From the NCBI GenBank assembly GCA_902778625.1, contig CACYYM010000002.1, positions 1 through 64,000 on the forward strand: DNA of 64,000 bases, written 5' to 3'. Positions 1 through 64,000 of this stretch are shown piece after piece (position 1 is the first letter of the stretch; the number at the start of each line of letters is the position of its first letter). The stretch is from an uncultured Bacteroidales bacterium (GTDB taxonomy: Bacteria > Bacteroidota > Bacteroidia > Bacteroidales > Bacteroidaceae). The notes under the pieces were generated by a model, which was given only the letters and a program-made list of their open reading frames with translations, was not told the DNA's origin and searched no databases. The translations under genes were made by a program, and so were the position numbers.

Positions 1-738
1 GCCGACCAGATCCTCGTCAGCGGAGGCAGCGAAGAACGCCGCCGCTTCATCGATATGGTCATCTGCCAGTACGACCCCAACTATACCGAGTCGCTCATCC
101 GCTACAACAAAGCCCTGCAGCAACGTAACGCCATGCTCAAGCAGGAAGAGGAACTCGACCCCGAAGTCTTTCTCATCTTCGAAGAGCAGATGGCTCGCGA
201 GGGTGAGTACATCTTCCGAAAACGCAGCGAATTCATCACCGAACTCATTCCCATCTTCCAGCAGTTCTACAACGAGATTTCGAAGAGGCAAGAGGCTGTG
301 GAGCTTCGCTATGTGTCTCATCTTCAGCGGGGTCCGTTGCTCGAGCAGCTGACGAAGGACCGTTTCAAGGACAGAGCCGTAGGCTATTCCCTGCATGGCA
401 TTCACAAGGACGACCTCGAGATGCTTCAGAACGGCTATCTCGTTCGCAGAGAGGGTTCACAGGGCCAGAGCAAGACCTTTCTCATTGCCCTGAAACTGGC
501 TCAATTCGATTTCCTCAGCAAGACAGGGAGCCGCACCACGCCCCTTCTGCTCCTGGACGACATCTTCGACAAGCTGGATGCGGAACGCGTGGAGCAAATC
601 GTGAAACTTGTTGCAGGCCAGCGCTTCGGCCAGATATTCATCACCGACACTAATCGCGACCATCTGGATAGCATCCTGGCCTCAATGGAGGGCGGCAACA
701 GAATATTCTTTGTGGAGAAAGGAGAGATCAGGGCATGA
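1..738 (+). CDS. recF: RecF, DNA replication/repair ATPase (C-terminal part)
   Basis: RecF loads RecA at gapped DNA in the RecFOR pathway. The frame is open from base 1, so the gene begins upstream of the window; about 245 C-terminal residues are present. The sequence opens with the RecF hallmark SGGSEERRRFID. The ABC-type signature SQGQSKTF follows near base 460 and the Walker B/D-loop region LLLLDDIFDKLD near base 545, the expected order for the C-terminal ATPase lobe of an SMC-like protein. The stop overlaps the start of the next gene by 4 bp, indicating translational coupling. recR, another member of the same pathway, lies 6.4 kb downstream. Confidence 0.96.
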   Translation, partial: ADQILVSGGSEERRRFIDMVICQYDPNYTESLIRYNKALQQRNAMLKQEEELDPEVFLIFEEQMAREGEYIFRKRSEFITELIPIFQQFYNEISKRQEAVELRYVSHLQRGPLLEQLTKDRFKDRAVGYSLHGIHKDDLEMLQNGYLVRREGSQGQSKTFLIALKLAQFDFLSKTGSRTTPLLLLDDIFDKLDAERVEQIVKLVAGQRFGQIFITDTNRDHLDSILASMEGGNRIFFVEKGEIRA

Positions 739-1025
739 TTCAGACCAATTCCCAGCCATTGCAGGATATTCTGTTGGCATTCCTTCGCCAGGAAGGCTTG
801 GAGACGCCATTGCTCGAGTACCGCATCACGCAAGCCTGGCCCGAAGTGATGGGCGAAATGGTCAATCGCTACACCAAGCAAGTCTTTGTTCGCGATAGCA
901 AATTGCATGTCCAGCTCACGAGCGCCCCGCTCAGGCAGAACCTGATGATGGAACATAAGCGCATCGCCCAGAAACTCAACGACCACGTAGGCTCCTATGT
1001 CATCAGCGATGTCTCTTTCTTCTGA
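735..1025 (+). CDS. DUF721 / DciA-like protein
   Basis: A 96-residue protein starting inside the recF stop (ATGA overlap). The pattern of an N-terminal helix, a TRAWPEVMG-like segment (here TQAWPEVMGEM) and a C-terminal KLHVQLTSAPLRQNLMM strand-helix unit is that of DUF721. In many bacteria this family includes DciA, which helps load the replicative helicase, and it is often found beside recF. Coupling with recF supports a role in replication or repair. I infer the specific DciA role from family and position only; no catalytic motif is expected. Confidence 0.85.
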   Translation: MIQTNSQPLQDILLAFLRQEGLETPLLEYRITQAWPEVMGEMVNRYTKQVFVRDSKLHVQLTSAPLRQNLMMEHKRIAQKLNDHVGSYVISDVSFF

Positions 1026-1142
1026 GCATCAGCTTCAGCATCTTGCTTCAGTTCTAGTAGGAGAGGGGGTAATTTTTCAGATGCGCGCTATATAATACGC
1101 AGAGAAAAATTCAAAATCACGATTCTTAATTCTTAATTCATC
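1026..1142. other. Convergent intergenic gap
   Basis: 117 bp between two converging genes. I see no 22-bp repeat array here. A short repeat of the word TTCTTAA (about 1123-1137) lies near the downstream gene end. No convincing terminator hairpin with a T tract was found. Confidence 0.5.
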
Positions 1143-2561
1143 TCATGGTCGTTTGTACCTTTTGATGGCATCGTCGATGATGAGCACCCAGTCGAGTTCC
1201 TCACCCGGATTGGGAGAGATAAAGCTGACGCGATCGGCATGCTCTATCGAGCCAATCCTTTTGGACTGACCATTCCTGGGATTATACCACCAGCCTGTCA
1301 GCTTCTTGCCATTGATGACGGTAGTGTTCACCTCAAACTTCCTTCCTACAGGCACATAGACCATCAGATAGGTCCTGTCGGTGTCCATCGTGGCAGCAAA
1401 GCAGTAAATGCTTTCACCTGGCCAGGCAGAAGGGATGCTGCTCTCTGCGAGGACAGCTTCGGTGGCAGGGATGCGCGACAGGTAGGGGCGGCTGAGCATG
1501 AGCCGCTTGCCCCATTGCATCTGTGCTGCACCTGGTTGGTCGATGGCTTCATACCAAGTCAACAAGGGATTGTTGACGGGATAGGGACTTCTGCCCGGAT
1601 TCCACATTTGCCATACTGAGTGATGGCCATAGGTGTGTCCGCAAGCTCCGTTGAATAGATTCCAATAGAGTGCTCGGCGGCAATCAGCAGCCACTGAATG
1701 CCCCCGTTTTCCTGCATCAAAAGCTACAGGATGGTCCTCGTAGATGGGTTCTCCGTCGAGGACAGGTTTTATGGGGTTGGTGCGGTTCCAGTCCTCCTGC
1801 GTCATCTTGTAAGCTTCTGCCCAATGGTTATGCCCATTCTGCCGCATGTTGAAGTCGAGCCAGTCCTCATTATGGAAGAACTGTGCGCTGCCGCAGTAGC
1901 CTGTTGGATGATAGGTGATGAGGTGTGTGTGCTGGTCTCCTTCGATGAGTCCGAGAGCCATCTGTCGGATGGTTTCCCGTTGCTCTTTGCTCTCGGGGTT
2001 GCGGTCACCTCCGAGCACCCAGATTATCTTGGCTTCGCGGTATCTGCGAGCAAGCCAACAAGCATAGACGCGGGCATTCTGCGGATTGAAGACAGGTTTG
2101 TCGCCATCATGCCAGTAGCGTCCCCAAGTGGGCAGCATGGCCACATAAAGCCCTTCTTCATTAGCTCTGCGGACGATATAATCCACATGGTCCCAGTAAT
2201 CGTTGTCAGCCCCTTCCTTGATGGCTGGCTGAGTGGGGTTCTCGTCCACAAAGGGAAAGTGTCCGTAGGCATTTGGAGTATTGATGCCATCGAGTTCGGC
2301 GATGGCTACCGCCTGGATGGCACTAAATCCCTTTTGGGCACGATTCCTGAGGTACATGCTTGCCTCTTCGCGATTGAGCTGGTGGAAAAGTTCCCAAGCG
2401 GTGTCTGCCAAGTAGAAGAAGGGCTGCCCCTGCTCATCAACGAGGTAGCGATGGTTACTGGAAATGCTAATGCGCTCAGGCATCTTGGCGGTCTTGCCTG
2501 AAACAAACAAGGTGCTGCTTGTCAAGGCAAACAGCAGTAGAAGCATTCTGTATTTCATCAT
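1143..2561 (-). CDS. GH140-type glycosidase (DUF4038 family, apiosidase-like)
   Basis: 472 residues with an N-terminal signal peptide (MMKYRMLLLLFALTSSTLF), so probably periplasmic or surface. The body matches DUF4038/GH140: LVDEQGQPFFYLADTAWELF at the start of the barrel, the DYWDHVDYIVRRANEEGLY segment, the strand end IIWVLGGDRNPE carrying a likely acidic catalytic residue, and the LDGEPIYED strand. The last 90 residues form a small beta domain (LMVYVPVGRKFEVNT, WWYNPRNG) like the collagen-binding-type domain often attached to this family. The known GH140 member removes apiose from the plant pectin RG-II. The frame stays open upstream, but the start at 2561 places a clean signal peptide at the N-terminus. 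A near-match minus-strand promoter (TATCTTGG, 2638-2645) lies upstream. It stands alone, with no SusCD pair nearby. Confidence 0.86.
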   Translation of the reverse strand: MMKYRMLLLLFALTSSTLFVSGKTAKMPERISISSNHRYLVDEQGQPFFYLADTAWELFHQLNREEASMYLRNRAQKGFSAIQAVAIAELDGINTPNAYGHFPFVDENPTQPAIKEGADNDYWDHVDYIVRRANEEGLYVAMLPTWGRYWHDGDKPVFNPQNARVYACWLARRYREAKIIWVLGGDRNPESKEQRETIRQMALGLIEGDQHTHLITYHPTGYCGSAQFFHNEDWLDFNMRQNGHNHWAEAYKMTQEDWNRTNPIKPVLDGEPIYEDHPVAFDAGKRGHSVAADCRRALYWNLFNGACGHTYGHHSVWQMWNPGRSPYPVNNPLLTWYEAIDQPGAAQMQWGKRLMLSRPYLSRIPATEAVLAESSIPSAWPGESIYCFAATMDTDRTYLMVYVPVGRKFEVNTTVINGKKLTGWWYNPRNGQSKRIGSIEHADRVSFISPNPGEELDWVLIIDDAIKRYKRP

Positions 2562-2749
2562 GCTGATTAGTTTTGGTAAATGCTCTGCAGAGTAAGACCT
2601 TATTATGTTTATGGATAGTTTATTTAGTTTCACGATGCCAAGATACGACAATAAATGAAAAGAGGAAAGTGAAAAGCGAAAAAAATGAGATAATTCGAGA
2701 AAAATGAAAAACAATGAACCCTGAGCTATGAACAATAAACTATTTTTTG

Positions 2750-2757
2750 TACCTTTG
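2750..2757 (+). promoter_or_regulatory. Bacteroidota -7 promoter element, hisG
   Basis: TACCTTTG within GTACCTTTGCAG, an exact match to the Bacteroidota TAnnTTTG element, 40 bp before the hisG ATG. It marks the start of the histidine operon. Confidence 0.8.
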
Positions 2758-2797
2758 CAGCGCGAAAGAAGAAATATATAATAAGGTAGGAAAAGAT

Positions 2798-3649
2798 ATG
2801 TTGAGAATAGCAGTCCAGTCGAAGGGGCGTCTCTTCGAAGATACAATCGGTTTGCTTGCGGAAGCAGGCATCAAAATCAGCAGCAGTAAACGCACTCTTT
2901 TAGTGCAGAGCAGCAACTTCCCCATCGAGGTGCTTTATCTGCGCGATGACGACATCCCACAAAGTGTGGCAAGCGGTGTGGCCGACCTTGGAATTGTGGG
3001 CCAGAACGAGTATGAGGAAAGGGCTGAGGATGCTAAAGTGGTGCGTCCGCTCGGCTTCAGCAAGTGCCGCCTCTCCCTCGCCGTGCCAAAAGGTTGCGGC
3101 TACTATGGCTTGAAGTGGTTCGATGGCAAAAAGATTGCCACTTCCTATCCCTCTATCCTGCGCCGCTACTTGCAGAAAAACTGCATTGCATCCGACGTTC
3201 ATGTCATAACAGGCAGCGTAGAGATTAGTCCGGGCATTGGTCTTGCGGATGCCATCTTCGACATCGTGAGCAGCGGCTCAACACTCGTCAGCAACAACCT
3301 CGTCGAAGTGGAAACTGTGATGCAGAGCGAGGCCATCCTCATCGCCAACAAGAACCTTGACGACGAGAAGCAGGCTGTGCTCGACGAACTCCTGTTCCGC
3401 ATCGAAGCCGTTAAGGCTGCCGAAGACAAGAAGTACATCCTGATGAACGTCCCGACAGACCGCGTCAAGGACGTAGTGGCTGTCCTTCCAGGCGCGAAGA
3501 GTCCCACCGTGATGCCTCTTGCAACAGAGGGGTGGAGTAGCGTTCACACGGTCATCGAGGAGAAGCGCTTCTGGGAAATCATCCGCGAACTGAAACAGCT
3601 CGGAGCAGAAGGCATCTTGGTAGTTCCCATCGAAAAGATGATACCATAA
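2798..3649 (+). CDS. hisG: ATP phosphoribosyltransferase (long form), first step of histidine synthesis
   Basis: 283 residues. It joins ATP and PRPP to make phosphoribosyl-ATP, the committed step of histidine synthesis. The start MLRIAVQSKGRL is typical of HisG; the open frame upstream runs through the promoter and was not used. The PRPP-binding loop is seen around residues 150-164 (LADAIFDIVSSGSTL). The length and the extra domain from about residue 210 (KKYILMNVPTDRV, EGILVVPIEKM) mark the long, self-sufficient form with a histidine-feedback domain, so no HisZ partner is needed. It is first in the hisG-hisD-hisC-hisB cluster, behind a clear promoter. No histidine-rich leader peptide is visible, so feedback is probably at the protein level. 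Confidence 0.97.
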   Translation: MLRIAVQSKGRLFEDTIGLLAEAGIKISSSKRTLLVQSSNFPIEVLYLRDDDIPQSVASGVADLGIVGQNEYEERAEDAKVVRPLGFSKCRLSLAVPKGCGYYGLKWFDGKKIATSYPSILRRYLQKNCIASDVHVITGSVEISPGIGLADAIFDIVSSGSTLVSNNLVEVETVMQSEAILIANKNLDDEKQAVLDELLFRIEAVKAAEDKKYILMNVPTDRVKDVVAVLPGAKSPTVMPLATEGWSSVHTVIEEKRFWEIIRELKQLGAEGILVVPIEKMIP

Positions 3650-3711
3650 AGCCCCCTCTAACTCCCCCAAATGGGGAGAACGATATTTTCAATTTTAATG
3701 TCAAATTTTCA
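3650..3711 (+). repeat. GC hairpin plus AT-rich word cassette, hisG-hisD gap
   Basis: The gap holds a hairpin CTCCCC/GGGGAG (3662-3667 and 3673-3678, loop CAAAT) followed by an AT-rich stretch built of repeated TTTTCAAT and ATGTCAAA words. The same two-part layout recurs at 6027-6081 and 7765-7826. The hairpin lacks a following T tract, so it may tune rather than stop transcription. Confidence 0.5.
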
Positions 3712-4992
3712 ATGAAAATCTACACATATCCTGTTAAAGAGGAACTTGATGCGCTCCTGAAACGCCCTGTTCGCGATGCTTCGGAACTGGGGGCAACGGT
3801 TTTGGCGGTGTTGCAAGACGTGCGAGAGCGCGGAGATGCTGCAGTCAAGGAATATGAGGAACGCTTCGACAAGGTGAGCCTCAATGATCTGGCTGTTAGC
3901 GAAACTGAGATGCAAGAGGCTGAGAAACTGGTCAGCGAAGAACTTAAGGAGGCCATCCGCATCGCTCATCAGAACATCGAACGCTTCCACGCAGCGCAGC
4001 GCTTCGAAGGCGAGCACGTTAAGGTCGTCGATGGTGTGGAGTGCTGGCAAAAGGCTGTGGCAATCGAGAAGGTTGGCCTCTACATTCCAGGCGGTACGGC
4101 TCCTCTGTTCAGCACAGTCCTCATGCTTGCCACTCCGGCCAAGATAGCAGGTTGTCGGGATATCGTGCTTTGCACCCCTCCAGCCAAAGATGGTAGCGTC
4201 AATCCCGCCATACTTGTGGCTGCCAGAATTGCTGGCGTCAGCAGAATCTACAAGATTGGTGGCGTTCAAGCGATAGGAGCGATGGCTTACGGCACGGAAA
4301 GCGTTCCCAAAGTCTATAAGATATTCGGTCCTGGCAATCAGTTCGTGATGTGCGCCAAGCAGCAGGTAAGTTTGCATGATGTTGCAATCGATATGCCTGC
4401 AGGTCCGAGCGAAGTGGAAGTGCTTGCCGACGAGACAAGCAATGTCAGCTTCATTGCTGCCGACCTTCTCAGCCAAGCAGAGCACGGCATCGACAGCCAA
4501 GTCTTGCTCGTTTGTAAAAGCGAAGAAACGGCGAAGAAGGTGGAGGCAGAAGTGGAGCGGCAGCTTGCTCTGCTGTCAAGAAAAGACATCGCCGCCCAAG
4601 CCCTCGAACATAGTAAAGCCATTGTGGTTCACGACGATACTGAGATGATGGACATCACCAATCGTTATGCTCCCGAGCACCTCATCATCGAGACTGCTAA
4701 CTATATGGAACTCTCGCAAAAGGTTATGAATGCGGGTAGCGTGTTCCTCGGTTCGCTCACGCCTGAAAGTGCTGGCGACTATGCAAGCGGAACGAATCAC
4801 ACGTTGCCGACCAACGGCTATGCTGTGGCTTATAGTGGCGTGAACCTCGACAGCTTCTGCCGCAAAATAACCTTCCAACACATTGAGAAAGAGGGTATTC
4901 GTGCTATCGGCCGAGCTGTAGAACTGATGGCAGAAGCAGAAGGACTGGATGCACACAAGAACGCAATGACTTTGAGAAAGGAAAGCCTATGA
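3712..4992 (+). CDS. hisD: Histidinol dehydrogenase
   Basis: 426 residues, normal for the family. A zinc enzyme that oxidises histidinol to histidine with two NAD molecules, the last pathway step. Visible hallmarks are [40 protein letters not shown], the zinc-site segment [12 protein letters not shown], the catalytic RYAPEHLI and the SGTNHTLPT loop near the C-terminus. The ATG at 3712 gives the expected N-terminus. The stop overlaps hisC by 4 bp (ATGA), so the two are translationally coupled. Confidence 0.98.
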
Positions 4993-6026
4993 AGACTCTG
5001 GAATCATTAGTTCGCCCTAACATTTGGGCACTCGAACCATACAGTTGTGCTCGCGATGAATTCAAGGGCATGGATGCTCACGTCTTTCTCGATGCGAACG
5101 AGAATCCCTACAATGACCCGATAAATCGCTATCCCGACCCATTGCAAGAGAAACTGAAGGAGCGCCTTGCACCCTTGAAGGGAGTCCGTCCTTCACAGAT
5201 ATTCTTGGGCAACGGAAGCGACGAAGCCATCGACCTCATCTATCGCATCTTCTGCAATCCAAATGAAGATAATGTTGTGGCAATTGCTCCGACTTATGGG
5301 ATGTATAAGGTGTGTGCCGACATCAACAATGTAGAGTACAGAAGTGTTTCATTATCAGATGATTGGCAAATCGATACTAAAGCATTACTGAATGCAACTG
5401 ATTCGCATACAAAGGTGATTTGGATTTGCTCTCCCAACAATCCGACTGGTAACGATTTCCCTCGCGAAACCATTCATGAAGTGCTGACTTCGTTTGAAGG
5501 AATCGTGGTGATTGACGAGGCATATTGCGACTTCTCGACCAATCAGCCTTTCCGCAGTTTGCTCGATAACTATCCGAATCTCGTCGTACTCAATACCTTC
5601 AGCAAGGCATGGGCTTCGGCAGCAATACGTCTCGGAATGGCGTTTGCAAGCGAAGAGATAATTGGCCTCTTCAATAAGGTGAAGTACCCCTATAACGTCA
5701 ATCTGCTGACACAAGAGAAGGCTATGGCTTTGCTCTCTGATCTTAGTGCCATTGATGGCTGGCTTGCACAGATTCGTAGAGAGCGCGAGCACGTCTTGCC
5801 TGCTTTGGCAGAACTACCAATCGTCCTGAAAGTCTTCCCAACAGACGCAAACTTCGTGCTTGTCAAGGTGACAGATGCAAACAGCATTTATCGTTACCTG
5901 ATAGAGCAAGGTATTGTGGTGCGCAACCGCACGCGTGTCCAGCTTTGCAGGGACTGCCTGAGAATCACGATTGGAACGCGGCAAGAGAACAACGAACTGC
6001 TTGGAGCGTTGAGGTTCTACAAATGA
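4989..6026 (+). CDS. hisC: Histidinol-phosphate aminotransferase
   Basis: 345 residues. A PLP-dependent class I/II aminotransferase making histidinol phosphate from imidazole-acetol phosphate. Fold-type I landmarks are [34 protein letters not shown] and the PLP-binding lysine in [15 protein letters not shown]. The start overlaps hisD. Third gene in the his cluster; no defect seen. Confidence 0.97.
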
Positions 6027-6081
6027 CCCCTAACCCTTTGGGGGAAATAATTTTGAAATTTGAATTAAATTAATTTGAATT
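6027..6081 (+). repeat. GC hairpin plus AT-rich word cassette, hisC-hisB gap
   Basis: CCCC (6027-6030) can pair with GGGG (6040-6043), followed by AT-rich repeats of TTTGAAT/TTGAATTAAAT words up to the hisB start. It is similar in layout to the hisG-hisD gap. Confidence 0.45.
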
Positions 6082-7146
6082 ATGAAACGCCTTCTTTTCA
6101 TCGATCGCGATGGCACGATCCTTCGTGAACCAACTGACGAACAGATAGATAGCTTCGAGAAGTTCAGCTTCGTGCCTGGAGCCATCAGTGCTCTTCGTTT
6201 CTTGCGTCAACATACGGACTTCTTCTTTGTGATGGTCAGCAATCAGGACGGGCTTGGTACGGAAAGCTATCCCGAGGAGACGTTCTGGCCGACACAAAAC
6301 CTCATGCTCGACATCCTGAAGGGCGAGGGCATTGCCTTCGACGCAATCCATATCGACCGCAGTTTCCCGAAAGACAATCTGCCAACTCGTAAGCCCGGTA
6401 CCGCCATGTTGACTGATTACATGACAGGCGATTACGACTTGGCCGGAAGCGTTGTGATTGGTGACAGACAAACCGATGCAAAGCTTGCAGAGAACCTCGG
6501 CTGCAAGAGTCTTATCCTTTCCGACGAATTGGGCTGGGAAAAGATTGCCGAATTACTCTTTGCAGGAGAACGAACGGCCGAGGTGAGGCGAACGACAAAG
6601 GAAACTGACATTGAAGTGCGGGTTTGCTTGGATGGCAATGGCAGGAGCGACATCCAGACAGGCTTAGGCTTCTTCGACCACATGCTTGAACAGATTGCGA
6701 AGCACGGCATGATTGATCTCTACATTCGTTGCAATGGCGACCTTGATGTTGATGAACACCACACTATCGAAGATGTAGCGCTTGCTTTGGGTGAATGCTT
6801 TAAGAAGGCTCTTGGGGACAAGCGTGGCATAGAACGTTACGGCTTCTGTTTACCGATGGATGATTGTCTTTGCCAAGTTGCGCTTGACTTTGGCGGACGT
6901 CCTTGGCTCGTTTGGGATGCAGAGTTCCATCGCGAAAAGATTGGAGAGATGCCTACAGAAATGTTCCTGCACTTCTTCAAGAGCCTCTCCGACAGCGCTG
7001 CCATGAACCTCAACATAAAGGCAGAAGGGCAGAACGAGCATCATAAGATAGAAGGCATCTTCAAAGCCTTTGCTCGCAGCCTCAGAATGGCAGTTCGTCG
7101 AGACATTGACCACTTCCAACTTCCCTCAAGTAAAGGCGTACTATAG
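6082..7146 (+). CDS. hisB: Bifunctional histidinol-phosphatase / imidazoleglycerol-phosphate dehydratase
   Basis: 354 residues in two parts. Residues 1-165 are a HAD phosphatase with the nucleophile motif [12 protein letters not shown] and the acidic motif [16 protein letters not shown]; it dephosphorylates histidinol phosphate. Residues 165-354 are imidazoleglycerol-phosphate dehydratase with the two manganese-binding motifs DEHHTIED and NEHHKIEG. The fused form is common in Bacteroidota and Enterobacteria. Last his gene in this cluster; hisH, hisA, hisF and hisIE must lie elsewhere. Confidence 0.97.
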
Positions 7147-7149
7147 GAA

Positions 7150-7764
7150 ATGTTGCAGTCGCATTATTCTTCGCAGCTTCTCGAGAAAGCCGTTACCGAG
7201 ATAAACCGCTTGCCTGGCATTGGCAGCAAGACGGCTTTGAGGCTTGCTTTGCATCTGCTTCGTCAGGACGAGGGCAAGGTGGAGGCTTTGGCAGAGAGTC
7301 TTGTCGAGATGCGTCGAGGCGTGCATTATTGCCAAGTTTGCTACAATATCTGCGACGATGAACGATGTGAGATTTGCAGTAATCCGACTCGAGACAGCCA
7401 CCTTGTCTGTGTGGTGGAGAATGTTCAGGATGTAATGGCAATCGAGAACACGATGCAGTACAGAGGCTTGTATCATGTTCTTGGTGGCGTTATCAGTCCG
7501 ATGGATGGCATTGGTCCGAGCGACTTGCAGATAGAGAGCCTCGTTGAGCGCGTCAAGCAGGGTGGGGTGGATGAAGTCATCCTTGCTCTCAGCCCAACAA
7601 TGGAAGGCGATACGACAAACTATTACATCTACCGAAAACTCGAAGACATGGACGTCAAAGTGACTGTCATAGCTCGAGGCATCGCACAAAACGACGAGCT
7701 ACAATACACCGATGAAGTGACCTTGGGACGTGCCCTTGCAGGCCGAATACCATTTGGTCAATAA
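7150..7764 (+). CDS. recR: Recombination mediator RecR
   Basis: 204 residues. RecR works with RecO/RecF in loading RecA at single-strand gaps. Landmarks are the helix-hairpin-helix [19 protein letters not shown], the four-cysteine zinc site [16 protein letters not shown], and a Toprim domain from about residue 80 ([30 protein letters not shown]) ending in [11 protein letters not shown]. It starts 3 bp after hisB, so it probably shares the his transcript, an arrangement worth noting but not rare. Confidence 0.97.
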
Positions 7765-7826
7765 AAGCCTCCTCCAGCTCCCCTTTTTGGGGGTGTTAAT
7801 GTTCAATGTTCAATTATCAATGTTCA
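7765..7826 (+). repeat. GC hairpin plus TTCAATG word repeats
   Basis: CCCC/GGGG hairpin (7780-7783 and 7789-7792, T5 loop), then repeated TTCAATG-type words reaching the next start codon. It is the third copy of the cassette seen in the his operon gaps. An upstream ATG at 7806 lies inside these words and is not taken as a start. Confidence 0.5.
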
Positions 7827-8066
7827 ATGATTACCTACATTCTCACTCTTATTTGTGCAGCATTTATCTTGCTTACAGCATTCTTCGCAATCCGTTATAG
7901 GAAGGTGAATGCCTACATTCGTCTGGCTGCACTTGCCCTTTCGGCTATCTTCGTGTTTGTGCTCTACTTCAAGTACAACAATACTTCGCAGTTTTGGGGA
8001 CTTGGCATCCTTGCCGTAGCATTTGTTTTCCCAATGATTGACATTAAACGAAATGCTGAAAAGTAA
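7827..8066 (+). CDS. Small membrane protein of unknown function
   Basis: 79 residues, with three hydrophobic segments: about 1-22 (MITYILTLICAAFILLTAFF), 33-51 (LAALALSAIFVFVLYF) and 56-73 (FWGLGILAVAFVFPM). I recognise no family. The ATG at 7827 was chosen because the alternative 21 bp upstream lies in intergenic word repeats. The gene overlaps the following acetyltransferase, which supports it being real and translated. Confidence 0.7.
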   Translation: MITYILTLICAAFILLTAFFAIRYRKVNAYIRLAALALSAIFVFVLYFKYNNTSQFWGLGILAVAFVFPMIDIKRNAEK

Positions 8067-8565
8067 CAAGCTAAAATTGAGAGCGGTAGAGCCCGAGGAC
8101 CTCGACTTGATGTATCTCATCGAGAACGACACTGAGTTGTGGCCTTGCGGTCAGGCTTCTGTGCCTTTCTCGCATTATGCTTTGAAGCAGTACATTGCCG
8201 AGTGCAGCAACGACTTCTTCCACGACCGCCAGCTTCGGCTTGTCATAGAGAATCCAGATGGCACGAGTGTCGGTTTTGTTGACTTGCAGAACTACGAGCC
8301 TCTTCATCATCGTGCAGAGGTGGGGATTGTTGTTGTGCCAGAGAAGCAGCGTCAAGGCCTTGCAACAGAGACGCTCCGTTTGCTTGCAAGCTATGTCTCG
8401 GTTCATCTTGGCATCCACCTGCTTTATGCCCTTGTGCCTAAGGGGAATAAGGCTTCCGAGGCACTCTTCAAGAAGTGTGGATACAAAGAGACCGCCACCC
8501 TTCAGGATTGGTTGAATAGTCCCAAAGGATGGCAGTCTGTAGTTGTTTTTCAGCAGATTCTTTGA
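8053..8565 (+). CDS. GNAT-family N-acetyltransferase
   Basis: 170 residues. The Gcn5-type fold is seen from KLKLRAVEPEDLDLMYLIEN through the acetyl-CoA loop VVPEKQRQGLATETLRLL to the C-terminal NKASEALFKKCGY. It transfers an acetyl group from acetyl-CoA to an unknown amine. An in-frame ATG at 8038 is also possible; I prefer 8053, which starts right before the conserved first strand and gives a 14-bp overlap with the upstream gene. It converges on the rubrerythrin gene with only 4 bp between stops. Confidence 0.85.
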   Translation: MLKSNKLKLRAVEPEDLDLMYLIENDTELWPCGQASVPFSHYALKQYIAECSNDFFHDRQLRLVIENPDGTSVGFVDLQNYEPLHHRAEVGIVVVPEKQRQGLATETLRLLASYVSVHLGIHLLYALVPKGNKASEALFKKCGYKETATLQDWLNSPKGWQSVVVFQQIL

Positions 8566-8569
8566 ATCT

Positions 8570-9127
8570 TTACTTGCCGAAGTAGCGCTTCAGCAGTCCT
8601 GCGAAGCCTGCACCATGACGGGCTTCGTCCTTTGCCATTTCGTGAACGGTGTCGTGGATGGCATCGAAGCCTGCAGCCTTGGCATTCTTTGCGATACGGA
8701 ACTTGTCCTCGCAAGCACCAGCCTCAGCAGCAGCACGCTTCTCAAGGTTTGTCTTCGTGTCCCAAACACATTCGCCCAGCAGCTCTGCAAAGCGGCTTGC
8801 ATGGTCTGCCTCCTCGAAAGCATAGCGCTTGAAAGCCTCTGCAATCTCAGGATAGCCTTCGCGGTCAGCCTGACGAGCCATTGCCAGATACATACCAACC
8901 TCGCCGCATTCGCCATTGAAGTGGTTGCGCAGGTCCTGAATCATCTCCTCGCTGACGCCTTCGGGCTTGCCGTCACCAATCTTGTGAACGGTAGCATAGG
9001 TCATGTCTGCATCATCCTTCAGCTCAGAGAACTTCGAAGCAGGAGCCTTGCAGATGGGACATTGTTCAGGTGCAGCATCGCCTTCGTAGATATATCCACA
9101 AACGGCGCAAATGAATTTCTTCTTCAT
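8570..9127 (-). CDS. Reverse rubrerythrin (NADH peroxidase-type)
   Basis: 185 residues. A rubredoxin-like iron site is at the N-terminus ([10 protein letters not shown] and CPICKAP, residues about 8-30), followed by a ferritin-like diiron domain with EXXH-type ligands ([40 protein letters not shown]). The rubredoxin-first order marks the reverse form, which reduces hydrogen peroxide in anaerobes. A TATATTTG promoter lies on the minus strand at 9194-9201. The protein fits an anaerobic lifestyle. Confidence 0.93.
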
Positions 9128-9130
9128 AAT

Positions 9131-9170
9131 TGATTAATGGTTATTGGTTATTGATTATAGGTTATTGAAG
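9131..9170. repeat. Word repeat TTATTGG/GGTTATT upstream of rubrerythrin
   Basis: Imperfect direct repeats of GGTTATTG-like words between the rubrerythrin start codon and its promoter, in the 5' leader. Function unknown. Confidence 0.4.
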
Positions 9171-9193
9171 GTTTTTGTCATTACTTTCAGGTA

Positions 9194-9201
9194 CAAATAT
9201 A
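9194..9201 (-). promoter_or_regulatory. -7 promoter element, rubrerythrin
   Basis: TATATTTG read on the minus strand fits TAnnTTTG and lies 66 bp before the rubrerythrin start. Confidence 0.5.
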
Positions 9202-9265
9202 GACATTTTCTGCATACGATGAATGTTTTTCCTCGATTATTTATTATCCTTTAACTATTTTTTTG

Positions 9266-9273
9266 TAACTTTG
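9266..9273 (+). promoter_or_regulatory. -7 promoter element, tRNA-Gly
   Basis: TAACTTTG in TTTGTAACTTTGCAGCG, 54 bp before the tRNA. Good match to the Bacteroidota element. Confidence 0.75.
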
Positions 9274-9327
9274 CAGCGTTGAATCAAGTTCTTTCCTTTA
9301 GGAGAGGATTTGGGAGAGGCTTTATTT

Positions 9328-9400
9328 GCGATAGTAGCTCAGTTGGTAGAGCTTCGGCTTCCCAAGCCGAAGGTCGCGGGTTCGAGCCCCGTCTATCGCT
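9328..9400 (+). tRNA. tRNA-Gly (anticodon CCC)
   Basis: A 73-nt cloverleaf can be drawn: acceptor GCGATAG/CTATCGC, D stem GCTC/GAGC with loop AGTTGGTA, anticodon stem TCGGC/GCCGA with loop TTCCCAA (anticodon CCC, reading GGG), variable AGGTC, and T arm GCGGG-TTCGAGC-CCCGT. The discriminator is T and no CCA is encoded. An open frame runs through it and into the next gene, but that part is not coding. Confidence 0.96.
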
Positions 9401-9403
9401 CTA

Positions 9404-9433
9404 TTATTAATCTTAACCTTAACGCTAACCCTA
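9404..9433. repeat. TTAACC-like hexamer repeats after the tRNA
   Basis: Imperfect tandem words CTTAAC/CTAACC between the tRNA and the next start codon. They resemble telomeric hexamers by chance or by slippage; no function is inferred. Confidence 0.4.
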
Positions 9434-9456
9434 ACTTGGCTCTCGTCTCTCGACTC

Positions 9457-10083
9457 ATGGCAAGAGTTAACGTCAACGTTGTAGTCGTTTTCGTTTTCCT
9501 CGTTCTTGCGGTTTTGGACTTCATTCCTATGTCTTTTCCTGCTCGAATGATATTCCCTTTGCTTTGGCTCACGCTTTGTGCCTTTTGCCAAAAGCAGTGG
9601 GCACTTGCCGGAGCACTCTTCTTCTCCTTTCTTGGCGACGTGATGGGCTGGAGGAACGAGCTCATCCCTCAAATCGGCTTCTTTGCCCTCGCGCAAGTCC
9701 TATACATTATTATATATAGTGTTTTGATACCTCCCAAGCAGACTTGGTCGAAGCCTGTCAAGTTCATCCTTCTGGCTTTGATTGCTTCAGTATATGGCGT
9801 TGCAATGTTCTGGATATTCCCTCGAGTGGGAGAGAGCTTCATTCGGTATGGAATAGCTGTTTATGCCCTGCTTTTGCTTGGAATGTGTTTTGCTGCTTGC
9901 CGTCACAAATGCGCTTTCCTGATGCTCGGAGCCGTACTTTTTGTCGTTTCGGACTTCATCCTTGGCGTCCATTTGTTCGTCGAGAGAATACCCCACACCC
10001 ACCTGAGCATCATGATTCCTTACTACCTCGGTCAGTTGCTACTTTACGTCGGCACACTCAACTCCGCAAGAGGCCTTCGTTAA
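9457..10083 (+). CDS. YhhN-family membrane protein (lysoplasmalogenase-like)
   Basis: 208 residues with about eight membrane segments. The family pattern is visible in LAGALFFSFLGDVMGW, QIGFFALAQVLYIIIYS, LMLGAVLFVVSDFILG and the C-terminal IPYYLGQLLLYVG, with the conserved aspartates of GD and SDF. Human and some bacterial members cleave vinyl-ether lysolipids; whether this one does is unknown. The start at 9457 is the first ATG after the tRNA in this frame and gives a normal hydrophobic N-terminus. The gene is followed at once by a 22-bp repeat array. Confidence 0.85.
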   Translation: MARVNVNVVVVFVFLVLAVLDFIPMSFPARMIFPLLWLTLCAFCQKQWALAGALFFSFLGDVMGWRNELIPQIGFFALAQVLYIIIYSVLIPPKQTWSKPVKFILLALIASVYGVAMFWIFPRVGESFIRYGIAVYALLLLGMCFAACRHKCAFLMLGAVLFVVSDFILGVHLFVERIPHTHLSIMIPYYLGQLLLYVGTLNSARGLR

Positions 10084-10087
10084 ATAT

Positions 10088-10241
10088 TCATGTACATTTA
10101 ATTATACATACATGTACATTTAATTATACATACATGTACATATAATCAACTTAACGTGTGAAGTTTGGAAACACGACGTGTTAAGTTGAATGAATTCACG
10201 TGTTAAGTTGAGTGAAGCCACGTGTGAAGGCTAATAATAAG
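10088..10241. repeat. 22-bp dyad repeat array A (7 units)
   Basis: Seven consecutive 22-bp units starting at 10088, 10110, 10132, 10154, 10176, 10198 and 10220. Units 2 and 3 start ACATGTACAT; units 4 to 7 start ACGTGTGAAG or ACGTGTTAAG. The register is unbroken where the core changes from ACATG to ACGTG. It fills nearly the whole gap between two converging genes. See findings for the family. Confidence 0.9.
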
Positions 10242-10249
10242 ACCTGTTA

Positions 10250-12649
10250 TTAAATCTCGATGAGCACGCGGGCATTTATCATGCGGCCTGTCAAGTAATT
10301 TGGGACAGCGTATTGGTGGTTGGAGATGTCCGTAATCCAATAGTAGCTGCTGACGTTGTCGAGGCCGAAGATGTTGAAGCAATCCAGTCCGAGCCAAATG
10401 TTGCGGAGGTAGTTGCAACGGCGCAGATGATGGTCTTCGTTGTCGATGAGGCGGTAGTTCATGCCGACGTCGAAGCGCTTGTAGGCGGGGGCTCTGAAGG
10501 CGTTCCGCTCCAATCCTGTATGAGGCGGACCGAAGGGGAGGCCGTCGGCAAAGGTCGCCTTGAGGTTCATCTTCCAGCGTGTAGTGTTCGGGAAATAGTC
10601 TGTAAAGAAGAGGTTTATGTTGTAACGCTGGTCTGTGGGCTGTGGAATCTTCTGTCCGTTGAGGTTCATCGATGCCTTCATCAAGCCGAAACTGATCCAC
10701 GAGTCTGTGCCAGGAACAAATTCTCCGTAGAGTTTGAAGTCGGCACCTACTACGTATCCCGTTGCACAGTTGTTGCCGTAATAAACTATCTTCAGGTTGT
10801 CGACGTTGTAAGGATTGAGTTTCCATTGTGCCTTGTAGTAGGCTTCTGTGGTGAACTTAAAGGGGCGGTTTGCAATCTTGAACTTGTACTCCATTCCTCC
10901 GACGACTTGGAACGAGCGCTGCGACTTGATGTTCTGGTTGAGCTGAACCGTCGTGTTGCCTGCAATGGTGATGGTGTCGCGCAATTCCTTATAGAAAGGT
11001 CTTTGGTTGTAAAGTCCGAGGGCAAGCCGGAAGGTGAAGTTGTCGTTGCTTGCTGGCACGAATCCCAGGCTTGCACGAGGACTGATGAGCCACTCTTTGT
11101 TCCAGCTCCAGTAGCTGAGGCGAAGGCCGTAGTTGAAGCTGAGAATGCCCAAGCTGCTCTCTTTGCGCCAAGTGTCTTGGGCATAAAGCTCGAGCTGATT
11201 GGAGTTGATGGAGTTTTTGGCTCGCATGTTGTAGATGACTTGCAGGTCGTTTCCTGTGTGAGGAACAGAGTAACCGCTGCTGTCGCGATACTCCCACTCA
11301 CTCGAGTTCTCGCGTACCTTCTCGTGTTTCCAGCCGATACCTGCGTGCATCTGATGCGTTCCGAGCTTGAGGTCGTAGGCGAGCTTCATGCTTTGAACGG
11401 AGCTGTAGAGGAAGTTTCGGGCATGTTCCATATAGGAGCCCACGCCAAGCTGCTCGTCGCCATTTGTTTCGTTGAGCCAGTATTGTCCCTGAATGTCGTA
11501 GGTCTCTTTCTCGCGATTGCTGAAGAGCGATGTAGTGAGGCTGATGGCACCTTTGCCAAGCATTCGGGCTGCGCGGACTGTTCCAAAGAGCGTCTGGAAC
11601 TGGTCTTCTTCCTTGCCGTCGAAATAGACCTTGAAGCTCTTCACGTCTTCCATTGTGCCGAACCTCGTTTCACGGTCTGTGGGCTTGAAGTTGTAGTTGT
11701 TTCGATTGATATAGACGATGGCGTCAAAGGCCCAATCCTTTGCAGGAGCCCAACGGAAATAGGCTTGATAATCGAGGAAATTGGGCTTGTACTCGCCCTT
11801 TGTCTCGAGGCTGCCCAGCATGTATTGGTTCGTCTTGTAGCGAAGGCCATTGCTGAAAGAGAACTTCTTTTTGCCGTAACCCACATAGACGTTCGCTCCA
11901 AGAAGACTCGCTGCAACAGAAGCTTCGAGTCTCTCGGGATGAGCATAGGTGATGTCCAGCACGCTCGACATCCTGTCGCCATACTTTGCCTCAAAACCAC
12001 CTGCAGAGAAGTTGATCTTCTCCACCATATCGCTGTTGATGACGGAAAGTCCCTCTTGCTGACCGCTACTGATGAGCATCGGCCTGTAAACCTCCACACC
12101 ATTGATGTAGACGCAGTTCTCGTCGAACGAACCACCACGGACATTGTACTGACTGCTCAGCTCGTTATGAGTGCTGACACCAGCTTGCGTGGCAACAAGC
12201 TCTTCTACTGCGTTGCCGCTTGTGGAGGGCATTCGCTTCAGGTCCTTCTTGTTGAGCTCTTGCATCGAACCCATTTGCCTTCGCGTCTCTGCTACAGTTA
12301 CTTCGGAGAGCTCTTTTCCGCTCTCTCGCATCACGATGTTGAGCGTAAGATTGCCTTGAGGCTTCTTCAGGACGCGCTTTCGCGTCTCGTAGCCTATCAT
12401 GGTGTAAACGACCACTACACTATCGGCAGTGTGGAAGGAGAGGTTGTACTGCCCGTCGAGCGAAGCAGTTGTGCCAAAAGGCTGGCCTTCGATGCGAACC
12501 TGACACAAAGACACGGGGTCGTTGCTGTCATCTACAACCCTTCCCTTCAGGTGCACCTTAGCGGTATCGGCCTGCTGCTCTTCCTCTTGAGCAGATACAT
12601 TCATAATGCCCCAAAAGAGAGGCAAAAGAAGCAATAAGAAACGTTTCAT
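10250..12649 (-). CDS. TonB-dependent outer-membrane receptor
   Basis: 799 residues with a signal peptide (MKRFLLLLLPLFWGIMNVSA). Residues about 30-108 form a CarboxypepD-reg-like domain (HLKGRVVDDSNDPV, YTMIGYETRKRVL). The plug follows at about 115-220 (GNAVEELVATQAGVS, YNVRGGSFDENCVYINGVEV). A long beta-barrel ends in NARVLIEI. It imports an unknown ligand with TonB energy. No SusD-like partner is next to it, so it is not a typical glycan-uptake SusC. The C-terminus lies 8 bp from repeat array A. A long open frame on the opposite strand is a codon-bias shadow. Confidence 0.93.
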   Translation of the reverse strand: MKRFLLLLLPLFWGIMNVSAQEEEQQADTAKVHLKGRVVDDSNDPVSLCQVRIEGQPFGTTASLDGQYNLSFHTADSVVVVYTMIGYETRKRVLKKPQGNLTLNIVMRESGKELSEVTVAETRRQMGSMQELNKKDLKRMPSTSGNAVEELVATQAGVSTHNELSSQYNVRGGSFDENCVYINGVEVYRPMLISSGQQEGLSVINSDMVEKINFSAGGFEAKYGDRMSSVLDITYAHPERLEASVAASLLGANVYVGYGKKKFSFSNGLRYKTNQYMLGSLETKGEYKPNFLDYQAYFRWAPAKDWAFDAIVYINRNNYNFKPTDRETRFGTMEDVKSFKVYFDGKEEDQFQTLFGTVRAARMLGKGAISLTTSLFSNREKETYDIQGQYWLNETNGDEQLGVGSYMEHARNFLYSSVQSMKLAYDLKLGTHQMHAGIGWKHEKVRENSSEWEYRDSSGYSVPHTGNDLQVIYNMRAKNSINSNQLELYAQDTWRKESSLGILSFNYGLRLSYWSWNKEWLISPRASLGFVPASNDNFTFRLALGLYNQRPFYKELRDTITIAGNTTVQLNQNIKSQRSFQVVGGMEYKFKIANRPFKFTTEAYYKAQWKLNPYNVDNLKIVYYGNNCATGYVVGADFKLYGEFVPGTDSWISFGLMKASMNLNGQKIPQPTDQRYNINLFFTDYFPNTTRWKMNLKATFADGLPFGPPHTGLERNAFRAPAYKRFDVGMNYRLIDNEDHHLRRCNYLRNIWLGLDCFNIFGLDNVSSYYWITDISNHQYAVPNYLTGRMINARVLIEI

Positions 12650-12705
12650 CTTATATAATAACGTTAAAAGTCGTGATTTATTGTAATAACTTCAACTAAA
12701 AGTTG

Positions 12706-12713
12706 TATCTTTG
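12706..12713 (+). promoter_or_regulatory. -7 promoter element, nitroreductase operon
   Basis: TATCTTTG in GTATCTTTGCAAAGC, 19 bp before the nitroreductase ATG; drives the five-gene operon to 15600. Confidence 0.75.
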
Positions 12714-12732
12714 CAAAGCAAAAGAGAATAGT

Positions 12733-13260
12733 ATGGAAAACTTCAGCGAATTGATTAAGGTGCGTCGCAGCCACAGAATGTTTACGGAAGAACTCCTGAG
12801 TGGCGACGATGTGAAGCTGCTTCTTCGGGCTGGTTTGATTGCTCCGAGCAGCAAAGGACTGCATAGTTACGAGTTCATCGTGGTGGAAGACAAGCAGATG
12901 CTGACTGCCTTGAGCCAGTGCAAAGCTGTGGGTAGCGACTTCCTTTCGGGAGCGCCTCTGGCAATCGTCGTGCTTGCCGACCCAAGGATAAGCGATGTTT
13001 GGATAGAAGATGCCTCTGTTGCAGCCACACATATCCTGCTTCAGGCTGAAGACTTAGGCCTTGGAGCTTGCTGGATTCAGGTGCGCGACAGACTCTCTGC
13101 AGAAGGCCAACCTACAGAAGAAATCGTGAAGTCCTGCTTGGGCATTCCCGATGAGATGAGGGTTGTCTGCATGATTGCCGTAGGTCACAAAGGCATGGAA
13201 CGCAAGCCACAGAACGAAGACCGGCTGAAATGGGAGCGCGTACATATAGGACAGTACTGA
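12733..13260 (+). CDS. Nitroreductase-family FMN oxidoreductase
   Basis: 175 residues. The flavin-binding pattern KVRRSHRMFTEELLS near the N-terminus, LIAPSSKGLHSYEFIVVED, and the C-terminal DLGLGACWIQVRDRL with VVCMIAVGHKG identify the nitroreductase superfamily. The substrate cannot be told. The start at 12733 puts MENFSELIKVRRS first; the frame upstream crosses the promoter. The end overlaps the next gene by 31 bp. First gene of an operon with DUF2520, kdsC, maf and a lipoprotein. Confidence 0.9.
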   Translation: MENFSELIKVRRSHRMFTEELLSGDDVKLLLRAGLIAPSSKGLHSYEFIVVEDKQMLTALSQCKAVGSDFLSGAPLAIVVLADPRISDVWIEDASVAATHILLQAEDLGLGACWIQVRDRLSAEGQPTEEIVKSCLGIPDEMRVVCMIAVGHKGMERKPQNEDRLKWERVHIGQY

Positions 13261-13958
13261 TTGGAGCGGGCAACGTAGCAAGTTTCCTAAAGGCGAACAT
13301 CAAGTCGCCTTTCGAGTTGACTTGTGTCGGTGGACGCCAAAGAAGGTGTCCCATTCCCAAGGATGCCGACCTTTATATTATTTCTGTAAGCGACAGAGCG
13401 ATAAAGTCTGTAAGTGAGGAACTTATAGGCGTCGAGGGTCTCGTTGTTCACACTGCTGGAAGCATGCCTATGAATGTGTTGCCTCAAGAGAGGCGAGGCG
13501 TGCTCTATCCCTTGCAAACCATCTCTAAGAAGCGTCAGATTCCTGCCTCTCGCGTACCTTTTTATATAGAGGCTTCTAAAGAGCAGGACATCGATTTGCT
13601 TCGGCTGCTTGCAGAAAGCATGGGGAGCAAAGCAGAACAGATGGATAGCGAACGCAGGAAGTACTTGCACCTAGCTGCCGTTTTCTGCTGCAACTTCGTG
13701 AATCGCCTTTACGGCATCACCGCCGACTTGCTTGAAGCGCACAATATCCCTTTCTCCGTAATGCTGCCGCTCATTCAAGAAACCGCAGACAAGGTGAAGC
13801 TTCTTTTGCCAAGCGAAGCCCAGACCGGCCCTGCAGTTCGTTGGGATGAAGAGGTGATGGCCAAGCAGATGTCACTCCTCGACGATGAGCAAAAGCTTAT
13901 CTATCAATTACTTAGCAAAAGCATACACGATGATAAACTACGACTTGACAAAGATTAA
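13230..13958 (+). CDS. Rossmann-like and DUF2520 domain protein
   Basis: 242 residues. An N-terminal nucleotide-binding fold is indicated by RTVLIGAGNVASFL, DLYIISVSDRAI and VVHTAGSMPM. From about residue 125 the helical DUF2520 domain follows (KYLHLAAVFCCNFVNRLYGI, PLIQETADKVK). It looks like an NAD(P)-dependent dehydrogenase such as the ketopantoate or pyrroline-carboxylate reductase superfamily, but its substrate is unknown. It overlaps both neighbours. Confidence 0.87.
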   Translation: MGARTYRTVLIGAGNVASFLKANIKSPFELTCVGGRQRRCPIPKDADLYIISVSDRAIKSVSEELIGVEGLVVHTAGSMPMNVLPQERRGVLYPLQTISKKRQIPASRVPFYIEASKEQDIDLLRLLAESMGSKAEQMDSERRKYLHLAAVFCCNFVNRLYGITADLLEAHNIPFSVMLPLIQETADKVKLLLPSEAQTGPAVRWDEEVMAKQMSLLDDEQKLIYQLLSKSIHDDKLRLDKD

Positions 13959-14448
13959 GGCACTCGTCTTCGACGTGGACGGCGTTTTGAGCGCAAGCAC
14001 AATCAATGTCGACACCAACGGCGACTTCCTTCGCACCACCAATGTTAAGGACGGATATGCCATGCATCTTGCTGTTAAGATGGGCTTTCATATTGCCATC
14101 ATTACTGGTGGAGGCGAGGAGTCTATAGCCCTTCGATACGGCAGAATCGGTATAGAGGACATTTATCTGAGCAGTTCCAATAAGACAGAACGGTTCCGGA
14201 TGCTGCTCGAGAAGTACAACCTCACAAGGGAAGAAGTCCTTTATATGGGCGACGATATCCCAGACTACGAGGTTATGAAGCAGGTCGGACTGCCTTGTTG
14301 CCCTCGAGATGCTGCCCCTGAAATACGAGACATCAGTCTTTACATCAGTCATTTAGACGGAGGTAAGGGTTGCGTTCGCGATGTGATTGAGCAGGTGATG
14401 AAGGCTCAAAAGAAGTGGATGGCAGACGAAAAAGCGTTTTGTTGGTAA
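13930..14448 (+). CDS. kdsC: HAD phosphatase, KDO-8-phosphate phosphatase (KdsC-like)
   Basis: 172 residues. KdsC removes phosphate from KDO-8-phosphate in lipopolysaccharide core synthesis. Motifs: LVFDVDGVLSAS (nucleophile Asp), IAIITGGGEES (motif II), and YMGDDIPDYEVMKQVGLP (motif IV). The C0-type short form without a cap fits KdsC. Start at 13930 (MINYDLTKIKALVFDVDG) leaves a 29-bp overlap with the DUF2520 gene; an upstream in-frame ATG at 13885 would add an unlikely extension. Confidence 0.9.
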   Translation: MINYDLTKIKALVFDVDGVLSASTINVDTNGDFLRTTNVKDGYAMHLAVKMGFHIAIITGGGEESIALRYGRIGIEDIYLSSSNKTERFRMLLEKYNLTREEVLYMGDDIPDYEVMKQVGLPCCPRDAAPEIRDISLYISHLDGGKGCVRDVIEQVMKAQKKWMADEKAFCW

Positions 14449-14449
14449 T

Positions 14450-15019
14450 ATGAAGTACAAGATAGTTTTAGCAAGTAACTCTCCTCGACGCAAGGAACTC
14501 CTTTCCGGACTTGGTCTCGACTATGAAGTTCGCACGCTTCAAAGCCTCGATGAAAGTTATCCGGAAGGGCTTCCGATGGAGGAGATTCCTATGTATATCA
14601 GCCGAAAGAAGGCAGCGGCATACACTCTCGGAGAAGACGAACTGCTCATCACTGCCGATACTATCGTGTATCTTGAGGGCGAAGTCCTGGGCAAACCTGC
14701 CGATGAGGCTGAGGCAAAAGAGATGCTTCACAAGCTTTCAGGCAAAACGCATCAGGTCGTAACGGGCGTAACACTTACCACAAATGAGTTTCAACACGTG
14801 TTTGCCTCTGTCTCTCAAGTCACCTTTGCCCAGCTCTCGGAAGCCGAAATCGACCATTATGTCACCCAGTATCGCCCCCTCGACAAGGCCGGAGCTTACG
14901 GCATACAAGAGTGGATTGGCTACATCGGCGTGACTGCTCTCGAGGGTTCCTACTTCAATGTGATGGGACTGCCCGTCCAGCGACTCTATTCCGAAATGAA
15001 AAAACTAAACCTGATATAA
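14450..15019 (+). CDS. maf: Maf-family nucleoside triphosphate pyrophosphatase
   Basis: 189 residues. Maf proteins hydrolyse non-canonical or pyrimidine NTPs (dTTP/UTP type). The family start LASNSPRRKELLSGLG, ADTIVYLEGEVLGKP and KAGAYGIQEWIGYIGV are all visible. It starts 1 bp after kdsC, so it is in the same operon. Confidence 0.95.
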   Translation: MKYKIVLASNSPRRKELLSGLGLDYEVRTLQSLDESYPEGLPMEEIPMYISRKKAAAYTLGEDELLITADTIVYLEGEVLGKPADEAEAKEMLHKLSGKTHQVVTGVTLTTNEFQHVFASVSQVTFAQLSEAEIDHYVTQYRPLDKAGAYGIQEWIGYIGVTALEGSYFNVMGLPVQRLYSEMKKLNLI

Positions 15020-15024
15020 TTCAA

Positions 15025-15600
15025 ATGAATAAATTCAAAATTCAAAAGGCCGTCGTTTGCGGTCTGTTGTCTGTCATCGTCTTTGCTTGCTCGAAGCACG
15101 ACTATACGTCTTATTGCCCGACCTGGAAGGGCTTCACCTATAAGACAGGCAGCTATCCCAATTACGTTCAAGGCAATCCCAAAAGTGTTGTCCTGCTTCC
15201 TGGCGACTCCATCCACTTGACAGCGCATCAGGACCAGAAGGGACATCTCATCAATGCAACGTATTACACATGGACAATCTGTTACGATACGCTTGACGCG
15301 AATGGTGAACGTTCTCATGCCAACAAGACATATAGCAAGCGCACCAACTACGACGGATACCTCGATGGCAGCGACGACCCCGTTTGCCACATGAAATTGC
15401 CTGCAAATGCCTTGCCTACGGAAGCTCTCAAGCCTGACACAATCAGGTTTGTTGCCCGCTATGATTACAGCGCTCAGGGCGTAATTGTTGAGAACGGAAA
15501 CATCTCCGAGAACACTTCCTACAATGGTCGCATCACTCCTCAAAGTGGTCCGACAGGAGGCGGCGCAGCTGGCAACTTCTACTTCACCGTGCCTAATTAA
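15025..15600 (+). CDS. Putative lipoprotein, unknown function
   Basis: 191 residues starting 5 bp after maf. The N-terminus MNKFKIQKAVVCGLLSVIVF ends in a lipobox-like FAC-SK, so the mature protein is probably lipid-anchored at Cys22. The rest looks beta-rich (VVLLPGDSIHLTAHQDQKG, TYYTWTICYDTLD, PDTIRFVARYDY) with a Gly-rich region before the C-terminus. I recognise no family. The first codons repeat the word AATTCAAA found in intergenic DNA here. The stop is followed after 2 bp by repeat array B. Confidence 0.7.
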   Translation: MNKFKIQKAVVCGLLSVIVFACSKHDYTSYCPTWKGFTYKTGSYPNYVQGNPKSVVLLPGDSIHLTAHQDQKGHLINATYYTWTICYDTLDANGERSHANKTYSKRTNYDGYLDGSDDPVCHMKLPANALPTEALKPDTIRFVARYDYSAQGVIVENGNISENTSYNGRITPQSGPTGGGAAGNFYFTVPN

Positions 15601-15602
15601 AA

Positions 15603-15690
15603 AACTTAACGTGCCTTAATTACAAAAACAACGTGTTGAGTTGACCAACTCGACACGTTGTTTTTTGTTTCTTAACGTGGTGCATTTCAA
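15603..15690. repeat. 22-bp dyad repeat array B (4 units)
   Basis: Units at 15603, 15625, 15647 and 15669, each 22 bp. Cores are AACGTG, AACGTG, ACACGT (inverted) and AACGTG. The unit at 15647 is flipped relative to its neighbour, which creates the terminator listed separately. It lies between converging genes. Confidence 0.85.
15630..15668. terminator. Intrinsic terminator formed by two inverted repeat units
   Basis: AACGTGTTGAGTTG (15630-15643) pairs with CAACTCGACACGTT (15646-15659) with one G-T wobble and a 2-nt loop, followed by GTTTTTTGTTT. A strong rho-independent terminator for the operon ending at 15600. Confidence 0.85.
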
Positions 15691-15729
15691 CGCAGCGCAA
15701 TGCCTGCGGAAACTATTGATTGCGTGCTT

Positions 15730-18039
15730 TTAGATTTTCCCTTGGGCTTTGAGTTCCTCGAGCTCTTTCTGTTTAATCTGCTCGGGCGTCAACTTCTCTT
15801 CCTTGGGCTTCGAGTTTATGTCTTGGAATGACTTGATTCCCATGGTTCGCTTGGGCGTTTCCTTATTGTTCCTGTCGTTCGTTGGCCGCTTAGGCGATTC
15901 AGGCTTCATATTGTCCTTCTTCTCCCTGCTTTCAGGTGTCTTCATGTCAGCATTTTCCTTTGATGGACGCTCGGCTGCTTCACGCGTCATTGCCTCCTTT
16001 TCAACTTCTTTCTTTGCGGCTGTCTCCTTGGCTTGCATCGAGTCGGGAACCTCAGGAGTCTTGGGCTCGTCGAAGAGCTTGTAGGTGGTACGCAGCACCT
16101 TGAACTCTGTCCTTCGGTTGAGAGAGTGGCAAATCTCCTGCTTCTCTTCTGTATCGAGTGCCATGATGAAGGCTTCGGTCAGGGTGTCGCCTTCGTTGAG
16201 GAAGTCGTAGGTGGCAGCAATTCGCTTCGTCACAATCTTTGGACGCTTCTCGCCATAACCCTTCGGAGAGAGGCGGAGGCTGTCGATTCCGTGAGTTTGG
16301 AGGTAGTTCACAACGCTCTCAGCTCGTCTTTGCGAAAGCTTCTCATTGTACTCGTCCTTACCTCTGAAGTCGCAATGCGAAGCAAGTTCGATGGTGACGT
16401 TCGGGTTCTCGTTCAGGAGGACTACGAGACTGTCGAGGGCAACCTTTGAACTGTCCAGAAGAACTGCAGAATCGAACTCATAGAAGATGTTTCTAATTAA
16501 GACAGGATTCTCGATGCTTGCCAGCGGAAACTGCAGCACGAACTCCTGACTGACACTACTCGTATCGACGCTAAGTTCCTCTTTATGATTTAGATAGCCC
16601 TTGCAGGTTCCCAAGAAGACGTAGCTGGTCTTGGGGTTCACCTCCTGCTCGAAACTACCGTCGCCACGAACGCTAAGCTTGAGGTAAGTGCCGTCGTCGC
16701 CAACCATATAGACGAGTCCTTCTGGCAGTTCGTAGCCGTCTTTCTCATAAACCCAACCCTTAACGGTTTGAATGACCTCAGGATGTTCGAACGACATGAT
16801 GTGGTCCCAACCACGAGCATCGCCTCTGTTTGTGCAGAAGAAGCCGCGATTGTGGAGTCCTTCGAAGGTCATTCCGAAGTCATCGCCGCTCGAGTTCATG
16901 GGATATTTCAGGTTCTCGAGCGTCCAGACACCCAGGCTGTCCTGTACGGCTTTGATGATGTCCAGTCCTCCCATTCCTACGTGACCATTGCTCGAGAAGT
17001 AGAAGTCGCCATTTGGACGGAATGCAGGGAACATCTCATCGCCGGGCGTGTTGATTGGCCAGCCTACATTTTCTACGCCACCCAGCCCGTGGTCGGTCAG
17101 CGCAATCTTCCAGATATCGAAGCCACCTTGGCCGCCAGGCATATCGCTTGTGAAGTAGAGCCAACGCCCATCGGGACTAACGGCAGGATGCGCATAGCTG
17201 GAGAGCGTGTCCTTACTTATCTGCAGAAGTTGCGGCTTGCTCCACGAAGCATCACTGCGTTGACTGGTGAAGATTTGAGCATAGCGAGGATAGTCGGAGT
17301 CGAAGGTGCATTGGGTCAGGTACATCGTCTTTCCATCGGGCGAAAAGCAGCAGGCTCCTTCTTCGTACTCGCTATTGAGGTCGCCCTCGACGGCTTCAAC
17401 AGGTTCCCATTTGCCTTTGTCATCTTTCTTTGTGAAGAAGATGTCTGCGCTCTTGGTTCCCGTGATGCCGCTTATCTCGTTGCCTTTGGCGTCATTTCGG
17501 GTGCTGGTGAAGTAGAGCATGTCGTTTTCGTCGCCAAGCAGAGCGGGGCAGAAGTCGCTTCGACGGCTGGTCAGTATCGGTTCCTTCTTGATGCTGTATA
17601 GCGAGAACTCATTCTTCCACTTTGGTGCTAGCTCGCAACCCTTCAAACCATTGAGTGCCAACGTGTCGCCTGGAACTTTCTCGAGGAAGGCGGTATAAGC
17701 TTTGGTGGCACTCTTGTAGTCGCCGTTCTTTTGATGAAGTTGTCCGAGATAGAGCAAAGCCATCGAGTCAGCATAACCGTAACGGACGGAGTTCTGATAA
17801 GCTCCGATGGCCTTTGCGGTATAGTTGATGCGGCGGTAACATTGTGCCATCTTGAAGGCACGCTGGCCTCGCTTTTCCTTGTCCTTGGGTTGTGTACGCG
17901 AATAGGCTTTCTTGTATTCGGCGGCAGCGTCAAAATACTCGCCGATTGCATAGAACTGGTCGCCTTTCTTGACGTGCGTCTCGGGGGTGCAGGCAGCGAC
18001 AAGAAGTGCCAGAAGAATATATCGCAGAAGAGTCTTCAT
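15730..18039 (-). CDS. porE: PorE-like OmpA-family lipoprotein of the type IX secretion system
   Basis: 769 residues. Order of parts: lipoprotein signal MKTLLRYILLALLVAAC; TPR-like helices to about 130 (AEYKKAYSRT, YLGQLHQKNGDYKSATKAY); a PD40/WD40-like propeller to about 415 (FCPALLGDENDMLYFTSTR, GACCFSPDGKTMYLTQC, AVSPDGRWLYFTSDMPGG, FYFSSNGHVGMGG); a carboxypeptidase-regulatory-like domain; an OmpA peptidoglycan-binding domain at about 525-655 (YEFDSAVLL, LASHCDFRGKDEYNEKLSQR, GYGEKRP). This order is that of PorE, which anchors the type IX machinery to peptidoglycan. A further 110-residue tail rich in Lys, Glu, Pro and Thr follows the OmpA domain. No other por genes are in the window. It could also be a PorE paralogue. 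Confidence 0.82.
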   Translation of the reverse strand: MKTLLRYILLALLVAACTPETHVKKGDQFYAIGEYFDAAAEYKKAYSRTQPKDKEKRGQRAFKMAQCYRRINYTAKAIGAYQNSVRYGYADSMALLYLGQLHQKNGDYKSATKAYTAFLEKVPGDTLALNGLKGCELAPKWKNEFSLYSIKKEPILTSRRSDFCPALLGDENDMLYFTSTRNDAKGNEISGITGTKSADIFFTKKDDKGKWEPVEAVEGDLNSEYEEGACCFSPDGKTMYLTQCTFDSDYPRYAQIFTSQRSDASWSKPQLLQISKDTLSSYAHPAVSPDGRWLYFTSDMPGGQGGFDIWKIALTDHGLGGVENVGWPINTPGDEMFPAFRPNGDFYFSSNGHVGMGGLDIIKAVQDSLGVWTLENLKYPMNSSGDDFGMTFEGLHNRGFFCTNRGDARGWDHIMSFEHPEVIQTVKGWVYEKDGYELPEGLVYMVGDDGTYLKLSVRGDGSFEQEVNPKTSYVFLGTCKGYLNHKEELSVDTSSVSQEFVLQFPLASIENPVLIRNIFYEFDSAVLLDSSKVALDSLVVLLNENPNVTIELASHCDFRGKDEYNEKLSQRRAESVVNYLQTHGIDSLRLSPKGYGEKRPKIVTKRIAATYDFLNEGDTLTEAFIMALDTEEKQEICHSLNRRTEFKVLRTTYKLFDEPKTPEVPDSMQAKETAAKKEVEKEAMTREAAERPSKENADMKTPESREKKDNMKPESPKRPTNDRNNKETPKRTMGIKSFQDINSKPKEEKLTPEQIKQKELEELKAQGKI

Positions 18040-18109
18040 ATTTTATATACCATTATATATATAACGAATAAAGACGTCTTTTATTGTAGGGAGCCCTCTA
18101 AATCTCTCT

Positions 18110-20026
18110 TCAGGCGGGAGACTTTTTCTCTCTCAGGACGGCAAGCACGATGTCGGAAACCATCTGTTTGAGTTCATCGAGGAAGGTACGGGCTTCATAT
18201 TCGTGGCGTTCTATTTGTCGCAGTTTCTTCTCCCAGCGGCCTGTAAGTTCTGCGCTCTTGAGAAGTTCCTCGTGAATGAGGTCGATGAGCTCGAAGCCTG
18301 TCTGTGTAGGGTGTAGCGAAGAACGTTCCCTGCGAATATAGTGGCGACGGATGAGTGTCTCGATGATAGCGGCTCTGGTACTCGGACGACCAATGCCATT
18401 CTCCTTGAGCGCATCACGGAGTTCTTCGTCCTCTACGGTTTTGCCAGCCGTTTCCATTGCTCGCAGCAAAGTGGCGTCGGTATATGGCTTCGGAGGCGTC
18501 GTCCATTTTTCAGAGAGTGAAGGAATGTGTGGCCCGCTTTCGCCTTTCTCGAAGACAGGAAGGGATGCTTGTTCGCTGTCTTCCTCACTTGTTTCAACCT
18601 TCTTCTTGAAAACCACTCTCCATCCTTCTTCGATGATGACTTTGCCTGTGGTGCGGAAGAGTATTTGCTTGTCGCCGGAGGGCTTCACTTCGCCCATGAC
18701 GGTTGTTGTCTCGAACTTGCAATCATCATAAAAGGCAGCAATAAAAGCACGTGCCACAAGGTCGAACACCTTCTGCTCCAGCTCTGGGAGACCTTGGGGA
18801 ATGACGCCAGTGGGGATGATGGCATGGTGGTCGGTCACCTTCGAGTTGTCGAATACTTTCTTCGATTTGCGTAACGGCTTTCCTCCACCAAGTGGACGTA
18901 TCAGGTCGGCATAGGGAGCCACGCCTGCGAACTTGGTCTGATAGAGGCCGTTCATCGTCTGCGGACACTTTGCATAGACATCGTCGGGCAGGAAAGTCGT
19001 ATCCACACGCGGATAGGTCGTTACTTTCTTCTCGTAGAGGCTTTGGATGATGGAGAGCGTCTGCTCTGCCGAAAGTCCGAGTTTCTTGTTGCAATCCACC
19101 TGAAGTCCTGTCAAGTCATAGAGCCTTGGCGGTGCTTCCGTGCCTTTCTTCTTTTCGACGGAAAGGACGGTGAATGGCTTTTCCTTGATGAGGTCGAGAA
19201 CGGAGTTGCCTTCGGCCTCTGTGGCATATTCGAGAGGCTTGTAGATGATGCCCTTAGACTTCTGCTTCTTGCCCTTTTCAGCAGCGGCAGCAACGGCAGC
19301 AGCGTCTTCCGCTTCGGCCTCTTCGTCGCGTTCAATCGCATTGAACTTTGTGTCGCGATAGAGTGTTGAGAGCACCCACGACTGACGTGGGACGAAGTTG
19401 TCAATCTCCCTCTGCCGGGCAACCACGAGGGCGAGGGTAGGGGTTTGCACTCTGCCCACACTAAGCACCTGACGTTTGCCAGCGGCGTACTTCTGTGTAT
19501 AGAGTCGCGTGGCGTTCATGCCTAAAAGCCAGTCGCCGATGGCCCGCATGAGTCCTGCCTCGTAGAGTCCTTGGTAGGCACTTTGGTCCTTGAGCGTTTG
19601 GAAGCCTTCGCGAATGGCTTCCTCCGTCAGGCTGTTCACCCAAAGTCGCTTCACGGGGCACCTCGCTCCCGCCTTCTGCATCACCCATCGCTGTATGAGT
19701 TCGCCCTCCTGCCCAGCATCGCCGCAGTTGATGATTTCATCGGCCTTCTGCATCAGTCCCTCGATGATGTGGAACTGCTTCTCGACGCCTTTGTCCTGCT
19801 TGAGCTTGATGCCGAAGCGAGGTGGAATCATAGGCAGCTGGCCGAGGCTCCAACTCTTCCACATCGGCGTGTATTCGTGCGGCTCCTTGAGTTCGCACAG
19901 ATGGCCGAACGTCCAAGTCACCTGATATCCGTTGCCCTCCAAGTAGCCGTCCTTCTGCGTCTTAGCTCCGAGTACATTGGCTATTTCACGAGCCACAGAG
20001 GGCTTCTCGGCTATACAAACCACCAT
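18110..20026 (-). CDS. topB: DNA topoisomerase III
   Basis: 638 residues. A type IA topoisomerase that relaxes and decatenates DNA. The Toprim start VVCIAEKPSVAREIANVLG, the metal-binding segment NCGDAGQEGELIQRWV, the catalytic tyrosine region KKVTTYPRVDTTFLPDD and the late motif ENGIGRPSTRAAIIETLI are visible. No C-terminal zinc fingers are present. The start at 20026 was chosen over one 63 bp upstream because the extension is encoded by CAAATTGT word repeats and VVCIAEKPSV is the usual N-terminus. A promoter for it lies at 20067-20074 on the minus strand. Confidence 0.96.
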   Translation of the reverse strand: MVVCIAEKPSVAREIANVLGAKTQKDGYLEGNGYQVTWTFGHLCELKEPHEYTPMWKSWSLGQLPMIPPRFGIKLKQDKGVEKQFHIIEGLMQKADEIINCGDAGQEGELIQRWVMQKAGARCPVKRLWVNSLTEEAIREGFQTLKDQSAYQGLYEAGLMRAIGDWLLGMNATRLYTQKYAAGKRQVLSVGRVQTPTLALVVARQREIDNFVPRQSWVLSTLYRDTKFNAIERDEEAEAEDAAAVAAAAEKGKKQKSKGIIYKPLEYATEAEGNSVLDLIKEKPFTVLSVEKKKGTEAPPRLYDLTGLQVDCNKKLGLSAEQTLSIIQSLYEKKVTTYPRVDTTFLPDDVYAKCPQTMNGLYQTKFAGVAPYADLIRPLGGGKPLRKSKKVFDNSKVTDHHAIIPTGVIPQGLPELEQKVFDLVARAFIAAFYDDCKFETTTVMGEVKPSGDKQILFRTTGKVIIEEGWRVVFKKKVETSEEDSEQASLPVFEKGESGPHIPSLSEKWTTPPKPYTDATLLRAMETAGKTVEDEELRDALKENGIGRPSTRAAIIETLIRRHYIRRERSSLHPTQTGFELIDLIHEELLKSAELTGRWEKKLRQIERHEYEARTFLDELKQMVSDIVLAVLREKKSPA

Positions 20027-20066
20027 AATTTGACAATTTGACGATTTTCGGTTTACTATTTTCTTG

Positions 20067-20074
20067 CAAAGGTA
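20067..20074 (-). promoter_or_regulatory. -7 promoter element, topB
   Basis: TACCTTTG on the minus strand (CAAAGGTA on plus), 41 bp before the topB start. It is divergent from the glycosyltransferase promoter 46 bp away. Confidence 0.75.
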
Positions 20075-20084
20075 CGAATATTTT

Positions 20085-20111
20085 TTCAATGTTCAATGTT
20101 CAATGTTCAAT
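20085..20111. repeat. TTCAATG word repeat (almost 4 copies)
   Basis: TTCAATG repeated in tandem with a 7-bp period, in the short DNA between the two divergent promoters. It may be slippage DNA or an operator; the sequence alone does not say. Confidence 0.75.
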
Positions 20112-20120
20112 AAAATTTCG

Positions 20121-20128
20121 TACCTTTG
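20121..20128 (+). promoter_or_regulatory. -7 promoter element, glycosyltransferase; very short leader
   Basis: TACCTTTG in CGTACCTTTGCATC. Only 8 bp separate it from the ATG at 20137, so the mRNA should have a leader of about 5 nt. Confidence 0.75.
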
Positions 20129-20136
20129 CATCAATT

Positions 20137-21021
20137 ATGACGCCACTTGTCTCTTTCATCATCACCTATCACAACGAGTCGGATGCTTTTCTGCAGGCTT
20201 GTTTGGATAGTATTCGGGCACATCGTTTTGCAGAGGATGAGGCAGAGATTATCGTGGTGGATGATGGCAGCGAGACGCCTCTTGCGCTTGATTATCCGTT
20301 GTCGGCAATCCGTCACCGATTGATTCGTCAGGAGCATGCGGGGTTGTCAGTGGCTCGAAATACGGGCATCGAAGCTGCCAAAGGCCAGTACATACAATTC
20401 GTTGATGCCGATGACCAACTTGTGCCCGATGCCTTCGAAACCGTGTTGGGTCAGTTGAGAGGGGAGAGTGCGGATGTCGTTCTTTTTCGTTCAATGCGAA
20501 CGCTTTCCCGCAAAAACGCTCCTCCAAAGGGTAAGCAGGGAGGGGGCTTTGATGGCGCATCGTTCCTTCGGCGCCGTAACCTTCGTGCCGCTGCTTGGGG
20601 CTATGCTTTCAAACGTGAGATTCTTGGCGATTTGCGCTTCCGTCCGGGCTTGCTTCACGAGGATGAGCTCTTCACACCGCAACTCTTTTTGAGGGCAAAG
20701 TCTCTCGTCGAGCTCAAGGTCAAAGCCTATTTCTACCGTCAGCACTCGGGGACCATCACAAGTTCTAAGTCGCCTATCAGAGTGCAGATGCGCCTCAATG
20801 ATATTCGTTTTATCATCAGAGAGTTACGTTCTTTTGATAATCCTGTGCTTGAACGCCGTATTCGTCAGCTTACGGTGGATTATCTGCAGAAGACTTGGAC
20901 GCTGACGAGGAGCCTGCGCGAACTTCGTCGACGGTCGAAAGAACTTCGTCGTGAGGGCTTCCTGCCGCTTCCCGTTCGCTGCTATTCGCTTCGCTACCTG
21001 CTTACCAGCCTTGTGTTCTGA
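20137..21021 (+). CDS. Family 2 glycosyltransferase
   Basis: 294 residues. A GT-A fold: LVSFIITYHNESDAFLQACL, the nucleotide-binding EIIVVDDGSETPL, GLSVARNTGIEAAKGQYIQF and the metal-binding VDADDQLVPDAF. A conserved HEDELFTPQLF near residue 175 is typical of surface-polysaccharide transferases. The sugar is unknown. The start directly behind the promoter gives MTPLVSFIITYHN; the upstream frame runs through the promoter. The basic C-terminus (RSLRELRRRSKELRRE) may touch the membrane. It is a single gene, not in a polysaccharide cluster. Confidence 0.92.
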   Translation: MTPLVSFIITYHNESDAFLQACLDSIRAHRFAEDEAEIIVVDDGSETPLALDYPLSAIRHRLIRQEHAGLSVARNTGIEAAKGQYIQFVDADDQLVPDAFETVLGQLRGESADVVLFRSMRTLSRKNAPPKGKQGGGFDGASFLRRRNLRAAAWGYAFKREILGDLRFRPGLLHEDELFTPQLFLRAKSLVELKVKAYFYRQHSGTITSSKSPIRVQMRLNDIRFIIRELRSFDNPVLERRIRQLTVDYLQKTWTLTRSLRELRRRSKELRREGFLPLPVRCYSLRYLLTSLVF

Positions 21022-21073
21022 ATTGCAGTCAGAGCTGTCAGGAACCGTTTTCAATATGTCAATTTCTAATGGG

Positions 21074-21101
21074 ATAGGGATGCGCCGCTGCGTGTCCCTA
21101 T
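21074..21101. terminator. Hairpin after the glycosyltransferase gene
   Basis: ATAGGGATGCG (21074-21084) can pair with CGTGTCCCTAT (21091-21101), an 11-bp stem with two G-T pairs and a 6-nt loop. No clear T tract follows, so termination is probable rather than certain. Confidence 0.45.
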
Positions 21102-21207
21102 TCATATATTGTGGAGTGCTGGCAAACTCAGCGTGTTGTGTTGGCAAACTCAGCGTGTTGTGTTGGCAAACTCAGCGTGTTATGTTGGCAGACTCGGCGT
21201 GTTGTGT
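21098..21207. repeat. 22-bp dyad repeat array C (4 clear units, 1 decayed)
   Basis: Units at 21120, 21142, 21164 and 21186 are almost identical, each holding TGGCAAACTCAGCGTGTT. A decayed unit precedes at 21098. The array lies about 100 bp after the glycosyltransferase stop. Confidence 0.9.
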
Positions 21208-21244
21208 GTTCATTCGCACTGGTGTGGAATTTCTAAATCCAATG

Positions 21245-21252
21245 CAAAGGTA
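21245..21252 (-). promoter_or_regulatory. Minus-strand -7 element with no gene behind it
   Basis: CAAAGGTA on plus, TACCTTTG on minus, in the full context TGCAAAGGTACGA. Transcription would run left through repeat array C and into the end of the glycosyltransferase gene. No minus-strand gene is evident there. Confidence 0.55.
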
Positions 21253-21347
21253 CGACATTTTCAAGTGGCATTGAAAACTTCTGCAAACTTGTGAAAAGAT
21301 TTGAAATAATAAGCAAAGATTTTCTTGCAAATGTCAGGATTTTTTTG

Positions 21348-21355
21348 TACCTTTG
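21348..21355 (+). promoter_or_regulatory. -7 promoter element, DUF4248-like gene
   Basis: TACCTTTG in TTTGTACCTTTGTAGC, 29 bp before the small gene. Confidence 0.75.
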
Positions 21356-21384
21356 TAGCATATAACCAATAACATCAAAGTACA

Positions 21385-21564
21385 ATGAAAAGCGCATACA
21401 AAAACGAATTGGCAGACGCTGCAGGGGTGAGTTACACAACCTTTTATCGCTGGCTCAGCAGCAAACGCGAAGACCTTGCAATTTTCGGAGTAAAACCCAC
21501 CGCGAAGATGCTGCCGCCCCGTGCCGTAGAGTGGATTTGCCGTGAGTATGGCATCGACTATTGA
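21385..21564 (+). CDS. Small helix-turn-helix protein, DUF4248-like
   Basis: 59 residues. It starts MKSAYKNELADAAGVSYTTF, which reads as a helix-turn-helix (ELADAAGVS then TTFYRWLSS), and ends in PPRAVEWICREYGIDY. This layout, with LA near the start, RWL in the middle and a late recognition-like helix before YG, resembles the DUF4248 proteins of Bacteroidales, which often sit at the edges of mobile or phage-like islands. It has its own consensus promoter and is the only gene in a 1-kb gap, which supports it being expressed. Its DNA target is unknown. Confidence 0.65.
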   Translation: MKSAYKNELADAAGVSYTTFYRWLSSKREDLAIFGVKPTAKMLPPRAVEWICREYGIDY

Positions 21565-21566
21565 CA

Positions 21567-21592
21567 TTGGACAGATTGGACAGATTGGACAG
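21567..21592 (+). repeat. TTGGACAG direct repeat, left arm
   Basis: Three copies of a 9-bp unit TTGGACAGA, starting 3 bp after the small gene. The complementary copies lie at 21704-21728. Confidence 0.85.
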
Positions 21593-21703
21593 CCGTTTCG
21601 GAACACACAACACACATGGTGCTTATATATAATATATTTATTAAACAACTAATACATGATATATATAGTATATAAGGTCCCACTCACCTCTCTTTTTTCC
21701 TCG

Positions 21704-21728
21704 TGTCCAAACTGTCCAAACTGTCCAA
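21704..21728 (-). repeat. CTGTCCAA direct repeat, right arm (inverted copy)
   Basis: Three copies of TGTCCAAAC, the inverse of the left arm. The two arms enclose about 110 bp of very AT-rich DNA (ATATATAATATATTT). Together they could form a long imperfect hairpin or mark the ends of a lost element. Confidence 0.85.
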
Positions 21729-21987
21729 TTTGTTCAATGACTCAGCCCGGCTGCGGCATGAGGGTGGGTGTTTTATCAGTACAAGACATCTTATTAAATT
21801 TTGTTAATCATACACATGCATTGCAGGCCGGACTCTCTCCCAAGTGTTTAAAAATCGCCCATTTCATCGAGAATTTTGACATTATTTAGAGGATAAGTTG
21901 ATACGCCTTTGATTGTCATTAAAATCGATTTTGCATAGATAGCGTAAAAATTTATGTTGAAAACGATGAAATGTGAATAGAATTTCG

Positions 21988-21995
21988 TAACTTTG
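21988..21995 (+). promoter_or_regulatory. -7 promoter element, lepA
   Basis: TAACTTTG in CGTAACTTTGCAAAGC, 24 bp before the lepA ATG. Confidence 0.8.
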
Positions 21996-22019
21996 CAAAG
22001 CAAATTATAGGCTTATTTC

Positions 22020-23801
22020 ATGCAAAACATCAGAAATTTCTGCATCATTGCCCACATCGATCACGGAAAGAGTACACTGGCTGACCGTCTGCTGGAGTAC
22101 ACAAAGACCATTACCGTGACCAAAGGGCAGATGCTCGACGATATGGACCTCGAACAAGAGCGCGGCATCACCATCAAAAGTCACGCGATTCAAATGGAAT
22201 ACACGCTCGACGGACAGAAATACATCCTCAACCTTATCGACACTCCGGGACACGTTGACTTCAGTTACGAGGTTTCGCGAAGCATTGCTGCTTGCGAGGG
22301 TGCTCTGCTGGTCGTTGATGCCACGCAAGGTGTTCAGGCTCAGACTATTAGCAACCTCTATATGGCTATTGACCACGACCTCGAAATCATCCCCGTCATC
22401 AATAAATGCGACATGCCGAATGCGATGCCCGAAGAGGTGGAGGACGAAATCGTTGACCTGCTTGGCTGCAAACACGAGGAAATCATCCGTGCAAGCGGTA
22501 AGACCGGAATGGGTGTGGAGGATATCCTCAGGGCAGTTGTGGAGCGCATTCCCTGTCCCAAAGGCAACGAGAAAGCTCCCCTGCAAGCCCTCATTTTCGA
22601 CTCGGTTTTCAACTCGTTCCGTGGCATTATCGCTTACTTCAAAATCGTCAACGGCACGATGCGAAGCGGCGACCAAGTGCAGTTCATCAATACGGGAAAG
22701 GAGTACAAAGCCGACGAAATAGGAGTTCTGAAGATGGATATGGTGCCCAGAAACGTCCTTCATTGCGGCGATGTAGGCTACATAGTCAGCGGCATCAAAA
22801 CGGCAACTGAGGTCAAAGTGGGCGATACGATAACGACCGTTGAAAACCCTTGCAAGGAAGCCATTTCGGGCTTCGAGGAGGTAAAGCCGATGGTCTTTGC
22901 TGGCGTATATCCCATCGAGACAGAGGACTTCGAGAACCTGCGCGCTTCGCTCGAGAAGCTGCAACTCAACGATGCCTCTCTCACCTTCACTCCAGAGAGT
23001 TCCGTGGCCCTGGGGTTCGGATTCCGATGCGGTTTCCTCGGCCTTTTGCACATGGAAATCATTCAGGAGAGGCTCGACCGCGAGTTCAACATGGACGTCA
23101 TCACCACCGTCCCCAACGTTTCGTATCTCGTTTATGACAAGCAAGGACAGATGCAGGAGGTGCACAATCCGAGCGGAATGCCCGACCAGACGCTCATCGA
23201 CCACATCGAGGAGCCATACATTCACGCTTCCGTCATCACGACGGCCAACTACATCGGGCCCATCATGACACTCTGCCTGGGCAAGCGAGGCGAGCTTCTG
23301 AAGCAGGAATATATCAGCGGAAACCGCGTGGAACTGCAATATGCGATGCCTTTGGGCGAGATAGTCATCGACTTCTACGACAAGCTCAAGAGCATCTCGA
23401 AGGGCTACGCATCCTTCGACTATCATCAGGCAGGCTACCGTCCCAGCAAGCTCGTCAAGATGGACATCCTGCTCAACGGAGAACCCGTCGATGCGCTCTC
23501 CACACTGACGCATTTCGACAACGCCGAGACCTTTGGCCGCCGAATGTGCGAGAAGCTCAAGGAACTTCTGCCGCGCCAGCAGTTCGACATCGCCATACAA
23601 GCTGCCATTGGGGCCAAAATAATTGCCCGAGAGACCGTAAAGCAGGTGCGCAAGGACGTGCTGGCAAAGTGTTATGGCGGTGATGTCAGCCGTAAGCGCA
23701 AGCTCCTCGAGAAGCAGAAGAAAGGCAAGAAACGCATGAAACAAATTGGCAACGTGCAGGTACCGCAGAAAGCCTTCCTTGCCGTGCTGAAATTGGACTG
23801 A
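22020..23801 (+). CDS. lepA: Elongation factor 4 (LepA)
   Basis: 593 residues, full length. A ribosomal GTPase that back-translocates or rescues stalled ribosomes. G motifs: [14 protein letters not shown] (G1), ERGITIKS (G2), DTPGHVDF (G3), NKCDMP (G4). The LepA-specific C-terminal domain is present ([38 protein letters not shown]). The ATG lies just behind a consensus promoter. Confidence 0.98.
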
Positions 23802-23842
23802 CAAGTCCATAGTTTATAGTTTAAGTTAATGGTAATAGCTAA

Positions 23843-24487
23843 ATGGTAAATGTGAGAGACATTGCTCGGGAAATAGCCCGCATCTACTGCCCTTTGACTC
23901 CGCTAGGAGTCGATTTGCTGGCCAGTATCCTCGTTCCCATGAAGTTCCAGAAAGGTGAGACTATTCTGGAGGAAGGGAAGGTTTGCAGTGCCCTTTATTT
24001 TGTCGATAAAGGAATGGTGCGGCAGTACTATTACAAGAACAAGAAGGACGTCACAGAGCACTTCTCCTTCGAGGGCCGCATCGTGTTCTGCATCGAGAGT
24101 TTCCTCAAGCAGGAACCCAGCCGTCTTATCGTCGAGGCACTCGAAAACTCAGTGCTTTATGCCATTCCTCACGACGCTCTCTTTGGCCTCATGGTGCGCA
24201 ATCAAGAGATGGAAATGCTCTATCGGAAGATCCTCGAGCACGTGGCCATCAGCAGCCAGGAACATGCCGACAGCCAGCGCTTTGAGAATGCTGCCGAACG
24301 TTACGAAAGACTTCTGAGAGAGAAGCCCGAAATCATCCTTCGAGCTCCGATGGTTCACATCGCCAGCTTCTTGCAGATGACGCCCGAGACACTTAGCCGT
24401 GTTCGTGGAGCAAGTGCAGGAACAACAAAGAACAATTCACCTCGCGACCTCACTGACCCTTGGTGGACGCGGACTAATACGAAGTAA
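23843..24487 (+). CDS. Crp/Fnr-family transcription regulator
   Basis: 214 residues. An N-terminal cyclic-nucleotide-binding-type barrel (GETILEEGKVCSALYFVDKG, RQYYYKNKKDVTEHFSFEG), a dimerisation helix around 120-150, and a C-terminal helix-turn-helix (HIASFLQMTPETLSRVRG). No cysteine cluster of the Fnr type is visible, so it is probably not an iron-sulfur oxygen sensor. The ligand is unknown; many Bacteroidota members of this group respond to nothing known. It sits 41 bp after lepA and 11 bp before hpt. Confidence 0.88.
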   Translation: MVNVRDIAREIARIYCPLTPLGVDLLASILVPMKFQKGETILEEGKVCSALYFVDKGMVRQYYYKNKKDVTEHFSFEGRIVFCIESFLKQEPSRLIVEALENSVLYAIPHDALFGLMVRNQEMEMLYRKILEHVAISSQEHADSQRFENAAERYERLLREKPEIILRAPMVHIASFLQMTPETLSRVRGASAGTTKNNSPRDLTDPWWTRTNTK

Positions 24488-24498
24488 TAACAACTATT

Positions 24499-25047
24499 AT
24501 GCAAAGAAGTAGAATCCTCAAGGTAAAGGACAAAACCTTCGCCGTAACCCTCTCCGAAAGAACGATAAAAAGTCAAATAAGGCGAGTTGCAGAACAAATC
24601 AATCGCGACTACGAAGGCAAACAACCTGTCTTCTTGGCTGTACTGAACGGCTCGTTCATCTTTGCTGCAGACCTTCTTCGCGAGATTAATGTACCATGCG
24701 AGATTTCATTCATCAAGCTTGCTTCCTACGAAGGTACGACCACGACTGGCAACATCCGCGAGATAATCGGTCTCAACATCGACATCACAGGCCGTCCGGT
24801 TATCATCGTCGAAGATATTGTCGATACGGGACTCACGATGGCTCACATGCTCGAGACGCTTAAACCGCACAACCCAGAGAGCATCGAGATTTGCACACTT
24901 CTGCTCAAGCCAAGCAAACTGCAGGTAAAGCTCGACATACGCTACTGCTGTAAGCAGATTCCCGATGACTTCGTTGTGGGTTACGGCTTGGACTACGACG
25001 GCTTCGGACGCAACACTAAAGACATTTATACTTTAATTCAAAATTGA
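24499..25047 (+). CDS. hpt: Hypoxanthine phosphoribosyltransferase
   Basis: 182 residues. It salvages hypoxanthine and guanine to IMP and GMP. The PRPP-binding motif VIIVEDIVDTGLTMAH and the flexible-loop SYEGTTTTGNI are clear; FVVGYGLDYDGFGRN near the end binds the purine. First gene of an operon with adk, obgE, pgeF and an M23 peptidase. Confidence 0.96.
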   Translation: MQRSRILKVKDKTFAVTLSERTIKSQIRRVAEQINRDYEGKQPVFLAVLNGSFIFAADLLREINVPCEISFIKLASYEGTTTTGNIREIIGLNIDITGRPVIIVEDIVDTGLTMAHMLETLKPHNPESIEICTLLLKPSKLQVKLDIRYCCKQIPDDFVVGYGLDYDGFGRNTKDIYTLIQN

Positions 25048-25074
25048 TAAATCCCCAAAAACAAAATAAAAATA

Positions 25075-25653
25075 ATGAAGAACATCATCATTTTCGGTGC
25101 CCCGGGTTCCGGTAAAGGCACTTACAGCGACGAGATTGTACAGCGTTACGGCATGGGACACATCAGTACTGGCGATGTGCTGCGTGCTGAAATAAAGAAT
25201 GGTACTGAGTTGGGCAAGATTGCTCAGGGTTATATCTCGAATGGTCAGCTCATTCCCGACGACCTCATGATTGAGATTCTTGCTAAGACCTACGACGCTC
25301 AACCTGCAGGTAAAGGTGTTATCTTCGACGGATTCCCTCGCACAATCGCTCAGGCAGAAGCGCTCAAGAAGATGCTTCAGGAGCGCGGTCACGAGCTGGG
25401 CATCATGATAGAACTCGTCGTTGAAGAGGACATCCTGATGTTCCGTCTGCTTCGTCGTGCTAAGGAGCAAGGTCGTGAGGATGACAACGAAGAGACCATC
25501 AAGAAGCGCTTTGCTGTCTATCAGAACCAAACAGCTCCGTTGATTGACTGGTTCGAACGTGAAGGCATCCGCCACACCTTCCGTTGGGCTGACACACCCA
25601 ACAAGGAAGACATGATTGCTTCTATCTTTGCGTTCCTCGACACACAGAAATAA
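25075..25653 (+). CDS. adk: Adenylate kinase
   Basis: 192 residues. It interconverts ATP, ADP and AMP. The P-loop [15 protein letters not shown], the AMP-binding [13 protein letters not shown] and the [12 protein letters not shown] motif are all present. The LID region is short ([20 protein letters not shown]) and has no zinc cysteines. The stop shares one base with the obgE start (TAATG). Confidence 0.97.
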
Positions 25654-26831
25654 TGGCTGAAAGCAACTTCGTAGATTACGTCAAGATATGCTGCCGTTCG
25701 GGTAAAGGTGGCAGAGGTTCTATGCACATGCATCGTGCCAAGTATGTCCCCATGGGCGGACCTGATGGCGGCGATGGTGGGCGTGGGGGTCATGTCTATC
25801 TGCGAGGCAATCACAACTACTGGACGCTTCTGCATCTTCGCTTCGAGCGTCACGTTTTTGCAGGACATGGAGGCAATGGAGGTCCAAGCGGAAGTACAGG
25901 AGCAGATGGTGAGGACCGATACATCGATGTCCCTTGTGGCACCGTTGTCTATGATGCCGAAACGGGCGAATACATATGCGACGTGACCGACGACGGACAG
26001 GTCGTGATGCTCCTCAAGGGCGGTCGGGGCGGTATGGGCAACAAGCATTTCGCCACCGCTACCAATCAGGCTCCGCGTTATGCCCAGCCAGGTGAGCCGA
26101 TGGAAGAGCGAACCGTAATCCTTGAGTTGAAGTTGCTTGCGGACGTCGGTCTCGTGGGCTTCCCCAATGCTGGAAAGAGCACGTTGCTCAGCTCCTTGTC
26201 CAGTGCCCGTCCGAAGATTGCAGGTTATCCCTTCACGACGATGGAGCCTTCGCTCGGTATCGTGTCCTATCGCGACAATCAATCCTTCGTGATGGCGGAC
26301 ATTCCTGGCATCATCGAGGGCGCTTCCGAAGGCAGAGGCTTGGGACTTCGCTTCCTGCGCCACATCGAACGCAACTCCCTCTTGCTCTTCATGGTTCCTG
26401 GTGATACAGACGACATCAAGCATGAGTACGAGGTTCTGCTTGGTGAGCTCCGAAACTTCAACCCCGAAATGCTCGACAAGCAAAGGGTTCTCGCCATCAC
26501 GAAGAGCGACCTCCTTGATGACGAACTGCAGGAGATGCTCTCCGAAGACCTTCCTGACGACCTGCCTTACGTCTTCATAAGTGCTGTTACGGGGAGCGGT
26601 TTGAACCAGCTCAAAGACCTCCTTTGGGCGGCGCTCAACAGTGAGAGCAACAAACTGGCGGCCATCACTCAGCAAGAGACCATCGTGCATCGCAACAAAG
26701 ACCTTGCTGCTTTCCGTCAGGAACTGCTCGACGAGGGTGAAGACGAAGAGATAGAAATCCTTGATGACGATGCCATAGAGGATGCCGACGAGTTGGAGGA
26801 CTTCATCTACGACGAGGATGAAGAAGGGTAA
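25653..26831 (+). CDS. obgE: Obg GTPase (ribosome assembly, stress)
   Basis: 392 residues. The glycine-rich OBG fold ([42 protein letters not shown]) covers about residues 1-160. The GTPase follows with [14 protein letters not shown] (G1), [12 protein letters not shown] (G3) and TKSDLL (G4). The C-terminal 50 residues are strongly acidic (Asp/Glu tail after residue 350), as in many Bacteroidota Obg proteins. It overlaps both adk and pgeF. Confidence 0.97.
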
Positions 26832-27489
26832 CCTCATCATTTACAAGACTCCCGACTGGCTCACGGCTTTCTCGACAGGCAGAGACAGTGGGGTAGAGGC
26901 ACTTGGCTTGAAGCTCGAGGAGCTTGCTTTGCCTCGCCAGGTCCACTCGGATAACGTCCTTTGGATGCACGGAGCAGGCCGTCCTGAAGCGACGGATGCA
27001 GTCATTACAGACAGGCCTGGCCTTTGTGTTTGTGTTAAGACAGCTGATTGCATACCTGTCCTTCTTTATGATACAAAGCAGCGACTTGTGGCAGCCGTTC
27101 ATGCTGGCTGGCGAGGAACAGTGTCTCGAATCGTGCAGAAGACCATTAAGCAGATGCATCCGCTCAATCCCAAAGACCTTCACGCCATCATAGGTCCGGG
27201 CATTTCGCTCGAGCAGTTTGAGGTGGGCGACGAAGTCCATGAGACCTTCAAGTCTGCAGACTTCCCGATGGATAGAATAGCAAAACGCTATCCTTCCGCA
27301 GCTGGAGGCGAGCGTTGGCATCTTGACCTTTGGGAAGCAAACCGTTTCCTCCTTGAAGAAATGGGCGTAGAGGACATCTTCGTTGAAGGAACTTGCACAC
27401 GAACCTCAATGGCCTTCTATAGTGCTCGACGCGAGACAATTAACACAGGACGCAACTACAACGGAATCTTTATAAAGTTGAAAGATTGA
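26818..27489 (+). CDS. pgeF: Purine nucleoside phosphorylase, LACC1/YfiH family
   Basis: 223 residues. The YfiH/LACC1 pattern is visible in [11 protein letters not shown], the copper- or zinc-type site [41 protein letters not shown], and the C-terminal [20 protein letters not shown]. Family members act on purine nucleosides, and E. coli YfiH edits peptidoglycan precursors. The start at 26818 ([11 protein letters not shown]) overlaps obgE by 14 bp. Confidence 0.92.
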
Positions 27490-27516
27490 AAGTTGAAAAT
27501 TAACGAGTCTAATTCA

Positions 27517-28149
27517 ATGAAGGAACACATCAGCATAGTAATTTGTTTTTGCCTTTTCATCCTTTCACCTTTTCACCCTTTGATGGCTCAAAACGAGCCG
27601 GTAGATATCGACGAGTGGCAGGTGATGAAGGTCGAGGCTGCCAAAGACCCCTTTGCCAATCGCGACCAGTTTACGATAAACTTTGCCAACTATACCGTCG
27701 AGGAGTGGTGCTATCCCTTGCCTGGAGCTCAAGTGAATAGCCCCTTTGGTGGAGCGCGACATCATGGTGGGACCGACCTCAAGACTTTTGGTAACGACAC
27801 AACCCGCGCTGCTTTTGCGGGAGAAGTCATCCTTTCCGGGCCTTATTTTGCCTACGGAAACTGTGTCATCCTGCGTCATGCAAATGGCTTGGAGACCTTG
27901 TACAGTCACCATTCACGCAATCTCGTTAAAGCCGGTCAGTGGCTGCAGCCAGGAGATCCAGTCGGACTGGAAGGCCAGACAGGCAGAGCAACAGGCATTC
28001 ACCTGCATTTCGAGACACGTGTCAAGGGTAGGGCTTTCGACTCATCTCGCATCTTCGACCACGAAAACAATACACTTCGCCGACAAATCTTCGTCGTAAC
28101 GAAGCAGAAGAACGGTACCCTTAAGTTCACGACTGCAAAGGTTGAGTAA
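27517..28149 (+). CDS. M23 (LytM-type) metallopeptidase
   Basis: 210 residues with a signal sequence (HISIVICFCLFILSPFHPLM). The catalytic domain spans about 75-190: HHGGTDL supplies the first His and Asp zinc ligands, LYSHHSRNL and HLHFETR the rest. It cleaves peptide cross-links in peptidoglycan or acts as an amidase activator. The start at 27517 is the ATG directly before the signal peptide. Last gene of the hpt operon; repeat array D begins 27 bp after the stop. Confidence 0.9.
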   Translation: MKEHISIVICFCLFILSPFHPLMAQNEPVDIDEWQVMKVEAAKDPFANRDQFTINFANYTVEEWCYPLPGAQVNSPFGGARHHGGTDLKTFGNDTTRAAFAGEVILSGPYFAYGNCVILRHANGLETLYSHHSRNLVKAGQWLQPGDPVGLEGQTGRATGIHLHFETRVKGRAFDSSRIFDHENNTLRRQIFVVTKQKNGTLKFTTAKVE

Positions 28150-28175
28150 TAGCTGCAGTGAAGTTTCTCATTTTA

Positions 28176-28280
28176 ACGTGTTAAGTTTGTCAACTCACCA
28201 CGTTAAGTTTGTCAACTCACCACGTTAAGTTGAACAACTCGCCACGTTAAGTTGAACAACTCACCACGTTAAGTTGATTG
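28176..28280. repeat. 22-bp dyad repeat array D (about 5 units)
   Basis: Exact 22-bp units start at 28200, 28222 and 28244, each ACGTTAAGTT plus a TCAACTC or ACAACTC half. A 24-bp unit precedes at 28176 and a partial unit follows at 28266. The last unit contains the uvrB stop codon (28269-28271) and its two final codons. AGTTGAACAACT (from 28229 and 28251) is a perfect small hairpin between units. Confidence 0.92.
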
Positions 28281-30284
28281 CAGTTCCGCTTTGAGCCTGA
28301 GCATTTCGTCACGCAGAATGGCTGCATCAACGAACTCGAGGCGTTTTGCCGCTTCTTTCATCTTCTTCTCGAGGCTCGCAATCCGTTTCTTCTTCTCCTC
28401 GATACTCATCTCCTGAGCCTCTGCAACGGCAAGGACTTCATAATGAACAGGTTCTACGTAGGCTCTTTCCTCAGCTCCTTGACCGTGTTGAATGAGGTCG
28501 CCCATCGTTTGAGCTTTCCTTATCTGTTGCGGCGTAATGTGGTGCTCGGCGTTGTATCGCAGTTGCTTTTCCCTTCTGCGATTGGTCTCATTAATGGTTG
28601 CTTCCATGCTTGGGGTAATGTTATCCGCATACATGATAGCTTTGCCATTAACGTTCCTGGCTGCTCTGCCAATTGTTTGGGTCAGGCTACGCTGATTGCG
28701 CAGGAAGCCTTCCTTGTCGGCATCGAGAATGGCAACAAGCGAGACTTCCGGCAAGTCAAGACCTTCGCGCAAAAGATTCACGCCTACGAGCACATCGAAC
28801 TTGCCCATACGCAACTCGTTTAGGATGCGAACGCGCTCCAGAGTGTCAACGTCGCTATGAATGTAGGCCGTCTGAATGCCCGTTCCGAGCAGGTATTCCG
28901 TGAGCTCTTCCGCCATTCGCTTAGTTAATGTAACAACCAGAACGCGCTCTTTTCGCTCGATGCATTGCTGAATCTCCTCCATCAAATCATCTACTTGATT
29001 CAAGGTTGGACGCACTTCAATCGGTGGGTCAAGCAGTCCTGTGGGGCGGATAACTTGCTCTACGACAACACCTTCGCTCTCCGCTATCTCGTAATCGGCA
29101 GGTGTCGCGCTAACGTAAATCACCTGATTCGTCAGCTCTTGGAACTCCTCGAACTTCAGCGGTCGATTGTCTTTGGCAGCAGGTAAGCGGAAACCATACT
29201 CTACAAGCGTTGTTTTGCGCGATTGGTCGCCGCCATACATGCCATGTATCTGTGGCACAGAGACATGACTCTCGTCGATAACCATGAGGAAGTCTTTGGG
29301 AAAGAAGTCGAGCAAACAATACGGACGCGTACCTGGAGCACGACCGTCAAAGTAGCGGCTGTAGTTCTCGATACCAGAACAATGTCCGAGCTCGCGAATC
29401 ATCTCGATGTCATAAGTTACTCGCTCATAAAGACGTTTCGCTTCAAGCTCTTTCCCCTGATTTTCAAAGAAAGCAACCTGCTCGCGAAGGTCGTCCTGAA
29501 TTTGCACGATTGCACGCTCCTGAGCATCCTTCGCCGTGATGAAAAGATTGGCAGGATATATCTTATAGTTTTCATAGAGCTGCGCACGTATAAGTGTCTC
29601 GTGGTCAAGCTCTTCTATGCTGTCGATTTCGTCGCCCCAAAAGGTAATTCGAAGCAGGTAATCGCTATATGCAAGGGCAACGTCTATGGTGTCTCCTTTG
29701 ACGCGATATTCGCCTCTACTAGGTGAGATATCATTACGGACATAGAGTAATTCGTTGAGTCGGCGAAGAAGTTCGTTTCTGTCAATATTTTGTCCGACAT
29801 GAAGCTCCAGCAGGAATTCGAAGAACGTCGAAGGATTGCCCATTCCATAGATGCACGAAACGCTGCTCACCACAATCACATCCTGCCTGCCTGAGAGCAA
29901 AGCGCTCGTGGCAGAGAGTCGAAGCTTGTCAATCTCGTCGTTAATCGCCAAGTCCTTCTCGATGTAAGTGTCCGTCGCAGGCATGTAAGCTTCGGGCTGA
30001 TAGTAGTCGTAGTAGCTGACGTAGTACTCGACTGCATTGTGTGGGAAGAACTGTTTCATCTCGCCATACAGCTGGGCTGCAAGCGTTTTGTTGTGCGAGA
30101 GGATGAGGGTAGGGCGATTGATGTTTTTGATGACGTTTGCGATGGTGAACGTCTTTCCGCTACCCGTCACGCCAAGTAACGTCTGCGCCTTCACGCCTTG
30201 CCGAATGCCCTCGGTCAGTTGCTGAATGGCTTCGGGCTGGTCGCCAGTCGGTACATAATCGGAGATGAGTTCGAACTGATTCAT
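28269..30284 (-). CDS. uvrB: Excinuclease ABC subunit B
   Basis: 671 residues. UvrB verifies damage with UvrA and directs UvrC incision. Landmarks: GVTGSGKTFTIANVI (Walker A), the beta-hairpin segment YYVSYYDYYQPEAYMP, DESHV (DEAD-like box), the helicase motif VNLLREGLDLPEVSLV and QTIGRAARNVNGK, and the C-terminal UVR domain (KKRIASLEKKMKEAAKRLEF). The last codons and the stop come from repeat array D. The promoter on the minus strand lies 4 bp from the ATG. Confidence 0.98.
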   Translation of the reverse strand: MNQFELISDYVPTGDQPEAIQQLTEGIRQGVKAQTLLGVTGSGKTFTIANVIKNINRPTLILSHNKTLAAQLYGEMKQFFPHNAVEYYVSYYDYYQPEAYMPATDTYIEKDLAINDEIDKLRLSATSALLSGRQDVIVVSSVSCIYGMGNPSTFFEFLLELHVGQNIDRNELLRRLNELLYVRNDISPSRGEYRVKGDTIDVALAYSDYLLRITFWGDEIDSIEELDHETLIRAQLYENYKIYPANLFITAKDAQERAIVQIQDDLREQVAFFENQGKELEAKRLYERVTYDIEMIRELGHCSGIENYSRYFDGRAPGTRPYCLLDFFPKDFLMVIDESHVSVPQIHGMYGGDQSRKTTLVEYGFRLPAAKDNRPLKFEEFQELTNQVIYVSATPADYEIAESEGVVVEQVIRPTGLLDPPIEVRPTLNQVDDLMEEIQQCIERKERVLVVTLTKRMAEELTEYLLGTGIQTAYIHSDVDTLERVRILNELRMGKFDVLVGVNLLREGLDLPEVSLVAILDADKEGFLRNQRSLTQTIGRAARNVNGKAIMYADNITPSMEATINETNRRREKQLRYNAEHHITPQQIRKAQTMGDLIQHGQGAEERAYVEPVHYEVLAVAEAQEMSIEEKKKRIASLEKKMKEAAKRLEFVDAAILRDEMLRLKAELQST

Positions 30285-30288
30285 TTTG

Positions 30289-30296
30289 CAAAGTTA
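30289..30296 (-). promoter_or_regulatory. -7 promoter element, uvrB; essentially leaderless
   Basis: TAACTTTG on the minus strand, in CGTAACTTTGCAAAATG. Only 4 bp separate it from the uvrB ATG, so transcription should start at or next to the A of the ATG. Confidence 0.75.
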
Positions 30297-30306
30297 CGAA
30301 ATAATC

Positions 30307-30328
30307 TTCAATCTCTAATCTCTAATCC
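30307..30328. repeat. CTCTAAT word repeat between divergent promoters
   Basis: CAATCTCTAATCTCTAATCC, a tandem 7-bp word lying between the uvrB and DUF4836 promoters. On the other strand it reads ATTAGAGATTAGAG, the same word found inside mfd. Confidence 0.7.
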
Positions 30329-30340
30329 AAATTTATTTTG

Positions 30341-30348
30341 TATCTTTG
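30341..30348 (+). promoter_or_regulatory. -7 promoter element, DUF4836 operon
   Basis: TATCTTTG in TTTGTATCTTTGCAC, 42 bp before the ATG at 30391. Confidence 0.75.
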
Positions 30349-30390
30349 CACACAAATATGTCAAACTATAAATAAAATGTAATATAAGGT

Positions 30391-31764
30391 ATGAAGAAAC
30401 TTGTTTTTGGTATAATTGCTTTACTGCTCGCCGGAGTGGCTGCATATTGGTTTTTCCATCGAGATAATGATAAAGCTCGCGACGTCTTGCCCCAAGATGC
30501 CACGGCTGCGATGGTGCTTGAGCCTGCGGAACTCGCATCCGAACTGGGCTTGAATCTGAAGGACATCTTCAATCTTGTTTCCTCTTTTGGTGATGTTGAA
30601 GGCACGATTGACTTCACAAAGCCAGTCTATGCTTTCACGACCGAGAGCGGTTTAGGGGGCATTTCGTTAAATGTCGAAGATGCCGACAAATTGCAGAAAC
30701 TGATAGAGCCTTTTGCTGCAATTGAGGAGAAAGACGGTTTTAAGTGGATTGTGAAGGGTAACGACGGCATCGGCTGTCTCGACAAAGACAAGATGTTGCT
30801 TTGCAATGTGACTTCTCCTTCGCAGTGGGATGGCGTTCGCGAAGAGATGGTGAAGCTGATGAAGCAGAGCCGGCAGGATGTGCCTGCGCTTGAGAAGGCT
30901 AAAGAGCAGAAGGGTGTGTTCCATGCAAGTACGGCTCTCAGCAATATTCCCCAGCAGTATGCTGCGTCTCTGCCTGCAGGAACCGACCTCTCGAAAGCTT
31001 TCTACAACTGCGGACTTCGCATAGAAAAGAAGGCGCTTGTGTATTCGTCGAAGCTTGAGGGCATCGACAACCTCACACTGCCGCTTGCGCCCATCAAGGG
31101 CGACATGCTGCAAGCCGATGCAGACGAGCCTTTCGCTTGGATTTGTGTCAACATGAAAGGCGAAGAGCTGCTTCCCTATCTTCGCAAAGTGGACGAAATC
31201 AGAACGGCTCTGCTTGGCCTGAACATGTTTGTTGACCTCGACATGATGATTAAGGCAATTGATGGCGATGTGATGCTCGCTATGCCGAAGCTCGACATCA
31301 GACAGTCTATGCCTGGCATAATCTTTACCGCAACCCTTAATAATGCGGACTTCCTGAAGAATGCCGATGACTGGAAACAAGTAAGCCGTCGAGGCGCAAA
31401 CGACTTTGTGATGAATCAGGACGGCCTTAACATTTTCTTCGGCGTTCGCAATGGCAAGCTCTATCTCACGAATTCTCAGGAGCTGGCTGCCAACACAACT
31501 GCAGGCGGCGCATCTCTTAAAGCAGCCAAAGGCAAGTATCTCGCTGCCTCAATCAATGCCGGACAAATCATTCAGGCTTTAATAAGCAATCCTTCCCCAA
31601 TGTCCATGATGCTTGCTATCCCGCAAATACGCGACTTGGTGAATGCCGTCGACAGAATCTCACTCAATGCCGACTCACCGCAGAGTTTTGAGTTAAGTGT
31701 CGAGACGAACAAGCCCGTGAAGGACATCATACAGAAACTTCAAAGCCTCCTGACAGGGAAATGA
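30391..31764 (+). CDS. DUF4836-like protein, membrane-anchored
   Basis: 457 residues. The N-terminus MKKLVFGIIALLLAGVAAYW is a signal or anchor segment. The rest resembles DUF4836 proteins of Bacteroidales: PQDATAAMVLEPAELASELG, the FTTESGLGGISLNVEDADKL segment, VNMKGEELLPYL, and the DGDVMLAMPKL and AASINAGQIIQALI strands. It is probably in the periplasm. No function is known. It is the first gene of an operon with an ABC transporter and the kinase fusion; its stop overlaps the ATPase start (ATGA). Confidence 0.72.
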   Translation: MKKLVFGIIALLLAGVAAYWFFHRDNDKARDVLPQDATAAMVLEPAELASELGLNLKDIFNLVSSFGDVEGTIDFTKPVYAFTTESGLGGISLNVEDADKLQKLIEPFAAIEEKDGFKWIVKGNDGIGCLDKDKMLLCNVTSPSQWDGVREEMVKLMKQSRQDVPALEKAKEQKGVFHASTALSNIPQQYAASLPAGTDLSKAFYNCGLRIEKKALVYSSKLEGIDNLTLPLAPIKGDMLQADADEPFAWICVNMKGEELLPYLRKVDEIRTALLGLNMFVDLDMMIKAIDGDVMLAMPKLDIRQSMPGIIFTATLNNADFLKNADDWKQVSRRGANDFVMNQDGLNIFFGVRNGKLYLTNSQELAANTTAGGASLKAAKGKYLAASINAGQIIQALISNPSPMSMMLAIPQIRDLVNAVDRISLNADSPQSFELSVETNKPVKDIIQKLQSLLTGK

Positions 31765-32405
31765 ACTGCATCCAACTCGATAACACGCTCCCCAATGTCT
31801 TCCTGCAAAGGGCTGACATTCAGAGCGATATATGGCGTCAGCAAGTCTGTCTCGAAAAGGGAAAGACCTATCTGATTGAAGCCAGCAGCGGCACCGGAAA
31901 AAGCTCGCTTTGCAGCTTCATTATTGGCTATCGCAAGGACTTCGACGGCAAGATTCTCTTCGACGGGAAAGACTCCGGCAAGTTTAAAACAGCCGATTGG
32001 GTGAAACTTCGCCAATACCACATCAGTTTGCTCTTTCAGGAGCTCCGACTTTTTCCAGAACTTACAGCAATGGAGAATGTCGAGATAAAGAACAGCCTGA
32101 CCGGTTTCAAGTCGAAGCAGGAGATTGAGCGATGGTTCGAAGCACTCGGGATAGCCGACAAGATGTCATCGCCTGTCCGCTTGATGAGTTTTGGTCAGCA
32201 ACAGAGAGTCGCCATGATTCGTGCTCTCGTGCAGCCTTTCGACTTCCTTTTGGCCGACGAGCCCATCTCGCATCTCGATGAAACGAACTCCCAAATCATG
32301 GCCGACATCATGATGGAAGAGGCACATCGGCAGGGAGCAGCAGTCATCATAACCAGTATTGGCAAGCACATGCAACTGCCTTATGATAAAGTATTTGGCC
32401 TATGA
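31761..32405 (+). CDS. ABC transporter ATP-binding protein (LolD/MacB/FtsE type)
   Basis: 214 residues. Walker A is ASSGTGKSSLC, with Ala in place of the usual first Gly; Q-loop LLFQELRLFPE; signature MSFGQQQRVAMIRAL; Walker B FDFLLADEPISHLD; H-loop region VIITSIGKHM has no obvious His at the usual place (the nearest is in GKHM). It pairs with the permease whose start overlaps its stop by 4 bp. Substrate unknown; proteins of this class move lipoproteins or act as mechanotransmitters rather than importers. Confidence 0.88.
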   Translation: MNCIQLDNTLPNVFLQRADIQSDIWRQQVCLEKGKTYLIEASSGTGKSSLCSFIIGYRKDFDGKILFDGKDSGKFKTADWVKLRQYHISLLFQELRLFPELTAMENVEIKNSLTGFKSKQEIERWFEALGIADKMSSPVRLMSFGQQQRVAMIRALVQPFDFLLADEPISHLDETNSQIMADIMMEEAHRQGAAVIITSIGKHMQLPYDKVFGL

Positions 32406-33598
32406 AACTCGTTTGGAAACTTCTTCGTAGGCACATCAGTTTGCCACAGTTCGCAGGCTTCTTCTTTGCCAACCTGCTGGGAATGCTCATCGTTCTGCTT
32501 TCGCTGCAATTCTATCGCGACGTGAAACCCATCTTCAGTGAGGATGACGGCTTCATTCGTCCTGACTTCCTGATACTTAGCAAACGCATCTCGACGCTCA
32601 ACACGATTGGCTTGGGCTCTGTGAACACCTTCTCCGACAGAGAGATTGACGAACTGAAATCACAGCCATTTGCAAAGAATGTAGGCGCTTTTACTGCCAG
32701 CCAATACAAGGTCTCTTGCAGCATGGGCATCGAAGGCGTGGCGCAAATCGGTACGGAAATGTTCTTCGAGAGTGTGCCTGATGCCTTTGTGGACGTTGAT
32801 TTGAAGAAATGGCACTTCAGCGAAGGCGACGACTTCGTTCCCATCATTGTGCCTAAAACTTACCTCGCCATCTACAACTTCGGCTTCGCTCAAAGCCAGA
32901 ACCTGCCCAAGATTTCGGAGGGTGTCGTGGGAATGGTGGAAATGACGATTTCGATGCGTGGCAACGGCCTGAACGAATACATCAAAGGTCGTGTGATAGG
33001 CTTTTCCACGCGACTCAACACGATACTTGCGCCTGAGAACTTCATCCGCTGGAGCAACGAACGCTATGCTCCTGATTCCGATAAAGAGCCCTCGCGCATT
33101 ATCCTCGAAGTCAATAATCCTGCCGACGATGCTATCGTGAACTACATCAACGACAAAGGCTACGAGATGGAGGACGACAAGCTCGATGCTGGTCGGATGA
33201 CATTCTTCCTGCGACTTGTTTCGGGCATCGTGATGCTGGTCGGTTTGCTCATCAGTTTGCTCAGTTTCTATATCCTGATGCTCTCGATTTATCTGCTTGT
33301 CGAAAAGAACACCGAGAAGATGCGTACGCTTCTGCTCATTGGCTATAGTCCAGCGAAGGTGGCTATGCCTTACCAATTGCTCACCATCGGCATGAATGCA
33401 GCAGTACTCATACTCGCAATCTGTGGGCTTGTCATTGTACGCTCGCTTTATATGCAAAAGCTTCTGACAGTCTTTCCTCAAATGCAGTGTGGCAGCATCT
33501 TGTCAGCCATTCTTCTCGGTCTTGTGCTTTTCGTCATTGTTAGTCTCGTAAATGTCATCATCATCCGTCATCGTATCAATCAGATATGGAAGAACTAA
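32402..33598 (+). CDS. ABC transporter permease, MacB/FtsX-like
   Basis: 398 residues. One membrane segment near the N-terminus (FAGFFFANLLGMLIVLLSLQF), a large outside domain of about 220 residues (40-265), then three segments (SGIVMLVGLLISLLSFYILM, LTIGMNAAVLILAICGLVIV, AILLGLVLFVIVSLVNVIII). This 1+3 layout is that of MacB/LolE/FtsX permeases. KMRTLLLIGYSPAKVA is the coupling helix. It overlaps the next gene by 13 bp, so the fusion protein is translated from the same mRNA. Confidence 0.85.
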   Translation: MKLVWKLLRRHISLPQFAGFFFANLLGMLIVLLSLQFYRDVKPIFSEDDGFIRPDFLILSKRISTLNTIGLGSVNTFSDREIDELKSQPFAKNVGAFTASQYKVSCSMGIEGVAQIGTEMFFESVPDAFVDVDLKKWHFSEGDDFVPIIVPKTYLAIYNFGFAQSQNLPKISEGVVGMVEMTISMRGNGLNEYIKGRVIGFSTRLNTILAPENFIRWSNERYAPDSDKEPSRIILEVNNPADDAIVNYINDKGYEMEDDKLDAGRMTFFLRLVSGIVMLVGLLISLLSFYILMLSIYLLVEKNTEKMRTLLLIGYSPAKVAMPYQLLTIGMNAAVLILAICGLVIVRSLYMQKLLTVFPQMQCGSILSAILLGLVLFVIVSLVNVIIIRHRINQIWKN

Positions 33599-35838
33599 AG
33601 AGGTTATATAAGGAAACAACAGGGCTAGATGTCGCCGAAGTTGAGATCATTCCCGGAGCAGGAAGCAATCGTCAATACTATCGCTTGAAAGGAAATGATG
33701 GCAGTACGCTCATCGGAGCCGTTGGGACGAGTCGCGACGAGAATCATGCTTTCTGTTATCTCGCGAAGCATTTCACAGAAGCAGGACTTCCTGTACCTCA
33801 GGTTGTTGCGGAGAGTGAGGACGGCTTGCGATACTTGCAGAACGATTTGGGTAAACAGAGTCTCTTCGACGCCTTGAAGGGTGGACGAGAGGCAGGAGGA
33901 CGATACAATGCTCACGAACGCGAACTGCTTAGACGAACAATTGCTGCTTTGCCTGCTATGCAAATCCTTGGAGCTCACGAGCTTGACTTCTCGCAATGTT
34001 ATCCGCAGGAAGCTCTCGACGAGACGAATGTGCTTTTCGACCTCAACTATTTCAAGTACTGCTTCCTCAAGGCGACAGGCCTCGACTTCCACGAGTTGAA
34101 GCTCGAAGCGTCGTTCCAACTTATGGCTCGCGACATCGTGAACATACCGGGCGGTGCCTTCATGTATCGCGACTTTCAGGCACGAAATGTGATGCTCGAC
34201 GCTCAGGGAAATCCTTACTTTATCGACTTTCAGGGAGGCAGGAAAGGTCCTGTGCAGTATGACGTTGCAAGCTTCCTTTGGCAGGCTTCGGCACGTTATC
34301 CTAAGAAGCTGCGGAGCGAGCTCATCAAAGTCTATCTGCAAAGTCTCAAGCAATATCAGGAGGTCAGCGAGAAGAAGTTCCGACAGGGATTGCAGCTCTG
34401 CGTGCTCTTCCGGCTGCTTCAAGTGCTGGGCGCATATGGCTTCCGAGGTTACTTCGAGAGGAAGAAACATTTCCTTGAAAGCATTCCGCCTGCAATGGAG
34501 AACCTGCGTGACCTCTTGAATGAAGGCGGTTGTCCGTATCCTTATCTTAATGAAGTACTCATTAAGCTTGTCTCAATGCCTCAGTTCAAGCCAGAGAAAA
34601 AGGAAGAAGTAAGACGCGCCGATGGTTTGAAGACAACGGAACTCAACCCATATCAGGCACATCCACTCGACGGTCCACCAACCTTCTCGCGCTATGACGC
34701 ACAAGGTCCATTGGTGGTTCGCGTGTTCAGCTTTTCCTATAGAAAAGGCATTCCTGAGGACACGAGTGGCAATGGCGGCGGTTATGTTTTCGATTGCCGA
34801 AGCACGCACAACCCTGGGCGTTACGAACCTTATAAACAACTGACGGGTCTTGACGAACCAGTCATTCGTTTTCTTGAAGACGACGGAGAAATCTTGACAT
34901 TTCTAGATAGCGTTTATAAGCTGGCAGATGCTCATATTACGCGATATTTGCAGCGTGGCTTCACCAATCTGATGTTCAGTTTTGGCTGTACAGGCGGTCA
35001 GCACAGAAGCGTCTATAGTGCACAACATTTGGCGGAACACATCCATAAGAAGTTTGGTGTTGAGGTGCACATCTGTCATCGCGAGCAAGGTATAGAGCAG
35101 GTTCTCAATCCGGGCAGAGCCATGATATTTGCAGCAGGGCTTGGTACGAGGTTGAAACCGCTTACTGATACTATGCCAAAGGCACTCGTGCCTGTTTGTG
35201 GTAAGCCATTGCTTCAGTATCAGCTCGAAAAACTCATGGCAGCAGGTTTCACGGACATCGTCATCAATGTCCACCACTTTGCCGACATGATTGAGGAATG
35301 GTGTCAGCAGAATCCTATGCGCTGCCGTATCCTCTTCAGCGACGAACGCGAGAAGCTTCTTGAGACAGGTGGCGGCATCAAACATGCGGCTCCGCTATTG
35401 TGTGATGCACAGGATGGCTTTCTCATCCATAATGTTGACATCTTGAGCAATGTTGACCTCTCAGCTTTCAAGGATGCAGGACGTGGTAGGGCAGCGACTT
35501 TGTTGGTCAGTGAGCGTGAGACGCAGCGGTATTTGCTCTTTGACGACGATATGCGACTAGTTGGGTGGACGAACGTCACCACAGGCGAAGTCCGCAGTCC
35601 ATACGAGAACCTTAACCCGAAGAATTATCACAAGTTCGCGTTTGCCGGTGTACACTACATGAACCCGAGGCTGTTCAAGTACTTTGACCGGTTCGCCGAC
35701 AAGTTCGGTATTATCGATTTCTACCTGTCGGTTTGCAAGGACGAGCCCATCTACGGTTACGTTCAGCCAGACCTGCGCATCCTCGACGTCGGCAAGCTCG
35801 ACACATTGAAAGCTGCAGAAGAATTTGTTATTAAATGA
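33586..35838 (+). CDS. Three-domain fusion: AmgK-like sugar kinase, RapZ C-terminal domain, MurU-like nucleotidyltransferase
   Basis: 750 residues. Residues 1-335 are an aminoglycoside-phosphotransferase fold like the anomeric MurNAc/GlcNAc kinase AmgK: GAGSNRQYYRLKGNDG, the catalytic loop MYRDFQARNVML (Tyr where His is usual; catalytic Asp and Asn kept) and YFIDFQGGRKGPVQYDV. Residues 374-512 match the RapZ C-terminal domain: VRVFSFSYRKGIPED, FDCRSTHNPG and SFGCTGGQHRSVYSAQHLAE. In E. coli that domain senses glucosamine-6-phosphate. Residues 513-750 are a MurU-like NTP-transferase: MIFAAGLGTRLKPLTD, MPKALVPVCGKPLLQYQLE, LLETGGGIKHAAPLL and FLIHNVDILSNVDL. The Met at residue 513 (ATG at 35122) is probably the old start codon of a separate gene. 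AmgK and MurU together turn recycled MurNAc into UDP-MurNAc. Substrate here is inferred, not shown. Confidence 0.85.
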   Translation: MEELKRLYKETTGLDVAEVEIIPGAGSNRQYYRLKGNDGSTLIGAVGTSRDENHAFCYLAKHFTEAGLPVPQVVAESEDGLRYLQNDLGKQSLFDALKGGREAGGRYNAHERELLRRTIAALPAMQILGAHELDFSQCYPQEALDETNVLFDLNYFKYCFLKATGLDFHELKLEASFQLMARDIVNIPGGAFMYRDFQARNVMLDAQGNPYFIDFQGGRKGPVQYDVASFLWQASARYPKKLRSELIKVYLQSLKQYQEVSEKKFRQGLQLCVLFRLLQVLGAYGFRGYFERKKHFLESIPPAMENLRDLLNEGGCPYPYLNEVLIKLVSMPQFKPEKKEEVRRADGLKTTELNPYQAHPLDGPPTFSRYDAQGPLVVRVFSFSYRKGIPEDTSGNGGGYVFDCRSTHNPGRYEPYKQLTGLDEPVIRFLEDDGEILTFLDSVYKLADAHITRYLQRGFTNLMFSFGCTGGQHRSVYSAQHLAEHIHKKFGVEVHICHREQGIEQVLNPGRAMIFAAGLGTRLKPLTDTMPKALVPVCGKPLLQYQLEKLMAAGFTDIVINVHHFADMIEEWCQQNPMRCRILFSDEREKLLETGGGIKHAAPLLCDAQDGFLIHNVDILSNVDLSAFKDAGRGRAATLLVSERETQRYLLFDDDMRLVGWTNVTTGEVRSPYENLNPKNYHKFAFAGVHYMNPRLFKYFDRFADKFGIIDFYLSVCKDEPIYGYVQPDLRILDVGKLDTLKAAEEFVIK

Positions 35839-35878
35839 AATGATAGTGCCTTCAATAAACTTTAACTATACACATTCC

Positions 35879-36625
35879 ATGAAAAAAAAGACCTTTATCA
35901 GTTTTGCTGTCATTGTGCTCTCGTTGGTCCTCGGAAGTTGTACGAGCAAAGATCGGAAAGCCTTTCAGACAGCTGTTCAGTCACGACAAATGTCGCAGGT
36001 CCGTCAGTTTGTTGTCGATTTTCCAGAAGCTACCGAACTCATCGATAGTGCGAAAGTCATCCTCTCCGAATGGATGAAAGATTCTGCTGACTATGTAGAA
36101 ATCAAGGCCACAGCCGACATCGTAGAACGCTACGATCTCGAAGTCAACTATTCCGTTACTCATCCCGATGGCCTCTATCTTGATAGCGTCAAAATCATGC
36201 TTTCAGCCGACGTTTCCGAAGCCCAGTCCATTAAAGCACGTCGCGAAGCTTTGGCGCAACATCTCGAAGATTACCGCAAGAAAATTGAGAACATCGTTTT
36301 CTACCAAGACCTGGACGGAGGTCGCCTGTTTGTCTTCATGACCCCTCCTGATCAAGAAGGCAAGGGTATGGGGGTATTGGGCTCCATTATTGATGGTTGG
36401 AATGGTATTCTGAACGACGGCTTTAAGTTCCGTTATGAGATCAATACGGAAGATTTTGAGGACGACGACATTATCTGCCACAACCTCGACAATGATGCCA
36501 ATTTCACCATCGAGATCTATGACAAGACCCTCTATCTTACAGCTCGCGGAAACCTCGAGCGCTTTCTTGGCGAACGTGATCCGGAAAGCTACAAAGCCGG
36601 CATCAAAGCTCTCAAAGAAGGTTAA
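35879..36625 (+). CDS. Putative lipoprotein, unknown function
   Basis: 248 residues. The start at 35879 gives the signal MKKKTFISFAVIVLSLVLGSC with the lipid-bearing Cys in a GSC lipobox. Downstream are a helical region (AFQTAVQSRQMSQVRQFVVD, RREALAQHLEDYRKKIENI) and a beta-rich C-terminus (RYEINTEDFEDDDIICHNL). I recognise no family. It follows the fusion gene by 40 bp, so it may belong to the same operon. Confidence 0.75.
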   Translation: MKKKTFISFAVIVLSLVLGSCTSKDRKAFQTAVQSRQMSQVRQFVVDFPEATELIDSAKVILSEWMKDSADYVEIKATADIVERYDLEVNYSVTHPDGLYLDSVKIMLSADVSEAQSIKARREALAQHLEDYRKKIENIVFYQDLDGGRLFVFMTPPDQEGKGMGVLGSIIDGWNGILNDGFKFRYEINTEDFEDDDIICHNLDNDANFTIEIYDKTLYLTARGNLERFLGERDPESYKAGIKALKEG

Positions 36626-36660
36626 TAGTTCTTCTTTAATCTATATAACGAAAGAGTACA

Positions 36661-36720
36661 TGGACGACGATAATCTCAAACCGAAATTCATCCATGAAAA
36701 GTCCCATTGTTAGTCGTCCA
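36661..36720. repeat. Inverted repeat TGGACGAC ... GTCGTCCA
   Basis: TGGACGAC at 36661-36668 and its exact complement GTCGTCCA at 36713-36720, 44 nt apart, in the gap between two lipoprotein genes. It could form a stem in RNA; no T tract follows. Confidence 0.4.
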
Positions 36721-36770
36721 GACCATCGCTTATCAAAAAAGAACAATTAACGCCCATAATTATTTAACAA

Positions 36771-37247
36771 ATGAGTAAACTTCTATTTCTGGCTTTAGTG
36801 GTGCTGCTGTATACGACGGGCTGCGCTAGTTCTCGGTCGAGTGCTGAACGAGCTGCCGAAACACAAAAGGCTATTGCGAATTCGCTGGCAAACAGGCACT
36901 TGCACATTAATGTCCGCTCGATGCACCCTGCCCGTTATAGTTCACGGATGGTTTCCTATGGCTTCTATTTAGAGCTAAAAGGTGATACGCTGGAGAGCTG
37001 TTTGCCTTATATGGGACAAGTGTATCAAGGTTCAATCTCCTCGGATGGCCTGAACTTTGTGGCTTCAGTTATCGGCTATCGCGAGAGTCGCCCTAAAAAG
37101 GGCTTGGCCAGAATAGAACTGGACGCGAGGACAACGGAAGATTTCTACCGCTACGTTATCGAAATCTATGACAATGGATCGGCTTTCATACGGGTTCGTG
37201 GTCAGAATCGCGACAACATAAGTTTTGATGGTGACGTGGAGATGTAA
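36771..37247 (+). CDS. DUF4251-family lipoprotein
   Basis: 158 residues. The signal LFLALVVLLYTTGC-AS marks a lipoprotein. The mature part has the DUF4251 pattern: HINVRSMHPARYSSRMVSYG, LELKGDTLESCLPYMGQVY, and RYVIEIYDNGSAFIRVRGQN with the final NRDNISFDGDVEM. Function unknown; the family is typical of Bacteroidales envelopes. It has no clear promoter. Confidence 0.8.
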   Translation: MSKLLFLALVVLLYTTGCASSRSSAERAAETQKAIANSLANRHLHINVRSMHPARYSSRMVSYGFYLELKGDTLESCLPYMGQVYQGSISSDGLNFVASVIGYRESRPKKGLARIELDARTTEDFYRYVIEIYDNGSAFIRVRGQNRDNISFDGDVEM

Positions 37248-37329
37248 GAGAACTTTATGACTACAATTGTGCTTCGGTGTTAAGGCATCCAAGGAGTATG
37301 ACTGATTATATAATTAAATTCATTTGTCT

Positions 37330-38373
37330 ATGAAACATTTCTTTTTTCGAAACGGCCTGGTTGTTCTGTTGTGTCTATGCAGTTTTTCTTGCTATGCTGC
37401 TTCGATGAAGCGCGCTAAGGCTAGTAGTTCGCTGAAGATGGCTATGGAAAGCTATCTGGACGCTGCCAAGCAGAAGATGCTTAACATCCAAAGTGTGATG
37501 GTAATCCAGCATGGTAAGGTGAGATACGAAAAGTGGCTGAATGGTGGAGAGGCTGAGAAACCTCACGTCCTGAACAGTGTGAGCAAGACGTTTACTTCGG
37601 CTGCGGTGGGTCTGGCCATTGAGGAGGGGTTGCTCTCGCTTGACGATAGGCTGGTTTCGTTCTTCTCGGATGAATTGCCCGTTTTGCCATCAGAAAATCT
37701 GAAGAAGGTGACGATTCACAATCTGCTGACAATGAATTGCGGACACGATTCCGAGCCTCGCAGAAACGGTGAAGACTCATGGGTGAAGACGTTCCTGTCT
37801 TGGCCTGTAGAGCATGAACCTGGCTCATACTACTGCTACAACAGTATGGGTACGTATATTCTCTCGGCTATCGTTCAAAAGGTGACTGGGCAGAAGGTTG
37901 TGGACTATTTGCAAACTCGATTATTCGACCCTCTTGGTATCGATGCTCCGCATTGGGACGAAAGTCCGCAGGGCATTAACTGTGGCGGATGGGGGCTATA
38001 CCTGAAGACTGAGGATTTGGGCAAGATGGGACAACTACTACTACAAAAGGGCAAGTGGAAGGGCAAACAGGTGTTACCAAAGTGGTATGTGACCGAAGCC
38101 ATTAAGGCTCAGGTGCCTTGCCAACCAGCAGGAATTAGGGCAGATAGGGTGGCTGAAAGTGGTCTGACGAAAGAGAATAGTGATTGGGTGCAAGGCTATG
38201 GCTATCAGGTGTGGCGATGTCGACATAATGCCTTCCGAGCTGATGGCGCTGGTGGACAATATATTATCGTCATTCCCGAGAAGGATGCCGTGGTAATCAA
38301 TACTGCTGATTTGCGTGATATGCAAGCCGAGCTGAACCTCGTTTGGGACTATATCTTGCCAGCCTTGAAATAG
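37330..38373 (+). CDS. Class C beta-lactamase-like serine hydrolase
   Basis: 347 residues with a signal peptide (LVVLLCLCSFSCYAAS). The serine-hydrolase motifs are SVSKTFTSAAV (SxxK, nucleophile Ser), YYCYNSMGTYIL (YxN) and DGAGGQYIIV in place of the KTG/HxG box. Such proteins are usually peptidases or esterases acting on cell-wall or small-molecule substrates rather than true lactamases. The ATG at 37330 was chosen; a TTG two codons earlier is also in frame. It converges on the sugar transporter. Confidence 0.87.
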   Translation: MKHFFFRNGLVVLLCLCSFSCYAASMKRAKASSSLKMAMESYLDAAKQKMLNIQSVMVIQHGKVRYEKWLNGGEAEKPHVLNSVSKTFTSAAVGLAIEEGLLSLDDRLVSFFSDELPVLPSENLKKVTIHNLLTMNCGHDSEPRRNGEDSWVKTFLSWPVEHEPGSYYCYNSMGTYILSAIVQKVTGQKVVDYLQTRLFDPLGIDAPHWDESPQGINCGGWGLYLKTEDLGKMGQLLLQKGKWKGKQVLPKWYVTEAIKAQVPCQPAGIRADRVAESGLTKENSDWVQGYGYQVWRCRHNAFRADGAGGQYIIVIPEKDAVVINTADLRDMQAELNLVWDYILPALK

Positions 38374-38406
38374 TGGCTAGAGCTAACGCCAGCAGTTGAG
38401 CCCTTT

Positions 38407-39435
38407 TTATCGTCCGGCATAGACGATAGTTGCAAGTCCGGCAATGAAGAATATAAACATGATTGCCAGATAGCCGTTGGTCTTCATGTCGGCTCCCTTG
38501 AACTCTTTCCATACAAACACTCCCCATAAGGCGGCTATCATGGGCGCGCCTTGGCCAAGCGCATAGGAAATAGCGGCTCCTGCCTTGCCAGCAGCAATGT
38601 AGCTCAGCACGGTTCCAAGTCCCCATATGGCTCCCCCTAACAGACCGACGAGATGGACTTTGCCTGCGCCCTTGAAATAGTCACTATAGTTTACGGGTTC
38701 GCCTTCTACGGGCCGTTTCATAGCTATTGTACCCCATATGAAATTGCTAAGGTATACACCTACGGAAAAGATAAAGAAGGCGGTATAGGGCGTGGCTTTG
38801 CCTATGGCTGGGCTCTCGAAGCTGTCGAGATCCATCCCTTTTGCTACAAAGGAGTAGAAGAATGACATGAGTACGCCTGCCACGATTGCAAGAATGATAC
38901 CTTTCTTGCCGCTCGACATGCTCTTTGTGGCTTCAATGTTTTTGGAGCGGAGTTTCTGGATACGACTTGATGCAACGCTATTCACGATAATAGCTACGAC
39001 TACTAACGCTACGCCTGCAAAAAGAAGCAGGACATTTCCTTTGGATTGAACAATGTAGTTTTGGATGACGCCTAACACGAGTGCCAAACCTACACCAACG
39101 GGAAACGCAACGGACATGCCTGCCTGAGAAATGGAGGCACTCAGGAGTATGTTGGCTAGGTTGAAAACAATACCGCCAAGAATAATCCAACCGAACGTGG
39201 AAAGCGATACTTGGGCGAGGTCGGTCATGAAACTACGTCCTTCTGCGCCAAAACTGCCGAAGGTAAAGCCAACAAGGAGCGAGAAGAGTAGGATACCAAG
39301 GACGTAGTCCCAATAGAAGAGTTCGTAACGCCAGCTCTTTCCGGCCAGCTTTTGGGTGTTGCCCCATGAACCCCAGCACATCATTGTGATAACACACAAA
39401 ATGACGGCCAACATGTAGCTTTTTACGATGAACAT
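38407..39435 (-). CDS. GRP/RhaT-type sugar transporter (DMT superfamily)
   Basis: 342 residues with about ten membrane segments. The start MFIVKSYMLAVILCVITMMCWGSWGNTQK and the pattern WDYVLGILLFSLLVGFTFGS, AGMSVAFPVGVGLALVLG and AISYALGQGAPMIAALWGVFVWKEFKG are those of the glucose/ribose-type GRP and RhaT carriers. It follows ribokinase by 33 bp, so it probably carries ribose or a related pentose into the cell for that kinase. Confidence 0.82.
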   Translation of the reverse strand: MFIVKSYMLAVILCVITMMCWGSWGNTQKLAGKSWRYELFYWDYVLGILLFSLLVGFTFGSFGAEGRSFMTDLAQVSLSTFGWIILGGIVFNLANILLSASISQAGMSVAFPVGVGLALVLGVIQNYIVQSKGNVLLLFAGVALVVVAIIVNSVASSRIQKLRSKNIEATKSMSSGKKGIILAIVAGVLMSFFYSFVAKGMDLDSFESPAIGKATPYTAFFIFSVGVYLSNFIWGTIAMKRPVEGEPVNYSDYFKGAGKVHLVGLLGGAIWGLGTVLSYIAAGKAGAAISYALGQGAPMIAALWGVFVWKEFKGADMKTNGYLAIMFIFFIAGLATIVYAGR

Positions 39436-39468
39436 AACGGCTAAAACTTAAAGTTTATATGTTAAAAT

Positions 39469-40383
39469 TTAAAGTATTTCTTTTTCGTATGGGATGCTCA
39501 TCCATGCTCCGATTCGTGTTACGCTAATAGATGCGGCTTTGTTGGCGAAGCGAATGGCCTCTACAGTGTCTGCGCCTTTGCTCAAAGCTACACAAAAGGC
39601 TCCACAAAATGTGTCGCCTGCTGCTGTGGTGTCGATGGCCTCGACTTTCGTTGATGGGATGCGGATGATTTGACCTTTAATGATGGTGTATGCTCCAGAT
39701 GCTCCAGCGGTTATAATGACCATCCCAACACCTTGTCGTTGAATTGCAGAAATTGCCTCGAAGGCTGTGTCTTCGTTGACAACTTTGATACCGCTCATTC
39801 CTGCTGCCTCTGTCTCATTTGGTGTGATGATGTCAACTAGTTCGAGCAATTCACTTGGCAAGGGCTCCTTAGGATAAGGCGCTGGATTGAGCACGACTTT
39901 GGCACCATAACTCTTTGCAAGACGAGCTGCGCTGATGAGCGTAGGCACAGGAGTTTCGAGTTGCATGAGCAGGATTGATGCGTTCTGGAAAAGCGGTTTG
40001 GCTGCTTCAATATCGGTTGAAGAGAGAAGGGCATTGGCTCCGCTGGAAACGATGATGGAGTTCTCGCCTTTATCGTCGACAGGAATGATTGCCACTCCCG
40101 TTGAGACGCCGTCTGTAAGGTGTACGCACGAAGTGTCGATACCTTCTTCTGTGAGCAAACGAAGCGATTTAGCTCCGAAGTCGTCGTTGCCAAGTCTAGC
40201 TATGAAGGCTGTTTTGCCTCCAAGACGACTAACTGCTACGGCCTGATTAGCACCCTTGCCGCCCTGATTGGTTATGAAATTGTGACCGATAATCGTTTCT
40301 CCAGGCAAAGGAAGGTGATCAACGCGAATGACCATATCAGTGTTGCAGCTGCCTACGACAATTATTTTTTGTTTTGTCTCCAT
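39469..40383 (-). CDS. rbsK: Ribokinase
   Basis: 304 residues. A PfkB-family kinase making ribose-5-phosphate. Motifs: VVGSCNTDMVIRVDHLPLPG, NQGGKGANQAVAVSRLGG (signature 1), ITPNETEAAGM, and the anion-hole DTTAAGDTFCGAFCVAL (signature 2, with Ala for the usual Gly at one position). It forms an operon with the transporter behind a promoter at 40413-40420. Confidence 0.93.
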   Translation of the reverse strand: METKQKIIVVGSCNTDMVIRVDHLPLPGETIIGHNFITNQGGKGANQAVAVSRLGGKTAFIARLGNDDFGAKSLRLLTEEGIDTSCVHLTDGVSTGVAIIPVDDKGENSIIVSSGANALLSSTDIEAAKPLFQNASILLMQLETPVPTLISAARLAKSYGAKVVLNPAPYPKEPLPSELLELVDIITPNETEAAGMSGIKVVNEDTAFEAISAIQRQGVGMVIITAGASGAYTIIKGQIIRIPSTKVEAIDTTAAGDTFCGAFCVALSKGADTVEAIRFANKAASISVTRIGAWMSIPYEKEIL

Positions 40384-40412
40384 CGTTGTTTAGCTTTTTG
40401 AGTTTCTGATTA

Positions 40413-40420
40413 CAAATATA
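40413..40420 (-). promoter_or_regulatory. -7 promoter element, rbsK
   Basis: TATATTTG on the minus strand (CAAATATA on plus), 29 bp before the rbsK ATG. Confidence 0.55.
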
Positions 40421-40543
40421 AGTTTTTTTGCATTAATTGAACACCGATGCCTGAAATTTGTGTTTAACTTGTGAAAAAATTGTGTAACTTGGACTTCGTT
40501 GAGCGACATGTGTGCTCAATAGCAAAAATAAAAGATGTTTTAT

Positions 40544-40574
40544 TTTGGATTGTCTTCGCTTAATCATAACTTTG
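40544..40574 (+). promoter_or_regulatory. Promoter of mfd (-33 TTTG and -7 TAACTTTG); very short leader
   Basis: TTTG at 40544-40547 and TAACTTTG at 40567-40574, with 19 bp between them: both halves of the Bacteroidota promoter. Only 9 bp separate the -7 box from the ATG at 40584, so the leader should be about 6 nt. Confidence 0.8.
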
Positions 40575-40583
40575 CAGTCGAAA

Positions 40584-43500
40584 ATGGAGATTCAGAAACT
40601 TCAGAAGCTTTTTGCAAGGCATCTGGGCGTGAAAGCGCTCGCTGCTGAGTTGCAGAAGGAGACGAAAGGTACGATACAACTTTCCGGATTGCAGGGAAGC
40701 TGCACTTCCCTTGTGTTTGCTGCGCTGGCAGAGAAAGCTCCGCAAGTGCTCGGGCAACCTTATGTCTTCGTCCTTAACGATGAGGAAGAAGCCGGCTATT
40801 TCTATCATGATTTGACGCGCTTGCTTGGGGATGAGCAGGTTCTCTTCTTCCCAAGTTCCTACAAGCGTGCCATCAAGTTTGGCCAAAGGAATGCGGGACA
40901 GGAGATTCTTCGGACGGAAGTGCTTTCACGCCTTTCGGCAGGAAGACTGCCGCTTTTCATCGTGTCGCATCCTCAGGCTCTCGCCGAACTGGTGGTAACG
41001 AAGGAGATACTCTCGGAGCAGACCTTGAGCCTAAGAGTTGGCGAGCGCGTTGACATTATGTTTATTCAGGAGACGCTACTCAGCTTCGGCTTCAACAGGA
41101 CTGACTATGTCTATGAGCCTGGGCAGTTTGCAGTTCGTGGTAGTATCATTGACGTCTGGTCGTTCTCGCACGAATTGCCTTATCGCATAGATTTCTTTGG
41201 CGACGAGGTGGATAGCATCCGCACGTTCGAGGTGCACAGCCAGCTTAGCCGCGACCGTCAGGAATGTATCTCCATCGTGCCCGAAATGGACGACAAGAAC
41301 TTCAGTAGAGAGAGCTTCCTTAAGTTCCTGCCGGACAATTCTGTGCTCGTTGTGAAGGACCTCCTTTTCCTTTGCGACACGATAGAGCAGACTTATAATG
41401 AGGGATTCAGCCATTCAGCCATCACCGAAGGATTAGAGACGAGAGACGAGAGATTAGAGAGTTCCTCGCTCCTTGTAAACCCAGAAGACTTCAAGCGGCA
41501 AGTCCTCAGCTTCCGCCGCATCGAACTGAACCATCAATTGCCAGATTCTGAATCGTCAAATTGTCAAATAAGGTTTAAGGTTCACCCGCAACCCATCTTC
41601 CACAAGAACTTCGACTTGCTCATCTCTGCTTTCCAGAAGCTACAGGACGAAGGCACAGATATATACATCCTTGCCGACAGCCAGAAGCAGACTGACCGCC
41701 TCGAGAGCATTTTCCACGACAAAGAGACGGGCATTCAGTTCACGCCTGTTGACCAGGCTCTGCACGAAGGTTTCATCGACGATGACTTACACGTCGCTAT
41801 CTTCACCGACCACCAAATCTTCGACCGCTTCCATCGTTATAACCTTCGTAGCGATAAGGCTACCGGAGGCAAAGTCGCACTAACGCTCAAAGAGTTGCAG
41901 CAGTTTGAGATTGGTGACTACGTTGTCCACATCGACTATGGCGTAGGTCGTTTCGGAGGCTTGGTCAGTATGCAGAACGGCGACCAAGTGCAGGAGGTTA
42001 TCAAGATTACTTATTCGGGTAACGATAACGTTTACGTCTCGATTCACTCTTTGCATAAGGTTTCCAAGTACAAGGGGCGTGAAGGCGAACCGCCGCGCAT
42101 CAGTAAGCTCGGTACGGGTGCTTGGGAACGCATGAAGGAGCGTACGAAGAAGAAGATTAAGGACATCGCGCGCGACCTTATTTTGCTCTATAGCCGTCGT
42201 CGTGAAGAGAAAGGCTTTGCCTTTAGTCATGACAGCTTCATGCAGCACGAGCTCGAAGCAAGCTTCCTCTACGAAGATACGCCCGACCAGCTAAAGGCGA
42301 CACAGGACGTCAAGGCCGATATGGAAAGGCAAAGGCCGATGGACCGCCTTGTCTGCGGCGACGTGGGCTTCGGTAAGACGGAAGTGGCTGTCAGAGCGGC
42401 TTTCAAGGCTTGTGTCGATAATAAACAAGTGGCAGTTCTCGTGCCGACAACCGTCCTTGCTTATCAGCACTTCCGTACTTTCTCCGAGCGTCTTAAAGAC
42501 TTCCCCGTCAAGATTGAATACTTGACGCGAGCCCGTTCGCCACAACAGACGAAAGATGTGCTCGAAGGACTCAGGAGTGGTGCTGTTAATATAATAATAG
42601 GTACGCATAAACTCATCGGCAAGAGTGTCAAGTTCAAGGACTTGGGCTTACTCATCATTGACGAGGAGCAGAAGTTTGGCGTCTCGACGAAAGAAAAGCT
42701 TCGTCAACTTAAGACAAATGTCGATACCCTCACTCTGACTGCTACGCCAATCCCCAGAACCTTGCAGTTCTCCCTGATGGGTGCTCGAGACTTGAGCGTT
42801 ATCCAAACGCCTCCGCCAAATCGTTATCCCATTCAGACGCAGCTCTGCCAATTTAACGCTGAAGTGATTGCAGAAGCCATCAATTTTGAGATGAGTCGAG
42901 GCGGTCAGGTCTTCTTCGTCAACAATCGAATCAGTCAACTTCCGGAGCTTGCAGAGCTCATTCGAAAGAATGTACCAGACTGCCGAGTTGCTGTTGCTTA
43001 CGGAAAGATGCCGCCAGATGAGCTTGAGAAGATAATGGTCGACTTCATGAACTATGACTACGACGTGCTTATCTCCACAACCATCATCGAGAGCGGTCTT
43101 GACATACCAAATGCGAACACTATCATCATCAATGGCGCTCACAACTTCGGCCTCTCCGATCTCCACCAAATGCGAGGCAGGGTAGGGCGTTCGAACAAGA
43201 AAGCATTCTGCTACCTTCTTGCTCCGCCTCTATATGCTCTAAACATTGATGCACGACGCCGCTTGCAAGCAATCGAGAACTTTAGCGACTTAGGAAGCGG
43301 CATTCATATTGCCATGCAAGATCTCGATATTCGTGGCGCAGGAAACTTGCTTGGTGCAGAGCAAAGCGGTTTTATTGCCGACCTCGGTTACGAGACGTAT
43401 CAGAAGATTCTTTCACAAGCCGTCACCGAACTTCGTAATGATGAGTTCCACGAACTCTATGCCGAAGAAGTTCGAAATGGAAACGTTGTAGAAAGCACGG

Positions 43501-43982
43501 AAGTGGTTGATGATTGTCAACTCGACAGCAATCTTCCCATGTACTTCAGCGACGATTATGTGCCGACTTCGAGTGAACGAATGCTGCTTTATCGCGAGCT
43601 TGACGGGATGGAACGAGACGAAGATGTGGAGCGCTTCAGACAGCGGCTTATTGACCGTTTCGGATCACTTCCACAAGAAGCAGAGGACCTGCTGAAAGTT
43701 GTGACGCTTCGTCGTCTTGGTAAGCATTTCGGTTGCGAACGTATCGTATTGAAGCAAATGCCGGCGACGGCAGGTAAACCCAAGCGAGGTTACACAAGGC
43801 TCTTCTTTGGTCCTGCCGACGACAACCCATTCTACGAAGGGCGCATCTTCGGGGCTGTTGTCGAGTTTGCCAAGGCAAACGCCCATCGTTGTCGCTTCAA
43901 GCAGGAGAATGGTAAGATAAGTCTTCTCATTGAGGACGTTAACTCCATCACCGAAGCCGTCAGCCTTCTCGCAAGCATCTGA
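40584..43982 (+). CDS. mfd: Transcription-repair coupling factor Mfd
   Basis: 1132 residues. Mfd removes stalled RNA polymerase from damage and recruits UvrA. A UvrB-like N-terminal region (YEPGQFAVRGSIIDVWSF, YRIDFFGDEVDSIRTF), the polymerase-binding CarD-like domain (GDYVVHIDYGVGRFGGL), the RecG-type helicase (CGDVGFGKTEVAVRAAF Walker A, LLIIDEEQKFGV box, QMRGRVGRSNKKAFCYL) and the C-terminal TRCF domain are all visible. Start at 40584 (MEIQKLQKLFARHLG), directly behind the promoter. Two short inserts, near residues 283-296 (GLETRDERLE) and 323-333 (SSNCQI), are encoded by intergenic word repeats. Confidence 0.97.
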   Translation: MEIQKLQKLFARHLGVKALAAELQKETKGTIQLSGLQGSCTSLVFAALAEKAPQVLGQPYVFVLNDEEEAGYFYHDLTRLLGDEQVLFFPSSYKRAIKFGQRNAGQEILRTEVLSRLSAGRLPLFIVSHPQALAELVVTKEILSEQTLSLRVGERVDIMFIQETLLSFGFNRTDYVYEPGQFAVRGSIIDVWSFSHELPYRIDFFGDEVDSIRTFEVHSQLSRDRQECISIVPEMDDKNFSRESFLKFLPDNSVLVVKDLLFLCDTIEQTYNEGFSHSAITEGLETRDERLESSSLLVNPEDFKRQVLSFRRIELNHQLPDSESSNCQIRFKVHPQPIFHKNFDLLISAFQKLQDEGTDIYILADSQKQTDRLESIFHDKETGIQFTPVDQALHEGFIDDDLHVAIFTDHQIFDRFHRYNLRSDKATGGKVALTLKELQQFEIGDYVVHIDYGVGRFGGLVSMQNGDQVQEVIKITYSGNDNVYVSIHSLHKVSKYKGREGEPPRISKLGTGAWERMKERTKKKIKDIARDLILLYSRRREEKGFAFSHDSFMQHELEASFLYEDTPDQLKATQDVKADMERQRPMDRLVCGDVGFGKTEVAVRAAFKACVDNKQVAVLVPTTVLAYQHFRTFSERLKDFPVKIEYLTRARSPQQTKDVLEGLRSGAVNIIIGTHKLIGKSVKFKDLGLLIIDEEQKFGVSTKEKLRQLKTNVDTLTLTATPIPRTLQFSLMGARDLSVIQTPPPNRYPIQTQLCQFNAEVIAEAINFEMSRGGQVFFVNNRISQLPELAELIRKNVPDCRVAVAYGKMPPDELEKIMVDFMNYDYDVLISTTIIESGLDIPNANTIIINGAHNFGLSDLHQMRGRVGRSNKKAFCYLLAPPLYALNIDARRRLQAIENFSDLGSGIHIAMQDLDIRGAGNLLGAEQSGFIADLGYETYQKILSQAVTELRNDEFHELYAEEVRNGNVVESTEVVDDCQLDSNLPMYFSDDYVPTSSERMLLYRELDGMERDEDVERFRQRLIDRFGSLPQEAEDLLKVVTLRRLGKHFGCERIVLKQMPATAGKPKRGYTRLFFGPADDNPFYEGRIFGAVVEFAKANAHRCRFKQENGKISLLIEDVNSITEAVSLLASI
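41431..41460 (+). repeat. ATTAGAGA/CGAGAGA word repeat inside mfd
   Basis: GATTAGAGACGAGAGACGAG and the following AGATTAGAGA form imperfect tandem 7-bp words, coding for GLETRDERLES. The same ATTAGAG word is intergenic at 30307-30328. Confidence 0.65.
41551..41571 (+). repeat. GTCAAATT word repeat inside mfd
   Basis: ATCGTCAAATTGTCAAATA encodes SSNCQI. The unit GTCAAATT/TTGACAA recurs in frame in folC (56801-56835) and in the topB leader (20027-20045). Confidence 0.65.
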
Positions 43983-43994
43983 CGGACTTTTCCA

Positions 43995-44016
43995 AAGTGT
44001 TCTTTTTTAAACACTT
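43995..44016 (+). terminator. Weak hairpin after mfd
   Basis: AAGTGTT (43995-44001) can pair with AACACTT (44010-44016), with CTTTTTTA in the loop. A T tract is in the loop rather than after the stem, so this is a weak terminator candidate. Confidence 0.3.
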
Positions 44017-44030
44017 GAGAATTGCAAAAA

Positions 44031-44162
44031 AATCCACGTGTCGATTTCGCAAAATCCACGTGTCGATTTCGCAAAATCCACGTGTCGATTTCGCAAAGTT
44101 CACGTATGAAGTTGGCGAAGTTCTTGTGTGAAGTCTTGCAAGTTCTCGTGAAGTGTTAGCTC
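44031..44162. repeat. 22-bp dyad repeat array E (6 units)
   Basis: Units at 44031, 44053 and 44075 are identical, containing AATCCACGTGTCGATT, a dyad with arms AATC/GATT around CACGTG. Units at 44097, 44119 and 44141 diverge (AGTTCACGTATGAAGTT) but keep the register. The array lies between mfd and recN. Confidence 0.92.
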
Positions 44163-44238
44163 GAAGCGCTTCAAGCCCTTGCAGATGGTATATGAAATAA
44201 ATTTTCGCTATTTACTTTTCGTTTTTCATTTTTCTTCG

Positions 44239-44246
44239 TATCTTTG
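44239..44246 (+). promoter_or_regulatory. -7 promoter element, recN; very short leader
   Basis: TATCTTTG in CGTATCTTTGCACC, only 8 bp before the recN ATG at 44255; the leader should be about 5 nt. Confidence 0.75.
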
Positions 44247-44254
44247 CACCTGTT

Positions 44255-45937
44255 ATGCTGACACATCTTTCCATCAATAATTACGTCCTCATAGAGTCGC
44301 TTGATATTGACCTTGCGGCAGGCTTCTCTGTGATGACAGGCGAAACAGGCGCGGGTAAGTCCATTATTCTTGGCGCCCTTGGGCTCCTTATGGGACAGCG
44401 TGCCGATACGGGAAGCATCATGCCCGGAGCAAGCAAATGTACCGTTGAAGGAGTTTTCGATATCGAAGGCTATGGAATGCAGGCACTCTTCGAAGAGAAT
44501 GAACTTGACTATGAACCTTCGGAGTGCATCCTTCGACGTGAAGTGGCGTCAAATGGCAAGAGTCGTGCTTTTGTCAATGATAGTCCTGTGAGTGTCGTTA
44601 TATTGAGACAGATTGCCCTTCGTTTGCTCGATATACATTCGCAACATAGCAACCTGTTGCTCGAGAATCCTGCCTTCCAGTTGGGCATCGTTGATACCAT
44701 TGCAGGGCATCAGGATTTGCTTGGTCAGTATAAAGAATGTTATGCGAGAATTGTTGAGGCGAAACGTCAGCTGAAGGAGCTTGAGGAGAACTTAGCAAAG
44801 CGACAAAGCGACGAGGATTACCTGCGCTTCCAGCTCGAACAGCTTGACGAATTTAAGCCGCAAGCAGGTGAAGATGAAGAGCTTAAAGAATTGCAGAGTG
44901 CACTTTCGCATGCTGAGGACATCAAGATTGTTTTGTCATCAATTGACGCTTTGTTGAACGGGAATGATAATGACGAGAGTGCGCTTGGAGCGATTAATGC
45001 GCTTCGTCGGACAAGCCAAGCCATGCAACAGATAGCCCGCGTTTATCCCACGATTGAGTCGTATCAGGAGCGTGTCGAAAGCGCCTTGATTGAGTTACGT
45101 GATATTGCTGACGACATTAACGGACTTGCTGAAGAGGTTGAGTACAATCCCGCTCGCCTTCAAGAAGTTACGGAACGACTGGACAATCTCTTTGCTCTTG
45201 AGCAGAAGCATCATGTCAGTTCATCGGAGGAGCTTATTGCTTTGGCTGATGATATTCGTTCGCAACTCTCATTGCTTACCGATTCCGAAGAAAACATCAA
45301 AGCTTTGAAGCAACAAATAGCAGGCGAAACAGAACTGGCAACAAAGCTTGCAGAGAAGCTTTCCGCAGGTCGAACTAAGGCAGCAAAACAAGTTGAAAAG
45401 CTTGTGTCGGAATTGCTTACGGCAATGGATATGCCTGCCGTTATCTTCAAGGCCGATATGGAAAAAGTCTCGGAACTTCAACCTTCCGGTATGGACAACG
45501 TCACCTTCCTGTTTTCCGCTAACAAGAGTATGACGGCCAGACCGTTAGCAGACGTGGCGAGTGGCGGCGAGATGTCGCGAGTGATGCTTGCCTTGAAGGC
45601 TTTGACAAGCAGGCAGATGCATCTTCCGACCATTATCTTCGACGAGATTGACACAGGCGTGAGCGGCAAAGTAGCAAGCTCGATGGCGCAGATTATGGCT
45701 CAGATGAGTAGTGGTGCAAGTCAGCAGGTACTTGCCATCACGCACCTGCCGCAGATTGCTGCTAAAGGTGATGCGCATTATTTTGTTTACAAGGAGGACC
45801 AAGGCAATCGCACCTTAACGCATATCAAACAACTCGACAACGAAGGTCGCATTACAGAACTCGCTCACATGCTCAGCGGCAATACCGTAACCGAAGCTGC
45901 AAAGGAGAATGCACGACAGCTTTTGCAAGGAAAATGA
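44255..45937 (+). CDS. recN: DNA repair protein RecN
   Basis: 560 residues. An SMC-like ATPase acting early in double-strand break repair. Walker A GETGAGKSIILGALG is near the N-terminus; two coiled-coil stretches flank the middle (KRQLKELEENLAKRQSDED, LKQQIAGETELATKLAEKL); signature ADVASGGEMSRVMLALKAL and Walker B TIIFDEIDTGVSG lie near the end, with AITHLPQIAAKGD. Stop and tilS start overlap by 4 bp. Confidence 0.97.
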   Translation: MLTHLSINNYVLIESLDIDLAAGFSVMTGETGAGKSIILGALGLLMGQRADTGSIMPGASKCTVEGVFDIEGYGMQALFEENELDYEPSECILRREVASNGKSRAFVNDSPVSVVILRQIALRLLDIHSQHSNLLLENPAFQLGIVDTIAGHQDLLGQYKECYARIVEAKRQLKELEENLAKRQSDEDYLRFQLEQLDEFKPQAGEDEELKELQSALSHAEDIKIVLSSIDALLNGNDNDESALGAINALRRTSQAMQQIARVYPTIESYQERVESALIELRDIADDINGLAEEVEYNPARLQEVTERLDNLFALEQKHHVSSSEELIALADDIRSQLSLLTDSEENIKALKQQIAGETELATKLAEKLSAGRTKAAKQVEKLVSELLTAMDMPAVIFKADMEKVSELQPSGMDNVTFLFSANKSMTARPLADVASGGEMSRVMLALKALTSRQMHLPTIIFDEIDTGVSGKVASSMAQIMAQMSSGASQQVLAITHLPQIAAKGDAHYFVYKEDQGNRTLTHIKQLDNEGRITELAHMLSGNTVTEAAKENARQLLQGK

Positions 45938-47181
45938 TTGACAAAGTCAGGATATATATTGAGCGTGAGATTGGTCTTCGGCCAGATGATTTGGTTCTTG
46001 TCGCATTAAGTGGCGGAGCTGATTCCACTGCGCTTCTGCTCATTATGAAGGAGCTTGGTTACGAGGTGAAGGCTTTGCATTGTAATTTCCATTTGCGAGG
46101 CGAAGAATCTAACAGAGACCAAGCTTTCGTCGAGCGGTTTTGCAAGCAGAACGATGTGCCTTTGTCTGTCCGACACTTCGACACGGAACAATATGCGAAG
46201 GAACAAGGCATCAGCATCGAGATGGCAGCTCGCGACCTTCGTTACGATTGGTTCCGTGAGGAACTGAAAGCACTCAAAGCTTCCTGCATAGCGGTTGCTC
46301 ATCATCGTGACGACCAAGCAGAAACCATATTGCTTAACCTGTTGAGAGGTACGGGCTTGCGTGGTTTGACAGGAATGCAGCCCAAGCACGACAGCATCAT
46401 TCGTCCGTTGCTTTGTCTGAGTCGTGAAGAGATTCTTGAATATCTTGAAAGCAAGGGCCAGGACTTTGTTACAGATAGTACTAATTCCGAGCGTATCGCA
46501 CAAAGAAACCGGCTTCGTCTCGATGTCATTCCTTTGCTTCGTGACATCAATCCAGCCGCAGTCGAGCATCTTTGCCTGGCTTCCGAAAATGCTCAACATA
46601 GTCTTCCTTATTATATTAAAGGTATAGAATCTGCTTTCGAGGAGTTTGGAATCACAGAAACAAGCTTTCCTTTGGTGGCGCTTTCATCGCAGACTTTGCT
46701 TCACGAATGGCTTGCAGGCAAAGGCTTTAACGCGGCTCAGGAAGAGGAGATGCTTGGTTCTTCAACGAGCCAAGTCGGAAAGGTTTGGCACTCGAATACT
46801 TACAAAGTTTTAAGAGACCGAGAGGTTTTGATTGTTGCACCATTGAAGGAGTCATCTTTGCCTGAATTGAAGCAAGAGATTGTATCCGAAATGCAAGAAC
46901 AAGGCCCGAATGTCGCCTATTTTGATGCAGATTCAATTACAAAGCCGGTTGAAGTCAGGCCAATTTGTGAAGGCGATGCTTTTGTCCCGTTCGGTATGAC
47001 TGGCAGGAAGTTGGTAAGTGATTTTCTGACAGATCGCAAGCTTAATCGCTTCGAGAAGGCAGAGACGTTCGTGGCAACTCAAGGCGACGACATTATCTGG
47101 CTCATCGGATATCGTAGCGACAATCGTTACAGAGTTACAGACGCAACACGTCGAATTCTCAAACTCAGCGTGGTGTGTTGA
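45934..47181 (+). CDS. tilS: tRNA(Ile)-lysidine synthase
   Basis: 415 residues. TilS puts lysine on the wobble C of tRNA-Ile(CAU) so it reads AUA. The PP-loop VALSGGADSTALLLI, AVAHHRDDQAETILLNLLRG and GLRGMQ-like GLTGMQPKHDSIIRPLL are clear; the TilS C-terminal domain follows (VRPICEGDAFVPFGMTGRKLV). The last seven codons, LKLSVVC and the TGA, are encoded by the first unit of repeat array F, so the normal C-terminus was replaced or extended by the repeat. Confidence 0.96.
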   Translation: MIDKVRIYIEREIGLRPDDLVLVALSGGADSTALLLIMKELGYEVKALHCNFHLRGEESNRDQAFVERFCKQNDVPLSVRHFDTEQYAKEQGISIEMAARDLRYDWFREELKALKASCIAVAHHRDDQAETILLNLLRGTGLRGLTGMQPKHDSIIRPLLCLSREEILEYLESKGQDFVTDSTNSERIAQRNRLRLDVIPLLRDINPAAVEHLCLASENAQHSLPYYIKGIESAFEEFGITETSFPLVALSSQTLLHEWLAGKGFNAAQEEEMLGSSTSQVGKVWHSNTYKVLRDREVLIVAPLKESSLPELKQEIVSEMQEQGPNVAYFDADSITKPVEVRPICEGDAFVPFGMTGRKLVSDFLTDRKLNRFEKAETFVATQGDDIIWLIGYRSDNRYRVTDATRRILKLSVVC

Positions 47182-47248
47182 CAAACTCAACGTGGTGTGT
47201 TGACAAACTTAACGTGGTGTGTTGGCAAACTCAACGTGGTGTGTTGGC
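47161..47248. repeat. 22-bp dyad repeat array F (4 units)
   Basis: Units at 47161, 47183, 47205 and 47227, each AAACTCAACGTGGTGTGTTG-like plus two bases. The first unit is inside the tilS reading frame and supplies its stop (TGA 47179-47181). The unit sequence is close to that of array D, 19 kb away on the other strand. Confidence 0.95.
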
Positions 47249-47330
47249 AAAGATGCCTAGGTAAGATTCGTACTTTGCTCAGTAATAAAAGAAAATCTTG
47301 TTTTCTTTTTGTATTTCGCTGGCTAATTCG

Positions 47331-47338
47331 TACCTTTG
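47331..47338 (+). promoter_or_regulatory. -7 promoter element, typA operon
   Basis: TACCTTTG in CGTACCTTTGCACG, 22 bp before the typA ATG. Confidence 0.8.
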
Positions 47339-47360
47339 CACGCGAAAATAATTAAAGCGT

Positions 47361-49163
47361 ATGCAAAGCATCAGAAATATAGCTATCATTGCCCACGTTG
47401 ACCACGGCAAAACAACTCTTGTAGATAAAATGCTTTTGGCTGGAAATCTTTTTCGAGAGAACCAGCAAACTGGCGAGCTCATGCTCGACAATAACGAACT
47501 TGAGAGAGAGCGAGGCATCACTATTCTCTCGAAAAATGTCAGCATCAACTACAAGGACACGAAGATAAACATTATCGATACTCCGGGCCATAGTGACTTC
47601 GGTGGCGAGGTGGAACGCGTGCTCAACATGGCAGACGGATGCTTACTGCTCGTTGATGCCTTCGAAGGACCGATGCCGCAGACACGCTTCGTGCTTCAAA
47701 AAGCTCTGCAGATTGGTCTGAAGCCTGTTGTTGTCATCAATAAAGTGGACAAGCCAAACTGCCGTCCTGAAGAGGTTTACGAGATGGTGTTCGACCTGAT
47801 GTGCGACCTCGATGCAACAGAAGAGCAGCTCGACTTCCCTGTCATCTATGGCTCGGCAAAACAGGGCTGGATGGCAGAGGATTGGCAAACGCCAACTACT
47901 GACATTACCTATCTGCTCGACTGCATCCTTAAGTATATTCCTGAGCCTGAAATGCTTGAAGGCACGCCGCAGATGCTCATCACAAGCCTCGACTACAGCA
48001 ACTATACTGGTCGAATCGCTGTGGGTCGTGTGCATCGTGGCACACTTCGCGAAGGCATGAACATCACGATTGCTCATCGAAATGGCGAGATGGAGAAGAC
48101 GAAAATCAAGGAACTCCACACCTTCACGGGCATGGGTAGGCAGAAGACGTCTGAGGTCAGTTCGGGTGATATCTGTGCTATCATAGGCCTGGAGCGTTTC
48201 GAGATAGGCGACACACTTTGTGACTTCGAGAATCCGGAGCCGTTGCCTCCCATCAGCATCGACGAGCCAACGATGTCTATGCTCTTCACAATCAACGACT
48301 CACCCTTCTTTGGAAAGGAAGGAAAGTATTGCACGAGCCGTCACATAGGTGAACGCTTGGAGCGCGAACTCGAGAAGAACTTGGCTCTTCGCGTTGAGGT
48401 TCCCGAGGGTTATACCGACCGTTGGATTGTCTCTGGTCGTGGCGTGCTTCATCTCTCTGTGCTCATCGAGACGATGCGTCGCGAAGGCTATGAACTGCAA
48501 GTCGGTCAGCCCCAAGTCATCTACAAAGAGATAGATGGCGTGAAATGCGAACCGATTGAGGAGATGACCATCAATGTGCCTGAGGAGTTCTCGTCGAAGA
48601 TGATTGATATGGTAACACGAAGGAAGGGCGAGATGACAAGCATGGAGAGTCAGGGCGAACGCGTCAACATCGAGTTCCTCATCCCGAGTCGCGGCATCAT
48701 AGGCCTCAGGACGAACATGCTCACAGCCAGTCAGGGCGAAGCTATCATTGCACATCGTTTCAAGGAATACCAGCCCTATAAGGGCGACATCAATCGCCGC
48801 GTCAATGGCTCGCTGATTGCTTTGGAGAGTGGCAACGCCTATGCCTATGCCATCGACCATCTGCAGGACCGCGGACGCTTCTTTATCGAGCCGCAAGACC
48901 AAGTCTATGCAGGTCAGGTTGTTGGCGAACATGTTCACGAGAACGACATTGTCATCAATGTTTGCAAAGCAAAGCAGCTCACCAATGTTCGTGCCAGCGG
49001 AACAGACGAAAAGGCTCACATCATCCCGGCTACAATCTTCTCGCTCGAGGAAGCACTCGAATACATCAAGGCCGACGAGTATGTTGAGGTGACGCCCAAG
49101 AGTATGCGCATGCGAAAGGTTATCCTCGACCACCTGGAAAGGAAGAGGGCAAATAAAGAATAG
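47361..49163 (+). CDS. typA: Ribosome-associated GTPase TypA/BipA
   Basis: 600 residues. A translational GTPase for ribosome assembly and stress. G motifs: [38 protein letters not shown] and NKVDKPNC. The BipA C-terminal domain is present ([32 protein letters not shown]). It starts an operon with the GH71/99-like gene 13 bp downstream. Confidence 0.98.
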
Positions 49164-49176
49164 CTAACCAACTCCC

Positions 49177-51015
49177 ATGAAAACACGTTCATTAAGGCTC
49201 CTATTTTTGAGTCTCACATTGTCATTCGGCATTTCTGCTTTGTCTCAAACATCTTGGATCGCGACAGATGCTTTAGGTCGTACCTTGCCGACAGCCGAGG
49301 AGTGTCCGCTTAAGACAGACAAGTCGCGAACTGTTGGCATCTTCTATATTACTTGGCACACGCAGAATCTTCACAATGGACAACCTTACACTTACGATGT
49401 GACGAAGCTTCTCGAAGAGAATCCGGAGCGCTCGAAAGGCAATCCTGATTTCCCTTATGCCACCTATCATTGGGGCGAACCCGAGTACGGTTACTTCCTT
49501 AGCCAGGACCGCTATGTCTGCTTCCACGACCTCTCGATGCTTGCCGATGCAGGCGTTGACGTGCTCATCATGGACGTTACAAATGCCGTCTGTTATTGGG
49601 ACGAGTGGGAAGTGCTCTTCAAGACCATGCAGGAAATGAAGGCTTTGGGCAACAAGGTGCCGAAGTTTTGCTTTTGGGCATTCAACGGCAACGTGATAGA
49701 TGTTGTGCAGAGCCTCTACGAACGCTTCTACAAGACGCCTCGATATCAGGATTGTTGGTTTTATTGGGATGGCAAGCCATTGCTGCTTTACAACGCCACG
49801 CCCTCTGTTGATGCCAATCCTAATGGCGGACAAAAGGGCAAGACGAACTACAGCGACGAGGTCAAAGAGTTCTTCACCCTTCGCAATATGTGGTGGGGCT
49901 ACAAGAGTTGGGCTGGAGCACCCTACGTGGGAGGCGAGGACAAGTGGAGCTTCGGCTACGAGATGAACGACAAGAGTGTGGCCGCTCTTAAGCCGGAAGA
50001 ACTTTGCTCTAAACATCAGGGACGCTTCGAGGAGATGGCAGTCACGCCTGCTCAGCACCCGATAAGCATTACAGGCAAGAGCTGGCGACGCGAGACTCTG
50101 GAACCTCAACTTGACGGAAAGGACATGCCAAGTCGCGCCTTTGTGCCCTGGCTTGGTGAGGAGAGGGACAATCCCACGCAATACGGCATCTACTTCCAGG
50201 ACCGTTGGGACGAAGCACTTCAAGTTGATCCTGACTTCATCTATCTTAATGACTGGAACGAGTGGACGGCAGGCAAGTACAAGAACGGTAAAGACCCGTC
50301 TGGTCAAGCGGACATGCATATCGATTTCCTCGGCAGAAAGGATAATCCCTTCTACTTCGTGGACCAGTACAATGCAGAGTTCAACCGAACCATAGCTCCC
50401 ATGAAAGGTGGTTGGACGGACAACTACTACATGCAGATGGTGCAGAACATCCGCCGCTACAAAGGCGTTGCTCCGGTGCCTGTTCACCATGGCTATCAGC
50501 ACATCACGCTCGACGGAAACCTCGACGAATGGCAACCCGACAGCAGTTTCCTCGATACAAGAGGCGATGTTATTCATCGTGACCACGATGGCTACGGCGA
50601 CCTTCATTACACCGACAACAGCGGTCGGAACGATATAACACGTTGCCTTGTTGCTGTCGACAAGAAGAACATCTATTTTGCTGCAGAGACAGCCCAGCCG
50701 CTCTCGCCCAGCACAGACCCGAATTGGATGTTGCTTTACATCGACACCGACGATGACGGAAATTATGAATTCGCAATTCAAGATTCAAGACTGGTAAGTT
50801 TGAAGTTCGAGAAAGATTGGGATGTTGCAGTAGGGGAGAAGTGCGTTGAGATGGCCATCCCCCGCAAGTTGCTCGGCAAGACGGGAAAGCGTTTCAGTTT
50901 GTCGTTCAAGTGGGCCGACAATCCCACCTACCCGGGCGACATCAACAGCATCTCTACCACGGGCGACACCGCTCCCAACCGACGTTTCGCTTACCGCTTC
51001 GTCTGGGAAAAGTAA
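49177..51015 (+). CDS. GH71/GH99-like glycoside hydrolase with C-terminal beta domain
   Basis: 612 residues with a signal peptide (LLFLSLTLSFGISALSQ). The barrel shows family features: VGIFYITWHTQN at strand 1, ADAGVDVLIMDVTNAV, FCFWAFNG, and PDFIYLNDWNEWTAGKY with the likely acidic active-site residues in NDWNEW. Residues from about 445 (HITLDGNLDEWQPDSSF, MLLYIDTDDDGNYEF) look like a CBM9/DOMON-type sugar-binding sandwich. GH99 members cut alpha-mannosides; GH71 cuts alpha-1,3-glucan. The substrate here is not known. It lies directly behind typA. Confidence 0.78.
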   Translation: MKTRSLRLLFLSLTLSFGISALSQTSWIATDALGRTLPTAEECPLKTDKSRTVGIFYITWHTQNLHNGQPYTYDVTKLLEENPERSKGNPDFPYATYHWGEPEYGYFLSQDRYVCFHDLSMLADAGVDVLIMDVTNAVCYWDEWEVLFKTMQEMKALGNKVPKFCFWAFNGNVIDVVQSLYERFYKTPRYQDCWFYWDGKPLLLYNATPSVDANPNGGQKGKTNYSDEVKEFFTLRNMWWGYKSWAGAPYVGGEDKWSFGYEMNDKSVAALKPEELCSKHQGRFEEMAVTPAQHPISITGKSWRRETLEPQLDGKDMPSRAFVPWLGEERDNPTQYGIYFQDRWDEALQVDPDFIYLNDWNEWTAGKYKNGKDPSGQADMHIDFLGRKDNPFYFVDQYNAEFNRTIAPMKGGWTDNYYMQMVQNIRRYKGVAPVPVHHGYQHITLDGNLDEWQPDSSFLDTRGDVIHRDHDGYGDLHYTDNSGRNDITRCLVAVDKKNIYFAAETAQPLSPSTDPNWMLLYIDTDDDGNYEFAIQDSRLVSLKFEKDWDVAVGEKCVEMAIPRKLLGKTGKRFSLSFKWADNPTYPGDINSISTTGDTAPNRRFAYRFVWEK

Positions 51016-51019
51016 GGAT

Positions 51020-51511
51020 ATGCTTGACTTTGCAGCCATAGACTTTGAAACAGCCAACAACGAGCGCAGTTCCGTCTGTTCTGTCGGTATCGTTATCGTC
51101 AGGAATGGTGAGATTGTCGATAGCTTCTATTCCCTGATTCAACCCGTGCCAAATTACTTTAACTACTGGTGTCAGCGGGTTCATGGTTTGGGGCATGAAG
51201 ACACAGACAATGCTCCCATCTTTCCTGAGGTTTGGGCAGAAATTGAGCCTCTGATAGAAGGTTTGCCATTGGTGGCACACAACAGACCTTTCGATGAGAG
51301 TTGCCTGAAATCTGTCTTTCGTGTGTATCAGATGGATTACCCTGATTATGAGTTCCTCGACACGCTTTGTGTTTCACGCCGCAAGTTTCCTTGGCTGCCG
51401 AACCATCAGCTTCAGACAGTAGCTTCAGCTTGCGGATTCAGTATGAAGAACCATCATCATGCCCTGGCCGATGCAGAGGCATGCGCTTGGATAGCGAGGG
51501 AGATTTTGTGA
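51020..51511 (+). CDS. DnaQ-like 3'-5' exonuclease (DEDDh)
   Basis: 163 residues. Exonuclease motifs: AAIDFETAN (ExoI, D and E), LVAHNRPFDESCLKSV (ExoII) and HHHALADAEACAW (ExoIII, H and D). A small stand-alone nuclease, similar to the epsilon proofreading fold. Start at 51020, 4 bp after the GH gene, replaces a longer frame that would overlap it. The stop TGA at 51509-51511 is also the first base triplet of repeat array G. Confidence 0.88.
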   Translation: MLDFAAIDFETANNERSSVCSVGIVIVRNGEIVDSFYSLIQPVPNYFNYWCQRVHGLGHEDTDNAPIFPEVWAEIEPLIEGLPLVAHNRPFDESCLKSVFRVYQMDYPDYEFLDTLCVSRRKFPWLPNHQLQTVASACGFSMKNHHHALADAEACAWIAREIL

Positions 51512-51618
51512 CTAAGCACATTAAGTTCTCAAACGCCGCACGCGGGGATTGCAATCGCCGCACACGGAAATGACCAACGCCGCACGCGGGGATTTGGATT
51601 CCCGCACGCGGCGTTTAT
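51509..51618. repeat. 22-bp dyad repeat array G (5 units, G/C-rich)
   Basis: Units at 51509, 51531, 51553, 51575 and 51597. The first is AT-rich (TGACTAAGCACATTAAGTT); the next four contain CGCCGCACGCGG or close variants, a perfect dyad CCGC-AC-GCGG. The 22-bp period is exact although the sequence differs from other arrays. It lies between converging genes. Confidence 0.92.
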
Positions 51619-51690
51619 TGTTAACGATAGTGTCAGAGTTCAAAATTGAGCGCGAGCCTTCGGATTTTCTCTTTTTGTGCCAGTTGGGAC

Positions 51691-53379
51691 TTAGTGTTTT
51701 TCTGCCCTTTCAAGTTCGAACTTCCTGACATTTGCCTTCTTCAAGCTCTTCGAAAGACTTCTCTTCTCTGCTTTCGTCATCTTGCCTTCGAGGGAAAGAT
51801 GGTCGATGCCGAACTGAGAAAGCCATTTCGGCAGCACGGCTTTATCCGCGTAATGAAGGTCTAAATGCTTGATGTGCTGTGCATTGTCCGGCGCTTCTGG
51901 CTGTGTCTCAGGGGTTTGCTTGTTGCTTGTGATGCGTAGATAACTAATATCGGGCTCTTGGTTGAAATAGATGTACAGGTACTCTATATGGTTTATCTTG
52001 GCAAGTATTTTCGGCAAATCGTCGCTACTAGGCACTTTGCCATCGATGGAAATGTAGTCGAATTTGATATGGTCGAACCATTCGGGCAGCACGATGCCAT
52101 CGGTGAAGTGGAGTCCAAGGCTTTTGATGTACGGAAGTTGGGCAAGCATCTCGGGCACCTCCTTTACCTTGAGGTCTATGCTTTTCTCGCTTTTCTTCTG
52201 CAAGTCAGAGAGCAAGTCTTCGTCTTTCTCTGCCTTGCGCAGCAGCCAACCAATCTTCGGAGTAAGCGTATTTGCAAGCGTGTCCACCTCTTCTCCGATG
52301 AATCCCGCCATGAGCTCCATGGGGGTCTCGCTTATGACGGTGCCCTTTTCAGAGTCTATCATGCGGTATTTCAGACCGACATACACGCGCTGGGAAGGCA
52401 TTTCCCTTTCGTGGTGAATGCTGTCGAGCGTCTGTCCGTTCTCGTCTGGGAAGAGTTTCAGCAGCCAACCATCAAGCATAGTAGGCTTCTCATTACTGCA
52501 TCCGCCGCCTCTCAACCTGTCTGTCGGCCCTTTCTTGACAATGTCTTGCCAGAACTTCTGATTGGGCTGGCCTTTTGATGCAAGGACAAACTGCTCGAGT
52601 ATCGGCTCGAGGCTTTCTGTCCATTCAGCAAGTCCGTATCCGGCAAGCTTGCGTGTTTTGTCGAGCACGCGTTGCCAGTCGGCTGGCGTTCCCTTGAGCG
52701 TGATGGTGGGAATGCCGCAAGCCGCATAGTAGACCATGTATTCGAAGTACGACTTCACGCTCTCCATCAGCGTAATCTGCGAGGCGATACGCTCGGCAGG
52801 CAAGGTTGTCGAGAAGTCTGCCGTTAGGGTCTGCGCGATGTCATCCTTCGTGTACTTCTCTATTTGAGAGGCGAAGTCGCCAACAAGTTTCTCGTAGTCG
52901 GCTTGTCCTGAAAGCAAGTCCTGCTTGGTTTCTATCGCCAAGTCCATCTTGCCTGCATGGCTCACCATTTTTGGACGCAGTTCATCGCTGTGCGCATCAA
53001 CGTATCTGGCAAAGCCTTGACTGATGAGCAACCATATCATATCTGGCGAAAGGACAATGGACTTGTGTTTCTTGTACGCTCTCAATACGCTCTGAAAGAA
53101 AGCATCCTTTTCCGGATTCCTCAGGTTCTTGGCATCTGCAAAGCTTGTGGCAGCGATGTTATAGTAGGCATCATTAAAAATCGTCTTGTCCTTCTGCAGG
53201 ATTGCTTTTGCCATTTGCTCGCCATCATAAAAGTGCTTGTATTGCTCAGTTATGGGCGCCAGGCCCTCGTCAACAACGAAGGTGATGCTCCCATCGGATT
53301 GGCGGATGACCTTTCTCTCTTCTGCCTGCCCAGTTAGTGAGATGAGGGCAAGAAGGGCGATGAATGCTTTCTTATACAT
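51691..53379 (-). CDS. DUF4419 protein with two LRR-like repeats
   Basis: 562 residues with a signal peptide (MYKKAFIALLALISLTGQA). The first 400 residues match DUF4419: KHKSIVLSPDMIWLLISQGF, RPKMVSHAGKMDL, LMESVKSYFEYMVYYAACGI and GTPADWQRVLDKTRKL. The C-terminal part holds two copies of a 35-residue unit, at about 415-449 and 500-534, sharing IKxLxLHxxDxxVLPxWxxxxxxD. These look like degenerate leucine-rich repeats. No function is known. The start at 53379 lies 8 bp after the rpiB stop, so it is the third gene of a transketolase operon. Confidence 0.8.
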   Translation of the reverse strand: MYKKAFIALLALISLTGQAEERKVIRQSDGSITFVVDEGLAPITEQYKHFYDGEQMAKAILQKDKTIFNDAYYNIAATSFADAKNLRNPEKDAFFQSVLRAYKKHKSIVLSPDMIWLLISQGFARYVDAHSDELRPKMVSHAGKMDLAIETKQDLLSGQADYEKLVGDFASQIEKYTKDDIAQTLTADFSTTLPAERIASQITLMESVKSYFEYMVYYAACGIPTITLKGTPADWQRVLDKTRKLAGYGLAEWTESLEPILEQFVLASKGQPNQKFWQDIVKKGPTDRLRGGGCSNEKPTMLDGWLLKLFPDENGQTLDSIHHEREMPSQRVYVGLKYRMIDSEKGTVISETPMELMAGFIGEEVDTLANTLTPKIGWLLRKAEKDEDLLSDLQKKSEKSIDLKVKEVPEMLAQLPYIKSLGLHFTDGIVLPEWFDHIKFDYISIDGKVPSSDDLPKILAKINHIEYLYIYFNQEPDISYLRITSNKQTPETQPEAPDNAQHIKHLDLHYADKAVLPKWLSQFGIDHLSLEGKMTKAEKRSLSKSLKKANVRKFELERAEKH

Positions 53380-53386
53380 ATTTATA

Positions 53387-53821
53387 TTATGCTTCTTGAA
53401 CAGGAATCTTTGCAACCCTTCTTGCATGACGGCCGCCTTCGAAGGAAGTCGAGAGGTATTCGTCCATGATGGCATCGGCCTCCTCGTTCGTGATGAATCG
53501 GCCAGGCATCACCAGCACATTGGCGTCGTTGTGCTGGCGAGCGAGATGGGCTATCTCGGGATTCCAGCAAAGAGCGGCACGAATGCCTTGGTGCTTATTG
53601 AGTGTCATGCTGATACCTTCCCCGCTGCCGCAGATGGCAATACCTTTCTCGCAATTGCCCGCCTCTATGCCTTTGGCTAAAGCGTGCCCAAAGTCGGGAT
53701 AGTCGCAGCTCTCCTCGCTATAAGTCCCGTAGTCGTGAAACGCGAGACCTTTCTTTGAGAGGTACTCCTTTACATGTTGCTTGAGTGGAAACCCAGCGTG
53801 GTCGCTTGCCAATCCAATCAT
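53387..53821 (-). CDS. rpiB: Ribose-5-phosphate isomerase B
   Basis: 144 residues. It interconverts ribose-5-P and ribulose-5-P. Start MIGLASDHAGFPLKQHVKEY, the active-site GIAICGSGEGISMTLNKHQG and the final helix are typical. It overlaps the end of transketolase by 4 bp. Together with transketolase it makes the non-oxidative pentose phosphate branch; the rbsK product feeds the same pool. Confidence 0.96.
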   Translation of the reverse strand: MIGLASDHAGFPLKQHVKEYLSKKGLAFHDYGTYSEESCDYPDFGHALAKGIEAGNCEKGIAICGSGEGISMTLNKHQGIRAALCWNPEIAHLARQHNDANVLVMPGRFITNEEADAIMDEYLSTSFEGGRHARRVAKIPVQEA

Positions 53822-55848
53822 GACAGTATCTTCTTTGCTTGTTCGTAAACATTCTCAGCTGTGAAGCCGAGTTTTTGGTCAAGCACCTTGTAGGGAGCGG
53901 AGAAACCGAAACTGTTTAGACCCCAGATTGTGCTGCTTGAATGTGCTCCGATAAGGAAGCTTTGCAGGTTGACAGGCAGTCCTGCGGTAAGTCCGAAGAC
54001 TTTGCTTCCGACGGGGAAGAGCTCTTGCTGGTATGAAATAGGTTGCTCACGGAAGAGCCCTTCGCTTGGTACATCGACAATGCGAACCTTGTAGTCTTCC
54101 TGCCTCAGGAGTCTTGCTCCTGCAACTAGAGTGCTTACTTCGCTTCCTGTACCAACGAAGATGATGTCGAACTTCTCGTCGCTTTCTGCTGTGATATACG
54201 CACCTTTCCTTATGCCTTTGTAGTCTGTCCCTTCTGGAAGGTTTTCAATGTTCTGCCTGCTTAGAATGAGAGCGGAAGGCGTATTGGTGTTCTCCATTGC
54301 CAACTTCCAACACGTCGTTGTTGCCTTCGCGTCTGCTGGTCTCATCACGAGAACAGAGTTTCTGCCGTGATGGTTCTTCAGTTTCTCCATCAAACGGATT
54401 TGTGCTTCCTGCTCGACAGGTTCGTGTGTGGGACCATCCTCGCCAACACGGAAAGCATCGTGCGTCCAAATGAACTTCACAGGCACTTCCATAAGGGCTG
54501 CCATGCGAACTGCTGGTTTCATGTAGTCAGAGAAGACGAAGAAAGTGCCGCAAGCTGCAATGACACCGCCGTGAAGCATCATACCTATGCAGCAGCATGC
54601 CATTGTCAGTTCGGCAACGCCTGCCTGAAGGAAGCTTCCGCCGAAGTTGTCGCGGGAGATGACAGTTGCGCCACCCTTGAGGAAACCATCTGTCTTGTCG
54701 CTGTTGCAGAGGTCGGCAGAACTGACAATCATGTTGGGAACTTGCTTTGCCAGGAGTGACAAGCAGACACTCGAAGCGTTGCGAGTTGCATCGTTTGGCT
54801 TTTGCTCGATACTGTCCCAATCAATCTTGGGAAGTTTTCCTGCAAACCAATCCTTCAATTGTGCGGCTTTCTCTGTGTTCTGCTTTGCCCATGCCTCTTC
54901 CTCTGCGTAACGAGCGGCAGCAATGCCTTCCAGCTCCTTAAGACGAGCTTCGTAGAGAGCCTCCACTTCGGGGAAGATGACGAAGGATTCGTCGGGATTG
55001 CCGCCCAGGTTCTTGATGGTGTTGCGATAAGCGTCGCCGCCAAGAGGTGCACCGTGTGTCTTGCAATTACGTTCGTAGCTGCTTCCGTCTTCCTTGAGCG
55101 CGCCTTTACCCATAATACAATGGCCTATGATAAGTGTCGGTTTGCCTTGTACGTTCTTTGCTTTGTCGAGAGCCCGACGAATTTGTTCCACGTCGTTGCC
55201 GTTGATGTCAATTACTTCCCAACCAAGAGCACGATACCTCTGGGCAACGTCTTCGCAAGTCACAACCTTTGTTTCTGTCGAGAGCTGAATGTCGTTGGAA
55301 TCATAGAACATCACGAGATTGTCAAGTCCAAGATTGCCTGCAATTCGTGCCGCTCCTAAGCTTACCTCCTCTTGAATGCCACCATCGCTGATATATGTGT
55401 AGATTGTCTCCTTTTTGAAGGTTGGATTGCCAGTCTTAGCGTAGAGGAATTTCGCAGCGATGGCAGCACCGACGGCATAAGTGTGACCTTGCCCCAAAGG
55501 ACCGGAACTGTTTTCGATGCCACGCTCGTAGCAAACTTCTGGGTGACCCGGCGTAGGAGAGTCCCATTGACGGAGTTGCTGAAGTTCCTCGAGTGTAAAC
55601 TTTTTAATGAGTGCCAGTTCTGCGTATAGCATTGGTGCCATGTGACCAGGGTCGAGGAAGAAGCGATCGCGACCTTCCCAAGTGGGATTCTTCGGGTCGA
55701 ACTGCAGATATTCCGAGTAAAGAACGTTGATGAAATCAGCACCGCCCATTGCTCCGCCAGGGTGTCCACTCTTTGCTTTTTCAACCATTGCTGCTGCCAA
55801 GATGCGGATGTTATCGGCAGCACGATTCATTGAAGGTATGCTATTCAT
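53818..55848 (-). CDS. tkt: Transketolase
   Basis: 676 residues, full length. TPP-dependent C2 transfer between sugar phosphates. Landmarks: KAKSGHPGGAMGGADFINVL, the TPP/metal site YISDGGIQEEVSLGAARIAGN, and HDAFRVGEDGPTHEPVEQ with FSDYMKPAVRMAALM. The start MNSIPSMNRAADNIRILAAA is normal. First gene of the tkt-rpiB-DUF4419 operon, with a promoter at 55900-55907. Confidence 0.98.
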   Translation of the reverse strand: MNSIPSMNRAADNIRILAAAMVEKAKSGHPGGAMGGADFINVLYSEYLQFDPKNPTWEGRDRFFLDPGHMAPMLYAELALIKKFTLEELQQLRQWDSPTPGHPEVCYERGIENSSGPLGQGHTYAVGAAIAAKFLYAKTGNPTFKKETIYTYISDGGIQEEVSLGAARIAGNLGLDNLVMFYDSNDIQLSTETKVVTCEDVAQRYRALGWEVIDINGNDVEQIRRALDKAKNVQGKPTLIIGHCIMGKGALKEDGSSYERNCKTHGAPLGGDAYRNTIKNLGGNPDESFVIFPEVEALYEARLKELEGIAAARYAEEEAWAKQNTEKAAQLKDWFAGKLPKIDWDSIEQKPNDATRNASSVCLSLLAKQVPNMIVSSADLCNSDKTDGFLKGGATVISRDNFGGSFLQAGVAELTMACCCIGMMLHGGVIAACGTFFVFSDYMKPAVRMAALMEVPVKFIWTHDAFRVGEDGPTHEPVEQEAQIRLMEKLKNHHGRNSVLVMRPADAKATTTCWKLAMENTNTPSALILSRQNIENLPEGTDYKGIRKGAYITAESDEKFDIIFVGTGSEVSTLVAGARLLRQEDYKVRIVDVPSEGLFREQPISYQQELFPVGSKVFGLTAGLPVNLQSFLIGAHSSSTIWGLNSFGFSAPYKVLDQKLGFTAENVYEQAKKILS

Positions 55849-56258
55849 GAGTAGTAAACAATAAAATAATGTTTTATAAGGCTAAATTGTTTTACGCCAC
55901 AAAGGTACGAAAAAAATGTGAAAATCGAAAGACATACAGCAGAAAAATTAAATTATAAATATAACGCGAAGACAAATGAATAAGGGTAGTGTGGTTAATG
56001 CGGTAATGACTTTCAAATATTTTTTGCAAAACGTTTTGAAGTTATTTGAAGACAGTTACAATCGGCATAGGCGTAAAGACCATCGATGAAAAAACTTCTG
56101 GAATTGTTCTGGTTTGATGGACATCTATTGTTATGCTGAAACTGTACCTCAAAGAGCAGTAGACCATTCGTTTATGCCTAGCCATTACGATGCCGTAATG
56201 CTTTATGTCCCCGTTGCTTTGATAAAAGATTATAAGCTTGACAATCCCTGGAGTAAGT
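55849..56258. other. 410-bp intergenic region upstream of transketolase
   Basis: It holds the transketolase promoter and a possible decayed small gene on the plus strand, listed separately. No 22-bp array is present. Confidence 0.6.
55900..55907 (-). promoter_or_regulatory. -7 promoter element, transketolase operon
   Basis: TACCTTTG on the minus strand (CAAAGGTA on plus), 51 bp before the transketolase start. Confidence 0.75.
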
Positions 56259-56284
56259 TTAACAACATCGTAGCAATCCCTTAA
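55976..56284 (+). pseudogene. Possible decayed small gene with one in-frame TGA
   Basis: From the ATG at 55976 the frame reads 37 codons (MNKGSVVNAVMTFKYFLQNV at the start), meets TGA at 56087-56089, then stays open for 64 more codons (MDIYCYAETVPQRAVDHSFM from 56117; ends [13 protein letters not shown]) and overlaps the end of folC by 26 bp. The second part has a protein-like composition. I recognise no family. It could be a gene remnant or chance; a length of 55 codons alone is weak evidence. Confidence 0.25.
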
Positions 56285-57515
56285 TCTTCAGTAAGTCTGC
56301 AACAATAAACGTCGAGCCGCCAACGAAGATAACATCATCTTTCTTGGCCTTCTTCTTTGTGGCCTTGTATGCGCTCTCGACAGTCTCAAAACAATTACCA
56401 CAGAGACCGTGTGCCTTTGCTTTGGCTGAGAACTCTTCTACTGGCATTGCCCGTGTTACAGAGGCTTGCGTAAAGTAGTAAACGGCGTCCTTTGGCAACA
56501 TTCCAAGTACCGTACTCACGTCCTTGTCGTTCACCATTCCTATTATTATATGCAACTTTTTGTGGGGCGTTTCCTGAAGTTGCTTAGTGATGTACTGCAT
56601 TCCACCGACGTTGTGTCCTGTGTCGCAGATTGTTAAAGGTTTCTTTTTTAATATCTGCCAACGTCCCATCAAGCCTGTCATCGTACAAACTTCAGCAAAG
56701 CCTTTCTTGATAGCTTGGTCACTTATCTTGATGCCTCTCTCACGTAGCAATCGAACAGAAGAGAGAATGGTGCGTCGGTTCTTTTCTTGGCAAAATCCAG
56801 TCAATTGACAATTTGACAATTTGACAATTTGGCAATTCTCGTCTTCGGCAAAAGCGATGGGAGCTCCAACTTCTTGTGCTTTATTGGCGAAGACAGCCTT
56901 AACCTCTTCGTTGATGTTTTCTCCGATGCAGACAGGAATGCCTGGCTTGATGATGCCTGCTTTTTCGCTGGCAATCTTGGGCAGCGTGTCGCCAAGGAAC
57001 TGAACGTGGTCGAAACTGATATTCGTAATTACAGAAAGTTCTGGCGTAATGATGTTTGTGCAGTCAAGTCTTCCTCCCAAGCCGACTTCAACCACGGCGA
57101 AGTCAACCTTCTGTTCTGCAAAGTATTGGAAAGCAAGGGCTGTGGCAAGTTCAAAGAAAGAAGGATGCAAAGGCTCGAAAAAGCTATGTTCCTGTTCAAC
57201 AAAGTCAATGACGCGCTTCTTGCTTATCATCTTGCCGTTGACGCGAATTCTTTCACGAAAGTCAACGAGATGCGGACTTGTATAGAGTCCAACACGATAG
57301 CCTTGAGCTTGAAGAATGGCTGCAAGTGTGTGAGTTACAGAGCCCTTGCCATTCGTGCCACCAACATGAATGCAGCGGTAACTTCGATGCGGATGTCCGA
57401 AGTGCTCATCGAGGAAAAGTGTCCCGCCGAGACCTTCCTTATACGCCGCTGCCCCAACATTCTGGAACATCGGGGCAGAGTCGAACAGGTATTTTATAGC
57501 TTTCTCATAGGTCAT
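56259..57515 (-). CDS. folC: Folylpolyglutamate / dihydrofolate synthase
   Basis: 418 residues. It adds glutamates to folates. The ATP site [32 protein letters not shown], the [13 protein letters not shown] loop and [20 protein letters not shown] are all visible; the C-terminal domain shows [14 protein letters not shown]. Near residues 227-240 an insert ([14 protein letters not shown]) is encoded by an intergenic-type CAAATTGT repeat. It overlaps dnaJ by 4 bp, so it is the last gene of a grpE-dnaJ-folC run. Confidence 0.95.
56801..56835 (-). repeat. CAAATTGT word repeat inside folC
   Basis: Four imperfect copies of a 9-bp unit (TTGACAATT on the plus strand) that keep the folC frame open. The same unit is in mfd and before topB. 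Confidence 0.75.
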
Positions 57516-58687
57516 TCAAACATCTTTTTGAAGCGTTGGAAGAAGTTGGCCTTGGCATTTGCTCCGGGCTTCATGTTCTCGCTTGTGCGAAGCTTCTCGA
57601 AGGCTTCCTTCTCTTCTCGAGATAAGTTTTCGGGAATATAGACACCAATCTGCACAATAAGGTCGCCTGTACCGTAGCCGTATCCTTGTACAACAGGCAA
57701 GCCCTTACCTCTCAAACGCATTATCTTGCCAGGTTGAGTGCCAGGTTCAATCTTTATCTTCACTTTGCCGTCAATGGTTGGCACTTCGGCCGAGCCACCA
57801 AGAATGGCTGTTGGTACATCAAGCAGAAGCTGGTAATTCAGGTTCTGTCCATCGCGAAGCAGCTCAGGATGCGGCTCTTCTTCGATGTAAACCTGAATAT
57901 CTCCTGGCACGCCATTCCAACGAGCTGCATTGCCTTTGCCTCTTTCGTTGACGACCATGCCTTCCTGAACACCTGCAGGAATCTTTATCTCAACAATCTC
58001 TTCGCCCTTGACGATGCCCTGTCCGCCACAATGCTTGCACTTGTTGCGAATGATACTGCCCGTACCACCACAAGCATCACACTGAGTTTGCGTTTGCATG
58101 TGACCGAACATCGTGTTCACGTTTCGATAGGTAACACCTGAACCGTTACATTTCGTACAGGTTTCCTTCTTGCCGTCCTCGCTGCCACTGCCTTTACAAT
58201 CGGGACAAGTGACGTACTTGTTTATCTTAAACTTCTTGGTGACGCCAGTAGCGACTTCCTTCAGGTTGACGCGAACTTTAAGCCTGAGGTCAGAACCTTT
58301 CTCGACACGCTTGCCGCCTCTGCTTCCTCCGCCAAAACCGCTGAAGCCACTGAAACCGCCAAAACCTCCACCACCAAAGCTTCCACCGCCAAATATGTCG
58401 CCAAACATCGAGAAAATGTCGTCCATTGACATGCTTGCACCACCGAAGCCGCCTTGACCATTCATGCCAGCAAAGCCGAACTGGTCGTAACGCTGACGTT
58501 TCTCGGGATCATGAAGCACGTCGTAAGCTTCGGCAGCCTCCTTGAACTTCTCCTCAGCCTCTTTATTGCCAGGATTACGGTCAGGGTGGTATTTGATGGC
58601 CATCTTCTTGTAAGCGGCCTTTATCTCGGCATCGGTAGCATTCTTGCTGACACCAAGGACTTCGTAGTAATCTCTCTTATCTGCCAT
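57512..58687 (-). CDS. dnaJ: Chaperone protein DnaJ
   Basis: 391 residues. J domain with HPD ([17 protein letters not shown]), a Gly/Phe-rich linker (residues about 75-125), four CXXCXGXG zinc repeats ([32 protein letters not shown]) and the C-terminal substrate-binding part. It works with DnaK and GrpE; grpE lies 5 bp upstream, while dnaK is not in the window. No CIRCE operator is visible. Confidence 0.98.
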
Positions 58688-58692
58688 AACGC

Positions 58693-59247
58693 TTAAACTC
58701 CCACTACAACTTGTGCATGACGGATAACTTTATCGTTGAGTTTGTAGCCCGTCAATGTGCAGTCCATCACCTTGCCTTTCAGTTCGGGTGTCGGAGCTGG
58801 CAATTGAGCTACTGCTTCATGCACGTCAACATCGAAATCTGCCTCTTTTGTTTCAATCACGCTAACGCCTTGCCTGCCGAGTATGTCCATGAATTTCTTA
58901 TAAATAAGCTCAACCCCTTCGAGCACAGCATTAATGTTCTCTGCCTCCTTCATGTTCTTTAAGGCACGTTCCATATCGTCGATAACGGGCAGGATAGTTA
59001 CGATGGTTTTCTCGCCGCCATTGAGGATGAGGTCGGTTTTTTCCTTGATAGTGCGCTTACGATAGTTGTCGAACTCGGCAATCTTACGCAGTAACTGGTC
59101 TTTGAGGCTTGCAATCTCGGCATTGGCAGCCTCGAGTTGCTCTTCGACGGTCAGTTCCTTTTCTTCTTTCTCTTGCTGAGTTTGTTCGGTTTCAGGAGCG
59201 GTCTCTTCGACTTTTTCCTGTGGTTTATCTTTCAATTCGTCTTTCAT
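58693..59247 (-). CDS. grpE: Nucleotide exchange factor GrpE
   Basis: 184 residues. The N-terminus is acidic and Gln/Glu-rich; a coiled coil follows ([25 protein letters not shown]) with the GrpE signature around [11 protein letters not shown] and a C-terminal beta domain ([31 protein letters not shown]). It stimulates ADP release from DnaK. First gene of the grpE-dnaJ-folC run. Confidence 0.96.
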
Positions 59248-59303
59248 TTCGTCTTAATTTAACTCAATCTTGCACTACAAGAAACGTGCCAATCGAAGGT
59301 TTG

Positions 59304-60968
<1,665 letters not shown>

Positions 60969-60970
60969 TC

Positions 60971-61080
60971 AAACACAGCGTGGAGTGTTGCCAAATTTAA
61001 CGTGTTAAGTCAATCATTTTAACGTGTTAAAATTTTTTTTTGACGTGTTAAGTTGAGCGACTCGACGTGTTAAGTTTTTC
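60971..61080. repeat. 22-bp dyad repeat array H (5 units)
   Basis: Units at 60971, 60993, 61015, 61037 and 61059. Cores read AGCGTG, AACGTG, AACGTG, GACGTG and GACGTG. The unit at 61015 holds the near-perfect palindrome TTTTAACGTGTTAAAA. The array ends at the stop codon of the next gene (61079-61081). Confidence 0.92.
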
Positions 61081-61996
61081 ATCTTATCCTGAGTATCTCT
61101 CCAACCTGTACTGCGTGGGGCTCGTCCCACTCGTTGAGTTTGCACAGCGATTCCAGCCTGATGCCGTAGAGTTGTGCAATGTCGAAGAGGCTTTGATTGG
61201 GTTCAACGATGTGAATCGGGTTTTTCTTGAACTCCTTCGATGCGCACTTGCGCTTATTCTTCAAGTAGATGAGGTCACCTTCTGTCGGGGCATAGTCGCG
61301 AGGCAGGTCGTTGTACTTGTAGAGTTTATGCAGGCTCAAGCCCGTCTTCTTACTGATGGTCGCCATATCATCGCCAATCTCGACGATGATGAAATGGTTC
61401 TTGTTGTTCAGGTATATCTTGTGACGTTGCCAGAACTCATCAACCGAATTCGTCTGTGTGGCAGTAGTGGCCGGCTTTTGAGAGCGGTACTTGCCTGTGT
61501 CGAACTGTTGCAAGTTGTACATCTCGATGACACGAATGAGCGATTCTGCGTAGGCAGGATTGGTGGCATAACCCGCCGCTTTCAGTCCTCGAGCCCAGCC
61601 TTTGTAGTCAGTTCGCCCAAGTTGATAGAGTCCTTGATAGCGTTTCTGTTGTAAGAACTTTGAGTGGTCGACGTAACTTTCCCTTGCACTTTTGTACTTA
61701 CGGAACCTGTCGTTGGGTCTGTCGTCACTTTGAATAATGTAAGGACCCGTCCAAGAACCGCCGACTTTAATGCCGAAGTGGTTGTTCGCTTCTGTTGCCA
61801 ACCTGCTTCTTCCTGCGTTGCTCTCGAGCAAACCTTGTGCCAAAGTGATGCTCGCAGGGATTCGATACTCGTGCATTTGCTCGATTGCCCAGTCCTTGTA
61901 TTTGTCGATGTATGACCAGAAAGCCTGATTCGTACGTTGTGCCTGCAAGAGGAGGCAAACCGTTAGAAATAAGAGAGTGAGAATGTGTTTTTTCAT
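61079..61996 (-). CDS. GH73 N-acetylglucosaminidase with LysM domains
   Basis: 305 residues with a signal peptide (KKHILTLLFLTVCLLLQAQ). The glucosaminidase domain (about 25-160) has ASITLAQGLLESNAGRSRLA with the catalytic Glu, NHFGIKVGGSW, and RTDYKGWARGLKAAGYATNP. Two LysM-like repeats follow: VEIGDDMATISKKTGLSLHK and VEPNQSLFDIAQLYGIRLES. It cuts the glycan backbone of peptidoglycan. Its stop codon touches repeat array H. Confidence 0.92.
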   Translation of the reverse strand: MKKHILTLLFLTVCLLLQAQRTNQAFWSYIDKYKDWAIEQMHEYRIPASITLAQGLLESNAGRSRLATEANNHFGIKVGGSWTGPYIIQSDDRPNDRFRKYKSARESYVDHSKFLQQKRYQGLYQLGRTDYKGWARGLKAAGYATNPAYAESLIRVIEMYNLQQFDTGKYRSQKPATTATQTNSVDEFWQRHKIYLNNKNHFIIVEIGDDMATISKKTGLSLHKLYKYNDLPRDYAPTEGDLIYLKNKRKCASKEFKKNPIHIVEPNQSLFDIAQLYGIRLESLCKLNEWDEPHAVQVGEILRIR

Positions 61997-62006
61997 AATA
62001 CGGGCG

Positions 62007-62014
62007 CAAAATTA
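62007..62014 (-). promoter_or_regulatory. Likely -7 element, GH73 gene
   Basis: TAATTTTG on the minus strand fits TAnnTTTG, 10 bp before the ATG at 61996; divergent from the cdd promoter. Confidence 0.5.
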
Positions 62015-62045
62015 GCTAAAAGTTGCCACATTACGAAAAAAAACA

Positions 62046-62053
62046 TTAACTTT
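62046..62053 (+). promoter_or_regulatory. -7 promoter element, cdd
   Basis: TAACTTTG, 25 bp before the cdd ATG. Confidence 0.65.
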
Positions 62054-62078
62054 GTGCTGCTAAAACACGTTTTTTGAC

Positions 62079-62558
62079 ATGAAAGAGTACAAGTTAGAGG
62101 CAGTCGTTCACGTCTATGAGCTTGCCGAATTGAGTGAAGAAGACAAACAACTCGTCGAAGCAGCCAAGCAAGCAACGAAAGGCAGCTATGCTCCTTACAG
62201 CAAGTTCCTTGTTGGTGCAGCCGCTCGTCTTGAGAGTGGAAGCATCGTTCTTGGTGCCAATCAGGAGAACGCAGCCTATCCTTCAGGCCTTTGTGCCGAG
62301 CGAACAGCCCTCTTCGCCGCAGGGGCTCAGCATCCCGACCAACCCGTTGTGGCATTGGCAATAGCTGCAAGAAAAGGCAGATCTTTCCTTGCAAAGCCCA
62401 TCTCGCCTTGTGGTGCTTGCCGTCAAGTCATTTCTGGAGTGGAGGAGCGATACGGTGTGCCCATCCGCATCTTGCTTTACGGCACAGAAGGCGTTCTCGT
62501 TTCTGAAGGCATCAAACCTCTCTTGCCACTCAGTTTCGTTGACGAAGATATGCGCTGA
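62079..62558 (+). CDS. cdd: Cytidine deaminase
   Basis: 159 residues. It converts cytidine to uridine. The zinc motifs are GLCAERTALFAA (Cys ligand and catalytic Glu) and SPCGACRQVISG (PCxxC), the homotetrameric type. SKFLVGAAARLESG and NQENAAYPS bind the nucleoside. It converges on pmbA with 17 bp between stops. Confidence 0.95.
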   Translation: MKEYKLEAVVHVYELAELSEEDKQLVEAAKQATKGSYAPYSKFLVGAAARLESGSIVLGANQENAAYPSGLCAERTALFAAGAQHPDQPVVALAIAARKGRSFLAKPISPCGACRQVISGVEERYGVPIRILLYGTEGVLVSEGIKPLLPLSFVDEDMR

Positions 62559-62575
62559 TAAGTGGCTATCTCGCT

Positions 62576-63886
62576 TTAGCAACCGCCAAAAGCGACATCC
62601 TCAAAAGCAATTGTGGGGATGAGTTCCGTTTCCCAAGGGTCGGCATCGTTAGCGATGAGGCTCAGCCTTTGCCAGACATCGAGCATGTTTCCCGTGATGT
62701 TCATACCGCTGACGGGCTGTGTGATGATGCCGTTTTCAATAAGAAAGCCCTCGATGCCATAAGAGAAGTTGCCCGTTACGGGGTCGCAATTGCCTCCGTT
62801 AAAGTCGGTAACAAGGATGGCTCGACTGGAGTCAGCAATCACTTCCTCCTTGCTCATCATTCCTTGTTCCATTATTAAATGATGTATGCCCTGTGTTGTT
62901 GGAGCCATTCCGAGCTTTTTGCTCATCGGGGTATCAATGAAATAAGTCCCGAGACAACCTTCCTTGAAGAGCTCCCTGCGCTTTGTCGCGACACCATCAT
63001 AATCGAAAAGTGAGGCGCCTCGAGTGCATGGAATGAGCGGATCGTCTGTGATGTTGATCAGCTTCGACACGACTTGTTCGCCGAGTTTGCCTGCCAGAAA
63101 CGACGTCCTTTGCTGCAAAGCTTGGCCATTCATTGCGTTGAGCAGGGGTTGCAGGAAGTTTCCGGCACACGGTGACTCCAGTATCATTCGGTAATGTCCG
63201 CTTGCTGCGGGTCTTTGTCCTATCTTTTGAAGTGTACGTCGAAGCGCAGTTGGAGCGATACCTTGATGCGGCATTTGATGGAAGAAAAGACGCGATTCGC
63301 CCCAACCATCCATGGGATGCTGACCGTTTTCACCTTCCACAGAAATGATGCTCGTCAGCGTGCAGTAGCTATTTTCCTCGTAACCGTCAAACCCGTTACT
63401 GATGAGGTAATGCGCTTGATGCTGCCTGTCTGTATAACGTGTCTGCATGCTGATGATGCGTTGGTCTGTTCCATCCACTTCCGAAGCTGTTTCTTGGAGC
63501 AAATCCAGCTTTTCTTTCGGATCGATTTCAGAAAACGTAGCATCGAAGTTTTGCAGGTCAGGTCCGCCACCTTTATAGTATCTGCTGGGGTCGGCAAGCG
63601 TTCGAGTCTCGTCTGGTTCCAGCAAACGAGTCGTCTCGTAGGCTTCCTTGATGAATTTGCTGACAGCTTCCGCTTGCAGATTGTTCGTGTAGAAGAAGCC
63701 GTCGCGACCATCGAGGAAGAGATTGATGGCGAGCGAAAGGGAAGTGGCTCGCAGCATCTTCTCCACTTTGCCATCGCGGAGGATGATGTTGTCCTCGTGG
63801 TTCTCGAGCAAAACAAGCTTGTAGTCGAGCTTCGACGGAAGCTTCAAGATGTCCTCTTCGGCACGATATATCAGGTCTTTGTTCAT
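62576..63886 (-). CDS. PmbA/TldE-family metallopeptidase subunit
   Basis: 436 residues. The TldE/PmbA half of the TldD/TldE protease, which cleaves unfolded or modified peptides. It lacks the HExxH zinc motif of TldD, as expected for the E partner. Visible features: the repeat-rich middle LFDYDGVATKRREL, and the C-terminal NGGNCDPVTGNFSYGIEGF and GNMLDVWQRL. It follows the tldD end by 4 bp, so the two are co-transcribed. Confidence 0.9.
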   Translation of the reverse strand: MNKDLIYRAEEDILKLPSKLDYKLVLLENHEDNIILRDGKVEKMLRATSLSLAINLFLDGRDGFFYTNNLQAEAVSKFIKEAYETTRLLEPDETRTLADPSRYYKGGGPDLQNFDATFSEIDPKEKLDLLQETASEVDGTDQRIISMQTRYTDRQHQAHYLISNGFDGYEENSYCTLTSIISVEGENGQHPMDGWGESRLFFHQMPHQGIAPTALRRTLQKIGQRPAASGHYRMILESPCAGNFLQPLLNAMNGQALQQRTSFLAGKLGEQVVSKLINITDDPLIPCTRGASLFDYDGVATKRRELFKEGCLGTYFIDTPMSKKLGMAPTTQGIHHLIMEQGMMSKEEVIADSSRAILVTDFNGGNCDPVTGNFSYGIEGFLIENGIITQPVSGMNITGNMLDVWQRLSLIANDADPWETELIPTIAFEDVAFGGC

Positions 63887-63890
63887 CTTT

Positions 63891-64000
63891 CTATCCCACG
63901 ATTAACTTGTCAATCAATACTGTTGGCAAGCCTTGACTGACCGCCGCTTTCTGTCCTTCCTTCCCACACATGCTGGCACTGTGGTCGATTCGAAGATTGT
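63891..64000 (-). CDS. tldD: TldD-family metallopeptidase, C-terminal end
   Basis: The last 35 codons of a minus-strand gene that begins beyond the window: ASMCGKEGQKAAVSQGLPTV followed by LIDKLIVG and a TAG at 63891-63893. The conserved MCGK-GQ end is typical of TldD. It pairs with the PmbA-like gene directly downstream. Confidence 0.85.
   Translation of the reverse strand, partial: NLRIDHSASMCGKEGQKAAVSQGLPTVLIDKLIVG

What the first reader, a model, noticed from the sequence alone, without database searches (positions are those of the whole stretch)
47161..47181. Repeat array supplies the last codons and stop of tilS
The first unit of array F starts inside the tilS frame and encodes the C-terminus LKLSVVC followed by TGA. 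The stop lies at a fixed place in the unit. The repeat has therefore moved or grown into a gene and replaced its natural end.
Basis: seen in the sequence. Interest (0 to 1): 0.6.

Follow-up and report, generated by a model that had tools for sequence, protein, structure and literature searches.

The report
Repeat array abutting the tilS end
A 22-letter DNA repeat found between genes all over this Prevotellaceae-type genome runs into the end of the tilS gene, but it accounts for only the last two codons and the stop there; in the same genome the same kind of repeat forms more of the ends of two DNA-repair genes, uvrA and uvrB.

Summary
A 4.2-copy array of 22-nt units (47160-47251) begins inside tilS, and unit 1 carries KLSVVC-TGA. 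All 26 nearest congeneric TilS proteins end in the same motif ([RHQ]IL[KR][LVI], mostly RILKL[ST]), with or without an array, and G035 (no array there) ends exactly RILKLSV-stop. So LKLSV is native; its codons happen to resemble the repeat core CAAACTYARCGTG. Only V-C-stop is new.

Ten species including this one have 22-nt repeats behind tilS, in exact register with its Val codon in seven. The codons after Val differ by species and match the next repeat unit closely in four. Array turnover therefore seems to rewrite the extreme 3' end.

The repeat is genome-wide: 55 arrays in 464 kb, period 22, almost all intergenic and close to gene 3' ends. It fits the described 'constant size, variable sequence' bacterial tandem repeats (20-23 nt), whose role is unknown.

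The parts
45934..47181 (+). tilS, tRNA(Ile)-lysidine synthetase, 415 aa
   Evidence: TIGR02432 8e-55 and TIGR02433 above cut-off; ORF
47158..47172 (+). native codons L-K-L-S-V of tilS; from 47160 on they are also the first part of repeat unit 1 (core CAAACTCAGCGTG)
   Evidence: RILKL[ST]-type ending in the 26 nearest relatives, array or not
47173..47181 (+). V-C-stop (GTG TGT TGA): the part of the tilS end that differs from relatives and equals the repeat unit
47160..47251 (+). 22-nt array 'F': units at 47160, 47182, 47204, 47226, then CAAAG of a fifth
   Evidence: TRF
47308..47338 (+). possible Bacteroidetes-type promoter of typA, TTTG-N19-TACCTTTG, downstream of the array
   Evidence: read from the sequence; consensus from general knowledge, not tested
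47361..49163 (+). typA/bipA GTPase, next gene
   Evidence: TIGR01394 3e-271
28269..30284 (-). uvrB; last codons QST and TAA lie in an array
   Evidence: NCBIfam UvrB; 11 of 19 relatives stop at AEL, AEM, AEC or AE, the other 8 have other tails
28180..28277 (-). 22-nt array at the uvrB end, core ACTTAACGTG on the uvrB strand
   Evidence: TRF
44018..44149 (.). 22-nt array between mfd and recN (ATCCACGTGTCGATTTCGCAAA)
21107..21212 (+). 22-nt array with the same core (CAAACTCAGCGTG) as the tilS end, not at tilS
10075..10231 (+). two 22-nt arrays of different sequence (CATGTACATTTAATTATACATA and ACGTGTTAAGTTGAATGAAGCC) overlapping the end of the gene that stops at 10083

Best explanation
The array is one of hundreds of intergenic 22-nt minisatellites of this genome that sit near gene 3' ends. 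At tilS the native, conserved last codons (AAA CTC AGC GTG, K-L-S-V) resemble the repeat core and act as the front part of unit 1. Turnover of the array in 22-nt steps (slippage or unequal recombination: inferred) has homogenised everything after the Val codon with the next unit, so only V-C and the stop are repeat-made (shown by comparison). At uvrB and uvrA, where no such native match is seen, the array forms the new tail and its own stop triplet ends the gene (shown by comparison with array-free relatives; how the array got there is inferred). What the arrays do is not shown. My best guess is a DNA-level spacing constraint of about two helix turns, such as sites for a nucleoid or other DNA-binding protein; the strict size with changing sequence and the weak two-fold symmetry point that way.
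For: Native LKLSV: RILKL[ST]-type ends in array-free relatives, incl. G035 RILKLSV-stop. Register: repeat cores lie at 22 nt or its multiples from the tilS Val core in G000, G027, G109, G112, G080, G008 and G091; at 23 in G089 and about 23 in G036; at 48 in G005 (G036 counted by eye). Tails after Val differ by species, and unit 1 equals the next unit at 19-21 of 22 places in G000, G027, G109 and G080. uvrB AEL-QST-stop against AEL-stop; uvrA PK-LDTLS-stop against PK-EEHTK-stop. Genome-wide: 55 arrays of period 22 in 464 kb, 0-3 for each of ten other periods; CAAACTYARCGTG with one mismatch in 239 places against 5 for the reversed pattern. Near 3' ends: median 45 nt against 212 expected.
Against: The match of unit 1 to the next unit is weak in G008, G091, G112 and G089 (11-15 of 22). 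The TilS tree does not make the array-bearing species one clade; well-supported branches force at least 2 gains or losses, so independent joinings or losses are needed. Turnover itself was not observed between strains. UvrB tails also vary in array-free relatives. The tilS array folds no better than shuffles. No binding protein was identified. Symmetry is partly due to a few sequence classes: over 11 non-redundant units the excess is modest (7.0 against 5.8).
Confidence: 0.72

Rival explanations
1. One reading: the repeat moved or grew into tilS and replaced its natural end, LKLSVVC-stop.
For: The unit covers these codons; replacement of this kind is seen at uvrA and uvrB.
Against: LKLSV or close variants are in array-free relatives; at most V-C-stop is new.
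Confidence: 0.1
2. The array was born at tilS: the gene end was duplicated in tandem and founded the repeat.
For: G005 carries a 48-nt direct duplication of its own tilS 3' end, so such duplications happen. Unit 1 is the only unit whose core is held by protein coding.
Against: The same core occurs in dozens of arrays elsewhere, for example 21116-21207 and the uvrB array, so tilS is not needed as founder of the family. It could still have seeded this local array from a chance match.
Confidence: 0.15
3. No interaction: a neighbouring array simply abuts tilS and the resemblance of its native codons to the core is chance.
For: AAA-CTN-AGC/ACC-GTG is a natural way to encode KLSV/KLTV; G008 and G035 end identically (CCGTGTGA) with and without an array.
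Against: Exact 22-nt register in seven of ten species, and bases after Val that equal the next unit in four.
Confidence: 0.2
4. As to function: the arrays are RNA hairpins in 3' UTRs (terminators or mRNA protectors).
For: Near gene 3' ends and enriched between convergent genes (19 of 53 arrays in 17% of spacer length). As a set they fold better than column-shuffled arrays (mean z -1.6 and -1.8). uvrB array z -4.55.
Against: The tilS array does not fold better than shuffles (z -0.15 and -0.19; +0.9 and +1.2). No terminator was called at the tilS array. Arrays also lie between divergent genes (7 of 53).
Confidence: 0.2
5. As to function: selfish or neutral minisatellites, tolerated where they do least harm.
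For: Species differ widely in array number; arrays come and go at a locus (uvrA, uvrB, tilS). Location near 3' ends and absence over 5' ends fits purifying selection.
Against: Neutral slippage alone does not explain why the unit is 22 nt in almost all arrays of many species while the sequence changes.
Confidence: 0.3

Closest known systems
Constant-size, variable-sequence bacterial tandem repeats (Subirana and Messeguer; PMC8161180)
   Same: One unit size dominates the genome, sequences vary, a short motif recurs in the units of a species; tandem 20-23 nt repeats are stated for many bacterial groups; role unknown.
   Different: Bacteroidota are not named in the two papers read. Here the size is 22, units are partly palindromic, and arrays lie at gene 3' ends and take over stop codons, which I did not find discussed there.
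BrickBuilt MITE of Porphyromonas gingivalis (PMC4596501)
   Same: Short tandem unit (23 nt), intergenic, Bacteroidales.
   Different: Unit 23 not 22; one sequence family with leader and tail and inverted-repeat ends; 19 copies; reported never to overlap a genuine coding sequence.
REP / tagged palindromes (GTAG and CGTC families; PMC3733652)
   Same: Short palindrome plus tetranucleotide (here CGTG), extragenic, many copies.
   Different: Strict head-to-tail tandem arrays; no RAYT gene found in the genome; the tag differs; head-to-tail dimers are rare in REPs.

Membership tests
Constant-size, variable-sequence tandem repeats (20-23 nt class) | one repeat size dominates the genome | tested here: met
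   55 arrays of period 22; 0-3 for each of periods 17-21 and 23-27 in 464 kb
Constant-size, variable-sequence tandem repeats (20-23 nt class) | sequence of the unit varies between arrays and species | tested here: met
   11 non-redundant units in this genome; other units in congeners, 30 arrays of 22 nt against at most 5 of any other period
Constant-size, variable-sequence tandem repeats (20-23 nt class) | at least four units in an array | tested here: met
   4.2 copies at tilS; some other arrays are shorter
Constant-size, variable-sequence tandem repeats (20-23 nt class) | short motif shared by the units of one species | tested here: met
   CGTG in 47 of 55 consensus units, CATG in the other 8 (phase was chosen to maximise CGTG)
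REP elements mobilised by RAYT | REP-associated tyrosine transposase (PF01797) in the genome | tested here: not met
   no match in a genome about 89% complete; the same search rings in 5 of 14 control genomes
REP elements (tagged palindromes) | GTAG or CGTC tag | tested here: not met
   tag-like tetramer is CGTG or CATG
REP elements (tagged palindromes) | stem-loop | tested here: inconclusive
   set as a whole folds better than shuffles, the tilS array does not
BrickBuilt MITE | 23-nt unit | tested here: not met
   unit is 22
BrickBuilt MITE | leader and tail with terminal inverted repeats | not tested
   array flanks were not aligned with each other
CRISPR array | repeats separated by unique spacers | tested here: not met
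   units adjoin without spacers

The most novel reading that the evidence does not exclude
A genome-wide set of fixed-size (22-nt), partly palindromic arrays, kept at constant unit length across a genus while the sequence changes, repeatedly takes over the 3' ends of housekeeping genes, so that unit turnover keeps rewriting protein C-termini and stop codons. The fixed size would reflect a DNA- or RNA-level constraint that can be tested with matched empty and filled sites (uvrA, uvrB, tilS).
Probability: 0.35. Interest if true: 0.6.

Novelty: new member of a known kind. Interest (0 to 1): 0.4.

Why it matters
Constant-size bacterial tandem repeats have been called enigmatic. This genus offers a comparative set: arrays that differ in sequence but not in size, with filled and empty sites at the same genes. 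It also shows that such arrays are not strictly outside genes: they can set where a protein ends, which matters for annotation and for reading C-terminal differences between strains.

Tried and rejected
REP/RAYT mobility: no Y1 transposase found. RNA hairpin or terminator at the tilS array: no better than shuffles, no terminator call. Arrays as three-frame stop modules (22 is not a multiple of 3): rejected as a general role, since 17 of 55 units have no stop triplet on either strand. Single origin of the tilS array: not supported by the TilS tree, which is itself poorly resolved. A search of named genomes for relatives gave only one near locus. Gene calls in the census are my own simple codon-usage calls, not a published gene finder.

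Full report
WHAT IS THERE. tilS (45934-47181) ends ...RRILKLSVVC-TGA and a 22-nt tandem array runs from 47160 to 47251. In phase from the Val core, unit 1 differs from the next unit at one base. The literal observation is right. One detail is not: TGA occupies its place only in units 1 and 2, while units 3 and 4 have TGG, and the 22-nt step shifts the frame so that only unit 1 is read as tilS.

TilS C-termini were read in the 29 congeneric genomes nearest by the C-terminal half and in an earlier, overlapping set of 29. The 26 nearest all carry [RHQ]IL[KR][LVI], mostly RILKL[ST], at the end, whatever follows the gene; the three further ones have KIIKL, KILKL and RIIQL. G035 has no array at the stop and ends RILKLSV-TGA; G136 ends RILKLTI, G020 RILKLSLAN, G012 HILKLSLIMT. 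G008 and G035 share the end CCGTGTGA although only G008 has 22-nt repeats right behind it. LKLSV is thus native and the array did not supply it. What the window species has in addition is V-C before the stop.

THE EXTREME END MOVES WITH THE ARRAY. In ten species (the window's included) 22-nt repeats follow tilS. Cores lie at 22 nt or its multiples from the tilS Val core in seven, off by one in two, and at 48 in one (G005), where a 48-nt stretch of the tilS end is itself duplicated. After the Val the codons are VC, ASL, DNC, DNS, VKS, none, or ANCQTRRV, and in four species unit 1 equals the next unit at 19 to 21 of 22 places. In G080 a whole unit is read as protein. I infer that the native codons, which resemble the core, serve as the front of unit 1 and that array turnover homogenises what follows. 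The TilS tree suggests several gains or losses of the array; its well-supported branches force at least two.

CLEARER CASES IN THE SAME GENOME. uvrB (28269-30284, minus) ends AELQST-TAA, where QST-TAA is array sequence; of 19 relatives read, 8 end AEL-stop and 3 more end AEM, AEC or AE then stop, while 8 have other short tails. uvrA (contig C2:122538-125342, minus) ends PKLDTLS-TGA inside an array of about eight units; the three nearest relatives read end PKEEHTK-TGA, with the start of the next gene overlapping that stop. That small next gene is not present at the array in the window genome; the gene beyond the array is instead a homologue of one lying further downstream in two of those relatives. 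So a replaced gene end goes together with a local loss of sequence there; which came first is unknown.

GENOME-WIDE FAMILY. In 464 kb taken from three contigs there are 55 period-22 arrays and between 0 and 3 for each of ten other periods. By extrapolation that is about 360 in the genome. Of the 55, one lies in a called gene and one at the edge of the stretch. The other 53 lie at a median of 45 nt from a gene 3' end against 212 in random placement (lowest of 500 trials 65), none overlaps a gene 5' end, and convergent spacers are over-represented. Unit consensuses fall into classes: CGTG-TTAAGTT-NNNN-AACTTAA, CGTG-CGGCGTT-NNNN-ATCCCCG and CATG-TATGTAT-AATT-ATACATA. They are partly self-complementary: pairs next to the core exceed all 2000 shuffles, but classes of related arrays inflate this. 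In stretches of up to 20 kb from 20 other species of the genus period 22 again dominates, with different sequences.

HOW IT MAY WORK. Shown: which codons and stops are repeat sequence, by comparison. Inferred: slippage or unequal recombination as the rewriting process. Unknown: how arrays spread and what they do. RNA structure is significant for the set but absent at tilS. No RAYT transposase was found. The fixed size with free sequence favours a spacing constraint at the DNA level, a proposal already made for such repeats in the literature (PMC8161180, read).

RELATION TO WHAT IS KNOWN. The arrays meet the tested features of the constant-size, variable-sequence tandem repeats of Subirana and Messeguer. 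They are not REP/RAYT elements, BrickBuilt or CRISPR by the tests listed. I found no report of such arrays taking over gene ends in the library searched, but that library lacks most subscription papers, probably including the first description of the class.

VERDICT. The array belongs to a known, unexplained kind.

Noticed in passing
window 28180-28282 and 28269-30284 (-): uvrB takes QST and its TAA stop from a 22-nt array; many array-free relatives stop right after AEL.
   Followed up: yes
L106:18386-18560 (contig C2:122386-122560): uvrA ends LDTLS-stop inside an array; the nearest relatives end EEHTK-stop with a 4-nt overlap to a small gene that is not found at this place in the window genome.
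   Followed up: partly
L117 (genome G005), tilS 3' end: A 48-nt direct duplication of the tilS 3' end lies right behind the stop.
   Followed up: partly
window 10080-10146; also contig C1 and C2 arrays: A second 22-nt family, CATGTATGTATAATTATACATA, is an almost perfect palindrome and forms eight other arrays in the 464-kb census.
   Followed up: partly
window 44018-44149: Array between mfd and recN that folds strongly as RNA (z -4.2 on the minus strand).
   Followed up: partly
tilS downstream neighbours in L115-L140: The gene after tilS is typA in the window genome, G036 and G035 but a convergent gene in several other array-bearing relatives, so gene order changes at this array-filled spacer.
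   Followed up: partly
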